A stretch of 64,000 bases of DNA from Bacillota bacterium (GTDB lineage: Bacteria; Bacillota; Sulfobacillia; JACIYH01), in contig JBFLXJ010000023.1 in NCBI GenBank assembly GCA_040757085.1, positions 128,457 to 192,456 of the forward strand. Reading direction: 5' to 3'. The position numbers and the translations under genes were made by a program. The first letter of the stretch is position 1, and each line of letters begins with the position of its first letter. Below are positions 1 through 64,000 of the stretch, in pieces. Under the pieces are notes generated by a model that saw nothing but the letters and a program-made list of their open reading frames with translations, did not search any database and had not been told where the DNA came from.

Positions 1-843
1 CTGCGCAGTACCTGGTCCCGCCTGGCCCGCTACGAGCGCGAGCTATCTTCAGGGAAGAGGCTGCTGCAGCCTTCGGATGACCCGGTTGGCGTGGTGCGGT
101 CCCTGGGGCTGCGCAGTGAACTGAACCGGATCAACCGCTACCTCGCCAACGTGGACGACGCCCGCAACTGGATGGACATGACCGACATGGCGCTGGGCCA
201 GGCCGGCGACGTGCTGCAGAGGGTGCGCGAGCTGGCCGTGTCCACGGCGGGCACGGTGCCCCAATCCACCCTCCAGGCTGCCCGCGCGGAGGTCGCCCGC
301 CTTCTCGAGCAACTGATCGAGATTGGCAACACCTCTTACGGCGACAGGTACATCTTTGCGGGCCAGAAGACCCTGACCGCGCCCTTCAGCCTCACAGGGG
401 ACCCGGCCGCTCCTGTGGACTACAACGGTGACAGCAGCCCGATATTGCGTGAGGTTGCCCCGGGTACCACCATCCCGGTTAACCGCCCGGGAGACGGTGC
501 CATGCGGCAGGCGATCGTGATGGTGGCCAATTACCTCGATGCACTGGATGACGCTATCGGTGGCGCTCCTCTCTCATCCGACGTGCTGGCACAGCTTGAC
601 CGGGCCCTGGACGGCATCCTTGAAGAAAGGGCCCAGGTGGGAGCTGATGGCCATCGCCTGGAGATGACCCGTTCGCGCCTGCAGGATAGCGTCTACCAGC
701 TCACCGCCCTCCTCTCCGAGACGGAGGATGCTGACATGGCGGAAGTAATCGTGCGACTCACCAGTACGGAAGCCGCCTATCGTGCTGCCCTGGAAGCAGG
801 AGCCCGCATCATTCAGCCCAGCTTGCTCGACTTCCTGCGCTAG
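1..843 (+). CDS. flgL: Flagellar hook-associated protein FlgL (HAP3), 5' end cut by window
   Basis: Hook-filament junction protein, exported through the flagellar type III apparatus. The reading frame is open from base 1, so the gene begins upstream of the window and 280 residues are visible. The conserved N-terminal flagellin-family motif LSSGKRLLQPSDDPVG lies near residues 15-30, and the C-terminal flagellin-like helix (EVIVRLTSTEAAYRAALEAG) precedes the stop. The GTG at 91 is internal and is not the start, because the motif continues upstream of it. The fliW gene follows after 64 bases, as in many Bacillota where flgL-fliW-csrA-hag cluster. The length fits FlgL (about 300 residues) rather than flagellin, and a separate flagellin gene lies at 8572. 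Family assignment is confident; FlgL rather than another flagellin-like protein is inferred from size and context. Confidence 0.9.
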   Translation: MRSTWSRLARYERELSSGKRLLQPSDDPVGVVRSLGLRSELNRINRYLANVDDARNWMDMTDMALGQAGDVLQRVRELAVSTAGTVPQSTLQAARAEVARLLEQLIEIGNTSYGDRYIFAGQKTLTAPFSLTGDPAAPVDYNGDSSPILREVAPGTTIPVNRPGDGAMRQAIVMVANYLDALDDAIGGAPLSSDVLAQLDRALDGILEERAQVGADGHRLEMTRSRLQDSVYQLTALLSETEDADMAEVIVRLTSTEAAYRAALEAGARIIQPSLLDFLR

Positions 844-907
844 CATTGGCCCGTCGGAGGGGGATCGCGCGCGTATACAAACGATGCTGCCCGTGGGGTG
901 ACAAAGG

Positions 908-1453
908 ATGCGAGTGCTGACCCGGAGATTCGGTATCCTGAAGGTTCCGGAGGAACTGGTGTGGCGGTGGCCGGTGCCACTGCCCGGGTTCCCCCGTTCG
1001 CGGGAGTTTGTGCTCATCGATGACGAAAAGGCGCGTCCCTTCCTGTGGCTGCAATCCCTTAACGAACCCGAGGTAGCCTTCGTCATCGTCGATGCCGGGC
1101 TGGTGGCTCCCGGCTACGATCCCTGTCTGCCCGAAGGGGAGATCACCTGCCTGCAGCTCTCTCCGGGTGCCAGGCCCATTCTGTACGCCATCGTCACCGT
1201 GCCGGAGGACCCCCGGCAGTCCTGGGTTAACCTGCGCGCGCCGCTTGCCCTCAATGCGTATGCACGGCTGGGGCGGCAGGTAGTACTTTCGGACGAAGCT
1301 TACTCATTCCGCCACCCCCTTTGGGAGGCAGTGGACCGGTTGAGCGAGTCATCTCGCCAGGGACGGTACGAGAGCCAGGGAGGGCGATTGTTGTGCTGGT
1401 CCTTGCCCGCAAGCTCCACCAGAGCATCCTTATCGGCGATACGGTCCGCATAA
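908..1453 (+). CDS. fliW: Flagellar assembly factor FliW with a C-terminal extension overlapping csrA
   Basis: FliW binds CsrA and relieves its repression of flagellin translation; free flagellin in turn sequesters FliW. The 181-residue product starts at ATG 908 and shows the FliW pattern: an early gly/pro turn (LPGFP), then the core (FLWLQSLNEPEVAFVIVD near residues 45-63), a central acidic loop and a conserved NLRAPLALN segment near residues 116-124. FliW proteins are usually about 130-155 residues. This one runs some 30 residues further, with a polar tail read in a different frame over the first 61 bases of csrA. The tail may be real, or the stop may have been lost by a small indel. Order flgL-fliW-csrA supports the assignment. 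Confidence 0.93.
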   Translation: MRVLTRRFGILKVPEELVWRWPVPLPGFPRSREFVLIDDEKARPFLWLQSLNEPEVAFVIVDAGLVAPGYDPCLPEGEITCLQLSPGARPILYAIVTVPEDPRQSWVNLRAPLALNAYARLGRQVVLSDEAYSFRHPLWEAVDRLSESSRQGRYESQGGRLLCWSLPASSTRASLSAIRSA

Positions 1454-1662
1454 CCGTACTGGAAGTACGCGACGGCCAGGTGCGCCTGGGCATCGATGCC
1501 CCCCGCGACGTTTCCATCCTGCGTGAAGAGGTAGTGCACGCCGCCGCTGCCAGCAACCGGGAGGCATGCGCCGGAGGAGCGCTTACCGGGGAAGCCGTGG
1601 AAGGGGTGGCAGCCCTGTTGCTGCAGTCCTTGTCCGGGGAAGAAAGGGGCGGGGGGCAATGA
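1393..1662 (+). CDS. csrA: Carbon storage regulator CsrA
   Basis: Dimeric RNA-binding translational repressor that binds GGA motifs in leader RNAs. The start is taken as GTG 1393, giving MLVLARKLHQSILIGD, the canonical first strand; a GGGAGG ribosome site lies about 10 bases upstream inside fliW. A further upstream start would add residues with no family counterpart. The VRLGIDAPRDVSILREEV segment, with the conserved GI-AP and R-E residues of strands 4-5 and the helix, is intact. At 89 residues it is longer than the usual 60-75, with an Ala/Gly-rich C-terminal tail. It overlaps fliW by 61 bases and the next gene by ATGA. The expected target is the hag leader at about 8531-8562. Confidence 0.95.
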   Translation: MLVLARKLHQSILIGDTVRITVLEVRDGQVRLGIDAPRDVSILREEVVHAAAASNREACAGGALTGEAVEGVAALLLQSLSGEERGGGQ

Positions 1663-2681
1663 GGGTGCTCGTCACCGGGGGTGCTGGCTTCATCGGCAGC
1701 AACTTCATCCGGTACTGCCTCGCCCACCACTCCGACTGGGAACTGGTCAACTTCGACAAACTGACATACGCCGGGAACCTGGAGAACCTGGCCGGCATCG
1801 ACGAATCCCGATATTCGTTCGTGCGCGGAGATATAGCGGATCCCGCGGCGGTGGAAGGGCTTTTTTCGCAGCCGTTCGACGTAGTGGTGAACTTTGCCGC
1901 CGAGTCTCACGTGGACCGCAGCATCCTGGATTCCAGCCCGTTCTTGCGCACCAATGTGCTGGGGACACAGGTGCTGCTTGAGGCTGCCAGGCGGCACGGG
2001 GTGGCCCTGTTCATCCAGGTGTCAACGGACGAGGTTTACGGGTCGCTCGGGGAGGAGGATCCCCCTTTCAGCGAGGGCAACCCGCTGGCACCCAACAGTC
2101 CGTATGCCGCCAGCAAGGCGTCTGCCGACCTGCTGGCGCGGGCCTGGTGGAGGACTTACCGCGTACCGGTAGTGGTAACCCGCTGCTGCAATAATTTTGG
2201 ACCCTACCAGTTTCCGGAGAAGCTCATCCCCCTGGTCATCACCAACGCTCTCCAGGATCTCGCGGTGCCGGTTTACGGGGATGGCCGGAACATCCGGGAC
2301 TGGATACACGTCGAGGACCATTGCCGGGCTCTCGATCGCATCATCCAGGCGGGCAAGCCCGGGACTATTTACAACATCGGCGCGGGATGTGAGGTGCGGA
2401 ACATCGACCTCGTTCGGACCATCCTTTCCTTGCTGGATAAACCCGAATCTCTGATACAGTATGTGCCCGACCGGCCGGGCCACGACTGCCGCTATGCGGT
2501 TGATTCCTCCCGGATCAGAAGGGAGTTGGGATGGACTCCGACCCGTTCCCTCCAGGAGTCCCTGCCCGACGTGATTGCCTGGTATGTGAGGAACGAGGGC
2601 TGGTGGAGGCGGGTCAAGAGCGGGGCATACCGCGATTATTACGAAGCCGTTTACGTGCGGCATTGGGGGGAAGCCACGTGA
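1659..2681 (+). CDS. rfbB: dTDP-glucose 4,6-dehydratase RmlB
   Basis: Second step of dTDP-L-rhamnose synthesis: converts dTDP-glucose to dTDP-4-keto-6-deoxyglucose using bound NAD. The ATG at 1659 overlaps the csrA stop (ATGA) and gives a 340-residue protein, the usual RmlB length. Visible features are the Rossmann motif [11 protein letters not shown] at residues 6-16, a signature [13 protein letters not shown], the STDEVYG segment holding the catalytic Thr-Asp-Glu, and YAASK with the catalytic Tyr and Lys. First of four translationally linked rml genes inserted between csrA and hag, so the sugar is probably destined for the flagellum, although a cell-wall or polysaccharide role cannot be excluded. 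Confidence 0.95.
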
Positions 2682-3745
2682 AGGGGCTGGTTTTGGCGGG
2701 AGGGAAGGGCACCCGGCTGCGGCCACTCACCTACACCATGCCCAAGCAGTTGGTCCCCGTGGCGAACAAGCCCATTCTCCATTTTGTAATCTCGCAGGTG
2801 GCCGAGGCCGGTGTGCGAGAAGTGGGCGTTATCGTGTCACCGGAAACCGGGGATCTGGTGAGGGCGTCCCTTGGCGATGGGTCACGTTGGGGGGTGCGGG
2901 TCAGTTACATAGTCCAGGACCGCCCGGCCGGGCTGGCTCACGCCGTCAGGACGGCTGCTCCCTTTCTGGGCTCGGACCCCTTCTTGATGTTCCTGGGGGA
3001 TAACCTCATCGAGGGCGGCGTCAGCGCGCTGGTGCGCGAATTCCGGGATACGACAGCGGACGCGGCCCTGTTGTTGAAGCAGGTCACGGATCCGCGCGCC
3101 TTCGGCGTGGCAGTGGTCGATGAGGGCGGTCGGGTGGTCCGCCTGGTGGAGAAGCCCCGCGACCCCCCGAGTGAGCTTGCCCTGGTCGGGGTCTACGTGT
3201 TTTCCTCCCTCATCCACGAGGCCATCTCCCGGATCGGGCCCTCATGGCGGGGGGAGCTTGAGATTACCGATGCCATCCAGGAGCTGATCAACCTGGGGGG
3301 AAAGGTCCGGGCCCGGCAGCTGGAGGGCTGGTGGCTGGATACGGGCAAGAAGGATGATCTCCTGGAGGCCAACCGCATCGTGCTCGACCATTACGCGTCG
3401 AGGCACATCGGGGGTGACGTGGACGGGGAAAGCCAGGTGGTGGGGCGGGTCGAGGTGGGAGAGGGTGCCCGCATCCGCCGCAGCGTGGTGCGGGGACCGG
3501 CGGTGATTGGGCCCGAGGCTGAGCTAGAGGACTGTTTTGTGGGGCCGTTTACCGCCATCGGCGGCCGCAGTAAACTCCGAGGGGTTTCTATCGAGCACTC
3601 GGTCGTCCTGGAATGCTGTGAACTCAGGGACGTGGGCCCCATCGAAGACAGCCTGATCGGGAGAAACGCCCGTGTGGTGCGCGCCGACAACCGGCACCCT
3701 GCGCTGCGCCTTTTCCTTGGGGACGAGGCACAGGTGGCGGTATGA
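2678..3745 (+). CDS. rfbA: Glucose-1-phosphate thymidylyltransferase RmlA, long form with left-handed helix tail
   Basis: Makes dTDP-glucose from dTTP and glucose-1-phosphate, the first step of the rhamnose pathway. The start is GTG 2678, overlapping the rfbB stop (GTGA), and yields [19 protein letters not shown], the nucleotide-binding loop. Further motifs are [13 protein letters not shown] and [10 protein letters not shown] (metal-binding Asp). The 355-residue length, with a C-terminal hexapeptide-like repeat region (about residues 245-345, e.g. [18 protein letters not shown]), is that of the long RmlA subfamily of archaea, actinobacteria and some Bacillota, not the 290-residue enterobacterial form. 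Next gene begins after 64 bases. Confidence 0.93.
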
Positions 3746-3809
3746 GGCGTGCGTCCGTCCTGGTCAGGCGCCGATGGGGACAGACGCGTGCGGGACGGAG
3801 GGATCGGGC

Positions 3810-4265
3810 GTGATAGCAGGGGTAAAGGTGAAGCCACTCGTCCGTCATGCGGACGACCGGGGCTTCTTCCAGGAAGTGGTCAGGGCTGATGAGGGGATCC
3901 TGCCCCGCTTCGGCCAGCTTTCCATGGCAAAGACCTACCCCGGGGTGATCAAGGCTTTTCACTATCACGAAAGGCAGGACGACCTGTGGTTCTTTCCCGT
4001 GGGTAATGCCCAGGTGGTGCTCCACGACCTCAGGGAGGGCTCCCCGACCTACCGCCAAACCGATGTGTTCTACATGGGCGAGGACAATCCCATGGCACTC
4101 TTCATACCCGCTGGCGTGGCCCACGGTTACAGGACTCTGGGGGAGAAGCCGGCGATCCTGCTCTATGTAACGACCGAGTCGTATGACCGGGAGTGCCCCG
4201 ACGAAAAGCGGATCCCCTACGACGATCCCGGTATCGGCTTCGACTGGAGCACCAGGATGAGGTAG
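3810..4265 (+). CDS. rfbC: dTDP-4-dehydrorhamnose 3,5-epimerase-family protein RmlC
   Basis: Cupin-fold epimerase, third step of dTDP-L-rhamnose synthesis. The GTG at 3810 is chosen because GGAGG lies 8 bases upstream; it gives 151 residues beginning MIAGVKVKPLVRHADDRGFF. ATG 3774 is in frame but has no ribosome site. Conserved RmlC elements are IKAFHYHERQDDLWF (the catalytic His region), VVLHDLREGSPTY, FIPAGVAHGYRTL and a final YDDPGIGFDWS. It is shorter than classical RmlC (about 180 residues) and belongs to the compact variant group, so a different keto-sugar epimerase is possible, but the complete rmlB/A/D neighbours favour rhamnose. Confidence 0.88.
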   Translation: MIAGVKVKPLVRHADDRGFFQEVVRADEGILPRFGQLSMAKTYPGVIKAFHYHERQDDLWFFPVGNAQVVLHDLREGSPTYRQTDVFYMGEDNPMALFIPAGVAHGYRTLGEKPAILLYVTTESYDRECPDEKRIPYDDPGIGFDWSTRMR

Positions 4266-4271
4266 GCGCCC

Positions 4272-5138
4272 ATGGGGAAAGTGATGGTGACCGGTTCGCG
4301 AGGGATGTTGGGTCGGGCGGTAGTAGCAGCATTTTCTGCCGCGGGCTTTGATGTCGTGGCGCTGGATCACGGGGCGCTTGATGTGACCGATCTCAGCGCG
4401 GTCCGGAAGGTAACGACCGAATTGAGACCGGGGTTGGTGGTGAACTGTGCCGCTTACACCGACGTGGACAGGGCCGAATCAGAGTCCGCCCTCGCCATGT
4501 CGGTAAATGCCCTCGGGGCAAGGAACGTGGCTCTGGCGTGCCTCGACGCCGGTGCCCAGCTGGTGCACATCAGCACCGACTACGTGTTCTCGGGTAATAA
4601 GGGCGAACCGTACAGCATCTGGGATCCCTGCGATCCCATTAACACATATGGCAGGAGCAAGGCCTGGGGTGAGTACTACGTGCGCTCCCTACTGCCCCGT
4701 TCCTACATTATCCGCACCAGCTGGCTCTTTGGGCCGGGCGGCGACAACTTCGTGGCCACCATGTTGAGGCTCGCACGCGACGGGGAGACGATCCAGGTGG
4801 TGGAGGACGAGCAGGGTTGTCCCACGTTCACCGAAGACCTGGCGGGTGCCATGGTGGATTTGGTCCGCACCCGGGCTTTCGGCACTTACCATATCACCAA
4901 CTCCGGATCCGTCACCCGCTATGGGTTAGCCTCCCTGGCCGTCGCGTTGGCAGGGCTGCCCGTTCGGATTCAGCCCGTGGCCAGCGGTGAATTTCCCCGG
5001 CGGGCGGCTCGGCCGCGCAACTCCGCCCTTGACGCATTCCCGTTGCGGGAGACCATTGGTCACTTGCTTCCCGACTGGCAAGATGCCGTTCGCCGGTACG
5101 TGATTGGGCTCACTTCAACAGGAGTCGCCCAGAGTTAG
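4272..5138 (+). CDS. rfbD: dTDP-4-dehydrorhamnose reductase RmlD
   Basis: NAD(P)H-dependent final step producing dTDP-L-rhamnose. Begins at ATG 4272, six bases after the rfbC stop; 288 residues, normal for RmlD. Motifs: Rossmann MVTGSRGMLGRAV at residues 5-17, NCAAYTDVDRAE, HISTDYVFSG, and the catalytic YGRSK near residue 129. The substrate-binding segment IIRTSWLFG is also present. The last 24 bases overlap tail-to-tail with the glycosyltransferase on the other strand, so no terminator separates them. Confidence 0.95.
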   Translation: MGKVMVTGSRGMLGRAVVAAFSAAGFDVVALDHGALDVTDLSAVRKVTTELRPGLVVNCAAYTDVDRAESESALAMSVNALGARNVALACLDAGAQLVHISTDYVFSGNKGEPYSIWDPCDPINTYGRSKAWGEYYVRSLLPRSYIIRTSWLFGPGGDNFVATMLRLARDGETIQVVEDEQGCPTFTEDLAGAMVDLVRTRAFGTYHITNSGSVTRYGLASLAVALAGLPVRIQPVASGEFPRRAARPRNSALDAFPLRETIGHLLPDWQDAVRRYVIGLTSTGVAQS

Positions 5139-6416
5139 GGCTTTGTACCCCCGGCCTTTGACTGTCTCGAGCATACGTTGTTCCCACCGATCGGATAGGA
5201 ACAGATGCGCGACAAGGCTGGCGAGGTCAGGTTTTACCAGGCAGGTTCCCCATGCCCCGATGGCGCCGATGTTTGGAGCCAGTGTGAGGCTGGCCAAGAG
5301 TTCGAGGATCAGGTCATCGGGTACGCGGGTTGGCCTGCTCCAGAAGAGGACCGCATCGCACCCAGCCAGGGCTGCGGAGATGGCTCTGGGAAGATCTGCA
5401 CTTGGAACAGTTCCTGGTTGTGTGCAACCTTGGTTACAGAGACCTTTGTCTTTACTCGGCGGCGAAGCAGTGTCTGACCGGAGGTCTTCGTGTGCGATGA
5501 TAACTTTCGTTGGCCATGGTCGTTCACGGGAACAATGCTGCGTTGGCGGGGAGTTCGCAGACAGCACAATAAGAAGGCCGCCGATAGGTCCTAGTGACTT
5601 GGTTACGGTTCCCTCCCGTTGTTCGTAACGGACGATGAGGCCGTCCTCAAGGTAGATGCGCGTATCATCCGGTGATGTCCGTCCAGACCACCTGGCGTTC
5701 AGGATGTCGAGGTTTTCCCTGAATTTGCGGAACCGTTCCGGTCCGCTGACGGATTCGTGGTGAATGAGCTGGGCCCAGGGCGTGTAGACCACCCGGTAGC
5801 CCTTTTCCCGAAGACGCAGGCAGAGGTCCACATCCTCGTACCCGTTATAGAACTGCTCGTCGAATCCTCCGACCTGAAAGAACACATTGCGTGGGATAAG
5901 GAGGCATGCTCCGGTCACCGCCTGCAGCTCGCGTGGTTTATTCACGAGGGGGTGGAGGGTGTCGAAGCGATAGTAAAGATGGTAAGGGGCCAATCCGCCG
6001 CTCGTCGCGTCGAAACCTATCACGACTCCGGCATGCTGCACTGTATTGTCGGGGAACAGGAGTTTGCAGCCTACGGCCCCGAGCTGGTGTTCCGTGGTTG
6101 CCACTCTCAGCAGGTTTTCGAGCCAGCCTGGTAATGGCTCCGTATCGTTGTTGAGGAATAACAGAAACTCCCCTTCCGCGACCTGAGCACCAGTGTTACA
6201 AGCCCGTGCAAAACCCTGGTTTTGGGGGTTAAGGATAACCTTTACGTCGCCTTCTAAATCCTTAAGCAGTGTGCGCGTTGCATCGGTTGAACCATTGTCC
6301 ACGATAATTACCTCGTAGAGATGGTCGGGCGTATTGGTGGCAAGGGCTTCAAGGCAGCGCCTGGTGTAACCGACCTTGTTATATGTGGGAATGATGATTG
6401 ATACTTCGTACTTCAA
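5115..6416 (-). CDS. Family 2 glycosyltransferase with a degenerate second GT2-like half
   Basis: Probable flagellin or polysaccharide glycosyltransferase of 433 residues starting at TTG 6416 (G-rich ribosome site upstream on the minus strand). Residues 1-260 form a complete GT2 domain: SIIIPTYNKVGYTRRCLEAL, IVDNGSTDAT, NQGFARACNTGA, the metal-binding LFLNNDTEPLPGWLENL, and GGFDEQFYNGYEDVDLCLRL with the acidic catalytic residue, as in rhamnosyl- and N-acetylglucosaminyltransferases. Residues about 280-433 are unlike the usual tail. They contain ALAGCDAVLFWSRPTRVPDD followed by a LELLASLTLAPNIGAIGAWG stretch, which lines up with the middle of a GT2 domain but lacks the Asp-X-Asp. It is the only gene of this island on the minus strand, and its codon use appears less GC-biased than neighbours, hinting at transfer. 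Confidence 0.85.
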   Translation of the reverse strand: MKYEVSIIIPTYNKVGYTRRCLEALATNTPDHLYEVIIVDNGSTDATRTLLKDLEGDVKVILNPQNQGFARACNTGAQVAEGEFLLFLNNDTEPLPGWLENLLRVATTEHQLGAVGCKLLFPDNTVQHAGVVIGFDATSGGLAPYHLYYRFDTLHPLVNKPRELQAVTGACLLIPRNVFFQVGGFDEQFYNGYEDVDLCLRLREKGYRVVYTPWAQLIHHESVSGPERFRKFRENLDILNARWSGRTSPDDTRIYLEDGLIVRYEQREGTVTKSLGPIGGLLIVLSANSPPTQHCSRERPWPTKVIIAHEDLRSDTASPPSKDKGLCNQGCTQPGTVPSADLPRAISAALAGCDAVLFWSRPTRVPDDLILELLASLTLAPNIGAIGAWGTCLVKPDLASLVAHLFLSDRWEQRMLETVKGRGYKALTLGDSC

Positions 6417-6474
6417 CCAGGTCCCCCCGGACTATATCGTTGCTGGTGCTACAGGTGGACAGAGGTGATGCATC

Positions 6475-8433
6475 TTGGACGCTGCGTATTACGGTAACAG
6501 CAGGCCTGAGGTTCAGAGGTTGGTCCCGCCCCATGCAAGGCGCATACTTGACGTGGGTTGCGGGTGGGGCCGCCTGGGAGCTGAGCTCAAGGCATCCGAA
6601 CCGGGTCGGGAGGTAACGGGAGTCGAACTGGTGCCGCAGGTGGCCGAAGTAGCACGGCAGCTTCTTGATCGAGTGCTTGTCGGGGACATAGAAGAGGTAG
6701 TGGACCAATTGCCACGCCGGTATTTCGATTGCGTCATATTGGCCGACATCCTCGAACACCTGCGGGACCCGTGGACTACCTTGGCGAGGCTGAGCGCGGC
6801 TCTGCAGCCAGGGGCGACGTTCGTGGCGAGCGTTCCCAACGTGGCTCACTGGTCTGTAATCCGGGGACTAATCGAGGGAGAATGGCGTTACCAGGACGAG
6901 GGGCTGCTGGATCGCACCCACCTGCGTTTTTTCACCAAGAGCAGTATCAGAGATATGTTCGAGCAGGCGGGATGGAGGGTGGTAGAGATTGAGGCACTGT
7001 CAAAACACGATGGGGGTAGCCTGCCCCTCGGGGTGATAGAAGAGCTGAACCGTGTCGGGGTGAGGGCTCAGCGGTTGCTCAAGGAAGCCTACGACTATCA
7101 GTACCTGGTGCGGGGCTGCTACCCGGGCGGGGTCTCGTGCGTGCTCACACCCCAGCTGGTGAGCATTGTGCTCCCTTGCTGGAACGGTGCGGAGTACACC
7201 CAGGGTTGCGTGGAGAGCATATTTGCCAACACTGACTGGCCCTTTGAACTTATCGTGGTGGATAACGGATCGACGGATGGTACCGTCACTTTTCTGGATA
7301 GCCTGGCCTCCAAATACCCCAATGTGCGGCTTGTCCTAAACAAGGAAAACCTGGGTTTTGGGTTGGCCTGCAACCAGGGCATGGCTCTTGCTCGCGGCCA
7401 GTACGTGGTTCTCCTAAACAACGATACCGTCCTGACGGAGGGCTGGCTGGCCCGCCTGATATCTCATGCAGAGGCGGATTTGCAGGTTGGGATAGTAGCC
7501 CCTCGGTCTAACTGGGTGGCGGGGCCACAGTTAGTGGGTCGGGTGTCATACGGCCCTGAGCTTGCTGCACTTCCAGACTTCGCGCGAAATTGGCAGAAAG
7601 CTCACTTTGGCCGCCGGCGGTATGTAGACAGGGTAGTAGGGCTGTGCATGCTCATCAAAAGGGAGGTTCTTGAGAAGGTGGGGGGATTCGACCCTCGCTT
7701 CGGAGTAGGTAATTTCGAGGATGATGATTACTGTCTGCGGGCCCGTATGGCCGGCTACCGCATTTGCATCGCGGACGACGTGTTCATTCATCATTTTGGG
7801 CATCGGACTTTCCTAGGCAATAGGGTGGACTACGACGCCCTGATGCAGCGGAACTGGGAACGCTTCTGTCGGAAATGGGGTATTCGTGCGGACGGACACG
7901 GTGCTTATTCTGCACACGACATCGCGGCTCGGCCGCGGCCAGAGCTCCTATACATTCCGCTCGATCTCGGGCAAGCATTGCACCCCAGTGGTGGGCCCCT
8001 GTCGTTGTGGCCGGAGGACAGGTTTTCTTTTTTGGCGTTTCCCGATTGGTCGGATCCCGCGTCGCGGTGGCCCGTCATCCTGCGGAGCTTCTGCCGTGCT
8101 TTCGCCCCCGGAGATAAGGTCTGTCTGGTGTTACGTGTCGACCCGGCCGAGGTGCCGTCTGTGAAGGCAATAGTGCAGGCCGTTGTGAAAGAAATCCATG
8201 GCGCCGGGCTGGACCCCGACGAGATTCCAGATGTTGTTATCTGTGACGACAACCTGGACTGGGAAGAGTTGAAGCGCATGTTCTGCGGTGCGCGCGCGTA
8301 TGTTCCCTGTGGCGAGCTTGAGCAAGGGTTGCACAGTTATCAGGCCCAGCTGTGTGGACTCTCGGAACCATCCGGCGTTTCGCCGGAAGCGTTCCGGAGG
8401 ATTGTCCCACCGGGCTACCTGCTCACTTCTTAA
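6475..8433 (+). CDS. Three-part protein: SAM methyltransferase, GT2 glycosyltransferase and C-terminal GT-B-like half
   Basis: 652 residues starting at TTG 6475; an in-frame TGA lies at 6466 and AGGTGA is the ribosome site, so no longer start exists. Residues 1-185 are a class I methyltransferase (ILDVGCGWGRLGAEL, then DCVILADILEHLRDP and FVASVPNVAHWSV). Residues 225-480 are a full GT2 domain (SIVLPCWNGAEYTQGCVESI, VDNGSTDGT, NLGFGLACNQGM, VLLNNDTVLTEGWL, GGFDPRFGVGNFEDDDYCLR). The last 150 residues resemble the nucleotide-binding half of a GT-B enzyme (FSFLAFPDWSD, then DNLDWEELKRMF and ARAYVPCGELEQGL). The stop is 138 bases before hag. Role inferred: adding and possibly O-methylating a glycan on flagellin; substrate unknown. 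Confidence 0.82.
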   Translation: MDAAYYGNSRPEVQRLVPPHARRILDVGCGWGRLGAELKASEPGREVTGVELVPQVAEVARQLLDRVLVGDIEEVVDQLPRRYFDCVILADILEHLRDPWTTLARLSAALQPGATFVASVPNVAHWSVIRGLIEGEWRYQDEGLLDRTHLRFFTKSSIRDMFEQAGWRVVEIEALSKHDGGSLPLGVIEELNRVGVRAQRLLKEAYDYQYLVRGCYPGGVSCVLTPQLVSIVLPCWNGAEYTQGCVESIFANTDWPFELIVVDNGSTDGTVTFLDSLASKYPNVRLVLNKENLGFGLACNQGMALARGQYVVLLNNDTVLTEGWLARLISHAEADLQVGIVAPRSNWVAGPQLVGRVSYGPELAALPDFARNWQKAHFGRRRYVDRVVGLCMLIKREVLEKVGGFDPRFGVGNFEDDDYCLRARMAGYRICIADDVFIHHFGHRTFLGNRVDYDALMQRNWERFCRKWGIRADGHGAYSAHDIAARPRPELLYIPLDLGQALHPSGGPLSLWPEDRFSFLAFPDWSDPASRWPVILRSFCRAFAPGDKVCLVLRVDPAEVPSVKAIVQAVVKEIHGAGLDPDEIPDVVICDDNLDWEELKRMFCGARAYVPCGELEQGLHSYQAQLCGLSEPSGVSPEAFRRIVPPGYLLTS

Positions 8434-8457
8434 CGGCGGTCCGTTTTGCCTCGATGA
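8431..8457 (+). promoter_or_regulatory. Candidate sigma-D (sigma-28) promoter for hag
   Basis: TAAC at 8431, a 15-base gap and CTCGATGA at 8450-8457 resemble the sigma-28 pattern TAAA-N15-GCCGATAA (three of four and five of eight bases). A transcript from here would have a leader of about 108 bases holding the hairpin at 8484 and the CsrA-like sites. The match is partial; this is a candidate only. Confidence 0.35.
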
Positions 8458-8483
8458 TTAACGTGGGGTGCGCACTCAGCGGT

Positions 8484-8513
8484 GCTCCGACCCAAGCGGC
8501 CGCAGGTCGGAGC
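8484..8513 (+). promoter_or_regulatory. Perfect 9-bp stem-loop in the hag leader
   Basis: GCTCCGACC (8484-8492) and GGTCGGAGC (8505-8513) are exact reverse complements around a 12-base loop that itself contains GCGGCCGC. It lies between the methyltransferase-GT gene and hag, upstream of the CsrA-like sites. No T-run follows, so it is more likely a leader or mRNA-stability structure than a terminator. Confidence 0.6.
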
Positions 8514-8530
8514 GAGGAGCGGGCGCGGAG

Positions 8531-8562
8531 ACAGGGAGGTCCCGCAGGGAACTTCAAGGAGG
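8531..8562 (+). promoter_or_regulatory. Two candidate CsrA-binding sites in the hag leader, the second over the SD
   Basis: ACAGGGAGGT (8531-8540), flanked by a short GAC/GTC stem that presents GGA in the loop, matches the CsrA consensus ACARGGAUGU at 9 of 10 positions. CAAGGAGG (8555-8562) places a second GGA within the ribosome site of hag. Two sites with the downstream one masking the SD is the arrangement known for Bacillus subtilis hag. Both csrA and its antagonist fliW are encoded 7 kb upstream. Confidence 0.6.
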
Positions 8563-8571
8563 AAGCGCCGA

Positions 8572-9396
8572 ATGGGGCTCAGGATTAACAGTAACATCGA
8601 GGCCCTCAACGCCCACCGGCACCTCAGCGCCACAGCTGCTCGGCTGGCCAAATCGATGGAGCGCCTGTCATCGGGCATGCGCATCAACCGGGCTTCCGAC
8701 GACGCAGCGGGCCTGGCCATAGCGGAGAAGATCATGAGCCAGGTGAACGGACTTAACCAGGCGAGCAGGAACGCGCAGGATGCCATTTCCCTGGTGCAGA
8801 CGGCGGAGGGTGCGCTCCAAGAGACCCACAGCATCTTGCAGCGCATGCGGGAGCTGGCGGTTCAGGCTGCTAACGATACCCTGACGGAGCAGGACAGGCA
8901 GGCCATTCAGCAGGAGATTGACAACCTGCTGGCTGAGATCGATCGTATTGCCACTACCACAGAGTTCAACACGAAGAAGCTGCTGAACGGTGACGTGGCC
9001 ACGACGCCGCTTAGCTTCCAGGTGGGAGCCAACGCAAATCAAGTGGTCACACTCACCATTGCCACCGCAAACAGGACGTCTATGACATTGGATGGCCTGT
9101 CGGTCAGCTCTGCTACGTCGGCAAGCCAGGCCATAGTGAGCCTGGACGAGGCGATCAAGTATGTCTCCAACGTACGGGCCAACCTGGGTGCCATGCAGAA
9201 CAGGCTCGAGCACACCATCGCCAACTTGGGCGTAGCCTCGGAGAACCTGCAGGCTGCCCATTCACGCGTTCGCGACGTGGACATGGCCGCCGAAATGATG
9301 CAGTACACCAAGTTGCAGATCCTTCAGCAGGCAGGTACTGCCATGCTGGCTCAGGCAAACCTGGCTCCCCAGGCCGTCCTCAAGCTCCTTGGTTAG
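8572..9396 (+). CDS. hag: Flagellin (Hag/FliC)
   Basis: Structural subunit of the flagellar filament. Start ATG 8572 with AAGGAGG nine bases upstream; 274 residues, the compact size of many Bacillota flagellins, consisting of D0/D1 helices and a short variable centre. The N-terminus has MGLRINSNIEALNAHRHL and LSSGMRINRASDDAAGLAIA. The C-terminus has RVRDVDMAAEMMQYTKLQIL and ends QANLAPQAVLKLLG. The middle (about residues 135-185) is rich in Thr and Ser, offering O-glycosylation acceptors for the adjacent glycosyltransferases. Expression is probably controlled by FliW/CsrA through the leader. A strong hairpin follows at 9443. Confidence 0.97.
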   Translation: MGLRINSNIEALNAHRHLSATAARLAKSMERLSSGMRINRASDDAAGLAIAEKIMSQVNGLNQASRNAQDAISLVQTAEGALQETHSILQRMRELAVQAANDTLTEQDRQAIQQEIDNLLAEIDRIATTTEFNTKKLLNGDVATTPLSFQVGANANQVVTLTIATANRTSMTLDGLSVSSATSASQAIVSLDEAIKYVSNVRANLGAMQNRLEHTIANLGVASENLQAAHSRVRDVDMAAEMMQYTKLQILQQAGTAMLAQANLAPQAVLKLLG

Positions 9397-9442
9397 CTTG
9401 CCGGGGGCAGCCGGCGACAAGGGGTAGGGATCGCACGACGGG

Positions 9443-9473
9443 GGTGGCCGGCCGGCACAGTCGGCCGGCCACC
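9443..9473 (+). terminator. Strong GC hairpin after hag
   Basis: GGTGGCCGGCCG (9443-9454) and CGGCCGGCCACC (9462-9473) are a perfect 12-bp stem with a 7-base loop, placed 46 bases after the flagellin stop and 20 before the next gene. There is no T-tract, so it may be a rho-dependent stop, an mRNA stabiliser for the abundant hag transcript, or a partial terminator. Confidence 0.6.
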
Positions 9474-9493
9474 ACTCATAGGGGGCGGAACCA

Positions 9494-12040
9494 GTGAGGA
9501 TAGCCTACCTGATTGAGAAGGAGTCGATGACGGAAGTTGTGTCACGGACCGTGGTAGGGCAGTGCGCCCTGCTTGCCGGGCGCGGGCACGAGATCTGGAT
9601 TCTGGCGCCGGGGGACCGCCCGGACTGGGTGCCCGCGGGTGTACAGTTCCATAAGGTGGGTCGCTGGGTTTTTGCCCTGGCGTTCGATCTCCTGGGTCAG
9701 TGCGATGCCGTCGTTGCTACGCATCATTCGCAGGCGGCCGTGGCAACAGATGTGGGGACGGCTGCGCCCTTCCTTATCCTACCGGAGGAGGCCTTGTTCG
9801 GCAAAAGGCTGGCTCCGGAAGTCGAATTGATGGAGACTCTCAGAGGTTTGCCGGTGGCGGTGCTGACTACGTCACTTGCTGTACGGGAATGGGTTAAGCA
9901 AGTTGGCGCGAGGTACCCGGTTTACGTTTGCGACGAGTTCCCGGTGTCCGGGGTTGAGGGCGGCGGGGGATGGGACGGGGCCAAAATTGAAGACGCGTTG
10001 GTGCAAGGGATCAGATGGCACCAAGAACGTGTGCCGGCCTTCTCGTCCTTAGGTCTGGCCATGATAGTGCGCGACGAGCAGGAGAACCTGCGACGGTGTC
10101 TGGAGAGTGTGCGACCCATCGTGGACCAGATCGTGGTGGTCGACACTGGTTCGTGCGACAACACCGTTGCTGTAGCTGAGGAGCTGGGAGCCGAAGTGGT
10201 GAGGCATGACTGGCGCCAGGACTTTGCGGCAGCCCGTAATGCTTCATTGGCCCGCCTGTCAACCGATTGGGTGATTGTGCTGGACGCCGACGAGTGCTTG
10301 ACGGCATCCTCTTACCCGGTGATCCGCAGAGCAATTCTGAACCCATCTGTCGATGGGTTCCTGCTGGACATAATCAACGTAACCGGAGAAATTCTGGTTT
10401 CGGGGGCGCTCGTTCATAGCTCGGTGAGGCTCTTCCGCCGCCGGTCAGGGTTTCAGTACGAGGGCTGCTTGCACGAGCAGGTAGCCCCCTCCATCCTCAG
10501 GAACGGTGGGCGCATCAGGCCCTTGCCAGGTGCATCCATACTGCACTACGGCTATCTGGGGGCCATGGTGAGTGCTCGCGACAAGAAGCAGCGCAACCTC
10601 GCTATCGTCCGCCGGCAGGTGGAGGAGGACCCGCGGAACGCTTTTGCTCACTTTAACTTGGGGATGGAATGCCTGCGCCAGGGTGACAGGCCAAGGGCGA
10701 TAAAGGCCTTTCGGCGATCGTTCCGACTGTTACCTGGCCTTGACGCATCCTATGCTCCTGCCTTGCTCAAGAACCTGGCTGCCTGCTTGTTGGAGGAAGA
10801 AAAGTATCAGGACGCTTCTGCACTTCTGGAACTCGCGGAAGAGGTTTACCCCGACTACGTAGACCTGGCTCTCCTGCGGGGTATCGCTTTGAATCGGATG
10901 AAGCGGTACGAGGAAGCACTGGTGGTACTGGAAAAATGCGTCGAGAAGGGCGAAGCCCCCGCCTTGTACATGACGCAGGTCGGTGCCGGCAGCTTCCTGG
11001 CCCGCATGGCCATGGTAGAAGCATACTTGGGAATGGGCCGGTTTGACGAAGCCGCCGAGAACTACCGGGTGGCGAGCAGGGAAATGGTTGAGCGATTGGG
11101 AGGTACCATCGCGGAAGGTCGGCCAAGATCTTCGGGCAGGGCTGCGTCTTGCTGGATAGCGGCTGAGCGACTGGTGGGAGAGGGCGACCTATCAGGAGCC
11201 GTTGCAGCTTACCGGGAACTGATGGATCCCGAGGTGAGGCAAGAGCTGTTGCCAACTCAGTTGGCCGCGCTGTGGCAACGCAAGATCATCCTTGAGCTGG
11301 TCGCGGGGGATCCCTCCGTGGCGCGGCAAGATGTACGACTGTTGCGTGGTGTCAACCCGAGAGGTGCGGACGCTTGTGCGGCACTGCTCAACCTGTTGCT
11401 CGAGGAGGTAGACCCGCAGAGACGGGAAGTTCTGGCTACGGCGGGTGGGGTCGGCGAAGCCGAACTTGACCAGCCAGGATTTGTTGCCAACCCTGAGCTC
11501 TGTTGGGAGGACGTGGTCGTCCCGCTGACCACACTCCTGGACACGGGACTGAGTACCTGGTTTGCTAAGGCGTGCAGGTGGCTGGCCTCGGGATCCATGC
11601 AGGAGGCAAAACTGAATCTGGAACTGGGCAAGTTGTTTTTTCAGCGGGGCTGTGACGAGGCCGCTGCTCAGTACCTCTTAGCGAGTGCCAGGGCTGGGGT
11701 GGCTGACGCCGCAGGCTTCTGGCAGCTAGGCGAGTTAAGTTCCCGGCACGCACTGCCCGCCGACGCGAGGGTCTTCTACCGCCAAGCTATAAGGCAGGCG
11801 CCGAAAGTCCCGCGCTACTGGATATCACTTGCTCTTTCGTACCATGATGCGGGCAGAGACCGCGCGGGTTTACGCGTCCTGAGTCTGGCCCGGCACCATA
11901 CCGGGGGCGAAATTATCCAGGCTACGCGGATGGCTTTGGAGATCAGCAGCCGGCTGACCTCGCGCGCAGAGCCCCCGGGGGGCCAGCAGGGCTTGGGGAG
12001 GCCGCAAGGAGGTGGTATGGGTGAGCGTACCAGTGTTTAA
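9494..12040 (+). CDS. Glycosyltransferase with GT-B N-half, GT2 core and TPR-rich C-terminus
   Basis: 848 residues from GTG 9494. Residues 1-165 look like the acceptor half of a GT-B (GT4-like) enzyme (MRIAYLIEKE, GHEIWILAPGD, QCDAVVATHHSQAAVA). Residues 183-400 form a GT2 domain of the SunS/beta-glucosyltransferase type: LGLAMIVRDEQENLRRCLES, VVVDTGSCDNTV, DWRQDFAAARNASL, and the metal-binding VIVLDADECL. From about residue 385 onward tetratricopeptide-like helices dominate (AFAHFNLGMECLRQGDRPRA, later LRGIALNRMKRYEEALVVLE). It lies between hag and fliD and overlaps fliD by 20 bases. Inferred role: glycosylation of flagellin or other filament proteins, with the TPR part holding the protein acceptor. 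SunS-type enzymes also act on peptide Cys/Ser, so the linkage is open. Confidence 0.82.
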   Translation: MRIAYLIEKESMTEVVSRTVVGQCALLAGRGHEIWILAPGDRPDWVPAGVQFHKVGRWVFALAFDLLGQCDAVVATHHSQAAVATDVGTAAPFLILPEEALFGKRLAPEVELMETLRGLPVAVLTTSLAVREWVKQVGARYPVYVCDEFPVSGVEGGGGWDGAKIEDALVQGIRWHQERVPAFSSLGLAMIVRDEQENLRRCLESVRPIVDQIVVVDTGSCDNTVAVAEELGAEVVRHDWRQDFAAARNASLARLSTDWVIVLDADECLTASSYPVIRRAILNPSVDGFLLDIINVTGEILVSGALVHSSVRLFRRRSGFQYEGCLHEQVAPSILRNGGRIRPLPGASILHYGYLGAMVSARDKKQRNLAIVRRQVEEDPRNAFAHFNLGMECLRQGDRPRAIKAFRRSFRLLPGLDASYAPALLKNLAACLLEEEKYQDASALLELAEEVYPDYVDLALLRGIALNRMKRYEEALVVLEKCVEKGEAPALYMTQVGAGSFLARMAMVEAYLGMGRFDEAAENYRVASREMVERLGGTIAEGRPRSSGRAASCWIAAERLVGEGDLSGAVAAYRELMDPEVRQELLPTQLAALWQRKIILELVAGDPSVARQDVRLLRGVNPRGADACAALLNLLLEEVDPQRREVLATAGGVGEAELDQPGFVANPELCWEDVVVPLTTLLDTGLSTWFAKACRWLASGSMQEAKLNLELGKLFFQRGCDEAAAQYLLASARAGVADAAGFWQLGELSSRHALPADARVFYRQAIRQAPKVPRYWISLALSYHDAGRDRAGLRVLSLARHHTGGEIIQATRMALEISSRLTSRAEPPGGQQGLGRPQGGGMGERTSV

Positions 12041-13385
12041 CGTAAGTGGGCTGGCAACGGGGCTGGACTGGCGGAAGATGATCGACGAGCTGATGGCCGT
12101 TGAGCGGCGGCCGATTCAGGCGTTGGAGCAGCGCAAGAGCCGTCTGGAGGCGGTAAAGAAGGCCTGGAGCGATCTGAGGCTGGCTCTGCAGGGCGTCGAC
12201 ACCAGGCTTGATCCCTTCTTTGTCAGCACCACCTTTCAGGCGCGCGTGGCAGTGTCATCTTCGGAGACGGTGTTGAAAGGCACTGCCTCCGCGGGGGCAC
12301 CCATGGGCACCTATGCTATCAGCGTCCAGAAGCTCGCCCAGGCGCAGGTGGTGGCCTCTTCTGCTCAATCCCAGGGTGCGCTCGGACTGGCCGGCAACTT
12401 CACCGTGAACGGGCAGACGATCTCCGTGGTCACCACCGACACAGTGGCCACCATCAGGGACAAGATCAATTCAACCCCTAATGTGGGCGTTACCGCATCG
12501 GTTGTGGACACGGTGGTCAGTGGCGTGACGAAGAGTATCCTGGTCCTGAAGAGCAACACCACCGGGACGGCCGGGGCAATGACCCTCACCGAAGACTCAA
12601 GCCAGGTGCTGACTACCCTGGGTGTGCTGGTCAACGGTAGCCCCAATGTGCAGGTGGCGGCGCAGGATGCGGAATTCACGGTGGATGGTGTGGCGGTGAC
12701 GAGCGGTAGCAACACGGTGACCACGGCGGTGCCGGGGGTGACGCTGGAGTTGAAGGGAGCCGGGTCGGCCACCCTGGAGGTGAAGGCGGACCTGGACACC
12801 ATGGTGGGCAAGGTCAGGGACTTCGTTAACGCGTACAACGATGCCTTGGCCAAGCTGCGCCAGTACCTGGCCAACCAACCCGGGATGGCCGGGCCACTGG
12901 GCGGGGATCCCACTGCTCAGGGGATAGAGCGACAGTTGCGGCAGCTGGTGTACGACGCCGTACCGGGCCTTCCTGGGGATATTGACAGCCTGTATGACAT
13001 CGGGATTTCCACTTCGGACCGTACCGGGGCCCTCACCATCGACGAAACCAAGCTCAGGGAAACCCTCTCGTCCCGGCCCGACGACGTGGCCACGCTGTTT
13101 TACTCCTCTGACGGAGCGATAAAGAGTGTGGCTGAGAGGCTCCGGGACGCCTTCCGGTTGTGGGTGCAGGCCGGCACGGGGGTGGTTTCCACCCGGGAGT
13201 CGGGCCTGGATGACCAGATCCGTGCCATGGCGGACCGGATGGAGGTCCTCGAGGACCGGCTTAAGTTGCGGGAAAAGAGGCTGCTGGAGCACTTCGTGAA
13301 TCTGGAGCGGAGCCTGGCGGTGCTGCAGAGCCAGGCTGCCTGGCTGGAGCAGAGGCTCGCCGCCCTGCAGCCGACACCACGGTAG
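12021..13385 (+). CDS. fliD: Flagellar filament cap protein FliD (HAP2)
   Basis: Caps the filament tip and helps flagellin insertion. AAGGAGG at 12006-12012 stands eight bases before GTG 12021, so this start is preferred to the in-frame GTG 12012. It gives 454 residues starting MSVPVFNVSGLATGLDW, the typical FliD N-terminus, followed by MIDELMAVERRPIQALEQRK. The FliD_C region shows VGKVRDFVNAYNDALAKL and IGISTSDRTGALTID-like sequence, and the C-terminus is a coiled coil (ALEQRL-type heptads). The centre is Thr/Val-rich (residues 95-260). Followed by fliS after 133 bases. Confidence 0.95.
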   Translation: MSVPVFNVSGLATGLDWRKMIDELMAVERRPIQALEQRKSRLEAVKKAWSDLRLALQGVDTRLDPFFVSTTFQARVAVSSSETVLKGTASAGAPMGTYAISVQKLAQAQVVASSAQSQGALGLAGNFTVNGQTISVVTTDTVATIRDKINSTPNVGVTASVVDTVVSGVTKSILVLKSNTTGTAGAMTLTEDSSQVLTTLGVLVNGSPNVQVAAQDAEFTVDGVAVTSGSNTVTTAVPGVTLELKGAGSATLEVKADLDTMVGKVRDFVNAYNDALAKLRQYLANQPGMAGPLGGDPTAQGIERQLRQLVYDAVPGLPGDIDSLYDIGISTSDRTGALTIDETKLRETLSSRPDDVATLFYSSDGAIKSVAERLRDAFRLWVQAGTGVVSTRESGLDDQIRAMADRMEVLEDRLKLREKRLLEHFVNLERSLAVLQSQAAWLEQRLAALQPTPR

Positions 13386-13518
13386 AATCGGAGGGCGGGG
13401 GCAATCAGCCGGGCGGTTACCGCGCAGGCGGAGGAGTGAGGCTGCAGCCGGCGGTCCGGCGGAGTGACGCCAAAGTGGCCACGGATCGAGGATGCATTTG
13501 ACAGCGGGAGGGAGAGCG

Positions 13519-13914
13519 GTGAGCATTTCCACGGTGCAGGAAGGGAGCAGGTACTACCGGGAGATGCAGGTGCAGACGGCCAGTCCGGCGAAGCTGGTGT
13601 GGCTGATGTTTGACGGGGCGGCCCGGTTCACCGCGCAGGCCCAGAAGGCTGCGCAGGCGGGTGACCTGGAGGAAGCCCACCGCAACATCGTGCGCGTCCA
13701 GGACATCGTGGACGAACTCGATTGCGCCCTGGACATGCGGGCAGGTGAGGTGGCCCGCGCCCTTGAGCGGGTGTACGCATTCGCCCGCAGCCGCCTGCTG
13801 GAGGCCAACCTGCGCAAGGATCCGGAGTTGCTGGGCGTGCTGAAGGGGATGTTCGAGGAACTGCGTTCGGCGTGGGACCAGGCCATGCGCGCTGCACCCG
13901 CGAAGACCGTATAA
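13519..13914 (+). CDS. fliS: Flagellin export chaperone FliS
   Basis: Binds the C-terminus of flagellin in the cytosol and keeps it unfolded for export. Start GTG 13519, eight bases after a GGGAGGG site; 131 residues, the family norm. The in-frame ATG 13492 would add nine residues with no ribosome site. Typical features are RYYREMQVQTASPAKLVWLM followed by FDGAARF, an all-helical composition, and the conserved LRKDPELL and MFEELRSAW near the end. The 132 bases between fliD and this gene contain only G-rich sequence; I see no promoter there. Confidence 0.94.
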   Translation: MSISTVQEGSRYYREMQVQTASPAKLVWLMFDGAARFTAQAQKAAQAGDLEEAHRNIVRVQDIVDELDCALDMRAGEVARALERVYAFARSRLLEANLRKDPELLGVLKGMFEELRSAWDQAMRAAPAKTV

Positions 13915-14031
13915 AGTTAGTTGGCAGCGCGGCAGCAGACGGGGAACCTGGCTGTTGCGATTCGCGGCGGGAGACGGGGGTTCAGCTGCGAAGCAGGGCA
14001 ATGCCCGGTAGGAGGCGGGAGGTGAGCGCGC

Positions 14032-14514
14032 TTGCCGGTGTCACGCGCCGAACTAGTCCGCTACCGGCGCCTGCTCGAACTGGCGCAGGCCCAGAGGGAT
14101 GCCGTCCTGGCCGGGCAGTTTGGCGAGTTGCGGGAGATCCTGGCCGAGAGGCAAGCCCTGCTCAGCGGATGGCCAGAACCGGGCAGCGAACAACCGGATC
14201 CTTCCGCCGCCACGGAGCCAGGACGTGCAGGTTCGGGTGATCAAGAGGGGTCCGGCAGGCTTCCCCGCAGGACGGGCCCCCCGGTGGCGGGTGAGGAGGC
14301 CGGAGGAGATTCGCCTGAGCTCGCGGAGGAAGCCCGCGAGCTTCTTCGTGCCGTCCTGGAAGTGGACCGGGATTGCCAGCGCCTGGTGGCCGAGCGACTG
14401 AAGGGTGTTGAAGGGGATCTGGCTGCTACGCGTGCGGCCCTGCAGGGGAGCCGGGCTTACCGGCTCTGCCTGCAGGCGGGCAGGGTTTCCCGTGTTTTAG
14501 ACGAGCTCAAATGA
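14032..14514 (+). CDS. FliT/FlgN-like flagellar chaperone candidate with a disordered insert
   Basis: 160 residues starting at TTG 14032, with GGGAGGTGA eight bases upstream. Residues 1-45 (VRYRRLLELAQAQRDAVL, LREILAERQALL) and 95-160 (ELLRAVLEVDRDCQRLVAER, ending in SRVLDELK) are helices with the pattern of FliT/FlgN export chaperones. Between them lies a Pro/Gly/Glu-rich stretch of about 45 residues that is probably unstructured. The position directly after fliD-fliS is where fliT or a FliT-like gene usually sits. Sequence similarity is weak, so the function rests mainly on context. Confidence 0.6.
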   Translation: MPVSRAELVRYRRLLELAQAQRDAVLAGQFGELREILAERQALLSGWPEPGSEQPDPSAATEPGRAGSGDQEGSGRLPRRTGPPVAGEEAGGDSPELAEEARELLRAVLEVDRDCQRLVAERLKGVEGDLAATRAALQGSRAYRLCLQAGRVSRVLDELK

Positions 14515-14566
14515 GCCGTGGATGGGATCGCGGGGCAGAGGGCGGGCGGGAGGATTTGATGGGCGG

Positions 14567-14594
14567 CCCGCTAATACTACTTAGTGATAGCGGG
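14567..14594 (+). promoter_or_regulatory. AT-rich inverted repeat upstream of hpf
   Basis: CCCGCTA (14567-14573) and TAGCGGG (14588-14594) are exact complements around a 14-base AT-rich centre in which CTAA/TTAG can pair as an alternative stem. It lies 19-46 bases before the hpf start, in otherwise GC-rich DNA. It could be an operator or leader structure; no clear promoter is visible. Confidence 0.4.
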
Positions 14595-14612
14595 TGGGAA
14601 AGGGGAACAGGT

Positions 14613-15161
14613 ATGGAGATCACGGTACGGGGGAAGAACCTGGAGGTCACTCCGGCCCTGCGCCAGTACGCAGAGAAGCGGATGTCCAAGATCGAGCGGT
14701 TCTTCGATGATGTCCCCGTGAGCGCGCACGCGGTGATCAGCACGGAAAGGGGTCGCTACATCGTTGAGGTGACGGTCTCGGTGAACGGTATCCTCCTGCG
14801 GGGGGAAGAGGCCACGGGTGACGCCTTCGCCTCAGTGGATCTGGTACTCGAGAAGCTGGAGAAGCAGATAGAGAAGTTTAAGACGCGCATCAACAGGCGC
14901 CTGCGGCTGGCCCGCAAGGCGGCCGAGCGGGCAGAGGTGCCCGTGCCCGCTGCTGAACCCGTCGAGGAGGAAGCGGAGCGGCCGCGGGTCGTCCGGGTGA
15001 AGCGGTTTTCTTTCAAACCCATGACCGTGGATGAGGCCATCCTGCAGATGGACCTCCTGGGCCACGATTTCTTCGTATTCACCAACGCAGAGACGGATCA
15101 GGTGAGCGTGGTTTATCGGCGTCGTGACGGCAACTACGGTTTGATAGAACCGGAGTTCTGA
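14613..15161 (+). CDS. hpf: Ribosome hibernation promoting factor, long form
   Basis: Long HPF dimerises 70S ribosomes into inactive 100S particles in stationary phase. The ATG at 14613 gives 182 residues beginning MEITVRGKNLEVTPALRQYA, the canonical S30AE N-terminus. A C-terminal dimerisation domain from about residue 125 contains VRVKRFSFKPMTVDEAILQM and FFVFTNAETDQVSVVYRRRD. The linker is Glu/Pro-rich. ATG 14559 is in frame with a good GGGAGG site and would add 18 residues with no family counterpart; it is noted but not preferred. Confidence 0.95.
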   Translation: MEITVRGKNLEVTPALRQYAEKRMSKIERFFDDVPVSAHAVISTERGRYIVEVTVSVNGILLRGEEATGDAFASVDLVLEKLEKQIEKFKTRINRRLRLARKAAERAEVPVPAAEPVEEEAERPRVVRVKRFSFKPMTVDEAILQMDLLGHDFFVFTNAETDQVSVVYRRRDGNYGLIEPEF

Positions 15162-15162
15162 A

Positions 15163-16287
15163 GTGAGCGTGCTCCACCAGCCGGTCTCGGTGGTGATCTT
15201 CGAGGGTGGCCGCCCGCGCACCTCCATCGAAGAGGAAATGGCTGCTGTGCGCAAGGCGGTGGTCCTGGACACCATCGAGACTATAGTTCGTGCGGGTGAA
15301 ATCGACGAGGTCATCCTGTGTACTAATTTTGTCGATCTGGCCCGTGAGGCGGCCGCCCTGGGGGCCAGGGTTGACTTCCAGACGCGGCGGTTCCGCTTCG
15401 GCCGCCGCCTGCTGGATGTGGTGGAGCGGTACCGGTTGGCCAACGTGATCTACCTGGGCGGTCCGGCCGCTCCCCTCCTCCGGGAAGAGGACTGGCGCTT
15501 TCTGGCCTCGCAGTTGCGGCAGCGCAAGAACGTTGTCCTGCAGAACAACGTGCAATCGCCCGACGTCATCGCCTTCACCCCGGCTCAGGCCCTGTCGGCC
15601 ATCCCCGTGCCGGAGTCGGACAATGAGTTGGGGTTCGCCCTGCGGGATCTGGGGCTTGAGCGCATTCTCCTCCCCAACTCGGCGCGGGTGAACTTCGACA
15701 TCGACACCCCGACGGATGCGCTCATCCTCCGGTTTTGCCGCAAAGGTGGCCCCCGCACGATGCAGGTGCTCGACCAGCTGCCCTGGGACGACGCTCGCAT
15801 TCGCAGGGTACACCAGGTGATGGCCACCCCGGGTGCCGAACTGGTGGTGGCGGGGCGGGTTGGCCCCTCGGTGGTGATGTACCTCAACATGAACATTCCC
15901 CTGCGGGTCCGCCTGTTTTCGGAAGAGCGGGGGATGAAGGCCCTGGGGCGCCAGCGACGCGGTGAGGTGGTTTCCCTCCTGGGACTTCTACATGAGCGGG
16001 TGGGCACCCGGGATTTCTTCTCCCTCCTCTCCCGGTGCGGACAAGCCGTTATGCTGGATTCGCGGGTGTTGTTTGCCCACTGGAAAAAGGATTTTGATGA
16101 TTGGGATAGGTTCCAGTCGGACCTGGGCAGATACGACCTGGTGAAAGACCCCGTGCTGGCCGAGTTGACCCGCGGTGCCCTGGAAAGTCCCGTTCCGGTG
16201 GTCTTGGGGGGGCACTGCCTGGTGTCTGGAGGACTGTGGCTGCTGGCGGAGGTGCTGGCGGAAAGGGGAATCGGTGAGGCCTCGTAG
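15163..16287 (+). CDS. Conserved protein with a nucleotidyltransferase-like N-terminal half
   Basis: 374 residues from GTG 15163, one base after the hpf stop. The first 200 residues have an alternating strand-helix pattern with VVIFEGGRPRTSIEEEMAAV at the start and VNFDIDTPTDALIL near residue 175. The latter resembles the NTPEDL motif of MobA-like NTP transferases; the P-loop like GG of that family is only partly kept. The second half (about residues 205-374) is not recognised: it has VVAGRVGPSVVMYLNMNIPL and RRGEVVSLLGLLHERVGTRD. I infer a cytosolic nucleotide- or cofactor-linked enzyme at best. No named function is proposed. Confidence 0.6.
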   Translation: MSVLHQPVSVVIFEGGRPRTSIEEEMAAVRKAVVLDTIETIVRAGEIDEVILCTNFVDLAREAAALGARVDFQTRRFRFGRRLLDVVERYRLANVIYLGGPAAPLLREEDWRFLASQLRQRKNVVLQNNVQSPDVIAFTPAQALSAIPVPESDNELGFALRDLGLERILLPNSARVNFDIDTPTDALILRFCRKGGPRTMQVLDQLPWDDARIRRVHQVMATPGAELVVAGRVGPSVVMYLNMNIPLRVRLFSEERGMKALGRQRRGEVVSLLGLLHERVGTRDFFSLLSRCGQAVMLDSRVLFAHWKKDFDDWDRFQSDLGRYDLVKDPVLAELTRGALESPVPVVLGGHCLVSGGLWLLAEVLAERGIGEAS

Positions 16288-16380
16288 CTTCTTCAAAACA
16301 TCCCCGGCCAGGAAAAAGGAGGAGAAATGCCTCCCCGGGTCGAATGACCTAACCGCGGGCCAGGGTTCGGGAAGGTGGCT

Positions 16381-17022
16381 ATGAACGCCAGTAGCGAAGA
16401 ACGCTGTCGGACCCTGGAAGGGTTTGTCCGGCAACTGCGCGACGTGATAGCGGCTCGGGTCGAACTCGACGACGAGGAACAGGTTACCGCCATCCGGGTC
16501 CTGGCGAGGGCAGGACGGAACCCGCGTCAAATCGTGCGGGACGTCCAGTCGGCGTTGTTAGGCCGCTTCAACCTGGAGGTGGGACCGGAAGCCGTATCGG
16601 TGGCCCAGTTGAGCGACGAACTCGAAGAGGAGCTTTCCCCCACGCGCTTCGTCCTGCGCCGGATCACACGGAGCGTGGCCGGCGGGGTCGGCATCGTCCA
16701 GGTGGAGATGTCCCTGGGAGAGGAAGCGGTAGAGGCCTGCGCCTCAGGGTCGGCTGCTCCGGCAGTGCAGGTGCGTACGGCGGCGCAGGCTGCCCTGCAG
16801 GCCGTACATACATTGCTGGGAGCGGAACTGTTCCACCTGGTGGATGTGAAGGTGGTTGAAGCGGCGAGTGGCCGGGTAGCGGTGGTGGCCCTGGGACTGC
16901 TGGGGGAGGGCCGGAAGGTGTACGTGGGCTGCTGCCCGGTGCGCGTTGACGAGGCCGAAGCGGTAGCCAGGGCAACTCTGAGCGCGCTCAACCGTCATCT
17001 GACCTGGCACAGGCAGGGATAA
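16381..17022 (+). CDS. Protein of unknown function
   Basis: 213 residues from ATG 16381 (GTG 16375 is also in frame). Two parts can be seen. Residues 1-75 are helical and charged, with AGRNPRQIVRDVQSALLGRF and a following VSVAQLSDELEEE. Residues 95-210 are alternating strands and helices (GVGIVQVEMSLG, TAAQAALQAVHTLLGAELFH, VAVVALGLLG, VRVDEAEAVARATLSALNRH). No signal peptide or membrane segment. It follows the NTP-transferase-like gene after 93 bases and precedes the HD-GYP genes. I do not recognise the family and propose no function. Confidence 0.6.
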   Translation: MNASSEERCRTLEGFVRQLRDVIAARVELDDEEQVTAIRVLARAGRNPRQIVRDVQSALLGRFNLEVGPEAVSVAQLSDELEEELSPTRFVLRRITRSVAGGVGIVQVEMSLGEEAVEACASGSAAPAVQVRTAAQAALQAVHTLLGAELFHLVDVKVVEAASGRVAVVALGLLGEGRKVYVGCCPVRVDEAEAVARATLSALNRHLTWHRQG

Positions 17023-17117
17023 AGGTTTGCGGGGGACACCAGCACCGTACCGACTGACCTCAAGCTCAGCACACCCGGGATCGAGTCTCCCCGGGCCTGC
17101 GGGAGAACTGGTTCGAC

Positions 17118-17195
17118 ATGGCTCGACTCCTGAAGGCCATAGTGGCCCTGATCACGTTGATCTTCGCCGCCGGCTCGCATCTCCAGATCGGGTAA
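17118..17195 (+). CDS. Possible 25-residue hydrophobic small protein
   Basis: ATG 17118 opens a frame encoding MARLLKAIVALITLIFAAGS and five more residues, ending at TAA 17195, two bases before an in-frame GTG of the HD-GYP gene. The peptide has a basic start and one hydrophobic stretch long enough to enter the membrane. The ribosome site (GGGAGAA) is about 12 bases upstream, which is long. It is the only content I can point to in the 216 bases between 17022 and 17239. Weakly supported. Confidence 0.35.
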   Translation: MARLLKAIVALITLIFAAGSHLQIG

Positions 17196-17238
17196 CGTGC
17201 TGGTGTCCCTTTGCTCTTGGTCAGGGTGGTTTTCGCCC

Positions 17239-18543
17239 ATGAATTTAGCCCGTACACGACCCAAGGCTTTTGCTTACGCCTGTATGGTTTTCCTCGCAGG
17301 GGCCGCCGTCCTCGCGTATTGGGGTTTTTCGCTGCGCATGTTGGGTTGGCTCCAGGTGCTGCTGTTTTCGCTGGTTGCGGCCAGTGTCGAACTGGTCCCA
17401 ACTCAGATCCCTAGGGAGAATGCTACGGCTTCGTCGGGGTTTGCGATCACTTATGCGGCTTTACTGGCGTGCGGGCCGGCTTACGCCGCCTGGGCCGCTG
17501 CGCTGGGGACTTTACGCTTGCGCGATCTGAGGGGTCAGGTGGCATGGCCCCTAGTGTTGTTCAACCGTGGCCAACTGGCTCTGTCGGCGTCGGCAGCCGG
17601 TGCCGCATACATGCTGGCGGGGGGGAAGCCGGGTGCAATCTCCTTCCCTGCTGACGTGCCAGCCATCCTGGTGGCAGGCGTGGTGTATTTCCTGGTCAAC
17701 CTCTCCTTCGTGGTGGAAGCCTCGTCTCTGTTACGGGGGGTTCCCTTCTGGCAAACCTGGAAGGCCAACTACAAATGGGTGACGCCGAACTTCCTGGGGT
17801 TGGTGCCGCTGGGGGCGGTGCTGGCTGAGTTGTACCTGCAGGTGGGGGCGGCCAGCCTGGTCCTGGCCGTTTTGCCGCTGTTAGTGGCCCGGCTGTCGTT
17901 CCAGCGTTACCTGGACGTGCGGCAGGCGTACGTGCAGACCATTGCCGCGCTTAGCTCGGCGCTGGACGCCAAGGATGCTTACACGCGGGGTCACTGCGAC
18001 CGGGTGGCGGAACTGGCCGCGGCCATAGGGCGGGAGTTGCACCTTCCGGAGGACAAATTGGAACTCTTGAGCCACGTGGGCAGGCTGCATGACGTGGGCA
18101 AGATCGGCATCCGCGATGCCGTGCTGAAGAAGCCCGGGATATTCACGCCGGGGGAGTACGGCAAGATGCAGATGCACGTGGTGCTGGGTGCCGAGATCGT
18201 GGAAAGGATCAGTCTGCTGGGCGAGGGGACCAGGTGGGTGCTGCACCACCACGAGCGGTTCGATGGCACCGGGTTTCCGGCCGGGCTGCGCGGTGAAGAC
18301 ATCCCGCTGGGGGCGCGCATCATAGCCGTGGCTGACGCATACGATGCCCTCACCTCCGACCGGCCATACAAGCGGGCACTCGGGCGGGAAGAGGCCCTGG
18401 CGGAGATGCGCAGGTGTGCCGGCACCCAGTTTGACCCCCGGCTGGTTGAGGTGCTGGTGAAGCTGGTGGGTGCTTGCCCTGCTGCCACTGGCGAGGCGGA
18501 GGCGCTGGTTGCCGCTACCAGGACGGGAGGCGGAGTCCGTTGA
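17239..18543 (+). CDS. Membrane HD-GYP cyclic-di-GMP phosphodiesterase
   Basis: Likely hydrolyses cyclic-di-GMP, linking a membrane signal to motility or surface behaviour. Start taken as ATG 17239 (AGGGTGG upstream); GTG 17197 would add 14 residues. Residues 10-235 hold about seven hydrophobic segments (e.g. AFAYACMVFLAGAAVLAYWG). From about 250 the HD-GYP domain is complete: AYTRGHCDRVAELA, the HD pair in HVGRLHDVGKIGI, HHHERFDGTGFPAGLRGE with the GYP-equivalent loop, and ARIIAVADAYDALTSDRPYK. All metal ligands are visible. Overlaps the next gene by four bases (TTGA), so the two are translationally coupled. Confidence 0.9.
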   Translation: MNLARTRPKAFAYACMVFLAGAAVLAYWGFSLRMLGWLQVLLFSLVAASVELVPTQIPRENATASSGFAITYAALLACGPAYAAWAAALGTLRLRDLRGQVAWPLVLFNRGQLALSASAAGAAYMLAGGKPGAISFPADVPAILVAGVVYFLVNLSFVVEASSLLRGVPFWQTWKANYKWVTPNFLGLVPLGAVLAELYLQVGAASLVLAVLPLLVARLSFQRYLDVRQAYVQTIAALSSALDAKDAYTRGHCDRVAELAAAIGRELHLPEDKLELLSHVGRLHDVGKIGIRDAVLKKPGIFTPGEYGKMQMHVVLGAEIVERISLLGEGTRWVLHHHERFDGTGFPAGLRGEDIPLGARIIAVADAYDALTSDRPYKRALGREEALAEMRRCAGTQFDPRLVEVLVKLVGACPAATGEAEALVAATRTGGGVR

Positions 18544-19868
18544 GGTGGTTGCGGTGGTTCCGGCACCTCTGGACCATATACAGTTGGGGAGCGGTGGCGG
18601 CTTTCGGGGCTGCCACCTTCTGGTTCCGGGCGGACCTGTGCACACCCCGGGTAGTGGAAATACTTTTCCTGGCCCTCATGGCGATGATTGCCCGCCAGCT
18701 CCCGGTGATGAAATGGGGCCTGGTGGTATCCACGGAATGGGTGGCCTACTTTACGGGGGTCCTGCATCTTCCCCCGGTGGCGGCGGGCTGGGTGCCCTTC
18801 CTGACAGTATTCGGGCTGCAGGTCATCGTCGTTTTCCAGCGTCGTTCCCGGCTGCCCGGACAGGTGAGGCCGCTTCTAGAAGATGCCGCATTTGCAGCAG
18901 CCCGCCTGGGCCTGGGAATGATGGGCGCGGTGGCGCTGGTGCGCGGCGGGCGGGATGTCTTCGCCGCGGGGTGGCCTGCCGGGGCGTGGCTGGTGCTGCT
19001 GTGCTGGCTGGCATGCGTGGGACTGACGGGTCTCCTGGAAGCAGTGGCAGGGGCGTTGCGTTATCTGGTCAACCCGGCACGGGAAGTCACCCGGTACCTG
19101 ACCGAGACGGGACCGGCGTGGCTGCTGGCCCTTCCTCTCGGGTTCGTGCTTCACGTGCTGCTCCACCTGTACGGTACCACGACGGTGGCGGCCACCCTGG
19201 TGGTGCTCCTGGTGATGTTGCTCCTGTACACGTTGCTGGTCTTTGCCGATATGCAGGGAGCGTACTGGGATACCGTGCACACCCTGGTGCAGACCATGGA
19301 ATCCCGCGACCAGGTCACTCCCGGAGAAGGGCAGCGGGGAGCCTGCCTGGCCGCTGCCCTGGCACGCAAACTCCATCTCCCCGAGGCGCGGGTGCGGGCC
19401 ATTTACCTGGGGGCGTTGCTCCGGGACATCGGACTGGTGGGACTGGACGAGCGGCTGGCGGGACGCGCCGGCGTCCTTTCGGCGGCGGACTACTGCCGGG
19501 TCTGGGCACATGCGGTGATCGGGGGGCGCATTCTGGAGCCGCTGCCCCACATGAAGGGGGCTGCCCTGGCCATCCGGCACCATCACGAGCGGTGGGATGG
19601 CAGTGGGTACCCCGACGGTCTGAGGGGGAGCGAGATTCCGGTGGAAGCACGCCTGGTGGCCCTGGCGGATGCGTATGTGGCCATGACGTGCGACCGGCCG
19701 TTCCGGCGGGCGATGTCGGAACAGAAAGCATGGGAGCAGATTTCGCGGGGCCAGGGGGTGCAGTTTGACCCCCGCCTGGTGCGCCTGTTCCGGCAGGTGG
19801 TGGGGGAGGAGGCATGCTGGGGGCGGAATGCTTTTAAGCGTCATTATACTCTCCTTCCTGGTAGCTGA
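18540..19868 (+). CDS. Membrane HD-GYP-like protein with lost catalytic HD residues
   Basis: 442 residues from TTG 18540, whose GGAGGCGG ribosome site lies inside the preceding gene. The N-terminal 250 residues carry several membrane segments (VVEILFLALMAMIARQL, AWLVLLCWLACVGLTGLLEA, TLVVLLVMLLLYTLLVFADM). The C-terminal part aligns with the HD-GYP domain next door, but key residues are replaced: GHCDRV has become GQRGAC, and HDVGKIG has become RDIGLVG. The downstream HHHERWDGSGYPDGLRGSE and ARLVALADAYVAMTCDRPF are kept. It is therefore probably not an active phosphodiesterase. It could be a cyclic-di-GMP sensor or a regulatory partner of the active paralogue. Likely a tandem duplication that diverged. 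Confidence 0.82.
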   Translation: MRWLRWFRHLWTIYSWGAVAAFGAATFWFRADLCTPRVVEILFLALMAMIARQLPVMKWGLVVSTEWVAYFTGVLHLPPVAAGWVPFLTVFGLQVIVVFQRRSRLPGQVRPLLEDAAFAAARLGLGMMGAVALVRGGRDVFAAGWPAGAWLVLLCWLACVGLTGLLEAVAGALRYLVNPAREVTRYLTETGPAWLLALPLGFVLHVLLHLYGTTTVAATLVVLLVMLLLYTLLVFADMQGAYWDTVHTLVQTMESRDQVTPGEGQRGACLAAALARKLHLPEARVRAIYLGALLRDIGLVGLDERLAGRAGVLSAADYCRVWAHAVIGGRILEPLPHMKGAALAIRHHHERWDGSGYPDGLRGSEIPVEARLVALADAYVAMTCDRPFRRAMSEQKAWEQISRGQGVQFDPRLVRLFRQVVGEEACWGRNAFKRHYTLLPGS

Positions 19869-20430
19869 ACTGCGGGGCGGGCGCATCCGCAACCTGGCCC
19901 GTGCCGATTTTCACCGGCTGGAGTGGGTGCTGGCCGCCGCATTTATCCACGTGGGACTGCAGGTGGCCGCAGGCCGGGGGTGGATCACATCGGCATGGTG
20001 GACGGGTCTGCTCAACGTGCTGGGGCACTTCCTGGCCCTGTACGCGGTGGTGCCCAATCTGCGGCTTCCCGGTATGCCGCTCGTTACCGTGGGGTTACTC
20101 CTGAACCTGGCAGTCATCGCCGCCAACGGGGGAAGGATGCCGGTTTCCGTTGCCGCCCTGGAGGCGGTGGGGCTGGGCCGCCTGGTTCCCGTGCTGGCGA
20201 GCGGTGGTGTTCCCACTCACACCCTGATGGACGAAAGCACCAGATTGGCTTTCCTGGGAGACGTGTTCCGGCTCCCGCCGCCGTTCTGGCGACCGTGTGC
20301 GTTCAGCCCGGGCGACGCCGTCCTTGCCGTGGGCATATTCGTTCTTGTGCAGGCCCTCATGGGAGCAGGCCGCCTTCGCAACCGCCGCAGCAAGGACCCC
20401 AACCCGGGCCTGCGCCCGGGCGAAGGTTGA
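19828..20430 (+). CDS. DUF5317-type integral membrane protein
   Basis: 200 residues from ATG 19828, overlapping the preceding gene by 41 bases. Four or five hydrophobic segments are visible: MLLSVIILSFLVAEL, WVLAAAFIHVGLQVAAG, LVTVGLLLNLAVIAANGGRM, and AVLAVGIFVLVQALMGAG. The segments RGGRIRNLARADFHRLEW, NGGRMPVS and THTLMDESTRLAFLGD match my recollection of the DUF5317 family, small proteins common in Bacillota and Actinomycetota with no known function. The membership call is from memory of these motifs. It forms one cluster with the two HD-GYP genes, which suggests a shared membrane signalling role (inference). Confidence 0.65.
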   Translation: MLLSVIILSFLVAELRGGRIRNLARADFHRLEWVLAAAFIHVGLQVAAGRGWITSAWWTGLLNVLGHFLALYAVVPNLRLPGMPLVTVGLLLNLAVIAANGGRMPVSVAALEAVGLGRLVPVLASGGVPTHTLMDESTRLAFLGDVFRLPPPFWRPCAFSPGDAVLAVGIFVLVQALMGAGRLRNRRSKDPNPGLRPGEG

Positions 20431-20455
20431 GTTGGGCGGGGCGCGGTGCTAGAAT
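20427..20455 (+). promoter_or_regulatory. Sigma-A-type promoter for secA, extended -10
   Basis: TTGAGT (20427-20432), a 17-base spacer and TAGAAT (20450-20455) with TGC just before it. The expected start of transcription (about 20462) is only some three bases ahead of the secA ATG at 20465, and no SD is visible before that ATG. Confidence 0.7.
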
Positions 20456-20464
20456 CTGTGTGGT

Positions 20465-23098
<2,634 letters not shown>

Positions 23099-23107
<9 letters not shown>

Positions 23108-23138
23108 GCGACAAGATGCTCTTACTGCGTGAGCGACA
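23099..23138. repeat. 15-bp direct repeat at the secA 3' end
   Basis: ACTGCGTGAGCGACA occurs at 23099-23113 and again at 23124-23138, ten bases apart. The first copy includes the secA stop codon. Likely a small tandem duplication; no function is evident. Confidence 0.6.
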
Positions 23139-23167
23139 GGAGAGTAACAAAATGGAGGGACCACGGC

Positions 23168-24296
23168 ATGTTTGCGGAAGCGGAGAAAGTGCTGCAGGAA
23201 GTGAAAGAGAAGCTGGCGGAAATGGGTGATTCCCTTTGACCTGGCGGGCAAGAAGGCCCGCATAGCGGAAATCCAGGACAAGCTGGCTCAGCCCGACGCG
23301 TGGGCTTCGCCCGATCAGGCGCAGAGCCTGGGGAGGGAACTGGGGAGCCTGCAGGGCCTCGTGGAGAGGTTCGAGGGTTTAAGCAGGGAGTGCGAGGACC
23401 TGGGCGAACTGCTGGATCTGGCGGCGGCGGACGGCGACGAGTCGATGGGCCAGCAGTTGTATCGGGATGCCCGGGAACTGGCGAATCAGGTGGGACAGCT
23501 GGAGATGGAATTGCTCCTGGCCGGGCCTTACGACGGCCGTAATGCCATCGTGTCCATCCATGCCGGGGCCGGGGGTACCGACGCTCAGGACTGGGCCAGC
23601 ATGCTCCTGCGCCTTTACACCCGCTGGGCCGAGAATCACGGATTCCGGGTACAGGTGGTGGACGTCCTCCCCGGAGAAGAAGCGGGGATCAAGAACGCCA
23701 CCCTGGTGGTGAACGGGCCCTTCGCATATGGATATCTGAAGGCGGAAAAGGGTGTCCACCGGCTGGTGCGCCATTCGCCTTTCGATGCCAACGCCCGGCG
23801 GCACACCTCCTTCGCGCTGGTGGAAGTCCTCCCCGAAATCGAGGCCGAGGAGGACGTGGAAATCGACCCGGCCGATCTCAGGATCGACACCTTCCGTTCC
23901 AGCGGCGCGGGCGGCCAGCATGTCAACAAGACCGACTCGGCGGTGCGCATCACCCACATTCCCACGGGGATCGTGGTGACCTGCCAGAACGAGAGGTCCC
24001 AGCATGCCAACCGGCTGATGGCTATGCGGGTACTGAAGTCGAGGCTGCTGGCGCTCAGGGAGCAGGAGAGGCAGAAGGAAATCGCTGCCCTGAAGGGCGC
24101 GCACCAGGAGATCGCCTGGGGGAATCAGATCCGGTCGTACGTGCTGGATCCCTACACCCTGGTGAAGGACCACCGGACCAGTTGCGAGAAGGGTAACGTC
24201 CAGGCAGTCCTGGACGGGGAAATCGACGACTTCATCCACGCTTACCTGCTGCACACTGCCCGCCACAGGAACAACTCCCCGGTGCGTACCCCGTAG
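23168..24296 (+). CDS. prfB: Peptide chain release factor 2 with programmed +1 frameshift
   Basis: RF2 recognises UGA and UAA stops and triggers peptide release. Translation begins at ATG 23168 (GGAGGG nine bases upstream) and reads 23 codons to CTT TGA at 23234-23239. A +1 shift on CTT then continues with GAC at 23238 in the main frame, giving a product of about 375 residues, the normal RF2 length. The in-frame start at 23226 is not needed. The main frame shows the codon-reading motif HSPFDANARRHTSFALVEV and the catalytic SSGAGGQHVNKTDSAVRITH. The shift makes RF2 autoregulatory: low RF2 lets the ribosome pause at UGA and slip. Follows secA by 60 bases. Confidence 0.96.
23225..23240 (+). promoter_or_regulatory. 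prfB +1 recoding site
   Basis: The slip site CTTTGAC at 23234-23240 is the one used by bacterial prfB genes. A G-rich, weakly SD-like GGGTGA (23225-23230) lies just upstream; its spacing is three bases instead of the optimum and the match to AGGGGG is poor. Confidence 0.9.
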
Positions 24297-24380
24297 GGCT
24301 CCCACAAACCCGGGCGCACGGGGAACGACCGGCGTCCGCGTGGGCAATCTATCAGGAGAACACCGACGGGGAGGATTGCC

Positions 24381-25082
24381 ATGCGCAGGACGATGCTGGC
24401 CGTGGTCGGGAGCCTGGTGGTGGCGCTGGTGCTGGCGCAGGTGCTGATACCGGTTTTCCTGGCGCGCCGGGTGGAGGCGGCCCTGGAAAGCCGCCTTGAC
24501 ATGCAGGGGCTGAAGGTGCGGGTGGAGGTTTTTCCCTTCTTCAAGCTCATCGCGGGAGGAATAGACGCCCTCCGGGTCGAAGGGGAGAACCTGGCTGCCG
24601 GCGATTTGAACCTGGACCGGCTGGAAGCTGCTGTAACCTCGCTGCGCCTGGATGTACCTGGGCTGTGGCGTACGGGGACCCTGACCTGGAGCGATCCCGG
24701 CCAGGCCCGGGTGCGCATGGAGGTTTCCGAGGATAGCCTGAACCGCTTCCTCCAGGCCCACCTGGGACCCGGGGTCAGGGTAGTGGTGACGGAAGGCAGG
24801 ATGGAAATAGTTTCGGCCCTGGTGGTGGGCGGGCAGGAGACGCCTGTTTCGGTGACAGGAGTGCCGGTGGTGAATCCCGACGGGAGCGTCGGGTTCCGCG
24901 TGGAGGAAGTGAACCTGGCCGGGCAGGCGGTGCCCCAGGCAGTGAGGGATATGGCCCTGCGCTTCATGGGATTCCCCGGGGGGCGTATTGAGGTGGGGCA
25001 GCTACCCTGGCCGGTGAAGCCGGAACAGATAATCCTGAAGGACAGGATGGTGGTGCTGGTGGCCGGGGGAGGTACGCCGTGA
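24381..25082 (+). CDS. DUF2993 (LmeA-like) membrane-anchored lipid-binding protein
   Basis: 233 residues from ATG 24381 (GGGGAGG upstream). A single N-terminal hydrophobic segment (MLAVVGSLVVALVLAQVLIP) anchors an extracytoplasmic domain. The region after it (VEAALESRLDMQGLKVRVEV, FFKLIAGGIDALRVEGENL) and the closing MGFPGGRIEVGQLPWPVKPE match my picture of the DUF2993/LmeA family, beta-rich proteins of Gram-positive envelopes with mannan or lipid links in mycobacteria. Function here is unknown. Overlaps the next gene by four bases (GTGA), so the two likely act together. Confidence 0.75.
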   Translation: MRRTMLAVVGSLVVALVLAQVLIPVFLARRVEAALESRLDMQGLKVRVEVFPFFKLIAGGIDALRVEGENLAAGDLNLDRLEAAVTSLRLDVPGLWRTGTLTWSDPGQARVRMEVSEDSLNRFLQAHLGPGVRVVVTEGRMEIVSALVVGGQETPVSVTGVPVVNPDGSVGFRVEEVNLAGQAVPQAVRDMALRFMGFPGGRIEVGQLPWPVKPEQIILKDRMVVLVAGGGTP

Positions 25083-25558
25083 AGCTGACGAGGATTGTGC
25101 TGGGGCTGCTGCTGGTCGCCTGTCTGCTGGCAGGAGGGGCGGGCGGGTACGTCTGGGGCAGACAGGCCCGGGCCCAGGCTCCGGAGCCGGGGACGGAGCA
25201 GGATCCGCTGGTGACGAAGAGTTACGTGGAGGACAGGCTGCAGGCCCTGGCCGATAAGGGTTACGTGGACCAGTACCTGACGGCGAAGCTGCAGCCCCTG
25301 AACCTGCAGGTGCTGGAGCTTCCCAAGGGGAAGCAGCTGGTCGCGGAAGCAGGTACGGAGATCATAGTGCGGGCCGGGAAGGCCACCGTGGTGGGGAGCA
25401 ACCTGGGTGGCCTGGCCGATGTGACGGTGGGGAAGGACCTCACCAAAGGAGAAGCCCCCCTCAATCACCTGCTGGTCGTCCCCCGCAGCGACGGGCGAGG
25501 CCTGAAGGCGACTACCGATTGCGTGGTGCTGGTCCGGGGTGGCTACACCATCAAGTAG
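25079..25558 (+). CDS. Secreted or membrane-anchored protein of unknown function
   Basis: 159 residues from GTG 25079. A leader KLTRIVLGLLLVACLLAGGA serves as signal peptide or anchor; there is no lipobox Cys at the cleavage position. The mature part has an internal repeat, KSYVEDRLQALADKGYVDQY, and an S-layer- or cell-wall-like charged start, then a beta-rich end (EIIVRAGKATVVGSNLGGLA, then LVVPRSDGRGLKATTDCVVL). The final domain resembles short surface proteins seen near other Bacillota envelope genes, but I cannot name a family. Coupled to the DUF2993 gene. Confidence 0.6.
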   Translation: MKLTRIVLGLLLVACLLAGGAGGYVWGRQARAQAPEPGTEQDPLVTKSYVEDRLQALADKGYVDQYLTAKLQPLNLQVLELPKGKQLVAEAGTEIIVRAGKATVVGSNLGGLADVTVGKDLTKGEAPLNHLLVVPRSDGRGLKATTDCVVLVRGGYTIK

Positions 25559-25592
25559 GGTTCGTCAGCAGGCTTTGCGGGATGACGGGCGG

Positions 25593-26366
25593 GTGAGCGC
25601 CACCGCGGGGGCCGCGCGGGTGAGCGTGCTGGGCGTGGGGTTTGATGCCGTCTCGCCCGAAGAGGCCTTTTCCCTGGCCTGCCGCTGGCTCGGGGAAGGC
25701 GGCGGTCTGCGACTGGTGGTGACGGCCAACCCGGAGACCGTACTGAAAGCGCGGCGCCTGCCCGCGCTGGGCGACGTGATCAATGCTGCTGCCCTGGTGG
25801 TGGCCGACGGGGTGGGCGTGGTATGGGCGGCCCGCCGGCTGGGAAGGCCTCTGCCGGGACGGGTGGCCGGTATCGAACTGGCCGAGAGGTTGATCGAGCA
25901 TTGTTCACATACGGGACGGCGCGTGTTCCTCCTGGGGGGCCGGCCGGGTTCTGCCGGGCGGGCGGCCGTGGCGGAGAGAGCGGCTCGGGTCCTGGTCCAG
26001 CGCTGGCAGGGTCTCAGGGTGGCAGGTACGTGGCACGGCTACTTTTCACAGGAAGAGGAACCCCGGGTGCTGGAGACGGTGGCGAGCTCCCGCCCCGCCC
26101 TGCTCCTTTGCGGGATGGGGTGCCCCCGGCAGGAGCTCTGGCTGGCGCAGCATGCCGGCTTCCTGGAGGGCTGCGGGGTGCGGGTCGCCATCGGTGTCGG
26201 GGGCGCACTGGATGTTTGGTCGGGAGAGGTGAGGCGTGCTCCCCTCTTTCTGCGACGTTGGGGCCTGGAGTGGCTGTGGCGCCTGGGGCAGGATCCCCGG
26301 CGGCTGGGACGGCAAGTGCAACTGCTGAGGTTTGTAATGGAGGTCTTAGCACATGGAAGCGGCTGA
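25593..26366 (+). CDS. tagA: WecG/TagA/CpsF-family glycosyltransferase (GT26)
   Basis: Membrane-associated glycosyltransferase of the type that adds N-acetylmannosamine to a lipid-linked sugar in teichoic acid linkage-unit synthesis. Start taken as GTG 25593, giving 257 residues close to the family's 245-255; GTG 25539 and 25620 are alternatives. Motifs: [40 protein letters not shown] (catalytic Asp in ADG), [26 protein letters not shown], and [19 protein letters not shown] with the C-terminal [11 protein letters not shown] segment. Here it is isolated from other teichoic acid genes and overlaps a transketolase subunit gene by 14 bases, so its partner pathway is unclear. Confidence 0.87.
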
Positions 26367-27192
26367 GGTGGCGCAGGGCGTAAACGAACTCGAGCAGATA
26401 GCGCGCCGGGTCAGGCGACACATCGTGGGCATGATCGGGGAAGCCGGATCGGGCCACCCCGGGGGATCCCTGTCCTGCGCTGACATACTGGTGGCCCTGT
26501 ACTTCCGTGTCCTGAATGTCGATCCCCGGTGGCCGGACTGGCCCGGCAGGGACCGCTTCGTGCTCTCCAAGGGGCACGCCTGCCCTGCCCTTTACGCCGT
26601 GCTGGCCGAGAGGGGTTTCTTCCCCGTGGAGGAACTGTGGACATTGCGGCGGCTCGGGTCTCCCCTGCAGGGGCATCCCGACATGCGCAAGACGCCCGGC
26701 GTGGAGGCTTCCACCGGCTCCCTGGGGCAGGGGCTTTCGATTGCATTGGGCATGGCCCTGGCTTCCCGCCTGGACGGGGCAGCCTGGCGGGTGTACGTTT
26801 TGCTGGGTGACGGTGAGATCCAGGAGGGGCAGGTGTGGGAGGCGGCCATGGCGGCTGCCCACTACCGGGCGGACAACCTCACCGCCATCCTGGACTGGAA
26901 CGGCCTGCAGATCGACGGGCCCAACGACCAGGTGATGAGTATTCGGCCGGTGGCGGACAAGTGGCGCGCCTTCGGTTGGGAAGTGAGGGAAATCGACGGG
27001 CATCGCTTTTGCGAGATCCTGGAGGCGCTCGCGTGGGCCCGCACCGTCCGGGGCCGGCCGGCCATCATCCTGGCCCACACGGTGAAGGGCAGGGGGGTTT
27101 CCTTTATGGAAGGCCAGGTGGATTGGCACGGAAAGGCACCTTCGCCGCCGCAGGTGGAGCAGGCGCTGGCCGAACTGGAGGGAGAGGCATGA
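26353..27192 (+). CDS. Transketolase N-terminal (thiamine diphosphate) subunit
   Basis: 279 residues from ATG 26353. Carries the TPP-binding half: [20 protein letters not shown], the [20 protein letters not shown] segment, [16 protein letters not shown], and the GDG-N motif ([20 protein letters not shown] ... DWNGLQIDG). The partner half is the next gene, overlapping by ATGA, so the enzyme is a two-subunit transketolase as in many archaea, Clostridia and Thermotogota. It interconverts pentose phosphate sugars. No other sugar-phosphate gene is adjacent, and the location between tagA and ftsE looks fortuitous. Confidence 0.93.
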
Positions 27193-28130
27193 ACGAGGCG
27201 ACGCGGGCGGCGTACGGCGAGGCCCTGGTAGAACTGGGACGTCAGGACCCGCGCGTGGTGGTCCTGGATGCCGATCTCTCCAAGTCCACGTACACGGCTC
27301 TGTTCGCCCGGGAGTTCCCCGACCGGCATTTCAACCTGGGGATAGCCGAGCAGAACATGATGGGGGTGGCAGCGGGCCTGGCCTCGGCGGGGAAAATCCC
27401 CTTCGCCTCCACCTTTGCCGTGTTCGCCAGCGGCCGCTGCTTCGACCAGTTGCGGGTGTCGGTGTGTTATCCCGCCCTGAACGTGAAGATCGGGGCTTCC
27501 CACGCCGGCATTACCGTGGGAGAAGACGGGGCCTCCCACCAGGCGATTGAGGATCTGGCCCTGATGTCGGCGCTTCCCCACATGACCGTGGTGGTGCCGG
27601 CCGACGGGCCGGAAACCCGCCAGGCGGTGTTCAGTGCGGCGGCTCACCCCGGCCCCTGGTACCTGCGGCTGGGACGCCCGCCGGTGCCCGTGGTTACTCC
27701 CCCCGGGTATCGCTTCCAGGTGGGCAAGGGATGTGTCCTGCGTGAAGGCCGCGACGTGGCCATCATCGCCTGTGGGGTTATGGTAGCCCAGGCGGTGGCG
27801 GCGGCCCAGGACCTTGCCCGCGAGGGGGTGGAGGCCACCGTGGTCAACATGTCCACCATCAAGCCCCTCGATAGCGCCCTGGTGGTGGAGGTGGCCCGGC
27901 GGTGCGGAGCGGTGGTCACTGCCGAAGAGCACAGTGTGGTGGGTGGGCTGGGGGCGGCCATAGCGGCTGTCCTCGGAGAGGAGTATCCCGTGCCCATGCG
28001 CCGGGTGGGAATCCAGGATCGGTTTGGACAGTCGGGAAAGCCGGAGGCACTGATGGCCGAATACGGACTCACCGCCGCCCACGTGGCAGAGGCTGCCCGG
28101 CAGGTCCTGGCCCGCAAGCGGCGGGGGTGA
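27189..28130 (+). CDS. Transketolase C-terminal (pyrimidine-binding) subunit
   Basis: 313 residues from ATG 27189, four bases overlapping the N-subunit. It has the pyrimidine-domain pattern [40 protein letters not shown] (active-site Glu), [20 protein letters not shown] and [20 protein letters not shown]. The last third is the transketolase C-terminal domain ([20 protein letters not shown]). Together the two subunits equal a full-length transketolase. A terminator follows at 28226. Confidence 0.93.
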
Positions 28131-28225
28131 CGAAAGGGGGCCAGACTGACGACGGGTCGGGGCGCGCCGATGTTGGATTTTCCTTCCTGACCTGTGGGGA
28201 AAAAGGAATTTGCGGCTTTTTGTCG

Positions 28226-28257
28226 AAGGCCTCTCCTGGGAGAGGCCTTATTTCTCT
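28226..28257 (+). terminator. Rho-independent terminator after the transketolase genes
   Basis: AAGGCCTCTC (28226-28235) pairs exactly with GAGAGGCCTT (28240-28249) around CTGG, followed by ATTTCTCT. The T-tract is interrupted but present. It ends the preceding operon and lies 35 bases before ftsE. Confidence 0.8.
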
Positions 28258-28291
28258 GCTGCGGGGCGCATAAACGGGAACGGTGTTGGCG

Positions 28292-28978
28292 GTGATCGAA
28301 TTTTACGGGGTAAGCAAGGTCTACCCCAACCAGGTAACGGCCCTTCGGGACATCGACCTGCAGGTGGGCAGCGGCGAATTCGTGTTCGTGGTGGGCCCCA
28401 GCGGGGCGGGTAAGTCCACGCTGGTGAAGCTCATTTACCGGGAGGAGCTACCCACCCGGGGCAGGTTGCTGGTAGGGGGACGGGATGTGACCGCCCTGCG
28501 GCCGGGGCAGGTTCCCTACCTCAGGCGAAGCATCGGGGTGGTGTTCCAGGACTTCCGCCTCCTGCCTAACAAGACCGTGTTCGACAACGTGGCCTTCGCC
28601 ATGCGGGTGGTGGAAGCAAGTCCGCGGGAAATCAGGCGCCGGGTGCCGCAGGTGCTGGAACTGGTCGGGCTGGCCGACAAGGCCCGTGCTTACCCGGACG
28701 AGCTTTCCGGCGGCGAGCAGCAGAGGGTGGGGCTCGCCCGGGCCATTGTGAACAATCCGTCTGTCCTCCTGGCGGACGAGCCCACGGGTAATCTGGATCC
28801 CCGCACGTCCCTTGAGATCCTGCGACTGCTCCTGGATGTCAACCGGATGGGTACCACCGTGATCATGGCCACCCATGCCCGCCACCTGGTCAACGTGGCT
28901 CGCCGCCGGGTGGTGGAGCTCGATGCGGGCCGCCTGGTCCGCGACGAGTTGCGGGGTGGGTACGGCCATGAAGGTTAG
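28292..28978 (+). CDS. ftsE: Cell division ATP-binding protein FtsE
   Basis: ATPase of FtsEX, which drives cell-wall hydrolysis during growth or division. GTG 28292 gives a 228-residue protein starting MIEFYGVSKVYPN, the normal FtsE size and start; GTG 28283 adds three residues with no ribosome site. Motifs: Walker A VVGPSGAGKSTLVKLIYREE, Q-loop VVFQDFRLLPNKTVFDNVAF, signature LSGGEQQRVGLARAI, Walker B LLADEPTGNLDP, and the H-loop ATHARHLVN. Overlaps ftsX by 11 bases. Confidence 0.97.
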   Translation: MIEFYGVSKVYPNQVTALRDIDLQVGSGEFVFVVGPSGAGKSTLVKLIYREELPTRGRLLVGGRDVTALRPGQVPYLRRSIGVVFQDFRLLPNKTVFDNVAFAMRVVEASPREIRRRVPQVLELVGLADKARAYPDELSGGEQQRVGLARAIVNNPSVLLADEPTGNLDPRTSLEILRLLLDVNRMGTTVIMATHARHLVNVARRRVVELDAGRLVRDELRGGYGHEG

Positions 28979-29960
28979 GACCTGGGGTTACCTGCTTAAG
29001 GAAGCCTGGGGTAACATCCGTACCGGCAGGCTAATGGCCCTGGCCTCGGTGAGTACGGTGGCAGTGTCCCTCCTCGTCCTGGGTCTCTTCCTGGCCCTGG
29101 TGTTCAACCTGGGGCAACTGATGGCCCAGGTGGAGTCGGAGGTCCAGATCAGGGCCTTCCTGGTGATGGACGGTGTTACCGGTCAGCCCGGGGCCGGTGG
29201 CTCAGGAGCCCGCGCCGGGGCACCGGGCGGTTCGGGGACTGGTGGTGTGCCGGGCGGACAGGGCGGGTCGGGGACACTGGCCAGGCCGAACCCGGCCGAA
29301 CTGGAGGCGCAGATCAAGGAGCTGCAAGGGGTCGTTGCCGTCCGGTTCGTTAGCAAGGAAGAGGCCCTGGAACGCATGCGCCAGTCTTTCGGGGAGCGAG
29401 CGGCGGTGCTGGAGGCCGTGGAAGAGATCAATCCTCTGCCCGACTCCTTTGAGGTACAGGTGGCTCGTCCGGAACTGGTGGCACCGGTGGCCGAGGCCAT
29501 CGCCGCCCTGCCCGGGGTGGAGAAGGTGGATTACAAGCGCGACACGGTGGACAGGCTGTTCCGCCTTACAGCCGTGGTGCGGGGCCTGGGGCTGATCATG
29601 GCGGTGCTCCTGGTGCTGGGGTCGACCGTGGTGATTTCTAATACCATCAGGCTGACCGTGTTCGCCCGTCGCCGGGAGGTGGCCATCATGAAGCTGGTGG
29701 GGGCCACCGACTGGTTCATACGCTGGCCCTTCGTTTTGGAGGGTCTGGCCCTGGGGCTGGGCGGGGCGGTGCTGGCGGTGGCAGCGCTGGCGGGTGCGTA
29801 CTGGTGGGCGGCGGGAGTAGCAGCGCGGACCCTTCCCTTCCTGCCGCTTGTCGCTCCGGAGCAGGTGGTGCGCCTGACCGCGCTGCCGGTGCTGGGATTG
29901 GGGGCGCTGGTAGGCGCGCTGGGGAGCGGGGTTTCCCTACGCCGCTTCCTTCAGGTTTGA
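28968..29960 (+). CDS. ftsX: Cell division protein FtsX with Gly-rich extracellular insert
   Basis: Four-helix membrane partner of FtsE; the large outer loop contacts a peptidoglycan hydrolase. 330 residues from ATG 28968. The first membrane segment ([20 protein letters not shown]) is followed by the outer domain, which ends [13 protein letters not shown], then three further segments ending SLRRFLQV. Between about residues 68 and 105 sits a low-complexity insert of Gly/Ser/Ala/Pro ([16 protein letters not shown] and similar), absent from ordinary FtsX. The conserved PDSFEVQV and the [20 protein letters not shown] coupling region are intact. The likely hydrolase partner is the next gene. Confidence 0.95.
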
Positions 29961-29992
29961 GCGGTGGGGCGTGGCTGCGCAGGCAGGCACGG

Positions 29993-31225
29993 ATGGGGGT
30001 GATGGGGCTGCCGGAGGCGAACCGATCAAGGGGCCGGAGGTTCCGCTCCGCCCGGGCGATACGGGCATACATAGCAGGGTGCCTGGTCCTGGCACTGCTG
30101 CTGGGTATGGTTTGGGCGGCGGGCTGGCCGTCTCCAGGGGTGGCTGCCTCCACTGAGGAGGAGTTGCAGAAGAAGGAAGCCGAGTTGCAGAAGCGGCTTC
30201 AGCAGATCGAGCGTAAGATCGCCGAGTACGAGCGCCTCCTCACCCAGTCGCGGGGAAAGGAAAGGGAAGTACGCAAGGAGCTGCTGCGGCTCGAGAGGGA
30301 GCTGGACCTCACCCGCAAGGATTTGGCCTACCTGCAGAACCGCCTGCGGGTTACCGGGCAGCAACTTGAGCAAACCAGGGCCGAACTCGAGCGAACGCAA
30401 AGGGAACTGGAGTGGCGCACGCAGCTGCTGGGCCGGCGCCTGCGGGCACTGTACGAATCAGGGCCGGTGAGCTACCTGGAAGTCCTCCTGGGGGCGACCA
30501 GCTTTTCGGACTTTCTTACCCGGGTTGAGTTCCTGCAACTGATCGCCGCCCAGGACGTCCAGATCATGGTCAGCGTTCAGGAGTTGCGGGACCAGGTGGC
30601 GGCCAAGAAGGCGCGCCTTGAGGAGTTGCAGGCCCGGCTGCAGGACCTGCATGCGCGTACCCAGGAGAAAGAAGCCACCGTGCGGGCTCAGACCGTCAGC
30701 CGCCAGAAGCTGCTGGTCACCATCCAGAATCAGGCGGAAGAGTACGAGCGTGCCCTGGACGAACTGGAAGAACTGTCCCGGCAACTGGAAAAGGAGATCG
30801 CCGCCATCCAGGCCCAGTACGGACTGGGCAAGCGCGACCTGCACATGATCCGGCCGGTGGAAGGGTACCTCTCCTCCCGGTTCGGTAACCGGTTCCATCC
30901 CATCATCCGCAAGTGGAGGATGCACACGGGCATCGACATCGGTGCTCCCGAAGGGCGTTCCATCGTGGCTGCCGAATCGGGCCGGGTGATGACGGCAGGC
31001 TGGCTCGGTGGTTATGGCAAGACGGTGACCATCGACCACGGCGGCGGCATCTCCACCCTGTATGCCCACATGTCGGAAATCCTGGTTTCGGCAGGGCAGA
31101 TGGTGCAGAAGGGGCAGGTGATCGGAAGGGTGGGCAGTACGGGTCTGTCCACCGGACCTCACCTGCACTTTGAGGTGCGTGTCAACGGTAAGCCCAATGA
31201 TCCCCTGCGCTGGGTGCGGTACTGA
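29993..31225 (+). CDS. Coiled-coil M23 (LytM) peptidase, EnvC/PcsB-like
   Basis: Likely FtsEX-controlled murein endopeptidase. 410 residues from ATG 29993 (ATG 30002 also possible); a basic stretch precedes a membrane segment or signal peptide ([20 protein letters not shown]). Residues 50-275 form a long coiled coil (e.g. [20 protein letters not shown]) as in EnvC and PcsB. The C-terminal LytM domain is catalytically complete: [20 protein letters not shown] carries the His and Asp ligands and [12 protein letters not shown] the HxH motif, whereas E. coli EnvC has lost them. It should therefore cleave peptidoglycan itself. ftsE-ftsX lie directly upstream. Confidence 0.9.
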
Positions 31226-31241
31226 TCCGGTACTGATACGG

Positions 31242-31270
31242 TTGAGCACACCCGGGGCATATGCTAAACT
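31242..31270 (+). promoter_or_regulatory. Sigma-A-type promoter before ctpA
   Basis: TTGAGC (31242-31247), 17-base spacer and TAAACT (31265-31270), with TGC just upstream as an extended -10. Expected transcript start about 31277, which falls inside the hairpin at 31273. Confidence 0.65.
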
Positions 31271-31272
31271 AG

Positions 31273-31301
31273 GGGCCGGGTAACGCCGGCCCTCATTTTT
31301 T
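31273..31301 (+). terminator. Hairpin with T-run directly after the ctpA promoter
   Basis: GGGCCGG (31273-31279) and CCGGCCC (31286-31292) form an exact 7-bp stem followed by six T at 31296-31301. It can end transcripts from the ftsE-ftsX-peptidase genes, and because a promoter sits just ahead of it, might also act on ctpA mRNA as an attenuator. Confidence 0.75.
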
Positions 31302-31332
31302 GTCCCCAGGCGAGTTCGAGGGAGAGTGGCCC

Positions 31333-32589
31333 ATGGAGCACAGGGGATTCATATCCCGGCAGAAGATCAGGGAGGGTCTGGCCCGGCGTCGGCGCCGGCA
31401 GACCCAGCGGGTGGTGCTGGGCGCCATCCTCCTGGTCGTCCTTTCCAGCCTGGTTACCTACTCCGTCTTCGGGGCAGGCACACCGGGTCTGGCTTCCCAC
31501 AGCGATCCCCGCATCGGCAAGCTGTGGACCATCATTCGCCTGGTACAGGAACAGTACGTCGACGGACCCGTCGACGTGAACAAGCTGCTGGAGGGTGCCT
31601 ACGAAGGGGTAGTACGGGCCCTGGGGGATCCTCACTCGAACTACCTGACCAAAGAGGCCTACGAAGAGTGGATCATAGATATCGGGGGCCGTTACGCCGG
31701 GGTGGGGATGACCATCATTGACCGGGACGGTGTGGTGGAAGTTGTGCGGCCGTTCCCGGGTACCCCCGCCCACAAGGCCGGTCTCCGTCCGGGCGATCGT
31801 ATCATCAAGGTGGACGACCGCGATGTCGTCGGCCTGACCGCCGATGACGTGGCCAACATGGTGCGCGGGCAGCCCGGGACCCGCGTTAAGCTGACCATCG
31901 AGCGGGACGTCGACGGTGCCGTTCAGGTCCTCGATTTCGAACTGGTGCGGGCCAGCATCCAGGTGCCGGCCGTGGAAGCGGCGGGGCTGCTGCCCGGCGG
32001 GATCGGCTACATCCAGCTAACCAGTTTCAACGAGAACGCCTACGACCAGACCCGGGCCGCCCTGGACACCCTGCAAAAACAGGGGATGCGGGCACTGGTT
32101 CTGGACCTGCGCCACAACGGTGGGGGAGCTCTGGATCAGGCCGTGAAGATAGCCGGGCTCCTGGTGCCCCGGGGCGTGGTGGTGTCGGTGGTGGGAAGGG
32201 ACGGGCGCAGGGAGGAGTACAGGGGCGAGGGGCCCGGGCTGGGCAAGCCCCTGGTGGTGCTGGTGGATGGCTATACCGCCAGCGCTTCCGAGATCGTGGC
32301 CGGGGCAGTGCGGGATTACGGCGTCGGCAAGCTGGTGGGCACCAAGACGTTCGGCAAGGGATCGGTGCAGCACCTCTTCCCCCTTCCCGATGGTTCCGGG
32401 GTGCGGGTCACGGTGGCCAAGTACTACACGCCCAGCGGGGCGTCCATCCATAAAGTCGGTCTTACCCCTGACGTAGAAGTGGTCCTCCCCCAGGGCGAGA
32501 TGCCCGTGGCGCCCGTGGACGGGAACAAACTCGATGCCCAGGTGGCTAAGGCTCTGGAAGTGGTGAAGGGCCTCCTGGGAGAGCGGTGA
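31333..32589 (+). CDS. ctpA: S41 C-terminal processing protease (CtpA/CtpB family)
   Basis: Membrane-anchored serine protease that trims exported proteins. 418 residues from ATG 31333 (GGGAGAG upstream). A single membrane segment near residues 28-48 (VVLGAILLVVLSSLVTYSVF) is followed by a PDZ domain (residues about 95-180, GVGMTIIDRDGVVEVVRPFP to VRGQPGTRVKLTIERDV) and the catalytic core. The nucleophilic Ser lies in VDGYTASASEIVAGAVRDYG and the catalytic Lys in VGTKTFGKGSVQHLF. In Bacillus subtilis the equivalent CtpB cleaves SpoIVFA during spore formation; a similar role here is an inference from gene order. Confidence 0.95.
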   Translation: MEHRGFISRQKIREGLARRRRRQTQRVVLGAILLVVLSSLVTYSVFGAGTPGLASHSDPRIGKLWTIIRLVQEQYVDGPVDVNKLLEGAYEGVVRALGDPHSNYLTKEAYEEWIIDIGGRYAGVGMTIIDRDGVVEVVRPFPGTPAHKAGLRPGDRIIKVDDRDVVGLTADDVANMVRGQPGTRVKLTIERDVDGAVQVLDFELVRASIQVPAVEAAGLLPGGIGYIQLTSFNENAYDQTRAALDTLQKQGMRALVLDLRHNGGGALDQAVKIAGLLVPRGVVVSVVGRDGRREEYRGEGPGLGKPLVVLVDGYTASASEIVAGAVRDYGVGKLVGTKTFGKGSVQHLFPLPDGSGVRVTVAKYYTPSGASIHKVGLTPDVEVVLPQGEMPVAPVDGNKLDAQVAKALEVVKGLLGER

Positions 32590-32593
32590 TGGA

Positions 32594-33856
32594 ATGCGTC
32601 CATTTCTGGACCTGGGGCTGGCCATCCTGCGGGTCCTGCCGTCTGCCCTGTTCGAGCCCACGTACGCCATAGCTTTCTGGCTGGTGGTCCTCCTCGTGTT
32701 CTTCCAGTACCGTCGGGTGGCGGGCATGGAAGAGCGCCTGTACGGGTTCGTGAAGAACCAGCCCGGCCACCAGACCATCCTGGCCGCCGCCCAGGGCCTG
32801 GTAGGCGGGTTGATCGGCAGCTTCATCCTGGTGTTCGTGGGGGTATCCCTATCGGGGGCTGGTATCCAGTACCTGCTGCCGGTAGCCCTGCTCCTGTACG
32901 TGCTCAGCCCGCGCCTCATGTGCTTCTCGTACGCGGGCGGGATTGTTGCCGTCCTCTACCTGCTGTTTGGCTTCCCCCCGGTGAGCGTGGGTGGCATCAT
33001 GGCCCTGGTGGGGATCCTGCACCTCACCGAGAGCCTCCTCATCTGGCTGAGCGGTCATACCTGTGCCACCCCGGTGGTGATCCGCAATCAACGGCGGGAG
33101 CTGGTGGGGGCGTTCAGCCTGCAAAAGTTCTGGCCCGTCCCCATCGTGGTGCTGGTGTTGCTGGCGGTTCCCGACCCCAGCCAACTGGGCGGGCTCATCG
33201 AGATGCCGGACTGGTGGCCCCTCCTGCGCGCCGACCGGTTGGTGAACCCGGACACCGCCGTCTACGCCCTGCTGCCGGTGATGGCCGCGGTTGGTTACGC
33301 CGAGGTGGCGATCACCGATCTGCCCCGCCAGGTGAGCCGGCGCACGGCGGTGCGTCTGGCCGGGTACAGCGTGGCGTTGCTGGTGCTGGCGGTGGCGGCA
33401 TCCCGGGCAGCCTGGATGGAGTGGCCGGCCGCGCTGTTTGGCCCCCTCGGCCATGAGGTGGTGGTGCGCCGGTCCCTGCGACGGGAGATGAGGGGGGAGC
33501 CCTGGCTGCGGCCCACGGGGGCGGGGGTAAGGATCCTGGACGTGATGCCGGGGTCGCCGGCATCTCAGATGGGCCTGGGTCCGGGTGACACCCTGTTGGC
33601 GATCAACGGGGAGCCCGTGCATGCAGGCCATCACATTCACGAGATCCTGGGGCAACCTTACCTGTGGCTCGAACTCACGGTCAGGCGGCCCGACGGGCAG
33701 TTGCAGCGGCTGGTGTGGCGGGGCCAGGTAGAGCGCCTGGGGATTATCCCGCTGCCAGGGCCCGGAGAAGCGACGGAGGCTCAGGTGCGACCTGCCCGTT
33801 CGCCCCTGCTACAGTTGCTGGAAGGCTGGTGGCGACGGTTGCATAGCCGGCGCTGA
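32594..33856 (+). CDS. Polytopic membrane PDZ-domain protein, MinJ-like
   Basis: 420 residues from ATG 32594, five bases after ctpA. About eight hydrophobic segments cover residues 8-270 (e.g. TYAIAFWLVVLLVFFQY, VALLLYVLSPRLMCFSYAGG, PVPIVVLVLLAVPDPS). Residues about 295-390 are a PDZ domain (VRILDVMPGSPASQMGLGPG, DTLLAINGEPVHA). In Bacillus subtilis MinJ has the same layout and sits in the ctpB-minJ-uvrB neighbourhood, where it bridges DivIVA and MinD to place the septum. Sequence identity cannot be judged here; I call it MinJ-like by architecture and position. The next gene, uvrB, follows after 57 bases. Confidence 0.75.
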   Translation: MRPFLDLGLAILRVLPSALFEPTYAIAFWLVVLLVFFQYRRVAGMEERLYGFVKNQPGHQTILAAAQGLVGGLIGSFILVFVGVSLSGAGIQYLLPVALLLYVLSPRLMCFSYAGGIVAVLYLLFGFPPVSVGGIMALVGILHLTESLLIWLSGHTCATPVVIRNQRRELVGAFSLQKFWPVPIVVLVLLAVPDPSQLGGLIEMPDWWPLLRADRLVNPDTAVYALLPVMAAVGYAEVAITDLPRQVSRRTAVRLAGYSVALLVLAVAASRAAWMEWPAALFGPLGHEVVVRRSLRREMRGEPWLRPTGAGVRILDVMPGSPASQMGLGPGDTLLAINGEPVHAGHHIHEILGQPYLWLELTVRRPDGQLQRLVWRGQVERLGIIPLPGPGEATEAQVRPARSPLLQLLEGWWRRLHSRR

Positions 33857-33913
33857 CGCAGGTCGGGCGCGCGGTGATGGTGCGGGTCGCAAGGCGTTGA
33901 GGGGAGATGGGCG

Positions 33914-36127
33914 GTGCAGTTCCGCCTGGTATCGGACTTCAGGCCGCGTGGTGACCAGCCGGAGGCGATCGCCCGGCTGGTCGAGGGCCTCAAGAAAGGC
34001 TACCGTCACCAGACGTTGCTGGGGATCACCGGTAGCGGAAAGACCTACGTTGCCTCCCAGGTGATTGCCCACGTGCAGCGGCCCGCCCTGGTCATCTCCC
34101 ACAACAAGATCCTGGCCGCCCAGTTGTGCTCGGAGTTCAAGGAATTCTTCCCGGAAAACGCGGTGGAATACTTCGTCAGCTACTACGACTACTACCAGCC
34201 CGAGGCGTACCTACCCCAAACCGACACCTATATCGAGAAGGACACCCTGATCAACGACGAGATTGACAAGCTTCGCCACGCCGCCACCACTGCCCTGTTC
34301 GAGCGGCGGGACGTGATCGTGGTGGCGTCGGTGTCGTGCATATACGGCTTGGGCGATCCCTCCGACTACCGCGACCTCTGCCTGTCGCTGCGCGTGGGCC
34401 AGCGTCGCAGCCGGGACGAGATCCTGCGCAAGCTGGTGGACATCCAGTACGAGCGCAACGACATCAACTTCGTGCGGGGGAAGTTCCGGGTGCGGGGAGA
34501 CGTGATCGAGGTATTCCCGGCCTCGTATACGGAACGGGCGGTGCGCATCGAGCTTTTCGGAGACGAGATCGAGCGCATCACCGAAGTGGACGTGCTCACG
34601 GGCGAGGTGCTGGGGGAGCGCTACCACGTGGCCATCTTCCCGGCCAGCCACTACGTGACCACCGATGAGAAGATGGAGCGAGCCATCGCCTCCATCGAGG
34701 CGGAGCTGGCCGAGCGGCTGGAATACTTCCGGTCGCGGGGCAAGCTGCTGGAGGCCCAGCGTCTGGAGCAGCGCACCCGTTACGACCTGGAGATGCTGCG
34801 GGAAGTGGGGTACTGTCCGGGCATCGAGAACTATTCCCGCCACCTGACGGGGCGGCGGCCGGGAGAGCCGCCCTACACGCTGCTGGACTTCTTTCCCGAG
34901 GACTACCTGCTCATCATCGACGAATCCCATGTGACCATCCCCCAGTTGCGCGCCATGTACCACGGCGATCGCACCCGCAAGGATTCCCTGGTGGAGTATG
35001 GATTCCGTCTTCCGTCGGCCTACGACAACCGTCCCCTCACCTTCGAGGAATTCGAAAACCGGGTGGGCCAGGTTATATACATGTCGGCCACCCCCGGCCC
35101 CTACGAACTGGAGAAGTCGGAGCAGGTGGTGGAGTTGGTGGTGCGCCCCACGGGCCTGGTGGACCCCGAGGTGGAGGTGCGCCCCACCCGCGGGCAGGTG
35201 GATGACCTGCTGGGGGAAATCCGCAAGCGGGTGGCCAAGAACCAGCGAGTACTGGTGACCACCCTCACCAAGCGGATGGCCGAGGACCTGAGCGATTACC
35301 TGCGGGAGATGGGCGTGCGGGTGCGCTATATGCACTCGGAGGTGGACACCCTGGAGCGCATGGAGTTAGTGCGGGATCTGCGCCTGGGCGCCTTCGACGT
35401 GCTGGTGGGCATCAACCTGCTGCGGGAAGGGCTCGACCTGCCCGAGGTTTCCCTGGTGGCCATCCTGGATGCCGATCAGGAAGGGTTCCTGCGCTCGGAC
35501 ACTGCCCTCATCCAGACCATTGGCCGGGCGGCGCGCAATGCCGAGGGCCGGGTGATCATGTACGCCGACACCATCACCGATTCCATGCGCCGGGCCATAG
35601 AGGAGACAGAGCGACGCCGGCGCAAGCAGATCGAGTACAACCGGCGCCACGGGATCACCCCGCAGACCGTCAAGAAGGCCGTGCGGGAAGTCATCGAGGC
35701 TACCCGGGTGGCCCAGAAGGGCCCCGAATACCTGGTGGGCAAGGATCTCCGCGAGATTGCCCCCCGGGACATTCCCGCCCTGGTGGCGAGGCTTCAGAAA
35801 GAAATGAAGGAGGCGGCCCGCCGCCTGGAGTTCGAGCACGCCGCCACCCTGCGCGACATGATATTCGAGCTAGAGCAACGCGCCGCCGCCTCCGCCGTTC
35901 CCATCCGGAGGTGCCTGGCCCAAGCTGGCTCCCACCCAGGCCCTGCCGGCACCCCACGCAATGTCGGCCCCGGCACGCGCGCCCCTGATGGCGGCCGCGA
36001 CGGCACGCAAGCCGAGCCTGCCGGTTGCCCGGGAGGGGGTCAAGGGCGTGGCGCAGCCCGGCAGCACGTCCTCAGGTGCGGAGGCGGGGGTCGAGGGCGT
36101 CGCGGAGGCCGTCGCCGAACAGGTTGA
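33914..36127 (+). CDS. uvrB: Excinuclease ABC subunit B with an unusual C-terminal tail
   Basis: DNA damage-recognition helicase subunit of UvrABC. 737 residues from GTG 33914 (GGGGAGA upstream). Motifs: Walker [21 protein letters not shown], the beta-hairpin region [59 protein letters not shown]-type segment, and [19 protein letters not shown]. The UVR motif for UvrC contact ([20 protein letters not shown]) ends near residue 660, where UvrB normally stops. The remaining 76 residues are Gly/Arg/Pro-rich and overlap dppC on the other strand by 56 bases, so a lost stop or read-through into intergenic DNA is likely. Confidence 0.97.
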
Positions 36128-36965
36128 AGCCAAGTACCACCAGCATGATGGCCAGGCCCGGATAGGTACATACGTGGGGGTGGGTGGTGAGGAAGCGGCG
36201 GCCGTCGGCCAGCATGAGCCCCCACTCCGGCTGGGGCCGCTGGGCGCCGAGGCCCAGGAATCCCAGGGCGGCTGCCTCCAGGATGGCGCTCCCCACCCCC
36301 AGGGTAGCCTGCACTATGAGGGGTGCGAGCGTGTTGGGGAGCACATGGCGTGCCAGCACACGCAGTTCGCGGTTGCCCACCGCGCGGGCGGCCTGCACGT
36401 ATTCTGTTTCCTTGATGGCCAGTATCGATCCCCGTACCAGGCGGGCGTAAGTGGGTACTCCCACGATGCCTACGGCGATCATGCAGTTGACCAGGCCCGG
36501 CCCCATCATGGCCATGATGGCGATGGCCAGCAGGATGCTCGGGAAAGCCAGCATGATGTCCATGATGCGCATGATGATGGAGTCGGCGCGGCCGCCGTAA
36601 AAGCCGGCGATGGATCCCAGAACCACCCCTATGCTGAGCCCGATTCCCACCGCGATCACGCCCACCTGCAGGGTGATGCGGGTGCCGTAGATGATGCGAC
36701 TCAAGATGTCCCGCCCCAGGTCGTCGGTGCCGAGCAGGTGGCGGGAACTCGGACCCTGTAGTTGCTCGGGCATGTTCCCGGCCGTGGGGGAGTAGGGGGC
36801 CAGCCAGGGAGCGAAGAGGGCGGTGAGCACGAGCAGCACTGCGATACCCAGGCCAGCCATGGCGGCGGGGTTGCGGCGCAGCCTCCTCCACACTTCCGGG
36901 CTGCGCCTGGGCCGTGCAGCCCCGGAGGCCCTATTGGTAGCGGATGCGGGGGTCGAGGAAGACAT
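36072..36965 (-). CDS. dppC: Peptide/nickel-type ABC transporter permease (DppC/OppC)
   Basis: Membrane-spanning permease of a periplasmic-binding-protein-dependent importer. 297 residues; N-terminal cytoplasmic tail [20 protein letters not shown] then about six membrane segments. The DppC-type entry loop [20 protein letters not shown] is present, as is the EAA loop [20 protein letters not shown] used for ATPase contact. Forms a minus-strand operon dppA-dppB-dppC; start overlaps dppB by 35 bases. ATPase genes (dppD/F) do not follow within this window; the cluster ends here against uvrB. Confidence 0.93.
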
Positions 36966-37935
36966 AGATCACGTCCACCAGGAGGTTCACCAGCACGAAG
37001 CCGGTGGCGATGAGCAAAACCACGCCCTGCACCTGGGGGTAGTCGCGGGAGTAGATGGCGTCCACGGCGAACTTGCCCAGGCCTGGCCACGAGAAAATGG
37101 TTTCGGTGAGGACGGCCCCTCCCAGGAGGCGTCCCACGGTGAGTCCCACCACGGTGACTACGGGGATGAGAGCGTTCTTGAGGGCGTGCTTGTAGATGAC
37201 CACCCGCTCCGCCAGGCCTTTCGACCGGGCGGTGCGGATGTAATCCTGCCTGATCACCTCCAGCATGCTGGACCGCGTCATGCGGGCAATGATGGCCATC
37301 TGGATGGCCCCCAGGGCCACGCTGGGGAGAACCAGGTGCGCCAGGGCGTCCCAGAAGGCGGTGCTGTTGCGCGTGAGAATGGCATCCAGGAGATGCAGGC
37401 CGGTTATGGAGGTCAGGTGCACGTCTACGGAAAGGCGCCCCGAAAGCGGCAGCCATCCCAGGGCGACCCCGAACAGGAAGATGAGCATGAGCCCCAGCCA
37501 GAAGACGGGCATGGAAACCCCCGCCACCGCCAGGACCATGCTCAGGTTGTCCCACACCGAGTACTGGCGGACGGCGGCGATGACACCCAGGAGCACCCCC
37601 GCGGTTACCGCCAGGAGGAGGGCACAGATGGTCAGTTCCAGGGTGGCGGGGAAACGCACCGCTATCTCTCGCGTGACCTTCTCCTGCGTGCGGATGGAAC
37701 GTCCCAGGTCCCCCTGCACTGCCCGGGCCAGGAAGCGGCCGTACTGGATGTACAGGGGGTCGTAGAGGCCCAGTTCCCGGCGCAATTCTTCCGCTCGCTG
37801 GGGAGATGCCTTTTCCCCCAGCATCACCAGCACGGGGTCACCCGGGATGAGATGCATGATCAGAAAGACGACGACGGAGATCCCCAGCAAGACCGGGATT
37901 ATGGCGATGAGGCGTCGTAGGATGTAGCTCGTCAT
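36931..37935 (-). CDS. dppB: Peptide/nickel-type ABC transporter permease (DppB/OppB)
   Basis: 334 residues; starts MTSYILRRLIAIIPVLLGIS, the typical DppB first membrane segment, followed by LIPGDPVLVMLGEKASPQRA. The EAA loop (DYIRTARSKGLAERVVIYKH) and the final [20 protein letters not shown] are canonical. A 98-base gap with GC-rich potential stems separates it from the binding-protein gene upstream. Acts with DppC and an ATPase not seen nearby. Confidence 0.95.
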   Translation of the reverse strand: MTSYILRRLIAIIPVLLGISVVVFLIMHLIPGDPVLVMLGEKASPQRAEELRRELGLYDPLYIQYGRFLARAVQGDLGRSIRTQEKVTREIAVRFPATLELTICALLLAVTAGVLLGVIAAVRQYSVWDNLSMVLAVAGVSMPVFWLGLMLIFLFGVALGWLPLSGRLSVDVHLTSITGLHLLDAILTRNSTAFWDALAHLVLPSVALGAIQMAIIARMTRSSMLEVIRQDYIRTARSKGLAERVVIYKHALKNALIPVVTVVGLTVGRLLGGAVLTETIFSWPGLGKFAVDAIYSRDYPQVQGVVLLIATGFVLVNLLVDVIYVFLDPRIRYQ

Positions 37936-38033
37936 GTCTGCTGGAGATCCCCCGTACGTGTGGAGGGGGGCCGGCCCCGGCGTGCCCTGGCAGGAGTTAC
38001 GCCCCGGCGCCGGTCACCCGGCCCCCGTCCCGG

Positions 38034-39614
38034 TTACTTCGGCATCGCTACGTCCTTCAGGAAGAAGAGGGTGAGCGGGCTCTGGGTGAACCCTGTCACG
38101 CCCTTGCGCAGCACCACCATGTCCTGAGTGTGGGTGAGGAACACCCAGGGGGCGTCCTTCACGATCAGGTCCACCGCCTGCCGGTACAGGTCGGCCCGGG
38201 TGGGCTCGTCCGTGGTCTGCTGGGCCTTCAGCAGCAGTTCGTCGACCTTGGGGTTGGAGTACCTGGCCCGGTTGCCGCCCGGGATGGTATCACTGCTCAG
38301 CAGTGCGTACAGGAAGTTGTCCACGTCGCCGTTGTCACCCATCCACCCCAGGAAGAAGGGGCCGTCGAAGCCTTTCTCGGCCTTGCTTTGAGCCAGGTAC
38401 GAGGTCCACTCCATGGTCTGGATGGTGCAGGTGATGCCCACCTTCTCCAGGTCGGCGGCTACCGCTTCGGCCAGCTTGGCTCCCACCGGATTGTAAGCGC
38501 GCGGGTTCGGGTAGCACCACAGGTTGATCTTCATGCCCTTGGGGAAGCCGGCCTGCTTTAGGAGTTCCTTTGCCTTCTCGGGATCGTACGGGTAACCGGG
38601 CACGTTGTAGTCAAGAATGGTTTTGGGCACGGGACCGGTGGCGACCACCGCAGCCCCTTTGTACAGGTAGTTCACGATGTTCTCCTTGTTGATGGCGTAG
38701 GAGATTGCCTGGCGCACCCTGACGTCCGAAAACGGCTTCAGCTTACAGGGGAAGCACAGGTAGTTGATGTTGAGCCCGGGTTGCTTCATGAGGACCAGAT
38801 CCGGGTTCTTCTCTACCGTGGCGATATCGTTGGGGTCCAGGCCGTCCATCATGTGGATGTTGCCCGTTTGCAGCTCGGCCAGCCGCACCGAGTTCTCCGG
38901 GATCACCCTGAAGATGACCTGGTCCACCTTGGGTGCGCCGCCCCAGTACTCCTTGTTGGCCTCCAGGACGATCTGGCTGTCGCGATCCCACTTTACGAAC
39001 TTGAAGGGACCGGTCCCCACCGGGTTCTTGAAGAAATCGGGCCCGTACTTCTCCATGGCCGCAGGGCTGACAATGGCGTTGCAGAACATGGCTATGTTGC
39101 GGAGGAAGGGACCGAAGGGGTGGTTGAGGATGAACTTGACCGTGTAGTCATTGACCTTGACGATTTCCTTGACGACCCCCAGGGTCATCTCCGCGTACTC
39201 CATGTCCTCGGAATAGTACTTGTGGTTCTTGTCCATCTGACGCTGGAAGGAAAACAGCACCGCGTCCGCGTTGAACGGGGTGCCGTCGTGGAACTTCACC
39301 CCCTGGCGCAGGTAGAAGGTCCACTCCGTCCCGTCGGCGGACGACTCATACTTTTCCGCCAGGGCCGGTTCCACCTCGGTGCTCCCCGGCTTGAACTGCA
39401 CCAGCGTGTCGAATATGTTCAGGGTAACCTTTGCCGACTCCCCGCTGGTAGTGCGGGCGGGGTCCAGGCGATCGGAGTCTGCACCCCGGCCGAACACCAG
39501 AATGACAGGTTTCTTCTCCTCGGCAGCAGGCTTCGGCTGCTGCGCACAGGCGGCCAGACTCGCCAGCATGAGGCAGGCCAGCACCAGCGCGATCCACTTT
39601 GCCTTCTTTCTCAC
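38034..39614 (-). CDS. dppA: Extracellular solute-binding lipoprotein, family 5 (DppA/OppA/NikA)
   Basis: 526 residues from a GTG start at 39614 (AAAGGAGGGGG seven bases upstream on the minus strand). Lipoprotein signal: WIALVLACLMLASLAACAQQ with Cys at about position 24. Family 5 motifs: LDPARTTSGESAKVTLNIFD, AEKYESSADGTEWTFYLRQG, VKFHDGTPFNADAVLFS, VGTGPFKFVKW and FSDVRVRQAISYAINKENIV. Ligand class (peptide, nickel chelate or other) cannot be told. It is the first gene of the dppABC operon; its own promoter is unresolved in the 219 bases shared with uvrA. Confidence 0.95.
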   Translation of the reverse strand: MRKKAKWIALVLACLMLASLAACAQQPKPAAEEKKPVILVFGRGADSDRLDPARTTSGESAKVTLNIFDTLVQFKPGSTEVEPALAEKYESSADGTEWTFYLRQGVKFHDGTPFNADAVLFSFQRQMDKNHKYYSEDMEYAEMTLGVVKEIVKVNDYTVKFILNHPFGPFLRNIAMFCNAIVSPAAMEKYGPDFFKNPVGTGPFKFVKWDRDSQIVLEANKEYWGGAPKVDQVIFRVIPENSVRLAELQTGNIHMMDGLDPNDIATVEKNPDLVLMKQPGLNINYLCFPCKLKPFSDVRVRQAISYAINKENIVNYLYKGAAVVATGPVPKTILDYNVPGYPYDPEKAKELLKQAGFPKGMKINLWCYPNPRAYNPVGAKLAEAVAADLEKVGITCTIQTMEWTSYLAQSKAEKGFDGPFFLGWMGDNGDVDNFLYALLSSDTIPGGNRARYSNPKVDELLLKAQQTTDEPTRADLYRQAVDLIVKDAPWVFLTHTQDMVVLRKGVTGFTQSPLTLFFLKDVAMPK

Positions 39615-39686
39615 CGAAACCCCCTCCTTTCCGACCCCTAATTCGCCGTCGCCTGGAAAAATCCTCTAAGCTGCCAACATAATGAA

Positions 39687-39727
39687 CCGTCCTGCAAACG
39701 TGGTTACACTTGCGTTTGCAGGAACGG
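39687..39727. promoter_or_regulatory. Inverted repeat operator candidate upstream of uvrA
   Basis: CCTGCAAACG (39691-39700) and CGTTTGCAGG (39713-39722) are exact complements around 12 bases; with one bulged base the pairing continues for four more (CCGT with ACGG), spanning 39687-39727. It overlaps TTGCAG, the possible -35 for uvrA, and is followed by TGCTATAAT. It lies in the divergent dppA-uvrA gap and has no T-run, so it is more likely a protein-binding site than a terminator. It does not match the LexA box (CGAAC-N4-GTTCG). Confidence 0.6.
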
Positions 39728-39738
39728 CCGGTCGGCTG

Positions 39739-39747
39739 TGCTATAAT
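39739..39747 (+). promoter_or_regulatory. Extended -10 (TGCTATAAT) for uvrA
   Basis: A perfect TATAAT at 39742-39747 with TGC before it, 86 bases ahead of the uvrA start. The best -35-like TTGCAG (39716-39721) is 20 bases away, which is long, so promoter strength may rely on the extended -10 or on an activator. Confidence 0.6.
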
Positions 39748-39833
39748 CGCCCCAGGAGGGAAGGCGTACCGGCCCCGTTACCCGTGTGGCATGCCGGGTG
39801 AACTCAGGGGACCGGGAGTCCGCAGTTTGACCA

Positions 39834-42691
<2,858 letters not shown>

Positions 42692-42692
<1 letters not shown>

Positions 42693-44563
42693 TGGAGCAG
42701 GAACGGTGGCGGGAACTGGTGAGGAACCTGCCCGACCGGCCCGGCGTGTACCTGTTCAAGGACGCCGGCGGGCAGGTCATTTACGTGGGAAAGGCCCTCT
42801 CGCTCCGCAACCGGGTGCGTTCGTATTTTCACTCTTCCGCCGGGTTGAACCAGCGCACCATGGCCATGCTCAGCCGGGCCGCCGGCCTGGATTACATCAT
42901 CACCGACACCGAGCTGGAAGCCCTCACCCTGGAGTCCAACCTGGTCAAGAAGCACCGTCCCCGGTACAACGTGATGCTCAAGGACGACAAGCACTACCCG
43001 TACCTGCGGGTGACCACGGAGGACCGCTGGCCGCGGCTGGTGATCGCCCGGCGCGCCCGGCGGGACGGTTCCCGCTACTTCGGCCCTTACTATCCCGCGT
43101 CTGTCGTACACGAGACCATGCGTCTGTGCCGACGCCTCTTCCCCCTGCGCACCTGTTCGGACCGGGTACTGGAGAATGCGGGCCGGCCCTGCCTCAACTA
43201 CCACATCGGCCGCTGCCTGGGGCCCTGCACGGGAGAGGTGGACCAGGAGGAGTACCGCCAGGTGGTGCGCGACCTCTGCCTGTTCCTGGGCGGGCGGGGG
43301 GAGGAGGTGCGCGACCGCCTGCGCGCCCGCATGGAGGAAGCGGCCGAGCGGCTGGAGTTCGAGAAGGCGGCTCGCCTGCGGGATCAGATCCAGGCCCTCG
43401 ACCGCCTGATCGAGGAGCAGAAGATGGTATCCACCCGCCTGGAGGATCAGGACGTGGTGGGGCTGGCCCGGGCGGGACAAGACGTGTGCGTGCAGGTGTT
43501 CTTCATGCGCGCGGGCAAGGTGGTGGGCCGCCGCCACTATCTTCTCCCCGCTGCTCCGGCCGACGCCGCAGAGGGTGAGGCCGTTGCTGGCTCCGGCGGC
43601 GCCGCGTCCGACCCGGAGATCCTGGGTGCATTCTTGAAGCAGCATTACGCCGAGGCGGAGGACATCCCTGGGCAGATCTTGCTGCCCGCCTCGCCCGAGG
43701 AAGCAGACCTCATCGAGCGGTGGTTGACACAGCAGGCCGGCCACCGGGTTTCCCTGGTCGTCCCCAAGAAGGGCGAAAAGAGGCATCTGGTGGACCTGGT
43801 GACCGAGAATGCCCGTCAGGTCCTCAACGATGTCGGGCCGCAAGAGGAGCGCCGCCGCGAGACAGGCCGGGAAGCTGCCCGGGTGCTGGGAGATCTGGCC
43901 GGGTTGCCCGGTCCCGTGCGCCGTCTGGAAGGCTACGATATCTCCAACCTGCATGGCCGCCAGGCGGTGGGGTCGCTGGTAGTATTCGAAGACGGCATGC
44001 CGCGCAAGGACCACTACCGCCTCTTCCGCCTGAGGACCCCCGGGCCGGACGACTACGCCATGATGCAGGAAATCCTGTTCCGCCGCTTCCGCAGGGGGTT
44101 GGAGGAGGCCGGCGCCGGCACCGGGTTCGCATCGATGCCCGACCTGGTGCTGGTGGACGGCGGTCGCGGGCAGCTCAACGCCGCCCTCGAGGTGTTGCGC
44201 GCCCTGGGCCTGGATCACATCCCCGTCATGGGCCTGGCCAAGGAGCAGGAGCTGTTGTTCCTGCCCGGCAGACCCGAACCCGTCCAGTTGCCGCGCGACT
44301 CGGCCGCCCTGCACCTGGTGCAGTGGCTCCGCGATGAAGCCCACCGCTTCGCCCTGGGCCACCACCGGCGTGCCCGCAAGCGCGAAGGGATACGCTCGCT
44401 TCTGGATGAGGTCCCCGGGATCGGCCCCCGCCGGAAGAAGGAATTGTTGCGCCGGTTTGCTTCCCTGGAGCAAATGGCATCGGCTTCGGTGGAGGAGCTA
44501 GCCGCTGTCCCCGGCATGAATCTGGCTGCTGCCCGCAGGCTAAAGGAGTACCTGGGGGGCTAA
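42692..44563 (+). CDS. uvrC: Excinuclease ABC subunit C
   Basis: Nuclease that makes both incisions around the lesion. 623 residues from GTG 42692. The GIY-YIG domain begins NLPDRPGVYLFKDAGGQVIY and VGKALSLRNRVRSYF; the UVR motif (AERLEFEKAARLRDQIQALD) is near residue 215. The C-terminal RNase H-like nuclease domain contains LEGYDISNLHGRQAVGSLVV and VLVDGGRGQLNAALEVLRAL with catalytic Asp residues, then a helix-hairpin-helix (LDEVPGIGPRRKKELLRRFA). Typical length. 119 bases lie between its stop and the first plausible response-regulator start. Confidence 0.97.
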
Positions 44564-44618
44564 CTGCAACGGTATACACAAGCACCATGGGGGTCAGGGA
44601 AGGGTCGGCGGAAAGCAT

Positions 44619-44647
44619 TTGCAGGGAACTTCAGCGGATCGGAGAAT
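44619..44647 (+). promoter_or_regulatory. Candidate promoter for the two-component genes
   Basis: TTGCAG (44619-44624), 17-base spacer and GAGAAT (44642-44647). Only the -35 is strong. Located 84 bases before the preferred start of the response regulator. Confidence 0.4.
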
Positions 44648-44730
44648 AAATCCAACTGGTCTGCTTTCGTGGGTGCCTCTTGATGAGCATTTGGGTGGGC
44701 GTTCGCGGGCGGGTGCCGGAGGTGGCCTCC

Positions 44731-45675
44731 TTGGCCTGGCGGGTTTTCACCGTCGAGGACGACGCCAGTGTGCGGCGCATGTTGAGGAATATCCTGGAAG
44801 GTAGCGGCGTGGGGGTCGTCGTGGGAGAGTCGGGAGACGGCGAAGAGGCACAGGAAGTGCTCCTGGCGATGTCTCCGCGCCCCGACCTGGTTTTCGTGGA
44901 CATCCTCCTACCCCGCGTGGACGGACTGACCGTGGTGGAACGGCTCAGAAGTCAGGCCTTTCCGTCCCCGTTCATAGTCATCAGCCAGGTCTCTGATCCT
45001 TCCGTGGTGAGTCGCGCGTACCAAGCCGGAGTGGAGTTCTTCGTCAGAAAGCCGTTGAATTTTTACGAGGTTCTCGCGGTGAGTACCAGCGTCATGGAAA
45101 GACGATCGATGGGGCGGCTGCTCGGGGACATTAAGCGACTGGTCTGGGATGCCTCCGGCCGCCCAGCGAGTGCCGCAGAAATGCCCATGAGCCCCGACCC
45201 GGAACGGGCGCTGCGCATTGCCCGGCGGATTTTTTCGGAACTGGGCATCCTGGGCGAGCCAGGTTGCCGGGACCTGTTCGTGCTGGTCAGGTTGCTGGCG
45301 GCCAGGCAGGAACTCGGTGATCCGGTGGGGCGTTTGCAGGACGTGGAAGCGCTGGTGTACAGGTATTACCAGCAGCGCCAGGAGGCTGGCGTTTCAACGT
45401 CTATGAAGGCTATCCAGCAGCGCATAAGGCGTGCGGTCGCTGCAGCGCAGTTGAACATGGCGGCCCTTGCTCTGGAGGATTACGGGAACGACCTTGTGCA
45501 TAGGTACGGAGGAGTGTTTTTCGACTTCGTCGAACTGAGAAATGACATGCGCTACCCCAAGAAGCAGAGCCCGTACCGGGGAAGGGTCAGCATACGCAAG
45601 TTCATCGAAGCCCTATCGGCAGAGGTCACGGCCAGGATGGAGGCCAGCGCCGAGGCCGACGCGGGGCGCCTATGA
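44731..45675 (+). CDS. GlnL-like response regulator with YcbB-type output domain
   Basis: 314 residues from TTG 44731, chosen because GGAGGTGG lies five bases upstream and the product starts MAWRVFTVEDDASVRRM, the usual receiver start; ATG 44683 is an alternative. Receiver residues: acidic pair ED in TVEDDAS, phosphorylated Asp in PDLVFVDILLPRVDGL, and Lys in VRKPLNFYE. The C-terminal half (RIARRIFSELGILGEPGCRD, STSMKAIQQRIRRAVAAAQL, DYGNDLVHRYGGVFFDFVEL) resembles the YcbB domain of Bacillus subtilis GlnL, which governs glutamine uptake genes. Its signal and target are unknown here; the liv operon is the nearest transport operon, convergent on the other strand. Confidence 0.8.
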   Translation: MAWRVFTVEDDASVRRMLRNILEGSGVGVVVGESGDGEEAQEVLLAMSPRPDLVFVDILLPRVDGLTVVERLRSQAFPSPFIVISQVSDPSVVSRAYQAGVEFFVRKPLNFYEVLAVSTSVMERRSMGRLLGDIKRLVWDASGRPASAAEMPMSPDPERALRIARRIFSELGILGEPGCRDLFVLVRLLAARQELGDPVGRLQDVEALVYRYYQQRQEAGVSTSMKAIQQRIRRAVAAAQLNMAALALEDYGNDLVHRYGGVFFDFVELRNDMRYPKKQSPYRGRVSIRKFIEALSAEVTARMEASAEADAGRL

Positions 45676-46994
45676 GTTCTGCCGCGCGTACCGGTGGCGC
45701 AAGGAGGGACGGTTGGTCCGGGGGTGGTCCCGGCGCCCGACGTGTGGCGGTCACCGTCCTTGCCGTCGCCATCCTGGGCGAGGTGAAGGTAAATCCTTTC
45801 GGTACCGCGTTTCGGTTCGGCCTGGGGCCCGCGGGGTATGCATTCGCCGCCATCTCCGCGGGTTCCGGTTCGTGGGTTGTCCCGGGCCTCTTCACGCTGG
45901 CAGGAGTGCTCGTTTTTCGAACATGCCTGGGATACGTCTTTGCCGGGGGGAAGACGATGCTTGCCCCCCTCCTGGCCGTCAATTTTCCTGGGGCGGCTTA
46001 CTATATGGTGTTCGCCGCCTTGCTCACTGCCCTGCGAGTCAGCCGGAGGGTTGACCGGCCTCTGGCGGCGGGGGCGGGTTTGACGATTGCCGACACGGGT
46101 TCCAACCTGTTCGAGATGGCCCTTCGGGGGGAGATCGACTCCTGGATCGGTCTCCCCGCCAGAATCGGGCTGTGTCTGCTGGTGGCTGTCATTCGCAGCT
46201 GCCTGGTCCTGGGCCTGTTTTACATTATCAACGAACAGCACCGGGAGCACTTGCGGGAGCAGGAGCGGAAAAAGCACCTGGAACTGCTCCTCATGGTCAC
46301 GGGCCTGCGCACCGAAGCCCTTTTTTTGGAGAAGGCGAGCATGCAGATTGAGCATCTGGCGGTACATGCCTACAAGCTGTACCGGCAACTTCAAGACACG
46401 CCTGCGGAGCGGGTATCCGACCTGGCACCGGAGTTACTGGAGCTGGCCAAGCAGATGCACGAGGTGAAGAAGGCACAGCGTCGCATTGTGGCGGGGATGA
46501 AGAGGGCGGTGCCGGGGTGGGATTCCGACGCCGGGATGAAGCTCTCCGAGGTATGCCGGGTGGCCGTGGACGCTAACGAGGAACATGCGCGACGCCTCGG
46601 GAAGGACGTACGGTTTCGTATCGCCGTGGGCCAGGATGCGTCGGTCGTGCACATCCATGCCTTGCTCTCGATCCTGGACAACCTCTTGAGCAACGCGGTG
46701 GAAGCTATTCCCGGCAGCGGCGAGGTAGTCGTGGACACCGCGGTAGGGGGTGCCGACCTTCTGCTGACGGTTCGCGACAACGGGGTCGGTATACCCGCCC
46801 AGGACGCGGAACTCATCTTCACGCCGGGCTACAGCACCAAGTTCGATCCGGTGACGGGAGAGCCGTCTACGGGCATGGGCCTGCCTGCGGTGCGGGAGCT
46901 GGCCCGCAATCTGGGGGGTGAGGTGTGGTTCCAGGTGAGGGATGGCTGGACCGCATTCACCGTGAGGCTGCCTCGCCACCAGGTGTTCGCCTAG
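45672..46994 (+). CDS. GlnK-like membrane sensor histidine kinase
   Basis: 440 residues from ATG 45672 overlapping the regulator's stop (ATGA), so co-translated. Residues 22-190 hold membrane segments (VAVTVLAVAILGEVKVNP, PAGYAFAAISAGSG, LLVAVIRSCLVLGLFYII). A helical region follows, then the ATPase domain: LLSILDNLLSNAVEAIPGSG (N box), LLTVRDNGVGIPAQDAELIF (G1), and GYSTKFDPVTGEPSTGMGLP. No textbook phospho-acceptor HE-P box is seen; the DHp region is a compact variant with EKASMQIEHLAVHAYKLYRQ, where a conserved His is plausible. Resembles the GlnK/YcbA type paired with YcbB regulators. Tail-to-tail with livF at a 30-base gap. Confidence 0.8.
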   Translation: MSSAARTGGARRDGWSGGGPGARRVAVTVLAVAILGEVKVNPFGTAFRFGLGPAGYAFAAISAGSGSWVVPGLFTLAGVLVFRTCLGYVFAGGKTMLAPLLAVNFPGAAYYMVFAALLTALRVSRRVDRPLAAGAGLTIADTGSNLFEMALRGEIDSWIGLPARIGLCLLVAVIRSCLVLGLFYIINEQHREHLREQERKKHLELLLMVTGLRTEALFLEKASMQIEHLAVHAYKLYRQLQDTPAERVSDLAPELLELAKQMHEVKKAQRRIVAGMKRAVPGWDSDAGMKLSEVCRVAVDANEEHARRLGKDVRFRIAVGQDASVVHIHALLSILDNLLSNAVEAIPGSGEVVVDTAVGGADLLLTVRDNGVGIPAQDAELIFTPGYSTKFDPVTGEPSTGMGLPAVRELARNLGGEVWFQVRDGWTAFTVRLPRHQVFA

Positions 46995-47024
46995 GTGCGT
47001 TGCTCTCGGGGGGCGCGAGTTGGG

Positions 47025-47726
47025 TCAGACTCCCAGGTATGCTCTCTTTACGGCAGGGTCACGCAGGAGTTCCCTGGCAGCGCCTTCTGCCACCAGGCGC
47101 CCGGTCTCCAGGATATAGGCGCGGTCGGCGGTGCGCAGGGCCTGGAAAGCGTTTTGCTCCACCAGCAGGATGGTGATGGTGCCGCGCAGGCGTGCTATTT
47201 CCCGGTATATGTCCTGTACCAGCACCGGGGCCAGGCCCATGGATGGCTCGTCCATCATGAGGAGGCGCGGCCCGGACATCAGGGCGCGGGCAATGCAGAG
47301 CATCTGCTGCTCCCCCCCGCTCAACGTCCCGGCGAGCTGGGCTTCCCGCTCTTTGAGCCGGGGGAAGAGCCGGAATACCTGTTCCAGGTCCCGTTCGATT
47401 TCGTGTTTGTTGCGGCGCAGGAATGCCCCCAGCAGAAGGTTCTGCCTGACGGTGAACTCCCCGAATACGCGCCGGCCCTCGGGTGCATGGGCGATCCCCA
47501 TTTTGACCACCTGGTGGGGCGGGGCCCCGGCGATATCGGCTCCCTGGAAGCGGATCTTGCCCGATTGGCACCTGACCAGACCGGATATGCAGCGCAGCAG
47601 GGTGCTCTTGCCGGCTCCGTTGGCTCCGATCACCGCCACTACTTCGCCTTCCTCCACCTTGAGGGAGACACCGTCCAGGGCATGGATGCCCCCGTAGTAC
47701 ACGTGCAGGGACTCAACTTGCAACAT
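47025..47726 (-). CDS. livF: Branched-chain amino acid-type ABC transporter ATPase LivF
   Basis: Inner-membrane ATPase of a liv importer. 233 residues; Walker A VIGANGAGKSTLLRCISGLV, signature LSGGEQQMLCIARALM, Walker B LLMMDEPSMGLAPVLV, H-loop LVEQNAFQALRTADR. The GIAHAPEGRRVFGEFTVRQN segment is typical of LivF. Last gene of the minus-strand operon livK-H-M-G-F; overlaps livG by 14 bases. With only one ATPase pair and the full permease set here, the transporter appears complete. Confidence 0.96.
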   Translation of the reverse strand: MLQVESLHVYYGGIHALDGVSLKVEEGEVVAVIGANGAGKSTLLRCISGLVRCQSGKIRFQGADIAGAPPHQVVKMGIAHAPEGRRVFGEFTVRQNLLLGAFLRRNKHEIERDLEQVFRLFPRLKEREAQLAGTLSGGEQQMLCIARALMSGPRLLMMDEPSMGLAPVLVQDIYREIARLRGTITILLVEQNAFQALRTADRAYILETGRLVAEGAARELLRDPAVKRAYLGV

Positions 47727-48495
47727 CGGTCTCTTCCTCTCCGAGGTAGGCCTCGATGACGCGGGGGTCGTTCTGGACCTCTTCCGGCGTGCCCTTGCTC
47801 AGGAGCTTTCCGAAGTTGAGGACATAGACCACGTCCGACAGGGGCATCACCACATCCATGTGGTGTTCGATGATGAACACCGTGAGGCCGAACATGCTCT
47901 TGACGTCTTTGATGAACCCGATCAAGTCTCGTGATTCCTGGGGGTTCATCCCTGCGGCTGGCTCGTCCAGGAGGAGGAGCCGGGGCCGTAGCATGAGGGC
48001 GCGGGCAATCTCCACGCGTCGCTGGAGTCCGTACGGAAGGCTGCTGGCCAGTTCGTCCTTGCGGGAAAGCAATCCCAGCATGCCCAGCAGGCGATGTATG
48101 TCTTCGTTGAGGAGGCCCTCTTGCTGTTCGAAGGGAGGCTGGTGGAAGAAGGCGGTGGGCATGGAATAGGCCGTGCTGAGGTGTCCCGCCGCGCGCACGT
48201 TCTCGTACACGGTGAGGTTCTTGAACAGGCGGATGTTCTGAAAGGTGCGGGCTATACCGTTCTTGGCGATCTGGTGCGGCGGTAGTCCCACGATGCTCTG
48301 CCCTGCGTACCTGATGTCGCCGGACGTGGGGCGGTACAGGCCCGTCACCACGTTGAACACCGTGGTTTTGCCGGCGCCGTTGGGTCCGATCAACCCCGTG
48401 GTCAGACCCTCTCTCACCTCCATGGTCAGTTGGTTGAGGGCAGTGAGGCCCCCGAACCGCATGGTGACATTGTCCAGTTCAAGGAGAGGACCCAA
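47713..48495 (-). CDS. livG: Branched-chain amino acid-type ABC transporter ATPase LivG
   Basis: 260 residues; Walker A IGPNGAGKTTVFNVVTGLYR, LivG marker GIARTFQNIRLFKNLTVYEN, signature LPYGLQRRVEIARAL, Walker B LLLLDEPAAGMNPQES, H-loop IIEHHMDVVM. Overlaps livM by 17 bases. Confidence 0.96.
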   Translation of the reverse strand: MGPLLELDNVTMRFGGLTALNQLTMEVREGLTTGLIGPNGAGKTTVFNVVTGLYRPTSGDIRYAGQSIVGLPPHQIAKNGIARTFQNIRLFKNLTVYENVRAAGHLSTAYSMPTAFFHQPPFEQQEGLLNEDIHRLLGMLGLLSRKDELASSLPYGLQRRVEIARALMLRPRLLLLDEPAAGMNPQESRDLIGFIKDVKSMFGLTVFIIEHHMDVVMPLSDVVYVLNFGKLLSKGTPEEVQNDPRVIEAYLGEEETDVAS

Positions 48496-49507
48496 GCCCC
48501 TTCCCTCCTTGCTCCCGCGCCCGCAGGCGCTTGGCCAGCCGGGCGACCGCCCACTGCCAGCTCATCTCCCAGCCACCGAGCAATCCTCTGGGCCGCAAGA
48601 GCATCATTAGAACCAGTAGCAGGGAATACATCACCATCCAGGCCGAGCGCACCCACTGGGAGGCGGCCGCATAGCCGAGTGAGTGCAGCAGGGTACCCGC
48701 GTTGCGGAACACCTCAGGAAGCGCGGTGATGGCGCACGCTCCCAGCAGCGAACCGGTGAGGCTTCCCAGCCCGCCCAGGATGACCATGGTCACCGATTCC
48801 ACGGTCTTCAGGTAATTGAAGACGTCCGGGTGCAGGTACATGGTGAAGTGCCCGGTGAGCGCGCCGCCCACGCCAGCGAAGAAAGAGGAGATGGTGAATG
48901 CCGCCAGCTTGTAGTACGTGGTGTTTATGCCCAGGCACTGTGCCGCTATCTCGTCCTCCTTGACGGCCCGGCAGCACCTGCCGTGTCGGGAATAGACGAA
49001 GTTGCCCACCAGCCACACGGTGACCACGAGCGCCAGCAGCGCCACCGCCAGGTCGGTGCGCAGGGGGACGCCGACAATGCCCAGGCCCCCACCCGTCAGG
49101 TTGGGGGTGTTGTTGATGACCGCCAGGATGATGTAGTGGAACCCGAGCGTCACCACGGCCAGGTAGTCACCCACCAGTCTGAGGCAGGGAAATCCCACCA
49201 GGAAGCCGCAGGCGGCCGCTGCCGCTCCTCCGGTCAGCAGGGCGGGCAGGAAGGACCAGTGGGCCTTCATCATCAGCAGGGCGGAAGTATAGGCACCCAC
49301 CGCCATGAAGCCGGCGTGACCCAGGCTGAACTGCCCGGTGAATCCAGAGACCAGGTTCCAGCTCACCGCCAGGATGGAGTTGATGGCCATGAAGGTGAGC
49401 AGGGATACGAAGTAGCTGGGGAGCCACGATTGAGCAAGATGGCCCAGGATGTGGGCGCCGGCTGCAAACAGAAGCAGCGATCCGAGGCGCATGCGGAAGT
49501 GGCTCAT
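48479..49507 (-). CDS. livM: Branched-chain amino acid-type ABC transporter permease LivM
   Basis: 342 residues with many membrane segments (LLLFAAGAHILGHLAQSWLP, FMAINSILAVSWNLVSGFTG, FSLGHAGFMAVGAYTSALLM). The GHAGF-A and NTTYYKLAAFTISSFFAGVG segments and the GGLGSLTGSLLGACAI loop are LivM signatures. Followed three bases downstream on the same strand's order by livH upstream (49511). Confidence 0.95.
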   Translation of the reverse strand: MSHFRMRLGSLLLFAAGAHILGHLAQSWLPSYFVSLLTFMAINSILAVSWNLVSGFTGQFSLGHAGFMAVGAYTSALLMMKAHWSFLPALLTGGAAAAACGFLVGFPCLRLVGDYLAVVTLGFHYIILAVINNTPNLTGGGLGIVGVPLRTDLAVALLALVVTVWLVGNFVYSRHGRCCRAVKEDEIAAQCLGINTTYYKLAAFTISSFFAGVGGALTGHFTMYLHPDVFNYLKTVESVTMVILGGLGSLTGSLLGACAITALPEVFRNAGTLLHSLGYAAASQWVRSAWMVMYSLLLVLMMLLRPRGLLGGWEMSWQWAVARLAKRLRAREQGGKGLGSSP

Positions 49508-49510
49508 GGT

Positions 49511-50398
49511 TCACACCTTCTCCTGGATGCGCCGACCCAGCAGGCCGGTGGGGCGGAATAGCAGGATCAACACCAGCAGGACGAACGCGATGGCATCCTT
49601 GAAATTGGAGCTGACGTACGCGGCCCCCAGGGTTTCCAGCAGGCCCACTGCGTAACCACCGAGGTATGCCCCGGGGACGCTCCCTATTCCGCCCACCACC
49701 GCTGCTGCGAAGGACTTCAGGCCGAACAGGCCGCCCAGGTACGGGTTGACGCTGAACTTCATCCCCAGCAGGACCCCGGCCGCCGCGGCCATCACGCCGG
49801 CCAGGAAGAAGGTGATCCCCACCGTCAGGTTGATGTTGATGCCCATCAGGGCAGCAGCGGGTGCATCGTACGCTACTGCCCTGATGGCTACCCCCGTCTT
49901 GGTGTTGATGAGGAAAAGGTACAGGAAGGTCATGAGGGAGATGGCTACCGCGCATATCAGGATGTCCACCGGCGCTACCTTGGCCACGTTGCCGAGGCTG
50001 AGGGGAAGGGACGGCAGTATGTGGGCCGGGAACGAGTGGAAGTCGGCGCTCACGAATACCACGATGCAGTTCTCCACCAGGAACGATACGCCGATCGAGG
50101 TGATGAGGATGTTCAGGGTGGGGACGCCCTTGAGCCGGAGGGGCCGGTAGGCTCCCCGCTCGACCCCCATCGACGAAATCCCCGTAAGGACCAGCGCCAG
50201 GGCGAAAACCCCGGCGATGGGAAGGCGGAGAGTGGCCACGGCAAAGAGGCCGAAGTAGGCACCCAGGGTGACTATGCTCCCGTGGGCGAAGTTGATGAAG
50301 CGGAGCACGCCGAACACGAGAGTGTACCCAACTGCGACCAGGGCGTAAACGCTGCCGATGGCCAGGCCGTTTATGAGCTGCTGGACAAGGCTGGTCAT
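49511..50398 (-). CDS. livH: Branched-chain amino acid-type ABC transporter permease LivH
   Basis: 295 residues. Starts TSLVQQLINGLAIGSVYALV and VAVGYTLVFGVLRFINFAHG, then MKFSVNPYLGGLFGLKSFAA and VVGGIGSVPGAYLGGYAVG, all LivH markers. Four bases separate its start from the livK stop; SD-like purines precede it on the minus strand. Confidence 0.95.
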   Translation of the reverse strand: MTSLVQQLINGLAIGSVYALVAVGYTLVFGVLRFINFAHGSIVTLGAYFGLFAVATLRLPIAGVFALALVLTGISSMGVERGAYRPLRLKGVPTLNILITSIGVSFLVENCIVVFVSADFHSFPAHILPSLPLSLGNVAKVAPVDILICAVAISLMTFLYLFLINTKTGVAIRAVAYDAPAAALMGININLTVGITFFLAGVMAAAAGVLLGMKFSVNPYLGGLFGLKSFAAAVVGGIGSVPGAYLGGYAVGLLETLGAAYVSSNFKDAIAFVLLVLILLFRPTGLLGRRIQEKV

Positions 50399-50402
50399 AC
50401 CG

Positions 50403-51620
50403 TTACCTTGGCACTACCTTGTCGACGAAGTAGAATTTGCCGTCCTTGACCGTGATGATAACGACGGGCTTGTCGAGCGGGGCATGGGTGGAAGGATCCA
50501 TGGTGAAGGTGCCGGTGGGCACGTCCACGCCGGAGATTTTCTCCAGAGCGTCCCGGATGGCCTGGGGCTCCGCCTTGCCCGCCTGCTGGATGGCTTTGGC
50601 CAGGACAATCATGGCCTCGTACGAGAAGGCCGCGTTGGAGTTGGGGTCTTCGTGGTAAGCGTTACGGTACTTTTCTGCGAAGGCTTTAGCCTTGGGGTCC
50701 GGGTCGTCCGGGGCGTAAAGGGTGGAGAGGTACAGGCCCTCCGCGGCCTCCTTGCCGGCCACTTCGATCAGTCGCGGGGCATGGCTGGCATCGCCCAGCA
50801 GGAATACGGTGCTTAGCCCCAGTTCCCTGGCCTGCTTGAGGATGAGGCCGTTTTCGGCATACGTGTTCGGTATGAGTAGGACCTCGGGCGAGGCGGTTTT
50901 GATGTTGGTGAGCTGCGGCTTGAAATCCTGCGTTCCATCGGGATATGTTTCTTCGGCGACGATCTGGCCTCCCAGCTTCAGCCACTGGTCCTTGAACACC
51001 ATGGCCAGGCCCTTGTTATAGTCCTGAGCTATGTTGTAGTAGATGGCGGCAGTGCGCTTGCCCAGCTTATCGTAGGCGAATTGGGCCAGGGCGGCACCCT
51101 GCACGGGATCGACGAAGCAGGCCCGGAAGTAATACGGGTTCAGCTTGGCTGAGGGGTCCCACCTGACCGTGACCAGCGCCGACTTGGGATCTTCGGGGTC
51201 CAGGACCACGCGCAGGTTGGTGGATGTGGGAGCGATGCACGGTATCTTGTACTGCTTCACGACTGGGCCGGCGGCGATACTCACCGAGCTGGCCACTTCC
51301 CCCAGCAGCGCCACGACTTTGTCCTGCTCGACCAGCTTGCGGACCACGTTCACCACGTTTTCCTTCCGGCCCTGCGTATCCTCATAGAGAACTTCGATTC
51401 TCTTCCCCAGCACGCCGCCGGCAGCGTTAATGTCCCGCACTGCCAGCTCCGTCCCGTTGCGGTTGAACTGACCCTTGATGGCGTTGGGGCCGGTCAGCGG
51501 GTAGAAGGCGCCTATCTTGATGGTCTTGCCGGCTGATCCTCCTCCGCCGCCGCAACCGGCGATCGCCAAGATCACTAGGCCGACCACCAGCACCAGGGCC
51601 ACGGCTTTACCCACGCGCAT
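50403..51620 (-). CDS. livK: Branched-chain amino acid-type ABC transporter binding lipoprotein LivK
   Basis: Receptor that captures the substrate outside the membrane. Start preferred at the second ATG (51620) because GAGGAGG is nine bases from it and only one from ATG 51629; 405 residues. Lipoprotein signal LVLVVGLVILAIAGCGGGGG. Periplasmic-binding family 6 features: IGAFYPLTGPNAIKGQFNRN, GTELAVRDINAAGGVLGKRI, LLGEVASSVSIAAGPVVKQY, and VDVPTGTFTMDPSTHAPLDK near the end. The substrate (Leu/Ile/Val, amide or other) cannot be told. A 222-base gap lies upstream with a palindrome at 51704; no clear minus-strand promoter was found. Confidence 0.94.
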   Translation of the reverse strand: MRVGKAVALVLVVGLVILAIAGCGGGGGSAGKTIKIGAFYPLTGPNAIKGQFNRNGTELAVRDINAAGGVLGKRIEVLYEDTQGRKENVVNVVRKLVEQDKVVALLGEVASSVSIAAGPVVKQYKIPCIAPTSTNLRVVLDPEDPKSALVTVRWDPSAKLNPYYFRACFVDPVQGAALAQFAYDKLGKRTAAIYYNIAQDYNKGLAMVFKDQWLKLGGQIVAEETYPDGTQDFKPQLTNIKTASPEVLLIPNTYAENGLILKQARELGLSTVFLLGDASHAPRLIEVAGKEAAEGLYLSTLYAPDDPDPKAKAFAEKYRNAYHEDPNSNAAFSYEAMIVLAKAIQQAGKAEPQAIRDALEKISGVDVPTGTFTMDPSTHAPLDKPVVIITVKDGKFYFVDKVVPR

Positions 51621-51703
51621 GTGCTCCATCCCTCCTCGTGGTTGATCTCCGCCATCCTACCCTCTGTCCCCCGGAAAGCTACTGAAAACTACCGAATTCG
51701 CCC

Positions 51704-51724
51704 GAGCGGTAGCGCTACCCGCTC
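51704..51724. promoter_or_regulatory. Palindrome between livK and the DUF2089 operon
   Basis: GGTAGCGCTACC (51708-51719) is a perfect 12-bp palindrome; with one bulged C the symmetry extends through GAGC (51704) and GCTC (51724). Placed 84-104 bases upstream of livK, a plausible repressor or activator site for that operon. Confidence 0.5.
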
Positions 51725-51800
51725 TGCCCCCGGGTAACACCATCGCTATGCCGTCTGGCCGCAGGGCCGACCGCAAACCGCCAGGAAGTTAAAGCAGGCT

Positions 51801-51830
51801 CTTGACATCGTCAAGGCCCCCCTTTATACT
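51801..51830 (+). promoter_or_regulatory. Strong sigma-A promoter with overlapping inverted repeat, DUF2089 operon
   Basis: TTGACA (51802-51807), a 17-base spacer and TATACT (51825-51830), close to consensus. CTTGAC (51801-51806) and GTCAAG (51810-51815) are exact complements three bases apart, covering the -35, so a regulator could occlude RNA polymerase. Start of the first gene is 22 bases after the -10. Confidence 0.82.
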
Positions 51831-51852
51831 CTCGTGCAGGAGGGATTGACCG

Positions 51853-52245
51853 GTGGAGGAACGTGTTGTTCCTGGTCGTTGCCCCGTGTGTGGTGAGCCC
51901 TTGCGGGCGGTGCGCCTTTATTGCCCGGCCTGTGCCACGGCGCTGGAGGGGCGTTTCCGGCTGTGCCGGTTTTGCCTGCTCAGCCAGGAGCAGCGGGATT
52001 TCGTGGAGATATTCCTGCGTGCCCGCGGGAACCTGCGGGAAGTGGAGCGAGAACTGGGCATATCCTACCCCACCGTGAGGGCGCGCCTGGAGGCCGTCCT
52101 CACGGCGCTGGGTATTCCTCCCGCCCGGGCGGGGGACGAAGAGGAACAGGCAGAACGGGTGCGCCGCCGTCAGGAGGTGCTGGACGCCCTGGAGAAGGGC
52201 AAGATCACCGCCGAAGAGGCGGCCCGGCTGCTGGCCGCGATTTAA
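51853..52245 (+). CDS. DUF2089 zinc-ribbon/HTH protein with SHOCT-like tail
   Basis: 130 residues from GTG 51853 (AGGAGGG seven bases upstream). The zinc-ribbon is CPVCGEP ... CPAC and a second pair CRFC; then helices (FVEIFLRARGNLREVERELG, SYPTVRARLEAVLTALGI) of a helix-turn-helix type. The last 25 residues (DALEKGKITAEEAARLLAAI) repeat the SHOCT-like sequence that opens the next two envelope genes. DUF2089 proteins are presumed transcriptional regulators. Here it heads an operon under the inverted-repeat promoter, so autoregulation is plausible. Confidence 0.85.
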   Translation: MEERVVPGRCPVCGEPLRAVRLYCPACATALEGRFRLCRFCLLSQEQRDFVEIFLRARGNLREVERELGISYPTVRARLEAVLTALGIPPARAGDEEEQAERVRRRQEVLDALEKGKITAEEAARLLAAI

Positions 52246-52348
52246 CTGGGGAGGGGTTTGCGCTTGCTCGTGCGGCATACCGGGGCCACGGCCAATTCCG
52301 AGTCGGCGCCGATCGTGGTGTCGGCAGCCAGGTAGGGAGGGAACGGGC

Positions 52349-53443
52349 ATGGGGGACGAAGAGCGGCGGTTGGTTCTGCAGATGGTGGCCGAGGGCAAGA
52401 TCACCGCGGAAGAGGGTGCCCGTCTGCTTGAGGCCCTGGCGGGCGGCGGCAAGGGAGGCGAGCGCCGGGAGGCGGGCGCGGGCGAACGGGTCGGCGAGCG
52501 GATGGAGGACCTGGGTAAACGCATTGGTGAAAGGATGGAGGACGTTGGCGAGCGCATTGGCGAGCACATGGAGGACATGGGTGAGCGGATCGGCGGGAAG
52601 ATGGCGGGTATGGGTGCCGGCATCGCCGATGGCGTGATGAAGCTGCTGGAGATGTTCCCGTGGGTGGGGGTCGAGTTCAGCGACAGCCTGACCCGCGAGG
52701 GGCAGTTCCGGGGGGAAGGACCGTGGGAAGTGGATGTGGAGTTTGCCAACGGCAGGCTGGAAGTGGAAGGCTGGGACGGCCCCGGGTGGAGATTGGAGGT
52801 GGAGACCCGGGCCCGGGGGCGGGAAACCCGGAATGCCACCGACCTGGTAACCGTGGAGGCCGGGGACCGTTCCCTGAAAGTGCGTTCGGCGCGCATGTTC
52901 GGAGGCGGTTACTCGGTATCGGGGGTGGTCAAGCTTCCGCCGGGCGAGTATGTCCTGCGCGGCACCACCTCGAACGGGCGCATGAGGGCCCGTGCCATAC
53001 GTTGCCAGGTCCTGGATTTCGACACTTCCAACGGCCGTATTGAGTTGGATGGTGTGGAAGGTGACCGGGTTGAACTGGAGACTTCCAATGGGGCCATCGT
53101 GGCACGGTTGTCGGCGCGGAAGCTGGTCGCCGTCACTTCCAACGGGAGCATCCGGGTGGAGCCCCAGGACATCGAGCAGGATACCTACGAACTCAGGACC
53201 TCAAACGGCAGCATCCGGCTGATCTGCCCGGACCGGGAGGCCGGTTACCGCGTCGATGCCACCACCTCCCTGGGCGGCATCACGGTCGAGTTGCCGGGGT
53301 TGGCCCGTCAATGGGCGAAGGGAGCGGCGGCACGGGCCACGGTGAAGGTGGCCACCCCCGGGTTCGAAGAGAAAGAGCGGCGCCTGGACGCCAGGCTGCG
53401 TACGTCAAATGGTTCTATTACCGTATCCACCCAGGGGGAGTAG
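52349..53443 (+). CDS. SHOCT-like plus DUF4097 beta-repeat protein (YvlB-like)
   Basis: 364 residues from ATG 52349 (GTAGGGAGGGA region upstream). N-terminal LVLQMVAEGKITAEEGARLL is a SHOCT-like domain. Residues 45-85 contain three near-identical 11-residue amphipathic units (MEDLGKRIGER, MEDVGERIGEH, MEDMGERIGGK) that should make a coiled helix. From about 125 the DUF4097 beta-repeat domain has several TSNG turns (TTSNGRMRA, DTSNGRIEL, ETSNGAIVA, VTSNGSIRV, RTSNGSIRL). Bacillus subtilis YvlB has the same architecture and is part of the envelope-stress-linked yvlABCD operon. No signal peptide is seen; location uncertain. Confidence 0.85.
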   Translation: MGDEERRLVLQMVAEGKITAEEGARLLEALAGGGKGGERREAGAGERVGERMEDLGKRIGERMEDVGERIGEHMEDMGERIGGKMAGMGAGIADGVMKLLEMFPWVGVEFSDSLTREGQFRGEGPWEVDVEFANGRLEVEGWDGPGWRLEVETRARGRETRNATDLVTVEAGDRSLKVRSARMFGGGYSVSGVVKLPPGEYVLRGTTSNGRMRARAIRCQVLDFDTSNGRIELDGVEGDRVELETSNGAIVARLSARKLVAVTSNGSIRVEPQDIEQDTYELRTSNGSIRLICPDREAGYRVDATTSLGGITVELPGLARQWAKGAAARATVKVATPGFEEKERRLDARLRTSNGSITVSTQGE

Positions 53444-53446
53444 CAG

Positions 53447-54697
53447 TTGAAGCGGAAGCTGTGGGCCTACTGGACCCTGGTGCAGGGCGGCTTTTACCTG
53501 ATGGGATCGGTGGTCACGCCGTACCTCCGCTCCCTGGGCCTGGATCCGGGCCGGATCGGGCTGTACCAGTCCGTGAGCGGGGTGGCGGCTGTGGTTGGTT
53601 CCTTGGGCGGAGGAGCGGTGGGTGACCGCTGGGGCCGGCGGGAGGCCATCCTCATGGCCCGGTTCCTTCACCTTGCGGGAACGGCCATGCTGCTGGTGGC
53701 CCGGCGCTGGGATCTATTGCTGGCGGTGGCAGTCCTGAGCGGACTGAGCCAGATGGCCGGTCCTGCTTTCTCTGCTCTGGTGGCAGGGGAGAGCCAGAAC
53801 TCCTCCCGGGCCACCTTTTTCGGGGGACTGCAGACTGTAGCCTGGCTCATGGGGGTGGGATTCCCCCTTCTGGGCGGGGTTATAGCTGACCGCTGGGGCG
53901 CGCGGGTGGCAATGGGGGCCTCCCTTCCCTTCTTCCTGGCCGCCCTGGTCGTGGCCTCGGCCCTGCGCCCATCATGTCCTGCCGGCGGAGCAGGTGGTGC
54001 ACGGGTAGCCCCCCTTTACGCTGAGGGTGGCTGCCGGCCGGGCAGGGGGTGGGGGGCGTGGGAAGGTCTCTGGGTGCCCGGGATGCGGTCGACCGTCGTG
54101 GGGCTTATGGCCGGTCACCTTGTCAGTGCTGTGGTCAACGGTGTCATCAACCTAGCTCTGCCCCTCTGGGTGCAGGACTACCTGGGGGGAGGGTACACGG
54201 AGATCGCAGGGGCGGGCAGTGCGGTGGCCCTGGGGTCAGCCATCACCATCTTCCTGGGGGGCAAGTTGGCTGACCGGTACGGACGCAAGAAGGTGGGCAC
54301 CTTCACCCTCGTTTGGGCGGGGCTGGGAGCCGCCGCCTTTCCCCTGGTGAAGAGCATATGGCATCTGTACGTCCTGCTGTTCCTTATCTGTCTGGCTGCG
54401 AACGCTGGCGGTCCGGCAGTGAGTGCCATGGCTGCCGAGTGCGTGCGGCCGTCGGTGCGGGCCACCTTTTCCGGCCTGCTGCAGAGCCTCTGGTGGGGCG
54501 GGCTGGCGGTGGGAAGTGCCCTGGGTGGTTTCCTGTACGCCCGGGGCTTGTTGCCGGTGTGGATAGCCATCGTGGCTGGCGGAGCTATGCAGTTGCTCCT
54601 CTGGCTGACGCTGGTCCGGGAGACCCTCGGGCTAGAAGTTACTGAGCCTCCGTCGGCTTCGGGCTACCAGGTGGCGTCCGGGGTTACTGAGTGTTAG
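53447..54697 (+). CDS. Major facilitator superfamily transporter
   Basis: 416 residues from TTG 53447, three bases after the preceding stop. About twelve hydrophobic segments; the A-motif-like GDRWGRREAILMARF after TM2 and a second ADRYGRKKVGTFTLV-type loop in the C-half are classic MFS signatures. A glycine-rich cytoplasmic loop (residues about 180-205) joins the halves. Substrate unknown; drug or metabolite efflux is typical of this class. It interrupts an otherwise yvl-like gene order, so it may be an insertion or a co-regulated partner. Confidence 0.88.
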   Translation: MKRKLWAYWTLVQGGFYLMGSVVTPYLRSLGLDPGRIGLYQSVSGVAAVVGSLGGGAVGDRWGRREAILMARFLHLAGTAMLLVARRWDLLLAVAVLSGLSQMAGPAFSALVAGESQNSSRATFFGGLQTVAWLMGVGFPLLGGVIADRWGARVAMGASLPFFLAALVVASALRPSCPAGGAGGARVAPLYAEGGCRPGRGWGAWEGLWVPGMRSTVVGLMAGHLVSAVVNGVINLALPLWVQDYLGGGYTEIAGAGSAVALGSAITIFLGGKLADRYGRKKVGTFTLVWAGLGAAAFPLVKSIWHLYVLLFLICLAANAGGPAVSAMAAECVRPSVRATFSGLLQSLWWGGLAVGSALGGFLYARGLLPVWIAIVAGGAMQLLLWLTLVRETLGLEVTEPPSASGYQVASGVTEC

Positions 54698-54746
54698 GCG
54701 GTACCCCCTGGCGGGGGCACCCGCCTGCAAGAAGGGAGGCAGAACG

Positions 54747-55142
54747 ATGGGCGAGGAAAAACTACGTATCCTGCGCATGCTGCAGGAAGGGAAGATCACG
54801 GTGGACGAGGCCACCCGGCTGCTCGGGGCCCTGGGGGCCAGCGGGAAAGAGGAGGTGAGTGCCGGCGCCACCACAGCCACCACCGCCACCCGGGGTCGCA
54901 CTCCCTGGCTGCGGATCAAAGTCATGAACGCCGAGACCGGTCGCACCATGGTAAACGTGAACCTGCCCTTGAGTTTGCTCACCGTGGGGCTGGGCATTGC
55001 CAAGCGCTTTGCTGATATCCCCGAACTGGACAAGATTGACCTCGATGAAATCCTGGCGGCCGTCCGGGAAGGAGCCCCCGGGAAGATCATAGAAGTCGAA
55101 GACGAAGAGGACGGGGAGCGGGTGGAGATTTCCATCGAGTAG
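54747..55142 (+). CDS. SHOCT-like-domain protein (YvlB N-terminal type)
   Basis: 131 residues from ATG 54747 (AAGGGAGGC upstream). LRILRMLQEGKITVDEATRL is a SHOCT-like start as in the two neighbours. A Thr/Ala linker follows, then WLRIKVMNAETGRTMVNVNL and LPLSLLTVGLGIAKRFADIP and a very acidic tail (IIEVEDEEDGERVEISIE). Third SHOCT-like element in this operon within 3.3 kb. No enzyme motifs. Possibly a membrane-proximal regulatory protein; function unknown. Confidence 0.8.
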   Translation: MGEEKLRILRMLQEGKITVDEATRLLGALGASGKEEVSAGATTATTATRGRTPWLRIKVMNAETGRTMVNVNLPLSLLTVGLGIAKRFADIPELDKIDLDEILAAVREGAPGKIIEVEDEEDGERVEISIE

Positions 55143-55220
55143 CGCTTCCCGGTAGCGTGGCTTCCTCTGGCGCCGCGATCCTGGCTACGGGTTCGCGGTA
55201 GCCGGCGACATGGGGACCCG

Positions 55221-55586
55221 GTGAAAGAGAGAGGGGCGAGGCGGTTGAAATCTCTCCTGCGGCGGTGGCTCTTGAATGCGGTGGGATTGCTCATCCTCCC
55301 TTACATCGTGGCAGGCATCGAGGTGCGGGGCATCTGGGCGGCGGTACTGGCCGCCGCGGTGCTGGGCCTGGTGAACGCCCTGGTGCGTCCCTTCCTCCTG
55401 CTCCTATTCCTGCCCCTCAACCTGCTCACCCTGGGGCTGTTCACCCTGGTACTGAATGCCTTGCTGCTCTGGCTGGTCGCGGCTCTGGTGCCCGGGTTCA
55501 GCGTATCCGGTTTTCTGGCTGCTCTGGTGGGGGCGCTGGTGCTGACCGTGGTGAGCGGCCTTGCCTCCTGGCTCGTGGCTTCCTGA
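55221..55586 (+). CDS. Four-helix membrane protein, phage holin IV superfamily (YvlD-like)
   Basis: 121 residues from GTG 55221 (TTG 55245 is an alternative). Basic start LKSLLRRWLL followed by four hydrophobic segments: NAVGLLILPYIVAGIEV, AAVLAAAVLGLVNALVRPFL, LLTLGLFTLVLNALLLWLVA, LAALVGALVLTVVSGLASWL. The NALVRPFL-LPLNLLTLGLF spacing is the signature of this family. YvlD closes the yvlABCD operon in Bacillus subtilis, and this one likewise follows YvlB-like genes. It is not evidence of a prophage. Confidence 0.85.
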   Translation: MKERGARRLKSLLRRWLLNAVGLLILPYIVAGIEVRGIWAAVLAAAVLGLVNALVRPFLLLLFLPLNLLTLGLFTLVLNALLLWLVAALVPGFSVSGFLAALVGALVLTVVSGLASWLVAS

Positions 55587-55672
55587 CCGCATGTGACGCC
55601 GGCTGTACCCCGTGCTGCCGGTATGGGGTGCGGGCGGGACCAGGCTGCGGGAGGGTTAATCCGGAGGTGGTG

Positions 55673-56479
55673 ATGGTGGCAGGGGTGCACCTGGTACAGA
55701 CGGGGTTGCCCATCCGCCTGGGGGACGGGGCGCAGCTCTTTTTCAACGGGGGGTTGCCTGCGGTGGAGCCGTCCCGGCGATCCTGGGAGGAGTTGCGCCC
55801 GGTGCTGAAGGATCCCGCGAGTTGCCCTGCGGGTACGGCTTACCTGATGTACCGGGACATCTGCTGGCCGCGGGACAGGGAGCGCCTGGAGGAACACCGC
55901 TTGCGGTACGACCTCACCGTGATCCCAGCGGCGCGGGCGGGGCGGGAGCCGGTGCGCACGCACGGTCATTACCATGCCCCGGTGCCGGGGGCAGACCTCA
56001 CGTATCCGGAACTTTACCAGGTGGTGCACGGGCAGGCCTGGTTCCTGTTGCAGAAGCCGGGCCGGGGAGGCGCGGACGAGGTGGTGGTGGTGAAGGCCCG
56101 CGCTGGCGACTACGTCCTGGTGCCTCCCGGGTACGGGCATGTGACCATCAACGTGGGGCCAGTGGCCCTGGTCATCGCCAACTGGGTGGAACGTCACTTC
56201 CCCTCGTCTTTTTCCGAGATGCGGGCGCGGGGCGGGGCTGCGTATCATGTGCTGCAGGGGCCGGGGGGGCTGGATCTGGTTCCCAATCCGGCCTACGGTG
56301 AGCCAGTTCCCCTCCGGGTGGTCGATGCTTTCCCCATACGCAGCCTGGCGCTGGAGGATGGCCATCCCTCCTATCCCGTGGGAGCCGGAGATCCCGCCCG
56401 GCTGGCCTTCCTGGTGGACCCCGGCCGTCACCGGGAGGTGCTGGCGCAGGCCTGGCGGGAAGGGGGTCTACTCCCCTGA
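55673..56479 (+). CDS. Cupin-type glucose-6-phosphate isomerase
   Basis: 268 residues from ATG 55673 (GGAGGT just upstream; the open frame extends further up but lacks family sequence). Metal-binding cupin motifs: THGHYHAPVPGADLTYPELY with His/His/Glu ligands, VVHGQAWFLLQKPGRG, and DYVLVPPGYGHVTINVGPVA with the last His. This is the archaeal-style phosphoglucose isomerase family (usually about 190 residues); the tail here is some 60 residues longer. It would interconvert glucose-6-P and fructose-6-P. Isomerase activity is inferred; other cupin sugar isomerases exist. Confidence 0.83.
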   Translation: MVAGVHLVQTGLPIRLGDGAQLFFNGGLPAVEPSRRSWEELRPVLKDPASCPAGTAYLMYRDICWPRDRERLEEHRLRYDLTVIPAARAGREPVRTHGHYHAPVPGADLTYPELYQVVHGQAWFLLQKPGRGGADEVVVVKARAGDYVLVPPGYGHVTINVGPVALVIANWVERHFPSSFSEMRARGGAAYHVLQGPGGLDLVPNPAYGEPVPLRVVDAFPIRSLALEDGHPSYPVGAGDPARLAFLVDPGRHREVLAQAWREGGLLP

Positions 56480-56547
56480 GCCGGCCAATAGCAACCGTTG
56501 ACCGCCAGGCCCGGTGCCGGGAAACGCTCCGGGAAGGGCTGGCCTCG

Positions 56548-57435
56548 GTGGCCAGTGCCTGGGAGGGGTGGACCCTGGCGGCGGACTACCACACCCACAC
56601 CCGCTTCAGCCACGGCCAGGGGAGTATCCTGGACAACGTGGCTGCCGCTGCCCGGGCTGGTCTGGCCGAACTGGGGATTTGCGACCACGGGCCCGCCCTG
56701 CTATTCATCGGATTGCGGTCCGAGGAGCGCCTGGCGCAAATGCGCCGGGAGGTGGAGGAGGCCCGGGTGCGTTACCCATCGGTGAAGGTGTTGCTGGGGA
56801 TGGAGGCCAACGTGATATCCCCCGCGGGTGACCTGGACATCTCCGAACGTGCCATCTCGCGGCTGGATATCCTGCTGGTGGGACTGCATCCTCAGATCCG
56901 GCCGTCCCTGTGGAAGGGAGCATGGCCCCTTGTGTGGAACAACGCGGTGGCGGCAATCGCCCGGCTCGCCCGGGGACGGGTCCACGGGCGGGCCGCGGGC
57001 GGGAGGTCTGTCCGCCGGTGGATGGGGGCGGAGGGGCGGGCACGTAGCCTGAATACCAGAGCCCTGGTAGGGGCGGTGAGGCGTTACCCGGTGATGGCGG
57101 TCACCCACGCCGGGCTGAAGATGGACGTGGACATGGAAGAGTTGGCGGCGGCATGTGCCGAACGGGGGACGGCCATCGAAATCAACAGCCTGCACGGGTA
57201 TCCGACCCCGGAGGATCTGGAAGTGGCGATGCGGTACGGCGTGCGGTTCATCATTTCGTCGGATGCCCATTCACCTAGCCGGGTGGGGTGCCTGCAGGCC
57301 GGTCTGGAACGGGCGCGGGCGGCGGGGATCGCGCCCCACCTGGTGTGGAACGCGCGGCCCCCGGCCAGAGCGGCGAGCCCCCGTGGCGCGTGCGAACTGA
57401 GAGGAGAGGAGAGGCCATCGCAGAGAACCAGATGA
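56548..57435 (+). CDS. PHP-domain metal-dependent hydrolase
   Basis: 295 residues from GTG 56548 (GGGAAGGG about nine bases upstream). Conserved PHP ligands: DYHTHTRFSHGQG (HxH), ELGICDHG, LLGMEANVIS, LVGLHPQ, VTHAG, and FIISSDAHSPSRVG near the end. Similar to YcdX/histidinol-phosphatase-type PHP hydrolases that frequently sit before rapZ in Clostridia. Substrate unknown. A basic, possibly insert-like segment (RLARGRVHGRAAGGRSVRRW) lies near residues 140-160. Its stop overlaps rapZ by ATGA. Confidence 0.85.
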   Translation: MASAWEGWTLAADYHTHTRFSHGQGSILDNVAAAARAGLAELGICDHGPALLFIGLRSEERLAQMRREVEEARVRYPSVKVLLGMEANVISPAGDLDISERAISRLDILLVGLHPQIRPSLWKGAWPLVWNNAVAAIARLARGRVHGRAAGGRSVRRWMGAEGRARSLNTRALVGAVRRYPVMAVTHAGLKMDVDMEELAAACAERGTAIEINSLHGYPTPEDLEVAMRYGVRFIISSDAHSPSRVGCLQAGLERARAAGIAPHLVWNARPPARAASPRGACELRGEERPSQRTR

Positions 57436-58280
57436 GCCAGCTGGTGATCATCACCGGCCTTTCCGGGGCGGGCAAGTCGCTGGCGGTCCGCACACTTGAG
57501 GACCTGGGTTTTTTCTGCGTGGACAACCTGCCCCCCGAGCTAATACCCAAGTTCGCGGAGTTGTGCCAGCAGGGCAGGTTGCAGCGGGTCGCCCTGGTGG
57601 TTGACATCCGTGGCGGTGAATTCTTCGGCGAGGTCTTCTCTGCCCTTGAGCACCTTGAGGCGGTGGGCCTCCCCTATCGCATCATCTTCCTGGAAGCTTC
57701 TGACGAAGTGCTGGTACGCCGTTACAAGGAAACGAGGAGGCGGCATCCCCTCGCCCCTCACGGGGGCATTCTCGAGGGCATCCAGGAGGAGCGGCGGCGC
57801 CTGCAGGAATTGCGGGGCAGGGCTCACATCGTCCTGGACACTTCCGACCTTTCTCCCCAGAAGCTGCGCGAGGAAGTGATGCAGCTTTTCGCCGGGCGGC
57901 GGCGGGGTCTGATCGTGGTGGTGAGGACCTTCGGGTACAAGCACGGGATACCCCTCGACGCCGACCTGGTGCTCGACGTGCGCTTCTTACCCAACCCCAA
58001 TTACGTGGACTCCCTGCGTGATCTGGACGGAACCGACCCCCGGGTAAGGGATTACGTCCTGCGCTGGCCGGTTTCCCGGCGCTTCCTGCGGCTCCTCGGG
58101 GGTTTGTTTCGCTTCCTCCTCCCCCAGTACGTGGCCGAGGGCAAGACCCAGCTCACAGTAGCAGTGGGATGCACCGGCGGCCGGCACCGTTCCGTGGTGG
58201 TGGCCGAGTACCTCGCGGACTTCTTTCGCCGGCTGGGCCATACCGTGCTGACGGAACACCGGGACATCGGCGAGGAGTGA
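57432..58280 (+). CDS. rapZ: RNase adapter/nucleotide-binding protein RapZ (YvcJ)
   Basis: 282 residues from ATG 57432. Walker A: VIITGLSGAGKSLAVRTLED; a Walker B-like region DLGFFCVDNLPPELIPKFAE; the C-terminal TVAVGCTGGRHRSVVVAEYL motif. YvcJ in Bacillus is a GTP/ATP-binding protein linked to competence; RapZ in enterobacteria governs glmZ decay. Forms the invariant rapZ-yvcK-whiA unit. Six bases separate it from yvcK. Confidence 0.97.
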   Translation: MSQLVIITGLSGAGKSLAVRTLEDLGFFCVDNLPPELIPKFAELCQQGRLQRVALVVDIRGGEFFGEVFSALEHLEAVGLPYRIIFLEASDEVLVRRYKETRRRHPLAPHGGILEGIQEERRRLQELRGRAHIVLDTSDLSPQKLREEVMQLFAGRRRGLIVVVRTFGYKHGIPLDADLVLDVRFLPNPNYVDSLRDLDGTDPRVRDYVLRWPVSRRFLRLLGGLFRFLLPQYVAEGKTQLTVAVGCTGGRHRSVVVAEYLADFFRRLGHTVLTEHRDIGEE

Positions 58281-58285
58281 GCCGC

Positions 58286-59269
58286 ATGGCCGGCGGGCGG
58301 CGCCTGCGCATCGTGGCCATAGGTGGGGGGACGGGGCTCTCCACTCTCCTGCGGGGCCTGAAGTCTCATCCCGTTGACATCACCGCCATCGTGACCGCCT
58401 CCGACGACGGAGGCAGTTCGGGGAAGTTGCGCGGGCAATTAGGGGTGCCTCCGCCCGGTGATATCCGCAACTGCCTGGTGGCGCTGGCAGAAGCGGAGCC
58501 CCTCATGCAGGAACTGTTTCAGTACCGGTTCCCTGCCGGTTCCGAACTGGGTGGCCACAGCCTGGGGAACCTGCTCCTGGCAGCCCTGACCCAACTGACG
58601 GGGGATTTCGAGCAGGCGGTGGCCCTGTGCAGCGGGGTGCTCAAGATCAGGGGTCAGGTGCTGCCGGCCACCCGCGATCCCGTGGTGCTGGGGGCTGAGC
58701 TTCAGGACGGGAGCGTGGTGCGCGGGGAGACGGTGGTTACCACTTGCGGGCCCAGAGTGCGCCGTTTATTCCTGGAGCCGGCGGGGGCAGAACCGCTTCC
58801 CCAGGCCCTGGAGGCCCTGGAGGCGGCGGATGCCATCGTCCTGGGGCCCGGCAGCCTGTACACGAGTGTGATTCCGCCGTTGCTGGTGGAGGGTCTGCGG
58901 CAGGCGGTGTGCCGGACGCAGGCCCTGCGTATTTACGTGTGCAATGTGATGACCCAACCGGGAGAGACGGACGGGTATTCGGCCTCCCGGCACGTCGAGG
59001 TGCTGTTCGGGCAGGTGGGGGCTCAGGTGGCAGACGTGGCTGTCGTCAACGTGCAGCGCCCCCATCCCGACCTCCTGGTCCGCTACCGGGTGCAGGGAGC
59101 ACAGCCGGTGGTCGCTGACCCCGAAGTTATGCGCAGCATGGGATTGCGGGTGGTGAAGGGCAGGTTGCTTCAGGAGGGCGACTGGGTGCGGCACCACCCG
59201 GAGCGCCTGGCACGGGTGGTGGTGGGTCTGGCAGGTGGTGCGCAGCGGAGGCGGTTGTGGCAGAATTAA
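58286..59269 (+). CDS. yvcK: YvcK, gluconeogenesis/cell-shape factor (CofD-like)
   Basis: 327 residues from ATG 58286 (GAGGAG eight bases upstream). UDP-sugar-binding CofD-like fold: IVAIGGGTGLSTLLRGLKSH, VTASDDGGSSGKLRGQLGVP, PGDIRNCLVALAE, LGPGSLYTSVIPPLLVEGLR and VCNVMTQPGETDGYSASRHV. Needed for growth on gluconeogenic carbon sources and for cell shape in Bacillus. Confidence 0.96.
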   Translation: MAGGRRLRIVAIGGGTGLSTLLRGLKSHPVDITAIVTASDDGGSSGKLRGQLGVPPPGDIRNCLVALAEAEPLMQELFQYRFPAGSELGGHSLGNLLLAALTQLTGDFEQAVALCSGVLKIRGQVLPATRDPVVLGAELQDGSVVRGETVVTTCGPRVRRLFLEPAGAEPLPQALEALEAADAIVLGPGSLYTSVIPPLLVEGLRQAVCRTQALRIYVCNVMTQPGETDGYSASRHVEVLFGQVGAQVADVAVVNVQRPHPDLLVRYRVQGAQPVVADPEVMRSMGLRVVKGRLLQEGDWVRHHPERLARVVVGLAGGAQRRRLWQN

Positions 59270-59273
59270 GACA

Positions 59274-59302
59274 TTGTCCGCCGGCGCGCGAAGTGCTAAA
59301 CT
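59274..59302 (+). promoter_or_regulatory. Sigma-A-type promoter before whiA
   Basis: TTGTCC (59274-59279), 17-base spacer and TAAACT (59297-59302) with TGC upstream. Lies just after the yvcK stop, so whiA can be transcribed separately from rapZ-yvcK. Confidence 0.6.
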
Positions 59303-59330
59303 CAAGCTAAACCCGGGCGGGGGGCCTGGA

Positions 59331-60206
59331 TTGTCCTTCACCGTTCAGGTAAGGGAAGAACTGGCGCGGGTGATACCCGAGCGCTCCTGTTGCCGGCGGG
59401 CGGAGCTCCTGGCCCTCTGGTGGTACGGCCGCCGGCAGGGCTCCTGGCTGGTGGAGAGTGCGGCCACCGCGCGTAAGGTGGTACGTCTCAGCAGGGGAGC
59501 CTGGGGCGCGCCTCCCAGGGTGCAGACGGTTCGGGCTGGGAACCATTACCGGTTCCTGGTTTCTCCGCCCGTTGCCCTGCCGGCCCTGGGAGAACCGGAG
59601 AGCATGCCCCGTGCGTGGTGCTGCCGGCGCTCTTTCCTGCGCGGCGTGTTCCTGGCATCGGGCTGGGTGGCCGACCCGGGACGGGGGAACCACCTGGAAC
59701 TGGTGTTTCCTTCCCGGGAAGCAGCCGAGGGAGTGCTGGCCCTGCTCCAGGAGGAGCGTTTGCCCGCCAGGCTGGCTCGCCGGCAGGGGGGCTATCTCAT
59801 TTACCTGAAAGACGGGGAGCAGGTTTCCCGCTTTCTCACCTTGGCGGGCGCGTACCAGTCTGTCATGCGTTTCGAAAACGTGCGCGCCCTGAAAGAAGTC
59901 AAGAACCTGGTGAATCGGCTTGTGAATGCGGAAACGGCCAACCTGGGCAAAGTGGTGGAAGCCTCCTGGCGGCAGGTCGAGGACATCCGGGCCATCCTTG
60001 CCGCCGGCATGTGGGACCAGCTCCCCCGTGCCCTCCAGGAAGTGGCTCTGGCGCGCCTGCGCTATCCCGAGGTGAGCCTGCGGGAACTGGGCGAGACCCT
60101 GCAGCCCCCCGTGGGGAAGTCGGGTGTGAACCACCGCCTGCGCCGGCTCCATTGGTGGGCAGACCGGGCGCGGTCAGCAGGAATCGGCGAAGGTGTATGG
60201 AAATGA
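59331..60206 (+). CDS. whiA: DNA-binding protein WhiA
   Basis: Homing-endonuclease-like DNA-binding protein; in Streptomyces it controls sporulation genes, in Bacillus it affects division and chromosome segregation. TTG 59331 gives 291 residues starting MSFTVQVREELARV, the canonical start; the upstream open frame is untranslated leader. LAGLIDADG-like part: CCRRSFLRGVFLASGWVADP; C-terminal helix-turn-helix: ARLRYPEVSLRELGETLQPP and VGKSGVNHRLRRL. Slightly shorter than the usual 310. The 118 bases that follow (60207-60324) are AT-richer than the neighbours and hold no gene I can support. Confidence 0.95.
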   Translation: MSFTVQVREELARVIPERSCCRRAELLALWWYGRRQGSWLVESAATARKVVRLSRGAWGAPPRVQTVRAGNHYRFLVSPPVALPALGEPESMPRAWCCRRSFLRGVFLASGWVADPGRGNHLELVFPSREAAEGVLALLQEERLPARLARRQGGYLIYLKDGEQVSRFLTLAGAYQSVMRFENVRALKEVKNLVNRLVNAETANLGKVVEASWRQVEDIRAILAAGMWDQLPRALQEVALARLRYPEVSLRELGETLQPPVGKSGVNHRLRRLHWWADRARSAGIGEGVWK

Positions 60207-60324
60207 TAGTGGGTGTTGCAAATACCTTGAGGATAACTGCTTTTTTGCCTGCCTTTGTTACCAAACGAACAATCCCCGGGACTCAGGTGTCAAACGGGGC
60301 GGGCGTGGAGGGAGGGCAGAGAGG

Positions 60325-60978
60325 GTGACGAAAGCCGTGCTGGATCTCGCGGTGGGGATGGAGCCCGGCTTCTTGCGTGAGGTGGAGGAGGAGGCGGGAA
60401 CGAGAGTATCGCTTTGCTATCAGTGTGGGAAGTGCGCCGCTTCCTGCCCGGTTTCCTTTGTGATGGACCTGGAGCCATATCAGGTTATCAGGTTGGTCCA
60501 GTTGGGTGCCCGGGACGAAGTGCTGCGTTGCCGGACCATCTGGCTGTGCGCCTCCTGTACGGCCTGCACGGAGCGTTGCCCGCGGGAGGTGGACGTGGCT
60601 GCCACCATGGATGCCCTGCGCGCGCTGGCCGGCAGGTACGGGTACCGGCCCGCCGAGGGTCCCATCGCCGTCTTCCACGAGCTTTTCCTTGACAACGTGC
60701 GCGCGACGGGCCGACTGCACGAGCTGGGACTGATGGCCCGGTACAAGTTGAGAAGCGGCGACCTCTTCTCCGACCTGGACGTGGGGCTGCCCATGATGCG
60801 CCACGGTAAGCTGGCACCTCTGCCCCACCGCATCCGCGGCATCGACCAGGTCCGGGCGCTGTTTGCCCGCGTGCGGGCCGTGGAAGTGGCCCGCGCCGGG
60901 GGTGCGACGCCGGGTCAGGAAGCGCCGGGCGACCGGGCACCATCTGCTGCCGACCGGAAAGGAGGGGAGGTACGGTGA
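60325..60978 (+). CDS. hdrC: Heterodisulfide reductase subunit C-like iron-sulfur protein (HdrC)
   Basis: 217 residues from GTG 60325 (GGAGGGAG and GAGAGG upstream); a longer open frame begins at 60193 but lacks HdrC-like sequence. Two 4Fe-4S motifs: CYQCGKCAASCP near residue 34 and CASCTACTERCP near 75. An ordinary HdrC ends soon after about 190 residues; this one has a low-complexity Ala/Gly tail. HdrC passes electrons between HdrA and HdrB. The first of the cluster hdrC-hdrB-hdrA-mvhD, with a 4-base overlap to hdrB. Confidence 0.92.
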   Translation: MTKAVLDLAVGMEPGFLREVEEEAGTRVSLCYQCGKCAASCPVSFVMDLEPYQVIRLVQLGARDEVLRCRTIWLCASCTACTERCPREVDVAATMDALRALAGRYGYRPAEGPIAVFHELFLDNVRATGRLHELGLMARYKLRSGDLFSDLDVGLPMMRHGKLAPLPHRIRGIDQVRALFARVRAVEVARAGGATPGQEAPGDRAPSAADRKGGEVR

Positions 60979-61844
60979 AGTACGCCTATTTCCCCGGCTG
61001 TTCCCTCTCAGGCACCGCCCGCGAGTACGACCGTTCCACCCGGACGGTGGCCCGGGTCCTGGGGCTGGAGCTGGAGGATATCCCCGACTGGTCCTGCTGC
61101 GGTGCCACTTCGGCCCACGCCACCAGCAAGTTACTCAGCCTGGCCCTACCGGCCCGCAGCCTGGCCCGGGCGGACCAGATGGGGCTGGACGTGGTGGCTC
61201 CCTGCGCGGCCTGCTTCAACCGCCTGCGCACCACCGTGCACGCCGTGCGTTCCGACCGCAGGGTGCGTCAGCAGGTGCAGGAGGTCCTGGGGGAGGATTA
61301 CGGGGCTCGCTCCCAGGTGTACGCCCTCCCCGACGTGATCGTGAACCGATACGGGTTGGAGGGTATCACTGCCCGCCTGAAGAAGACGCTGGGGGGCATG
61401 AAGGTGGCCTGTTACTACGGCTGCCTGCTGGTGCGCCCGTCGGCGGTGATGGAGTTCGACGACCCCGAGGATCCCCAGACCCTGGACCGCCTGGTGCGGG
61501 CCCTGGGCGGGGAACCGGTGGTGTGGCCGGCCAAGACCGAGTGTTGCGGGGCATCCCTCAGCATTACCCGCACCCGCGTGGTCTGGCAACTGGCTGCGCA
61601 GATCCTCACCGCCGCCCAGAAGGCGGGGGCCGAGGCCATCGTGGTGGCCTGTCCCTTCTGCCAGTCCAACCTGGACATGCGCCAGGTCCAGGCCCAGAAG
61701 TGGAGCGGGCGGCGGTGGAACATCCCGGTGTACTACTTCACCCAGCTCCTGGGGGTGGCTCTAGGGCTGCCGCCCTCCGAACTGGGGCTGGACAGCCATT
61801 TCGTGGACCCTCTCGGGGTCCTGCGCCAGAAGGCGCTGGTGTGA
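60975..61844 (+). CDS. hdrB: Heterodisulfide reductase subunit B-like (HdrB)
   Basis: 289 residues from GTG 60975. Two CCG domains that each bind a non-cubane 4Fe-4S cluster are complete: Cys in YFPGCSLSG, WSCCGATSAHATSKL and PCAACFNRL; then YYGCLLVRP, TECCGASLSITRTR and ACPFCQSNL. In methanogens HdrB reduces CoM-S-S-CoB; in non-methanogens such as acetogens and sulfate reducers the acceptor is usually unknown. Twelve bases separate it from hdrA. Confidence 0.93.
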   Translation: MKYAYFPGCSLSGTAREYDRSTRTVARVLGLELEDIPDWSCCGATSAHATSKLLSLALPARSLARADQMGLDVVAPCAACFNRLRTTVHAVRSDRRVRQQVQEVLGEDYGARSQVYALPDVIVNRYGLEGITARLKKTLGGMKVACYYGCLLVRPSAVMEFDDPEDPQTLDRLVRALGGEPVVWPAKTECCGASLSITRTRVVWQLAAQILTAAQKAGAEAIVVACPFCQSNLDMRQVQAQKWSGRRWNIPVYYFTQLLGVALGLPPSELGLDSHFVDPLGVLRQKALV

Positions 61845-61856
61845 GGGGGGCGGGGC

Positions 61857-63833
61857 ATGAAGCGCATCGGTGTATTCCTGTGTCACTGTGGGTCGAACAT
61901 CGCGGGGACGGTGGACATCGACCGCCTCCAGGAAGCCGTGCGGAAGATGCCGGGCGTAGTGTACGTGGAGCAGAACAAGTACACCTGCTCCGAGCCCGGC
62001 CAGGAGCAGATACGCAAGGGGATCAAGGAGCATCGCCTGGACCGGGTGGTGGTGGCGGCCTGCTCGCCCCGCATGCATGAGAACACCTTCCGGCGCACGG
62101 TGGAGTCGGCCGGCCTCAACCCCTACCTCCTGGAGATCGCCAACGTGCGGGAGCACTGTTCGTGGGTGCACCGGGACCGGGAGGAGGCTACCGCCAAGGC
62201 CATCGACCTGGTGCGCCGGGCGGTGGCCAAGGTGGTGTTCAACCGGCCCCTCCAGAAGGCCTCCATCCCCGTGGAGAAGCGAGCTCTCGTGATCGGCGGG
62301 GGCATCGCCGGCATCCAGGCAGCCCTTGACATCGCTGACGCCGGCCACGAGGTGTGGCTGGTGGAGAAGGAGCCATCCATTGGGGGGCGCATGGCCCAAC
62401 TGGACAAGACCTTCCCCACCCTGGACTGCTCCCTGTGCATCCTCACCCCCAAGATGGTGGACGTTGCCCAGCACCCCAACATCCGCCTGCTCACTTATTC
62501 CCAGGTGGAGCAGGTGTCGGGCTATGTGGGCAATTTCGAGGTCACCATCCGCAAGAAGGCCCGCTCCGTGGACGAGTCCAAGTGCACCGGTTGTGGTTCC
62601 TGCTGGGCCAAGTGCCCCCATAAGGTGCCCTCGGAGTTTGACCTGGGGCTGGGCCAGCGCAAGGTGATATACGTCCCCTTCCCCCAGGCCGTGCCCAACA
62701 AGCCGATCATCGACCGGGAACACTGTGTTTATTTCAAGACCGGCAAGTGCCGGGTGTGCGAGCGGTTCTGCCCGGCAGGAGCCATCGACTTCAGTCAGGA
62801 AGACGAGCTGATCACGCAACGCTTCGGAGCTATCGTGGTGGCCACCGGCTTCGACCTCTTCGACCACGCGCGGTACGGGGAATACGGGACGGGCCGGGAT
62901 CCCGACGTGATCAGCGGGCTCCACTTCGAGCGGCTGGTGAACGCCTCCGGTCCCACCGAGGGGAAGATCAAGCGGCCGTCCGACGGCAAGGTGCCGCGCA
63001 GTGTGGTGTTCGTCACCTGCGTGGGCTCCCGCGATGACCGCAAGGGGATCAGCTACTGTTCCCGGGTGTGCTGCATGTACACGGCCAAGCACGCCATCCT
63101 GCTTTCCGAGAAAGTGCCCGGGTGCCGGAGCTACGTGTTCTACATGGACATGCGCACCCCCGGCAAGGGGTACGAGGAGTTCTACAAGCGTTCCCAGGAG
63201 ATGGGTACGCGGTACATCCGGGGACGGGTGGCCCGCATCTGGCGCGAGGGCGACCACCTGGTGGTACAGGGCGAGGACACCCTGCTGGGGCGCAAGGTGC
63301 GGGTGGAAGCCGACATGGTGGTGCTGGCCACCGGCATCACACCGCGCCGGGACGCCGGTGAACTGGCCCGCACCCTGGGGATTTCCTACGACCAGTACGC
63401 CTTCTTCAATGAGGCCCACCCCAAGCTGCGCCCGGTGGAAACCAATACGGCCGGTATCTACCTGGCCGGGTCGTGTCAGGGTCCCAAGGACATCCCGGAT
63501 GCCGTGGCCCAGGCCAGCGGGGCGGCGGCCAAGGTAACGGCCATGTTCTCCAGGGACACCCTGACCGCCGATCCCCTCATCGCCGCCGTCAACGAGGCCA
63601 TCTGCTCGGGCTGCCTGTGGTGCAAGCCCATCTGTCCGTACCGGGCCATCGACGAGAAGGTCATCACCGAGCGGGTGCGCGGACGCACGGTCAGCCGGCG
63701 GGTGGCCACGGTGAACGCCGGCCTCTGCCAGGGGTGCGGGGCCTGCACGGTGGCCTGCCGGGACGGTGCCATGAACCTCCTGGGATTCTCCAACGAACAG
63801 GTGCTGGCGGAGGTGGAAGCGCTATGTCGCTGA
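61857..63833 (+). CDS. hdrA: Heterodisulfide reductase subunit A-like flavoprotein (HdrA)
   Basis: Bifurcating FAD subunit of 658 residues. N-terminal domain [20 protein letters not shown] with [11 protein letters not shown]-binding [20 protein letters not shown] near residue 147 with [20 protein letters not shown]; ferredoxin motifs [12 protein letters not shown] (about 243), CRVCERFCP (about 299), [12 protein letters not shown] (about 583) and [12 protein letters not shown] (about 624). Full four-cluster HdrA as in methanogens and anaerobic bacteria. Expected to split electron pairs between a low-potential acceptor (ferredoxin) and HdrB's acceptor. Overlaps mvhD by ten bases. Confidence 0.95.
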
Positions 63834-64000
63834 ATGCCCAAAGCGCCCGGGCCACCCATGGCCCCGCGGCGGGGGCCGCCAACGACCCCGCGGCGGGGGC
63901 CGGTTGGGAGCCCCGGATCATAGGCTTCTGCTGCAACTGGTGTTCCTACGCGGGGGCGGACCTGGCCGGCACCAGCCGCCTGGAGTACCCCCCCACCATC
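63824..64000 (+). CDS. mvhD: MvhD/FlpD-family 2Fe-2S adapter protein, 3' end cut by window
   Basis: Begins at ATG 63824 and runs out of the window after 59 codons. The [20 protein letters not shown] segment with CxxC and GADLAG is the MvhD-family N-terminus, which links HdrA to a hydrogenase or formate dehydrogenase. An Ala/Gly/Pro-rich lead of about 28 residues precedes it, partly built from a 16-bp direct repeat (CCCCGCGGCGGGGGCC at 63862 and 63886). What follows beyond base 64000 would reveal the electron donor. Confidence 0.88.

Follow-up and report, generated by a model that had tools for sequence, protein, structure and literature searches.

Gene cluster and the question posed by the hag leader

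The flagellin gene hag of the window (the whole 64 kb stretch of DNA analysed here) lies in one cluster with fliW and csrA, and the question is whether its leader is an operator through which CsrA controls flagellin translation. An earlier note, made from the sequence, had claimed that the gap upstream of hag combines a partial sigma-28 promoter, a perfect 9-bp stem-loop and two GGA motifs in the manner of Bacillus subtilis hag. The genes concerned are:

908..1453, + strand: fliW, CsrA antagonist (PF02623; PDB 5dmb_A match)
1393..1662, + strand: csrA, GTG start (PF02599; PDB matches; TIGR00202 and PRK01712 above cut-off)
8572..9396, + strand: hag/fliC (Pfam Flagellin_N and _C)

The Pfam matches bear out the placing of fliW (908-1453) and csrA (1393-1662) in the same cluster as hag, so that both CsrA and FliW are encoded in the genome. 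The cluster runs flgL-like gene, fliW, csrA, sugar-nucleotide and glycosyltransferase genes (the former named by eye), hag. In the own genome hag is the sole full-length flagellin match, the second match being the FlgL-like gene at the window start. CsrA aligns ungapped to E. coli-type and Geobacillus-type CsrA (PDB matches), and FliW aligns to 5dmb_A, 5dmb being a Geobacillus-type FliW/CsrA entry. The RNA-contact residues of CsrA, L4, R6 and R44, are all kept, with K at position 7 and I at position 42. Also kept is the Asn aligned with N55 of B. subtilis CsrA, a FliW contact according to the accessible part of PMC6529632. Sugar-nucleotide and glycosyltransferase genes occupy 1566-8433, from csrA to hag, and 9494-12040, directly after hag, and likely form a flagellin glycosylation island.

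Structure of the hag leader

The gap of 138 nt between the upstream ORF (stop ends at 8433) and the hag ATG at 8572 is as the earlier note gave it, and the two GGA motifs are indeed there, as ACAGGGAGGT at 8531-8540 and CAAGGAGG at 8555-8562, the second covering the Shine-Dalgarno (SD). The leader contains the following features:

8430..8457, + strand: sigma-28-like promoter (8/12 consensus positions; similar sites in two congeners)
8484..8513, + strand: GC-rich hairpin, 9 bp with a 12-nt loop (folded leader; shuffles)
8525..8545, + strand: SL1, upstream CsrA-type hairpin (MFE of 8519-8590; covariation)
8552..8565, + strand: SL2, CsrA-type hairpin over the SD (MFE of 8458-8590 and 8519-8590; covariation)

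The SL1 loop, AGGGAG at 8533-8538 (GGA 8535-8537), is closed by GAC/GTC and then, past a bulged A8529, by GCGG/CCGC. SL2 consists of CTTC, the loop AAGGAG at 8556-8561 and GAAG, and its GGA (8558-8560) is itself part of the SD. The two GGAs are spaced 23 nt, each in its own six-base ANGGAN loop, a detail absent from the earlier note. CsrA prefers ANGGAN hexaloops, a preference that both loops fit; the leader thus has the two GGA hairpins 5' of a flagellin gene, one over the SD, that are expected of a CsrA/FliW flagellin leader. The CsrA consensus quoted in the accessible text of PMC8668096 is RUACARGGAUGU. A third ANGGAN at 8546 was rejected as a CsrA hairpin, being without a stem.

Hexaloop pairs 14-60 nt apart arose in 9 of 20,000 dinucleotide shuffles of the hag leader (0.00045). 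When the 64 kb were scanned for two ANGGAN hexaloops at a distance of 14-60 nt, each on a stem of ≥3 bp, three such pairs came up on the + strand and none on the - strand, against a mean of 0.3 in 30 one-strand Markov simulations. The three are the hag leader, the csrA RBS (1359/1377) and a pair within an ORF (58027/58047); the last was rejected as a CsrA site, lying inside the ORF and being absent from the fold.

Folding of the leader, one of the checks that the earlier note had proposed, gave a divided answer. The MFE structure of 8519-8590 contains both SL1 and SL2, that of 8458-8590 SL2 only and that of 8519-8575 neither, so the folds depend on the segment, and in energy the single leader sequence did not significantly outdo its shuffles (z -1.36, -0.40 and -1.82). 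Confidence in the structure comes from covariation, not from energy. Searches of Rfam 15 returned only a snoRNA match far under the cut-off in window 8300-8700 (E up to 5) and no family match in 20 loci.

Promoter and 9-bp stem

A sigma-28-like site is present where the earlier note placed its partial promoter, and as a promoter it is only moderately supported. Its -35 element (TTAA/TAAC, 8430-8434) shares bases with the stop codon of the ORF before it, and with TTAA at 8430-8433 and a spacer of 16 the -10 is CTCGATGA at 8450-8457. Since 13% of 60 Markov simulations reach its score of 8/12 against the consensus (p 0.13), the site is weak taken alone. The congener leaders L003 and L004 score 9/12 (p 0.07) and 10/12 (0/60 simulations), their sites lying almost equally far from the start, and the mean best score over all leaders was 8.70 against 7.54 simulated. 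Judged from these motifs, transcription of hag from a sigma-28 promoter at 8430-8457 is plausible.

The perfect 9-bp stem pairs 8484-8492 with 8505-8513, is also found in the folded leader and exceeds chance, with no stem as long in 100 dinucleotide shuffles of the region. It is 5 and 6 bp in the two congeners and thus unconserved there, and as its loop also lacks GGA it was rejected as a CsrA hairpin. An extra upstream hairpin reached p 0.05 in 6/39 FliW+ and 0/15 FliW- leaders, so we regard it as optional rather than a conserved part. Our guess is that the 9-bp hairpin might protect the 5' end of an abundant mRNA.

Covariation among class relatives

Of 61 genomes, the own one and those of its genus and class, 55 had a match to a flagellin query, FlgL-only matches included. 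Among 39 leaders from 37 FliW+ genomes, ANGGAN occurs at the SD in 36 and additionally 15-35 nt upstream in 24, and the bases flanking the loops pair more than column composition predicts. We aligned 24 class leaders by sequence only; these were picked for ANGGAN at both places, not for pairing, and because of that choice the conservation of the loops within the alignment is by selection. Paired cells made up 87.5% of this alignment against 60.2 when shuffled, and the covariation score was 0.653 against 0.178, a value reached by 0/500 shuffles and approached to at most 0.193 by slid-alignment controls. Double changes occurred in 8 of the 9 pairs across both stems (shuffles: mean 6.0, with 8 reached in 6/500) and in 53 cells (18.5 in shuffles, 53 reached by 0/500). 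RNAalifold, unprompted, gave the same two stems. The structure is therefore kept through compensatory changes among the 24 leaders. Within the genus one SL1 pair switches from A-U to G-C (L004), and SL2 is only 2 bp in the two congeners. By eye, in five leaders without a strict SL1 hexaloop (L120, L122, L015, L174 and L175) the GGA sits instead in a five-base loop closed by a stem.

Co-occurrence with FliW

Among class genomes, at least one strict hexaloop was present in the flagellin leaders of 37/37 with FliW and 1/15 without. The same comparison gave 30/37 against 0/15 for strict SL2, 25/37 against 1/15 for strict SL1 and, for both strict hexaloops, only 18/37 against 0/15. With looser loops, both sites were found in 26/37 FliW+ and 0/15 FliW- genomes, while any site was present in 5/15 FliW- genomes. 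Genomes are related, so Fisher p-values for these tables are overstated; family f5 includes both states.

An earlier count split by csrA had given any hexaloop in 35/37 against 2/16. For the FliW count, the G041 leader L173 was dropped (FlgL by its start, not flagellin) and the start of G059 was corrected; a second flagellin copy was included for G003 and G037 but not for G014 and G021 (L119, L130). G023, a 70% complete genome in which csrA was not found, was counted as FliW+ on the strength of a fragment of FliW where a contig ends. G051 has csrA, no FliW match and no hexaloop.

Covariance model search across the phylum

A covariance model, R1, was trained on the 24 class leaders, the window's own included. 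In the own genome the hag leader scored 42.8 bits (E 9.1e-8, as a training row) and the next match had E 0.02. R1 matched 109 of 199 phylum genomes at E ≤ 0.01, comprising 101/136 with csrA over the cut-off and 8/63 without. The best match per genome was read in 52 of the 108 other genomes and preceded flagellin in 50: all 29 of one set (27 recognised by pattern, the other 2 by eye), all 20 of another and one of three more, namely L237 (G087) but not L229 (G061) or L231 (G194). Neither G061 nor G194 has a csrA match above the cut-off; in other genomes with csrA below it, for example G083, G153 and G170, the best match does precede flagellin. Among 17 secondary matches, pattern places 5 before flagellin and reading by eye adds a sixth. 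The 51 leaders found within the named loci L034-L110 divided into 19 with both hexaloops, 12 with one and 20 with none; those with two include Bacillota and Desulfobacterota-type records (taxonomy per titles), and flagellins of the gammaproteobacterium L071 are without a hexaloop.

Several matches lay elsewhere. In three genomes of one family (L220, L221 and L224), a flagellin-type dual hexaloop, about 100-150 bases from the match-bearing end, precedes a shared non-flagellin ORF (MKI..KSESLKMWVG) that has no Pfam or NCBIfam match over the cut-off and is a possible further CsrA target. A dual hexaloop also precedes a DUF6033 protein (L223:425-1006). The second-best match in the window is at 48943-48987 on the - strand (21.8 bits, E 0.0005), with UCAAGGAGGA as an SD-like site.

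Proposed mechanism and alternative explanations

Structure, covariation and the co-occurrence of fliW and csrA are the basis for CsrA control of hag. On this basis the B. subtilis-type architecture put forward in the earlier note, two GGA sites with one over the SD, is a strongly supported prediction, from which the 9-bp stem, at 5 and 6 bp in the congeners, has to be removed. We put at roughly 90% the probability that the hag leader serves CsrA as a translational operator, with a dimer on SL1 and SL2 blocking the ribosome and FliW relieving the block. By this mechanism the dimer would grip the two ANGGAN hexaloops across their 23 nt and the bound protein would deny the ribosome access to the hag SD; once flagellin is exported, FliW would become free and take CsrA off, so that flagellin synthesis would follow export. 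Binding, repression and partner switching at this leader are predicted here by analogy with Bacillus and Campylobacter.

SL2 could instead be a plain, weak SD-sequestering hairpin that acts without a protein, as an RNA thermometer or intrinsic attenuator. It does appear, SD included, in the MFE structures of both 8458-8590 and 8519-8590, but the SD lies mostly in the loop and not in the stem, and the element tracks FliW/CsrA, which would be unexpected of a thermometer; we consider such a hairpin very improbable. Chance, with GGAGG as nothing more than a normal SD in a GC-rich leader that folds readily, would account for fold energies no better than those of shuffles, yet it is already refuted by covariation and sits badly with the shuffle frequency of 0.00045 and the FliW association, and we give it almost no credence.

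The operator would also work differently if hag were transcribed only from a promoter 3' of SL1, leaving SL1 idle, or if transcripts reading through from the glycosyltransferase gene before it gave hag a longer leader. The modest sigma-28 match (8/12, p 0.13) leaves some room for this, but the congeners have better sites at nearly the same distance and SL1 itself covaries, and we judge it unlikely.

Comparison with known systems

In B. subtilis hag the CsrA sites are named BS1 and BS2. The papers named below are cited from the accessible parts of their text. For the B. subtilis leader, PMC7652899 and PMC11898703 cite Yakhnin 2007 on a pair of sites for CsrA; the window's leader resembles it in having two CsrA-type sites, one over the SD, with fliW and csrA present, and differs in its stems and in the GC-rich hairpin upstream. 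The two hexaloops of the hag leader recur in named Bacillota loci. In the Campylobacter jejuni flaA leader, CsrA protects the GGAs of both SL1 and SL2 (PMC4894983); likenesses are two ANGGA-loop stem-loops, the second over the RBS, compensatory changes and FliW as antagonist, whereas flaA has a 45-nt leader, a third GGA in codon 2 and fliW apart from csrA. Clostridioides difficile fliC likewise has two predicted hairpin sites, CBS1 and CBS2, at -45..-34 and -20..-9, the second over the SD, but there the SD site alone was needed (PMC11898703). Dual-site CsrA control of flagellin is thus already known in B. subtilis and C. jejuni and predicted in C. difficile, and the hag leader is a fresh, well-supported example of a known flagellin switch.

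A second element in the leader of csrA

The csrA start carries a hexaloop pair of its own:

1356..1367, + strand: upstream hexaloop of the csrA RBS, GCC / AGGGAC / GGT (pair scan; R1)
1374..1385, + strand: hexaloop over the csrA SD, GCC / AGGGAG / GGC (pair scan; folding; R1; congeners)

The two GGAs, separated by 18 nt, fall within the 3' end of fliW, and a pair is found in the same position in both congeners; the hexaloop at 1356-1367 is absent from the MFE of 1335-1410. R1, trained on flagellin leaders only, ranked the csrA RBS third in the window (1351-1395, 14.9 bits, E 0.03, filters off). A CsrA-type site thus lies over the SD of csrA itself, as in autoregulation of the E. coli type. In all three species of the genus fliW overlaps csrA by 61 nt, so that ribosomes on fliW cross the csrA RBS.

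Applied to 30 class csrA loci (90 kb), R1 gave 26 matches at E ≤ 1. Flagellin starts account for 14 of them (10 assigned by pattern and 4 from coordinates); another 7 end ≤5 nt from the start codon of csrA, 3 are close to csrA without being in register, and 2 lie elsewhere. A further 30 csrA loci, from the phylum, were taken by best E-value and not at random (an SD hexaloop occurs in only 4/37 lower-ranked loci); their 31 matches comprised 14 at flagellin, 8 at csrA in register, 1 near csrA and 8 unplaced. ANGGAN stands at the SD in 54 of 103 csrA leaders (8/111 being without a start found), and 32 of those 54 have a stem of ≥ 3 bp, compared with 18/118 SD-placed ANGGA[GA] elsewhere in long loci. 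Stem pairs 1-3 are formed in 41, 36 and 41 of 53 against 30.3, 28.5 and 23.5 when shuffled; pairing at pairs 4 and 5 was not above shuffles.

The element is related to the spacing of csrA behind fliW (loci L131-L171 and L258-L327, 3 more leaders being without an upstream frame end). Spacing was called tight where the frame before csrA stops at -25..+30 nt relative to its start, and this was seen in 3/30 csrA genes with an SD hexaloop and 61/70 without; in this comparison the open frame before csrA (≥45 codons) was equated with fliW irrespective of profile, and a stop codon inside the SD region in itself restricts which stems can form. Within the class the figures are 0/13 and 23/25, and the contrast persists when just the leaders with ANGGAN at the SD are compared, at 3/30 and 19/22. 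In the named loci a hexaloop was found at 0/17 csrA-like starts, none of the Bacillus-like csrA genes having one over the SD, and the upstream stop lies within -4..+29 in 16; the 17th start (L033) does not resemble csrA. The long overlap and hexaloop RBS of the window thus contrast with the tight spacing and lack of a hexaloop in Bacillus-like loci.

In E. coli, csrA represses itself (Yakhnin 2011, summarised in PMC7652899), and for csrA alone the likeness holds, with CsrA sites in its own leader, one over the SD; unlike the window, where the sites lie within fliW, Gammaproteobacteria are without FliW and use sRNA antagonists. No report of CsrA self-repression in a FliW-type bacterium was present in the literature searched, which is weak evidence of absence, most subscription papers being beyond reach. 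The SD hexaloop of csrA is, from its sequence, a candidate autoregulatory mode. We hold it an even chance that FliW-type bacteria balance CsrA to FliW in one of two ways, either by coupling csrA translationally to fliW or, where coupling is not tight, by self-repression through a CsrA hexaloop on the csrA RBS; the window's genus, with its dual hexaloop in the end of fliW, would be of the second type.

Implications

Backed by covariation, the hag leader adds another Bacillota class to the range of the CsrA/FliW flagellin switch, and the R1 model finds flagellin leaders phylum-wide. More interesting than the hag leader is the csrA-start element, which hardly ever coincides with tight spacing between fliW and csrA. 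In B. subtilis it proved impossible to make CsrA over-accumulate, and another layer of control was predicted (PMC6529632, in its accessible part); a csrA leader that binds its own product would be a directly testable form of such additional control, though in other lineages.
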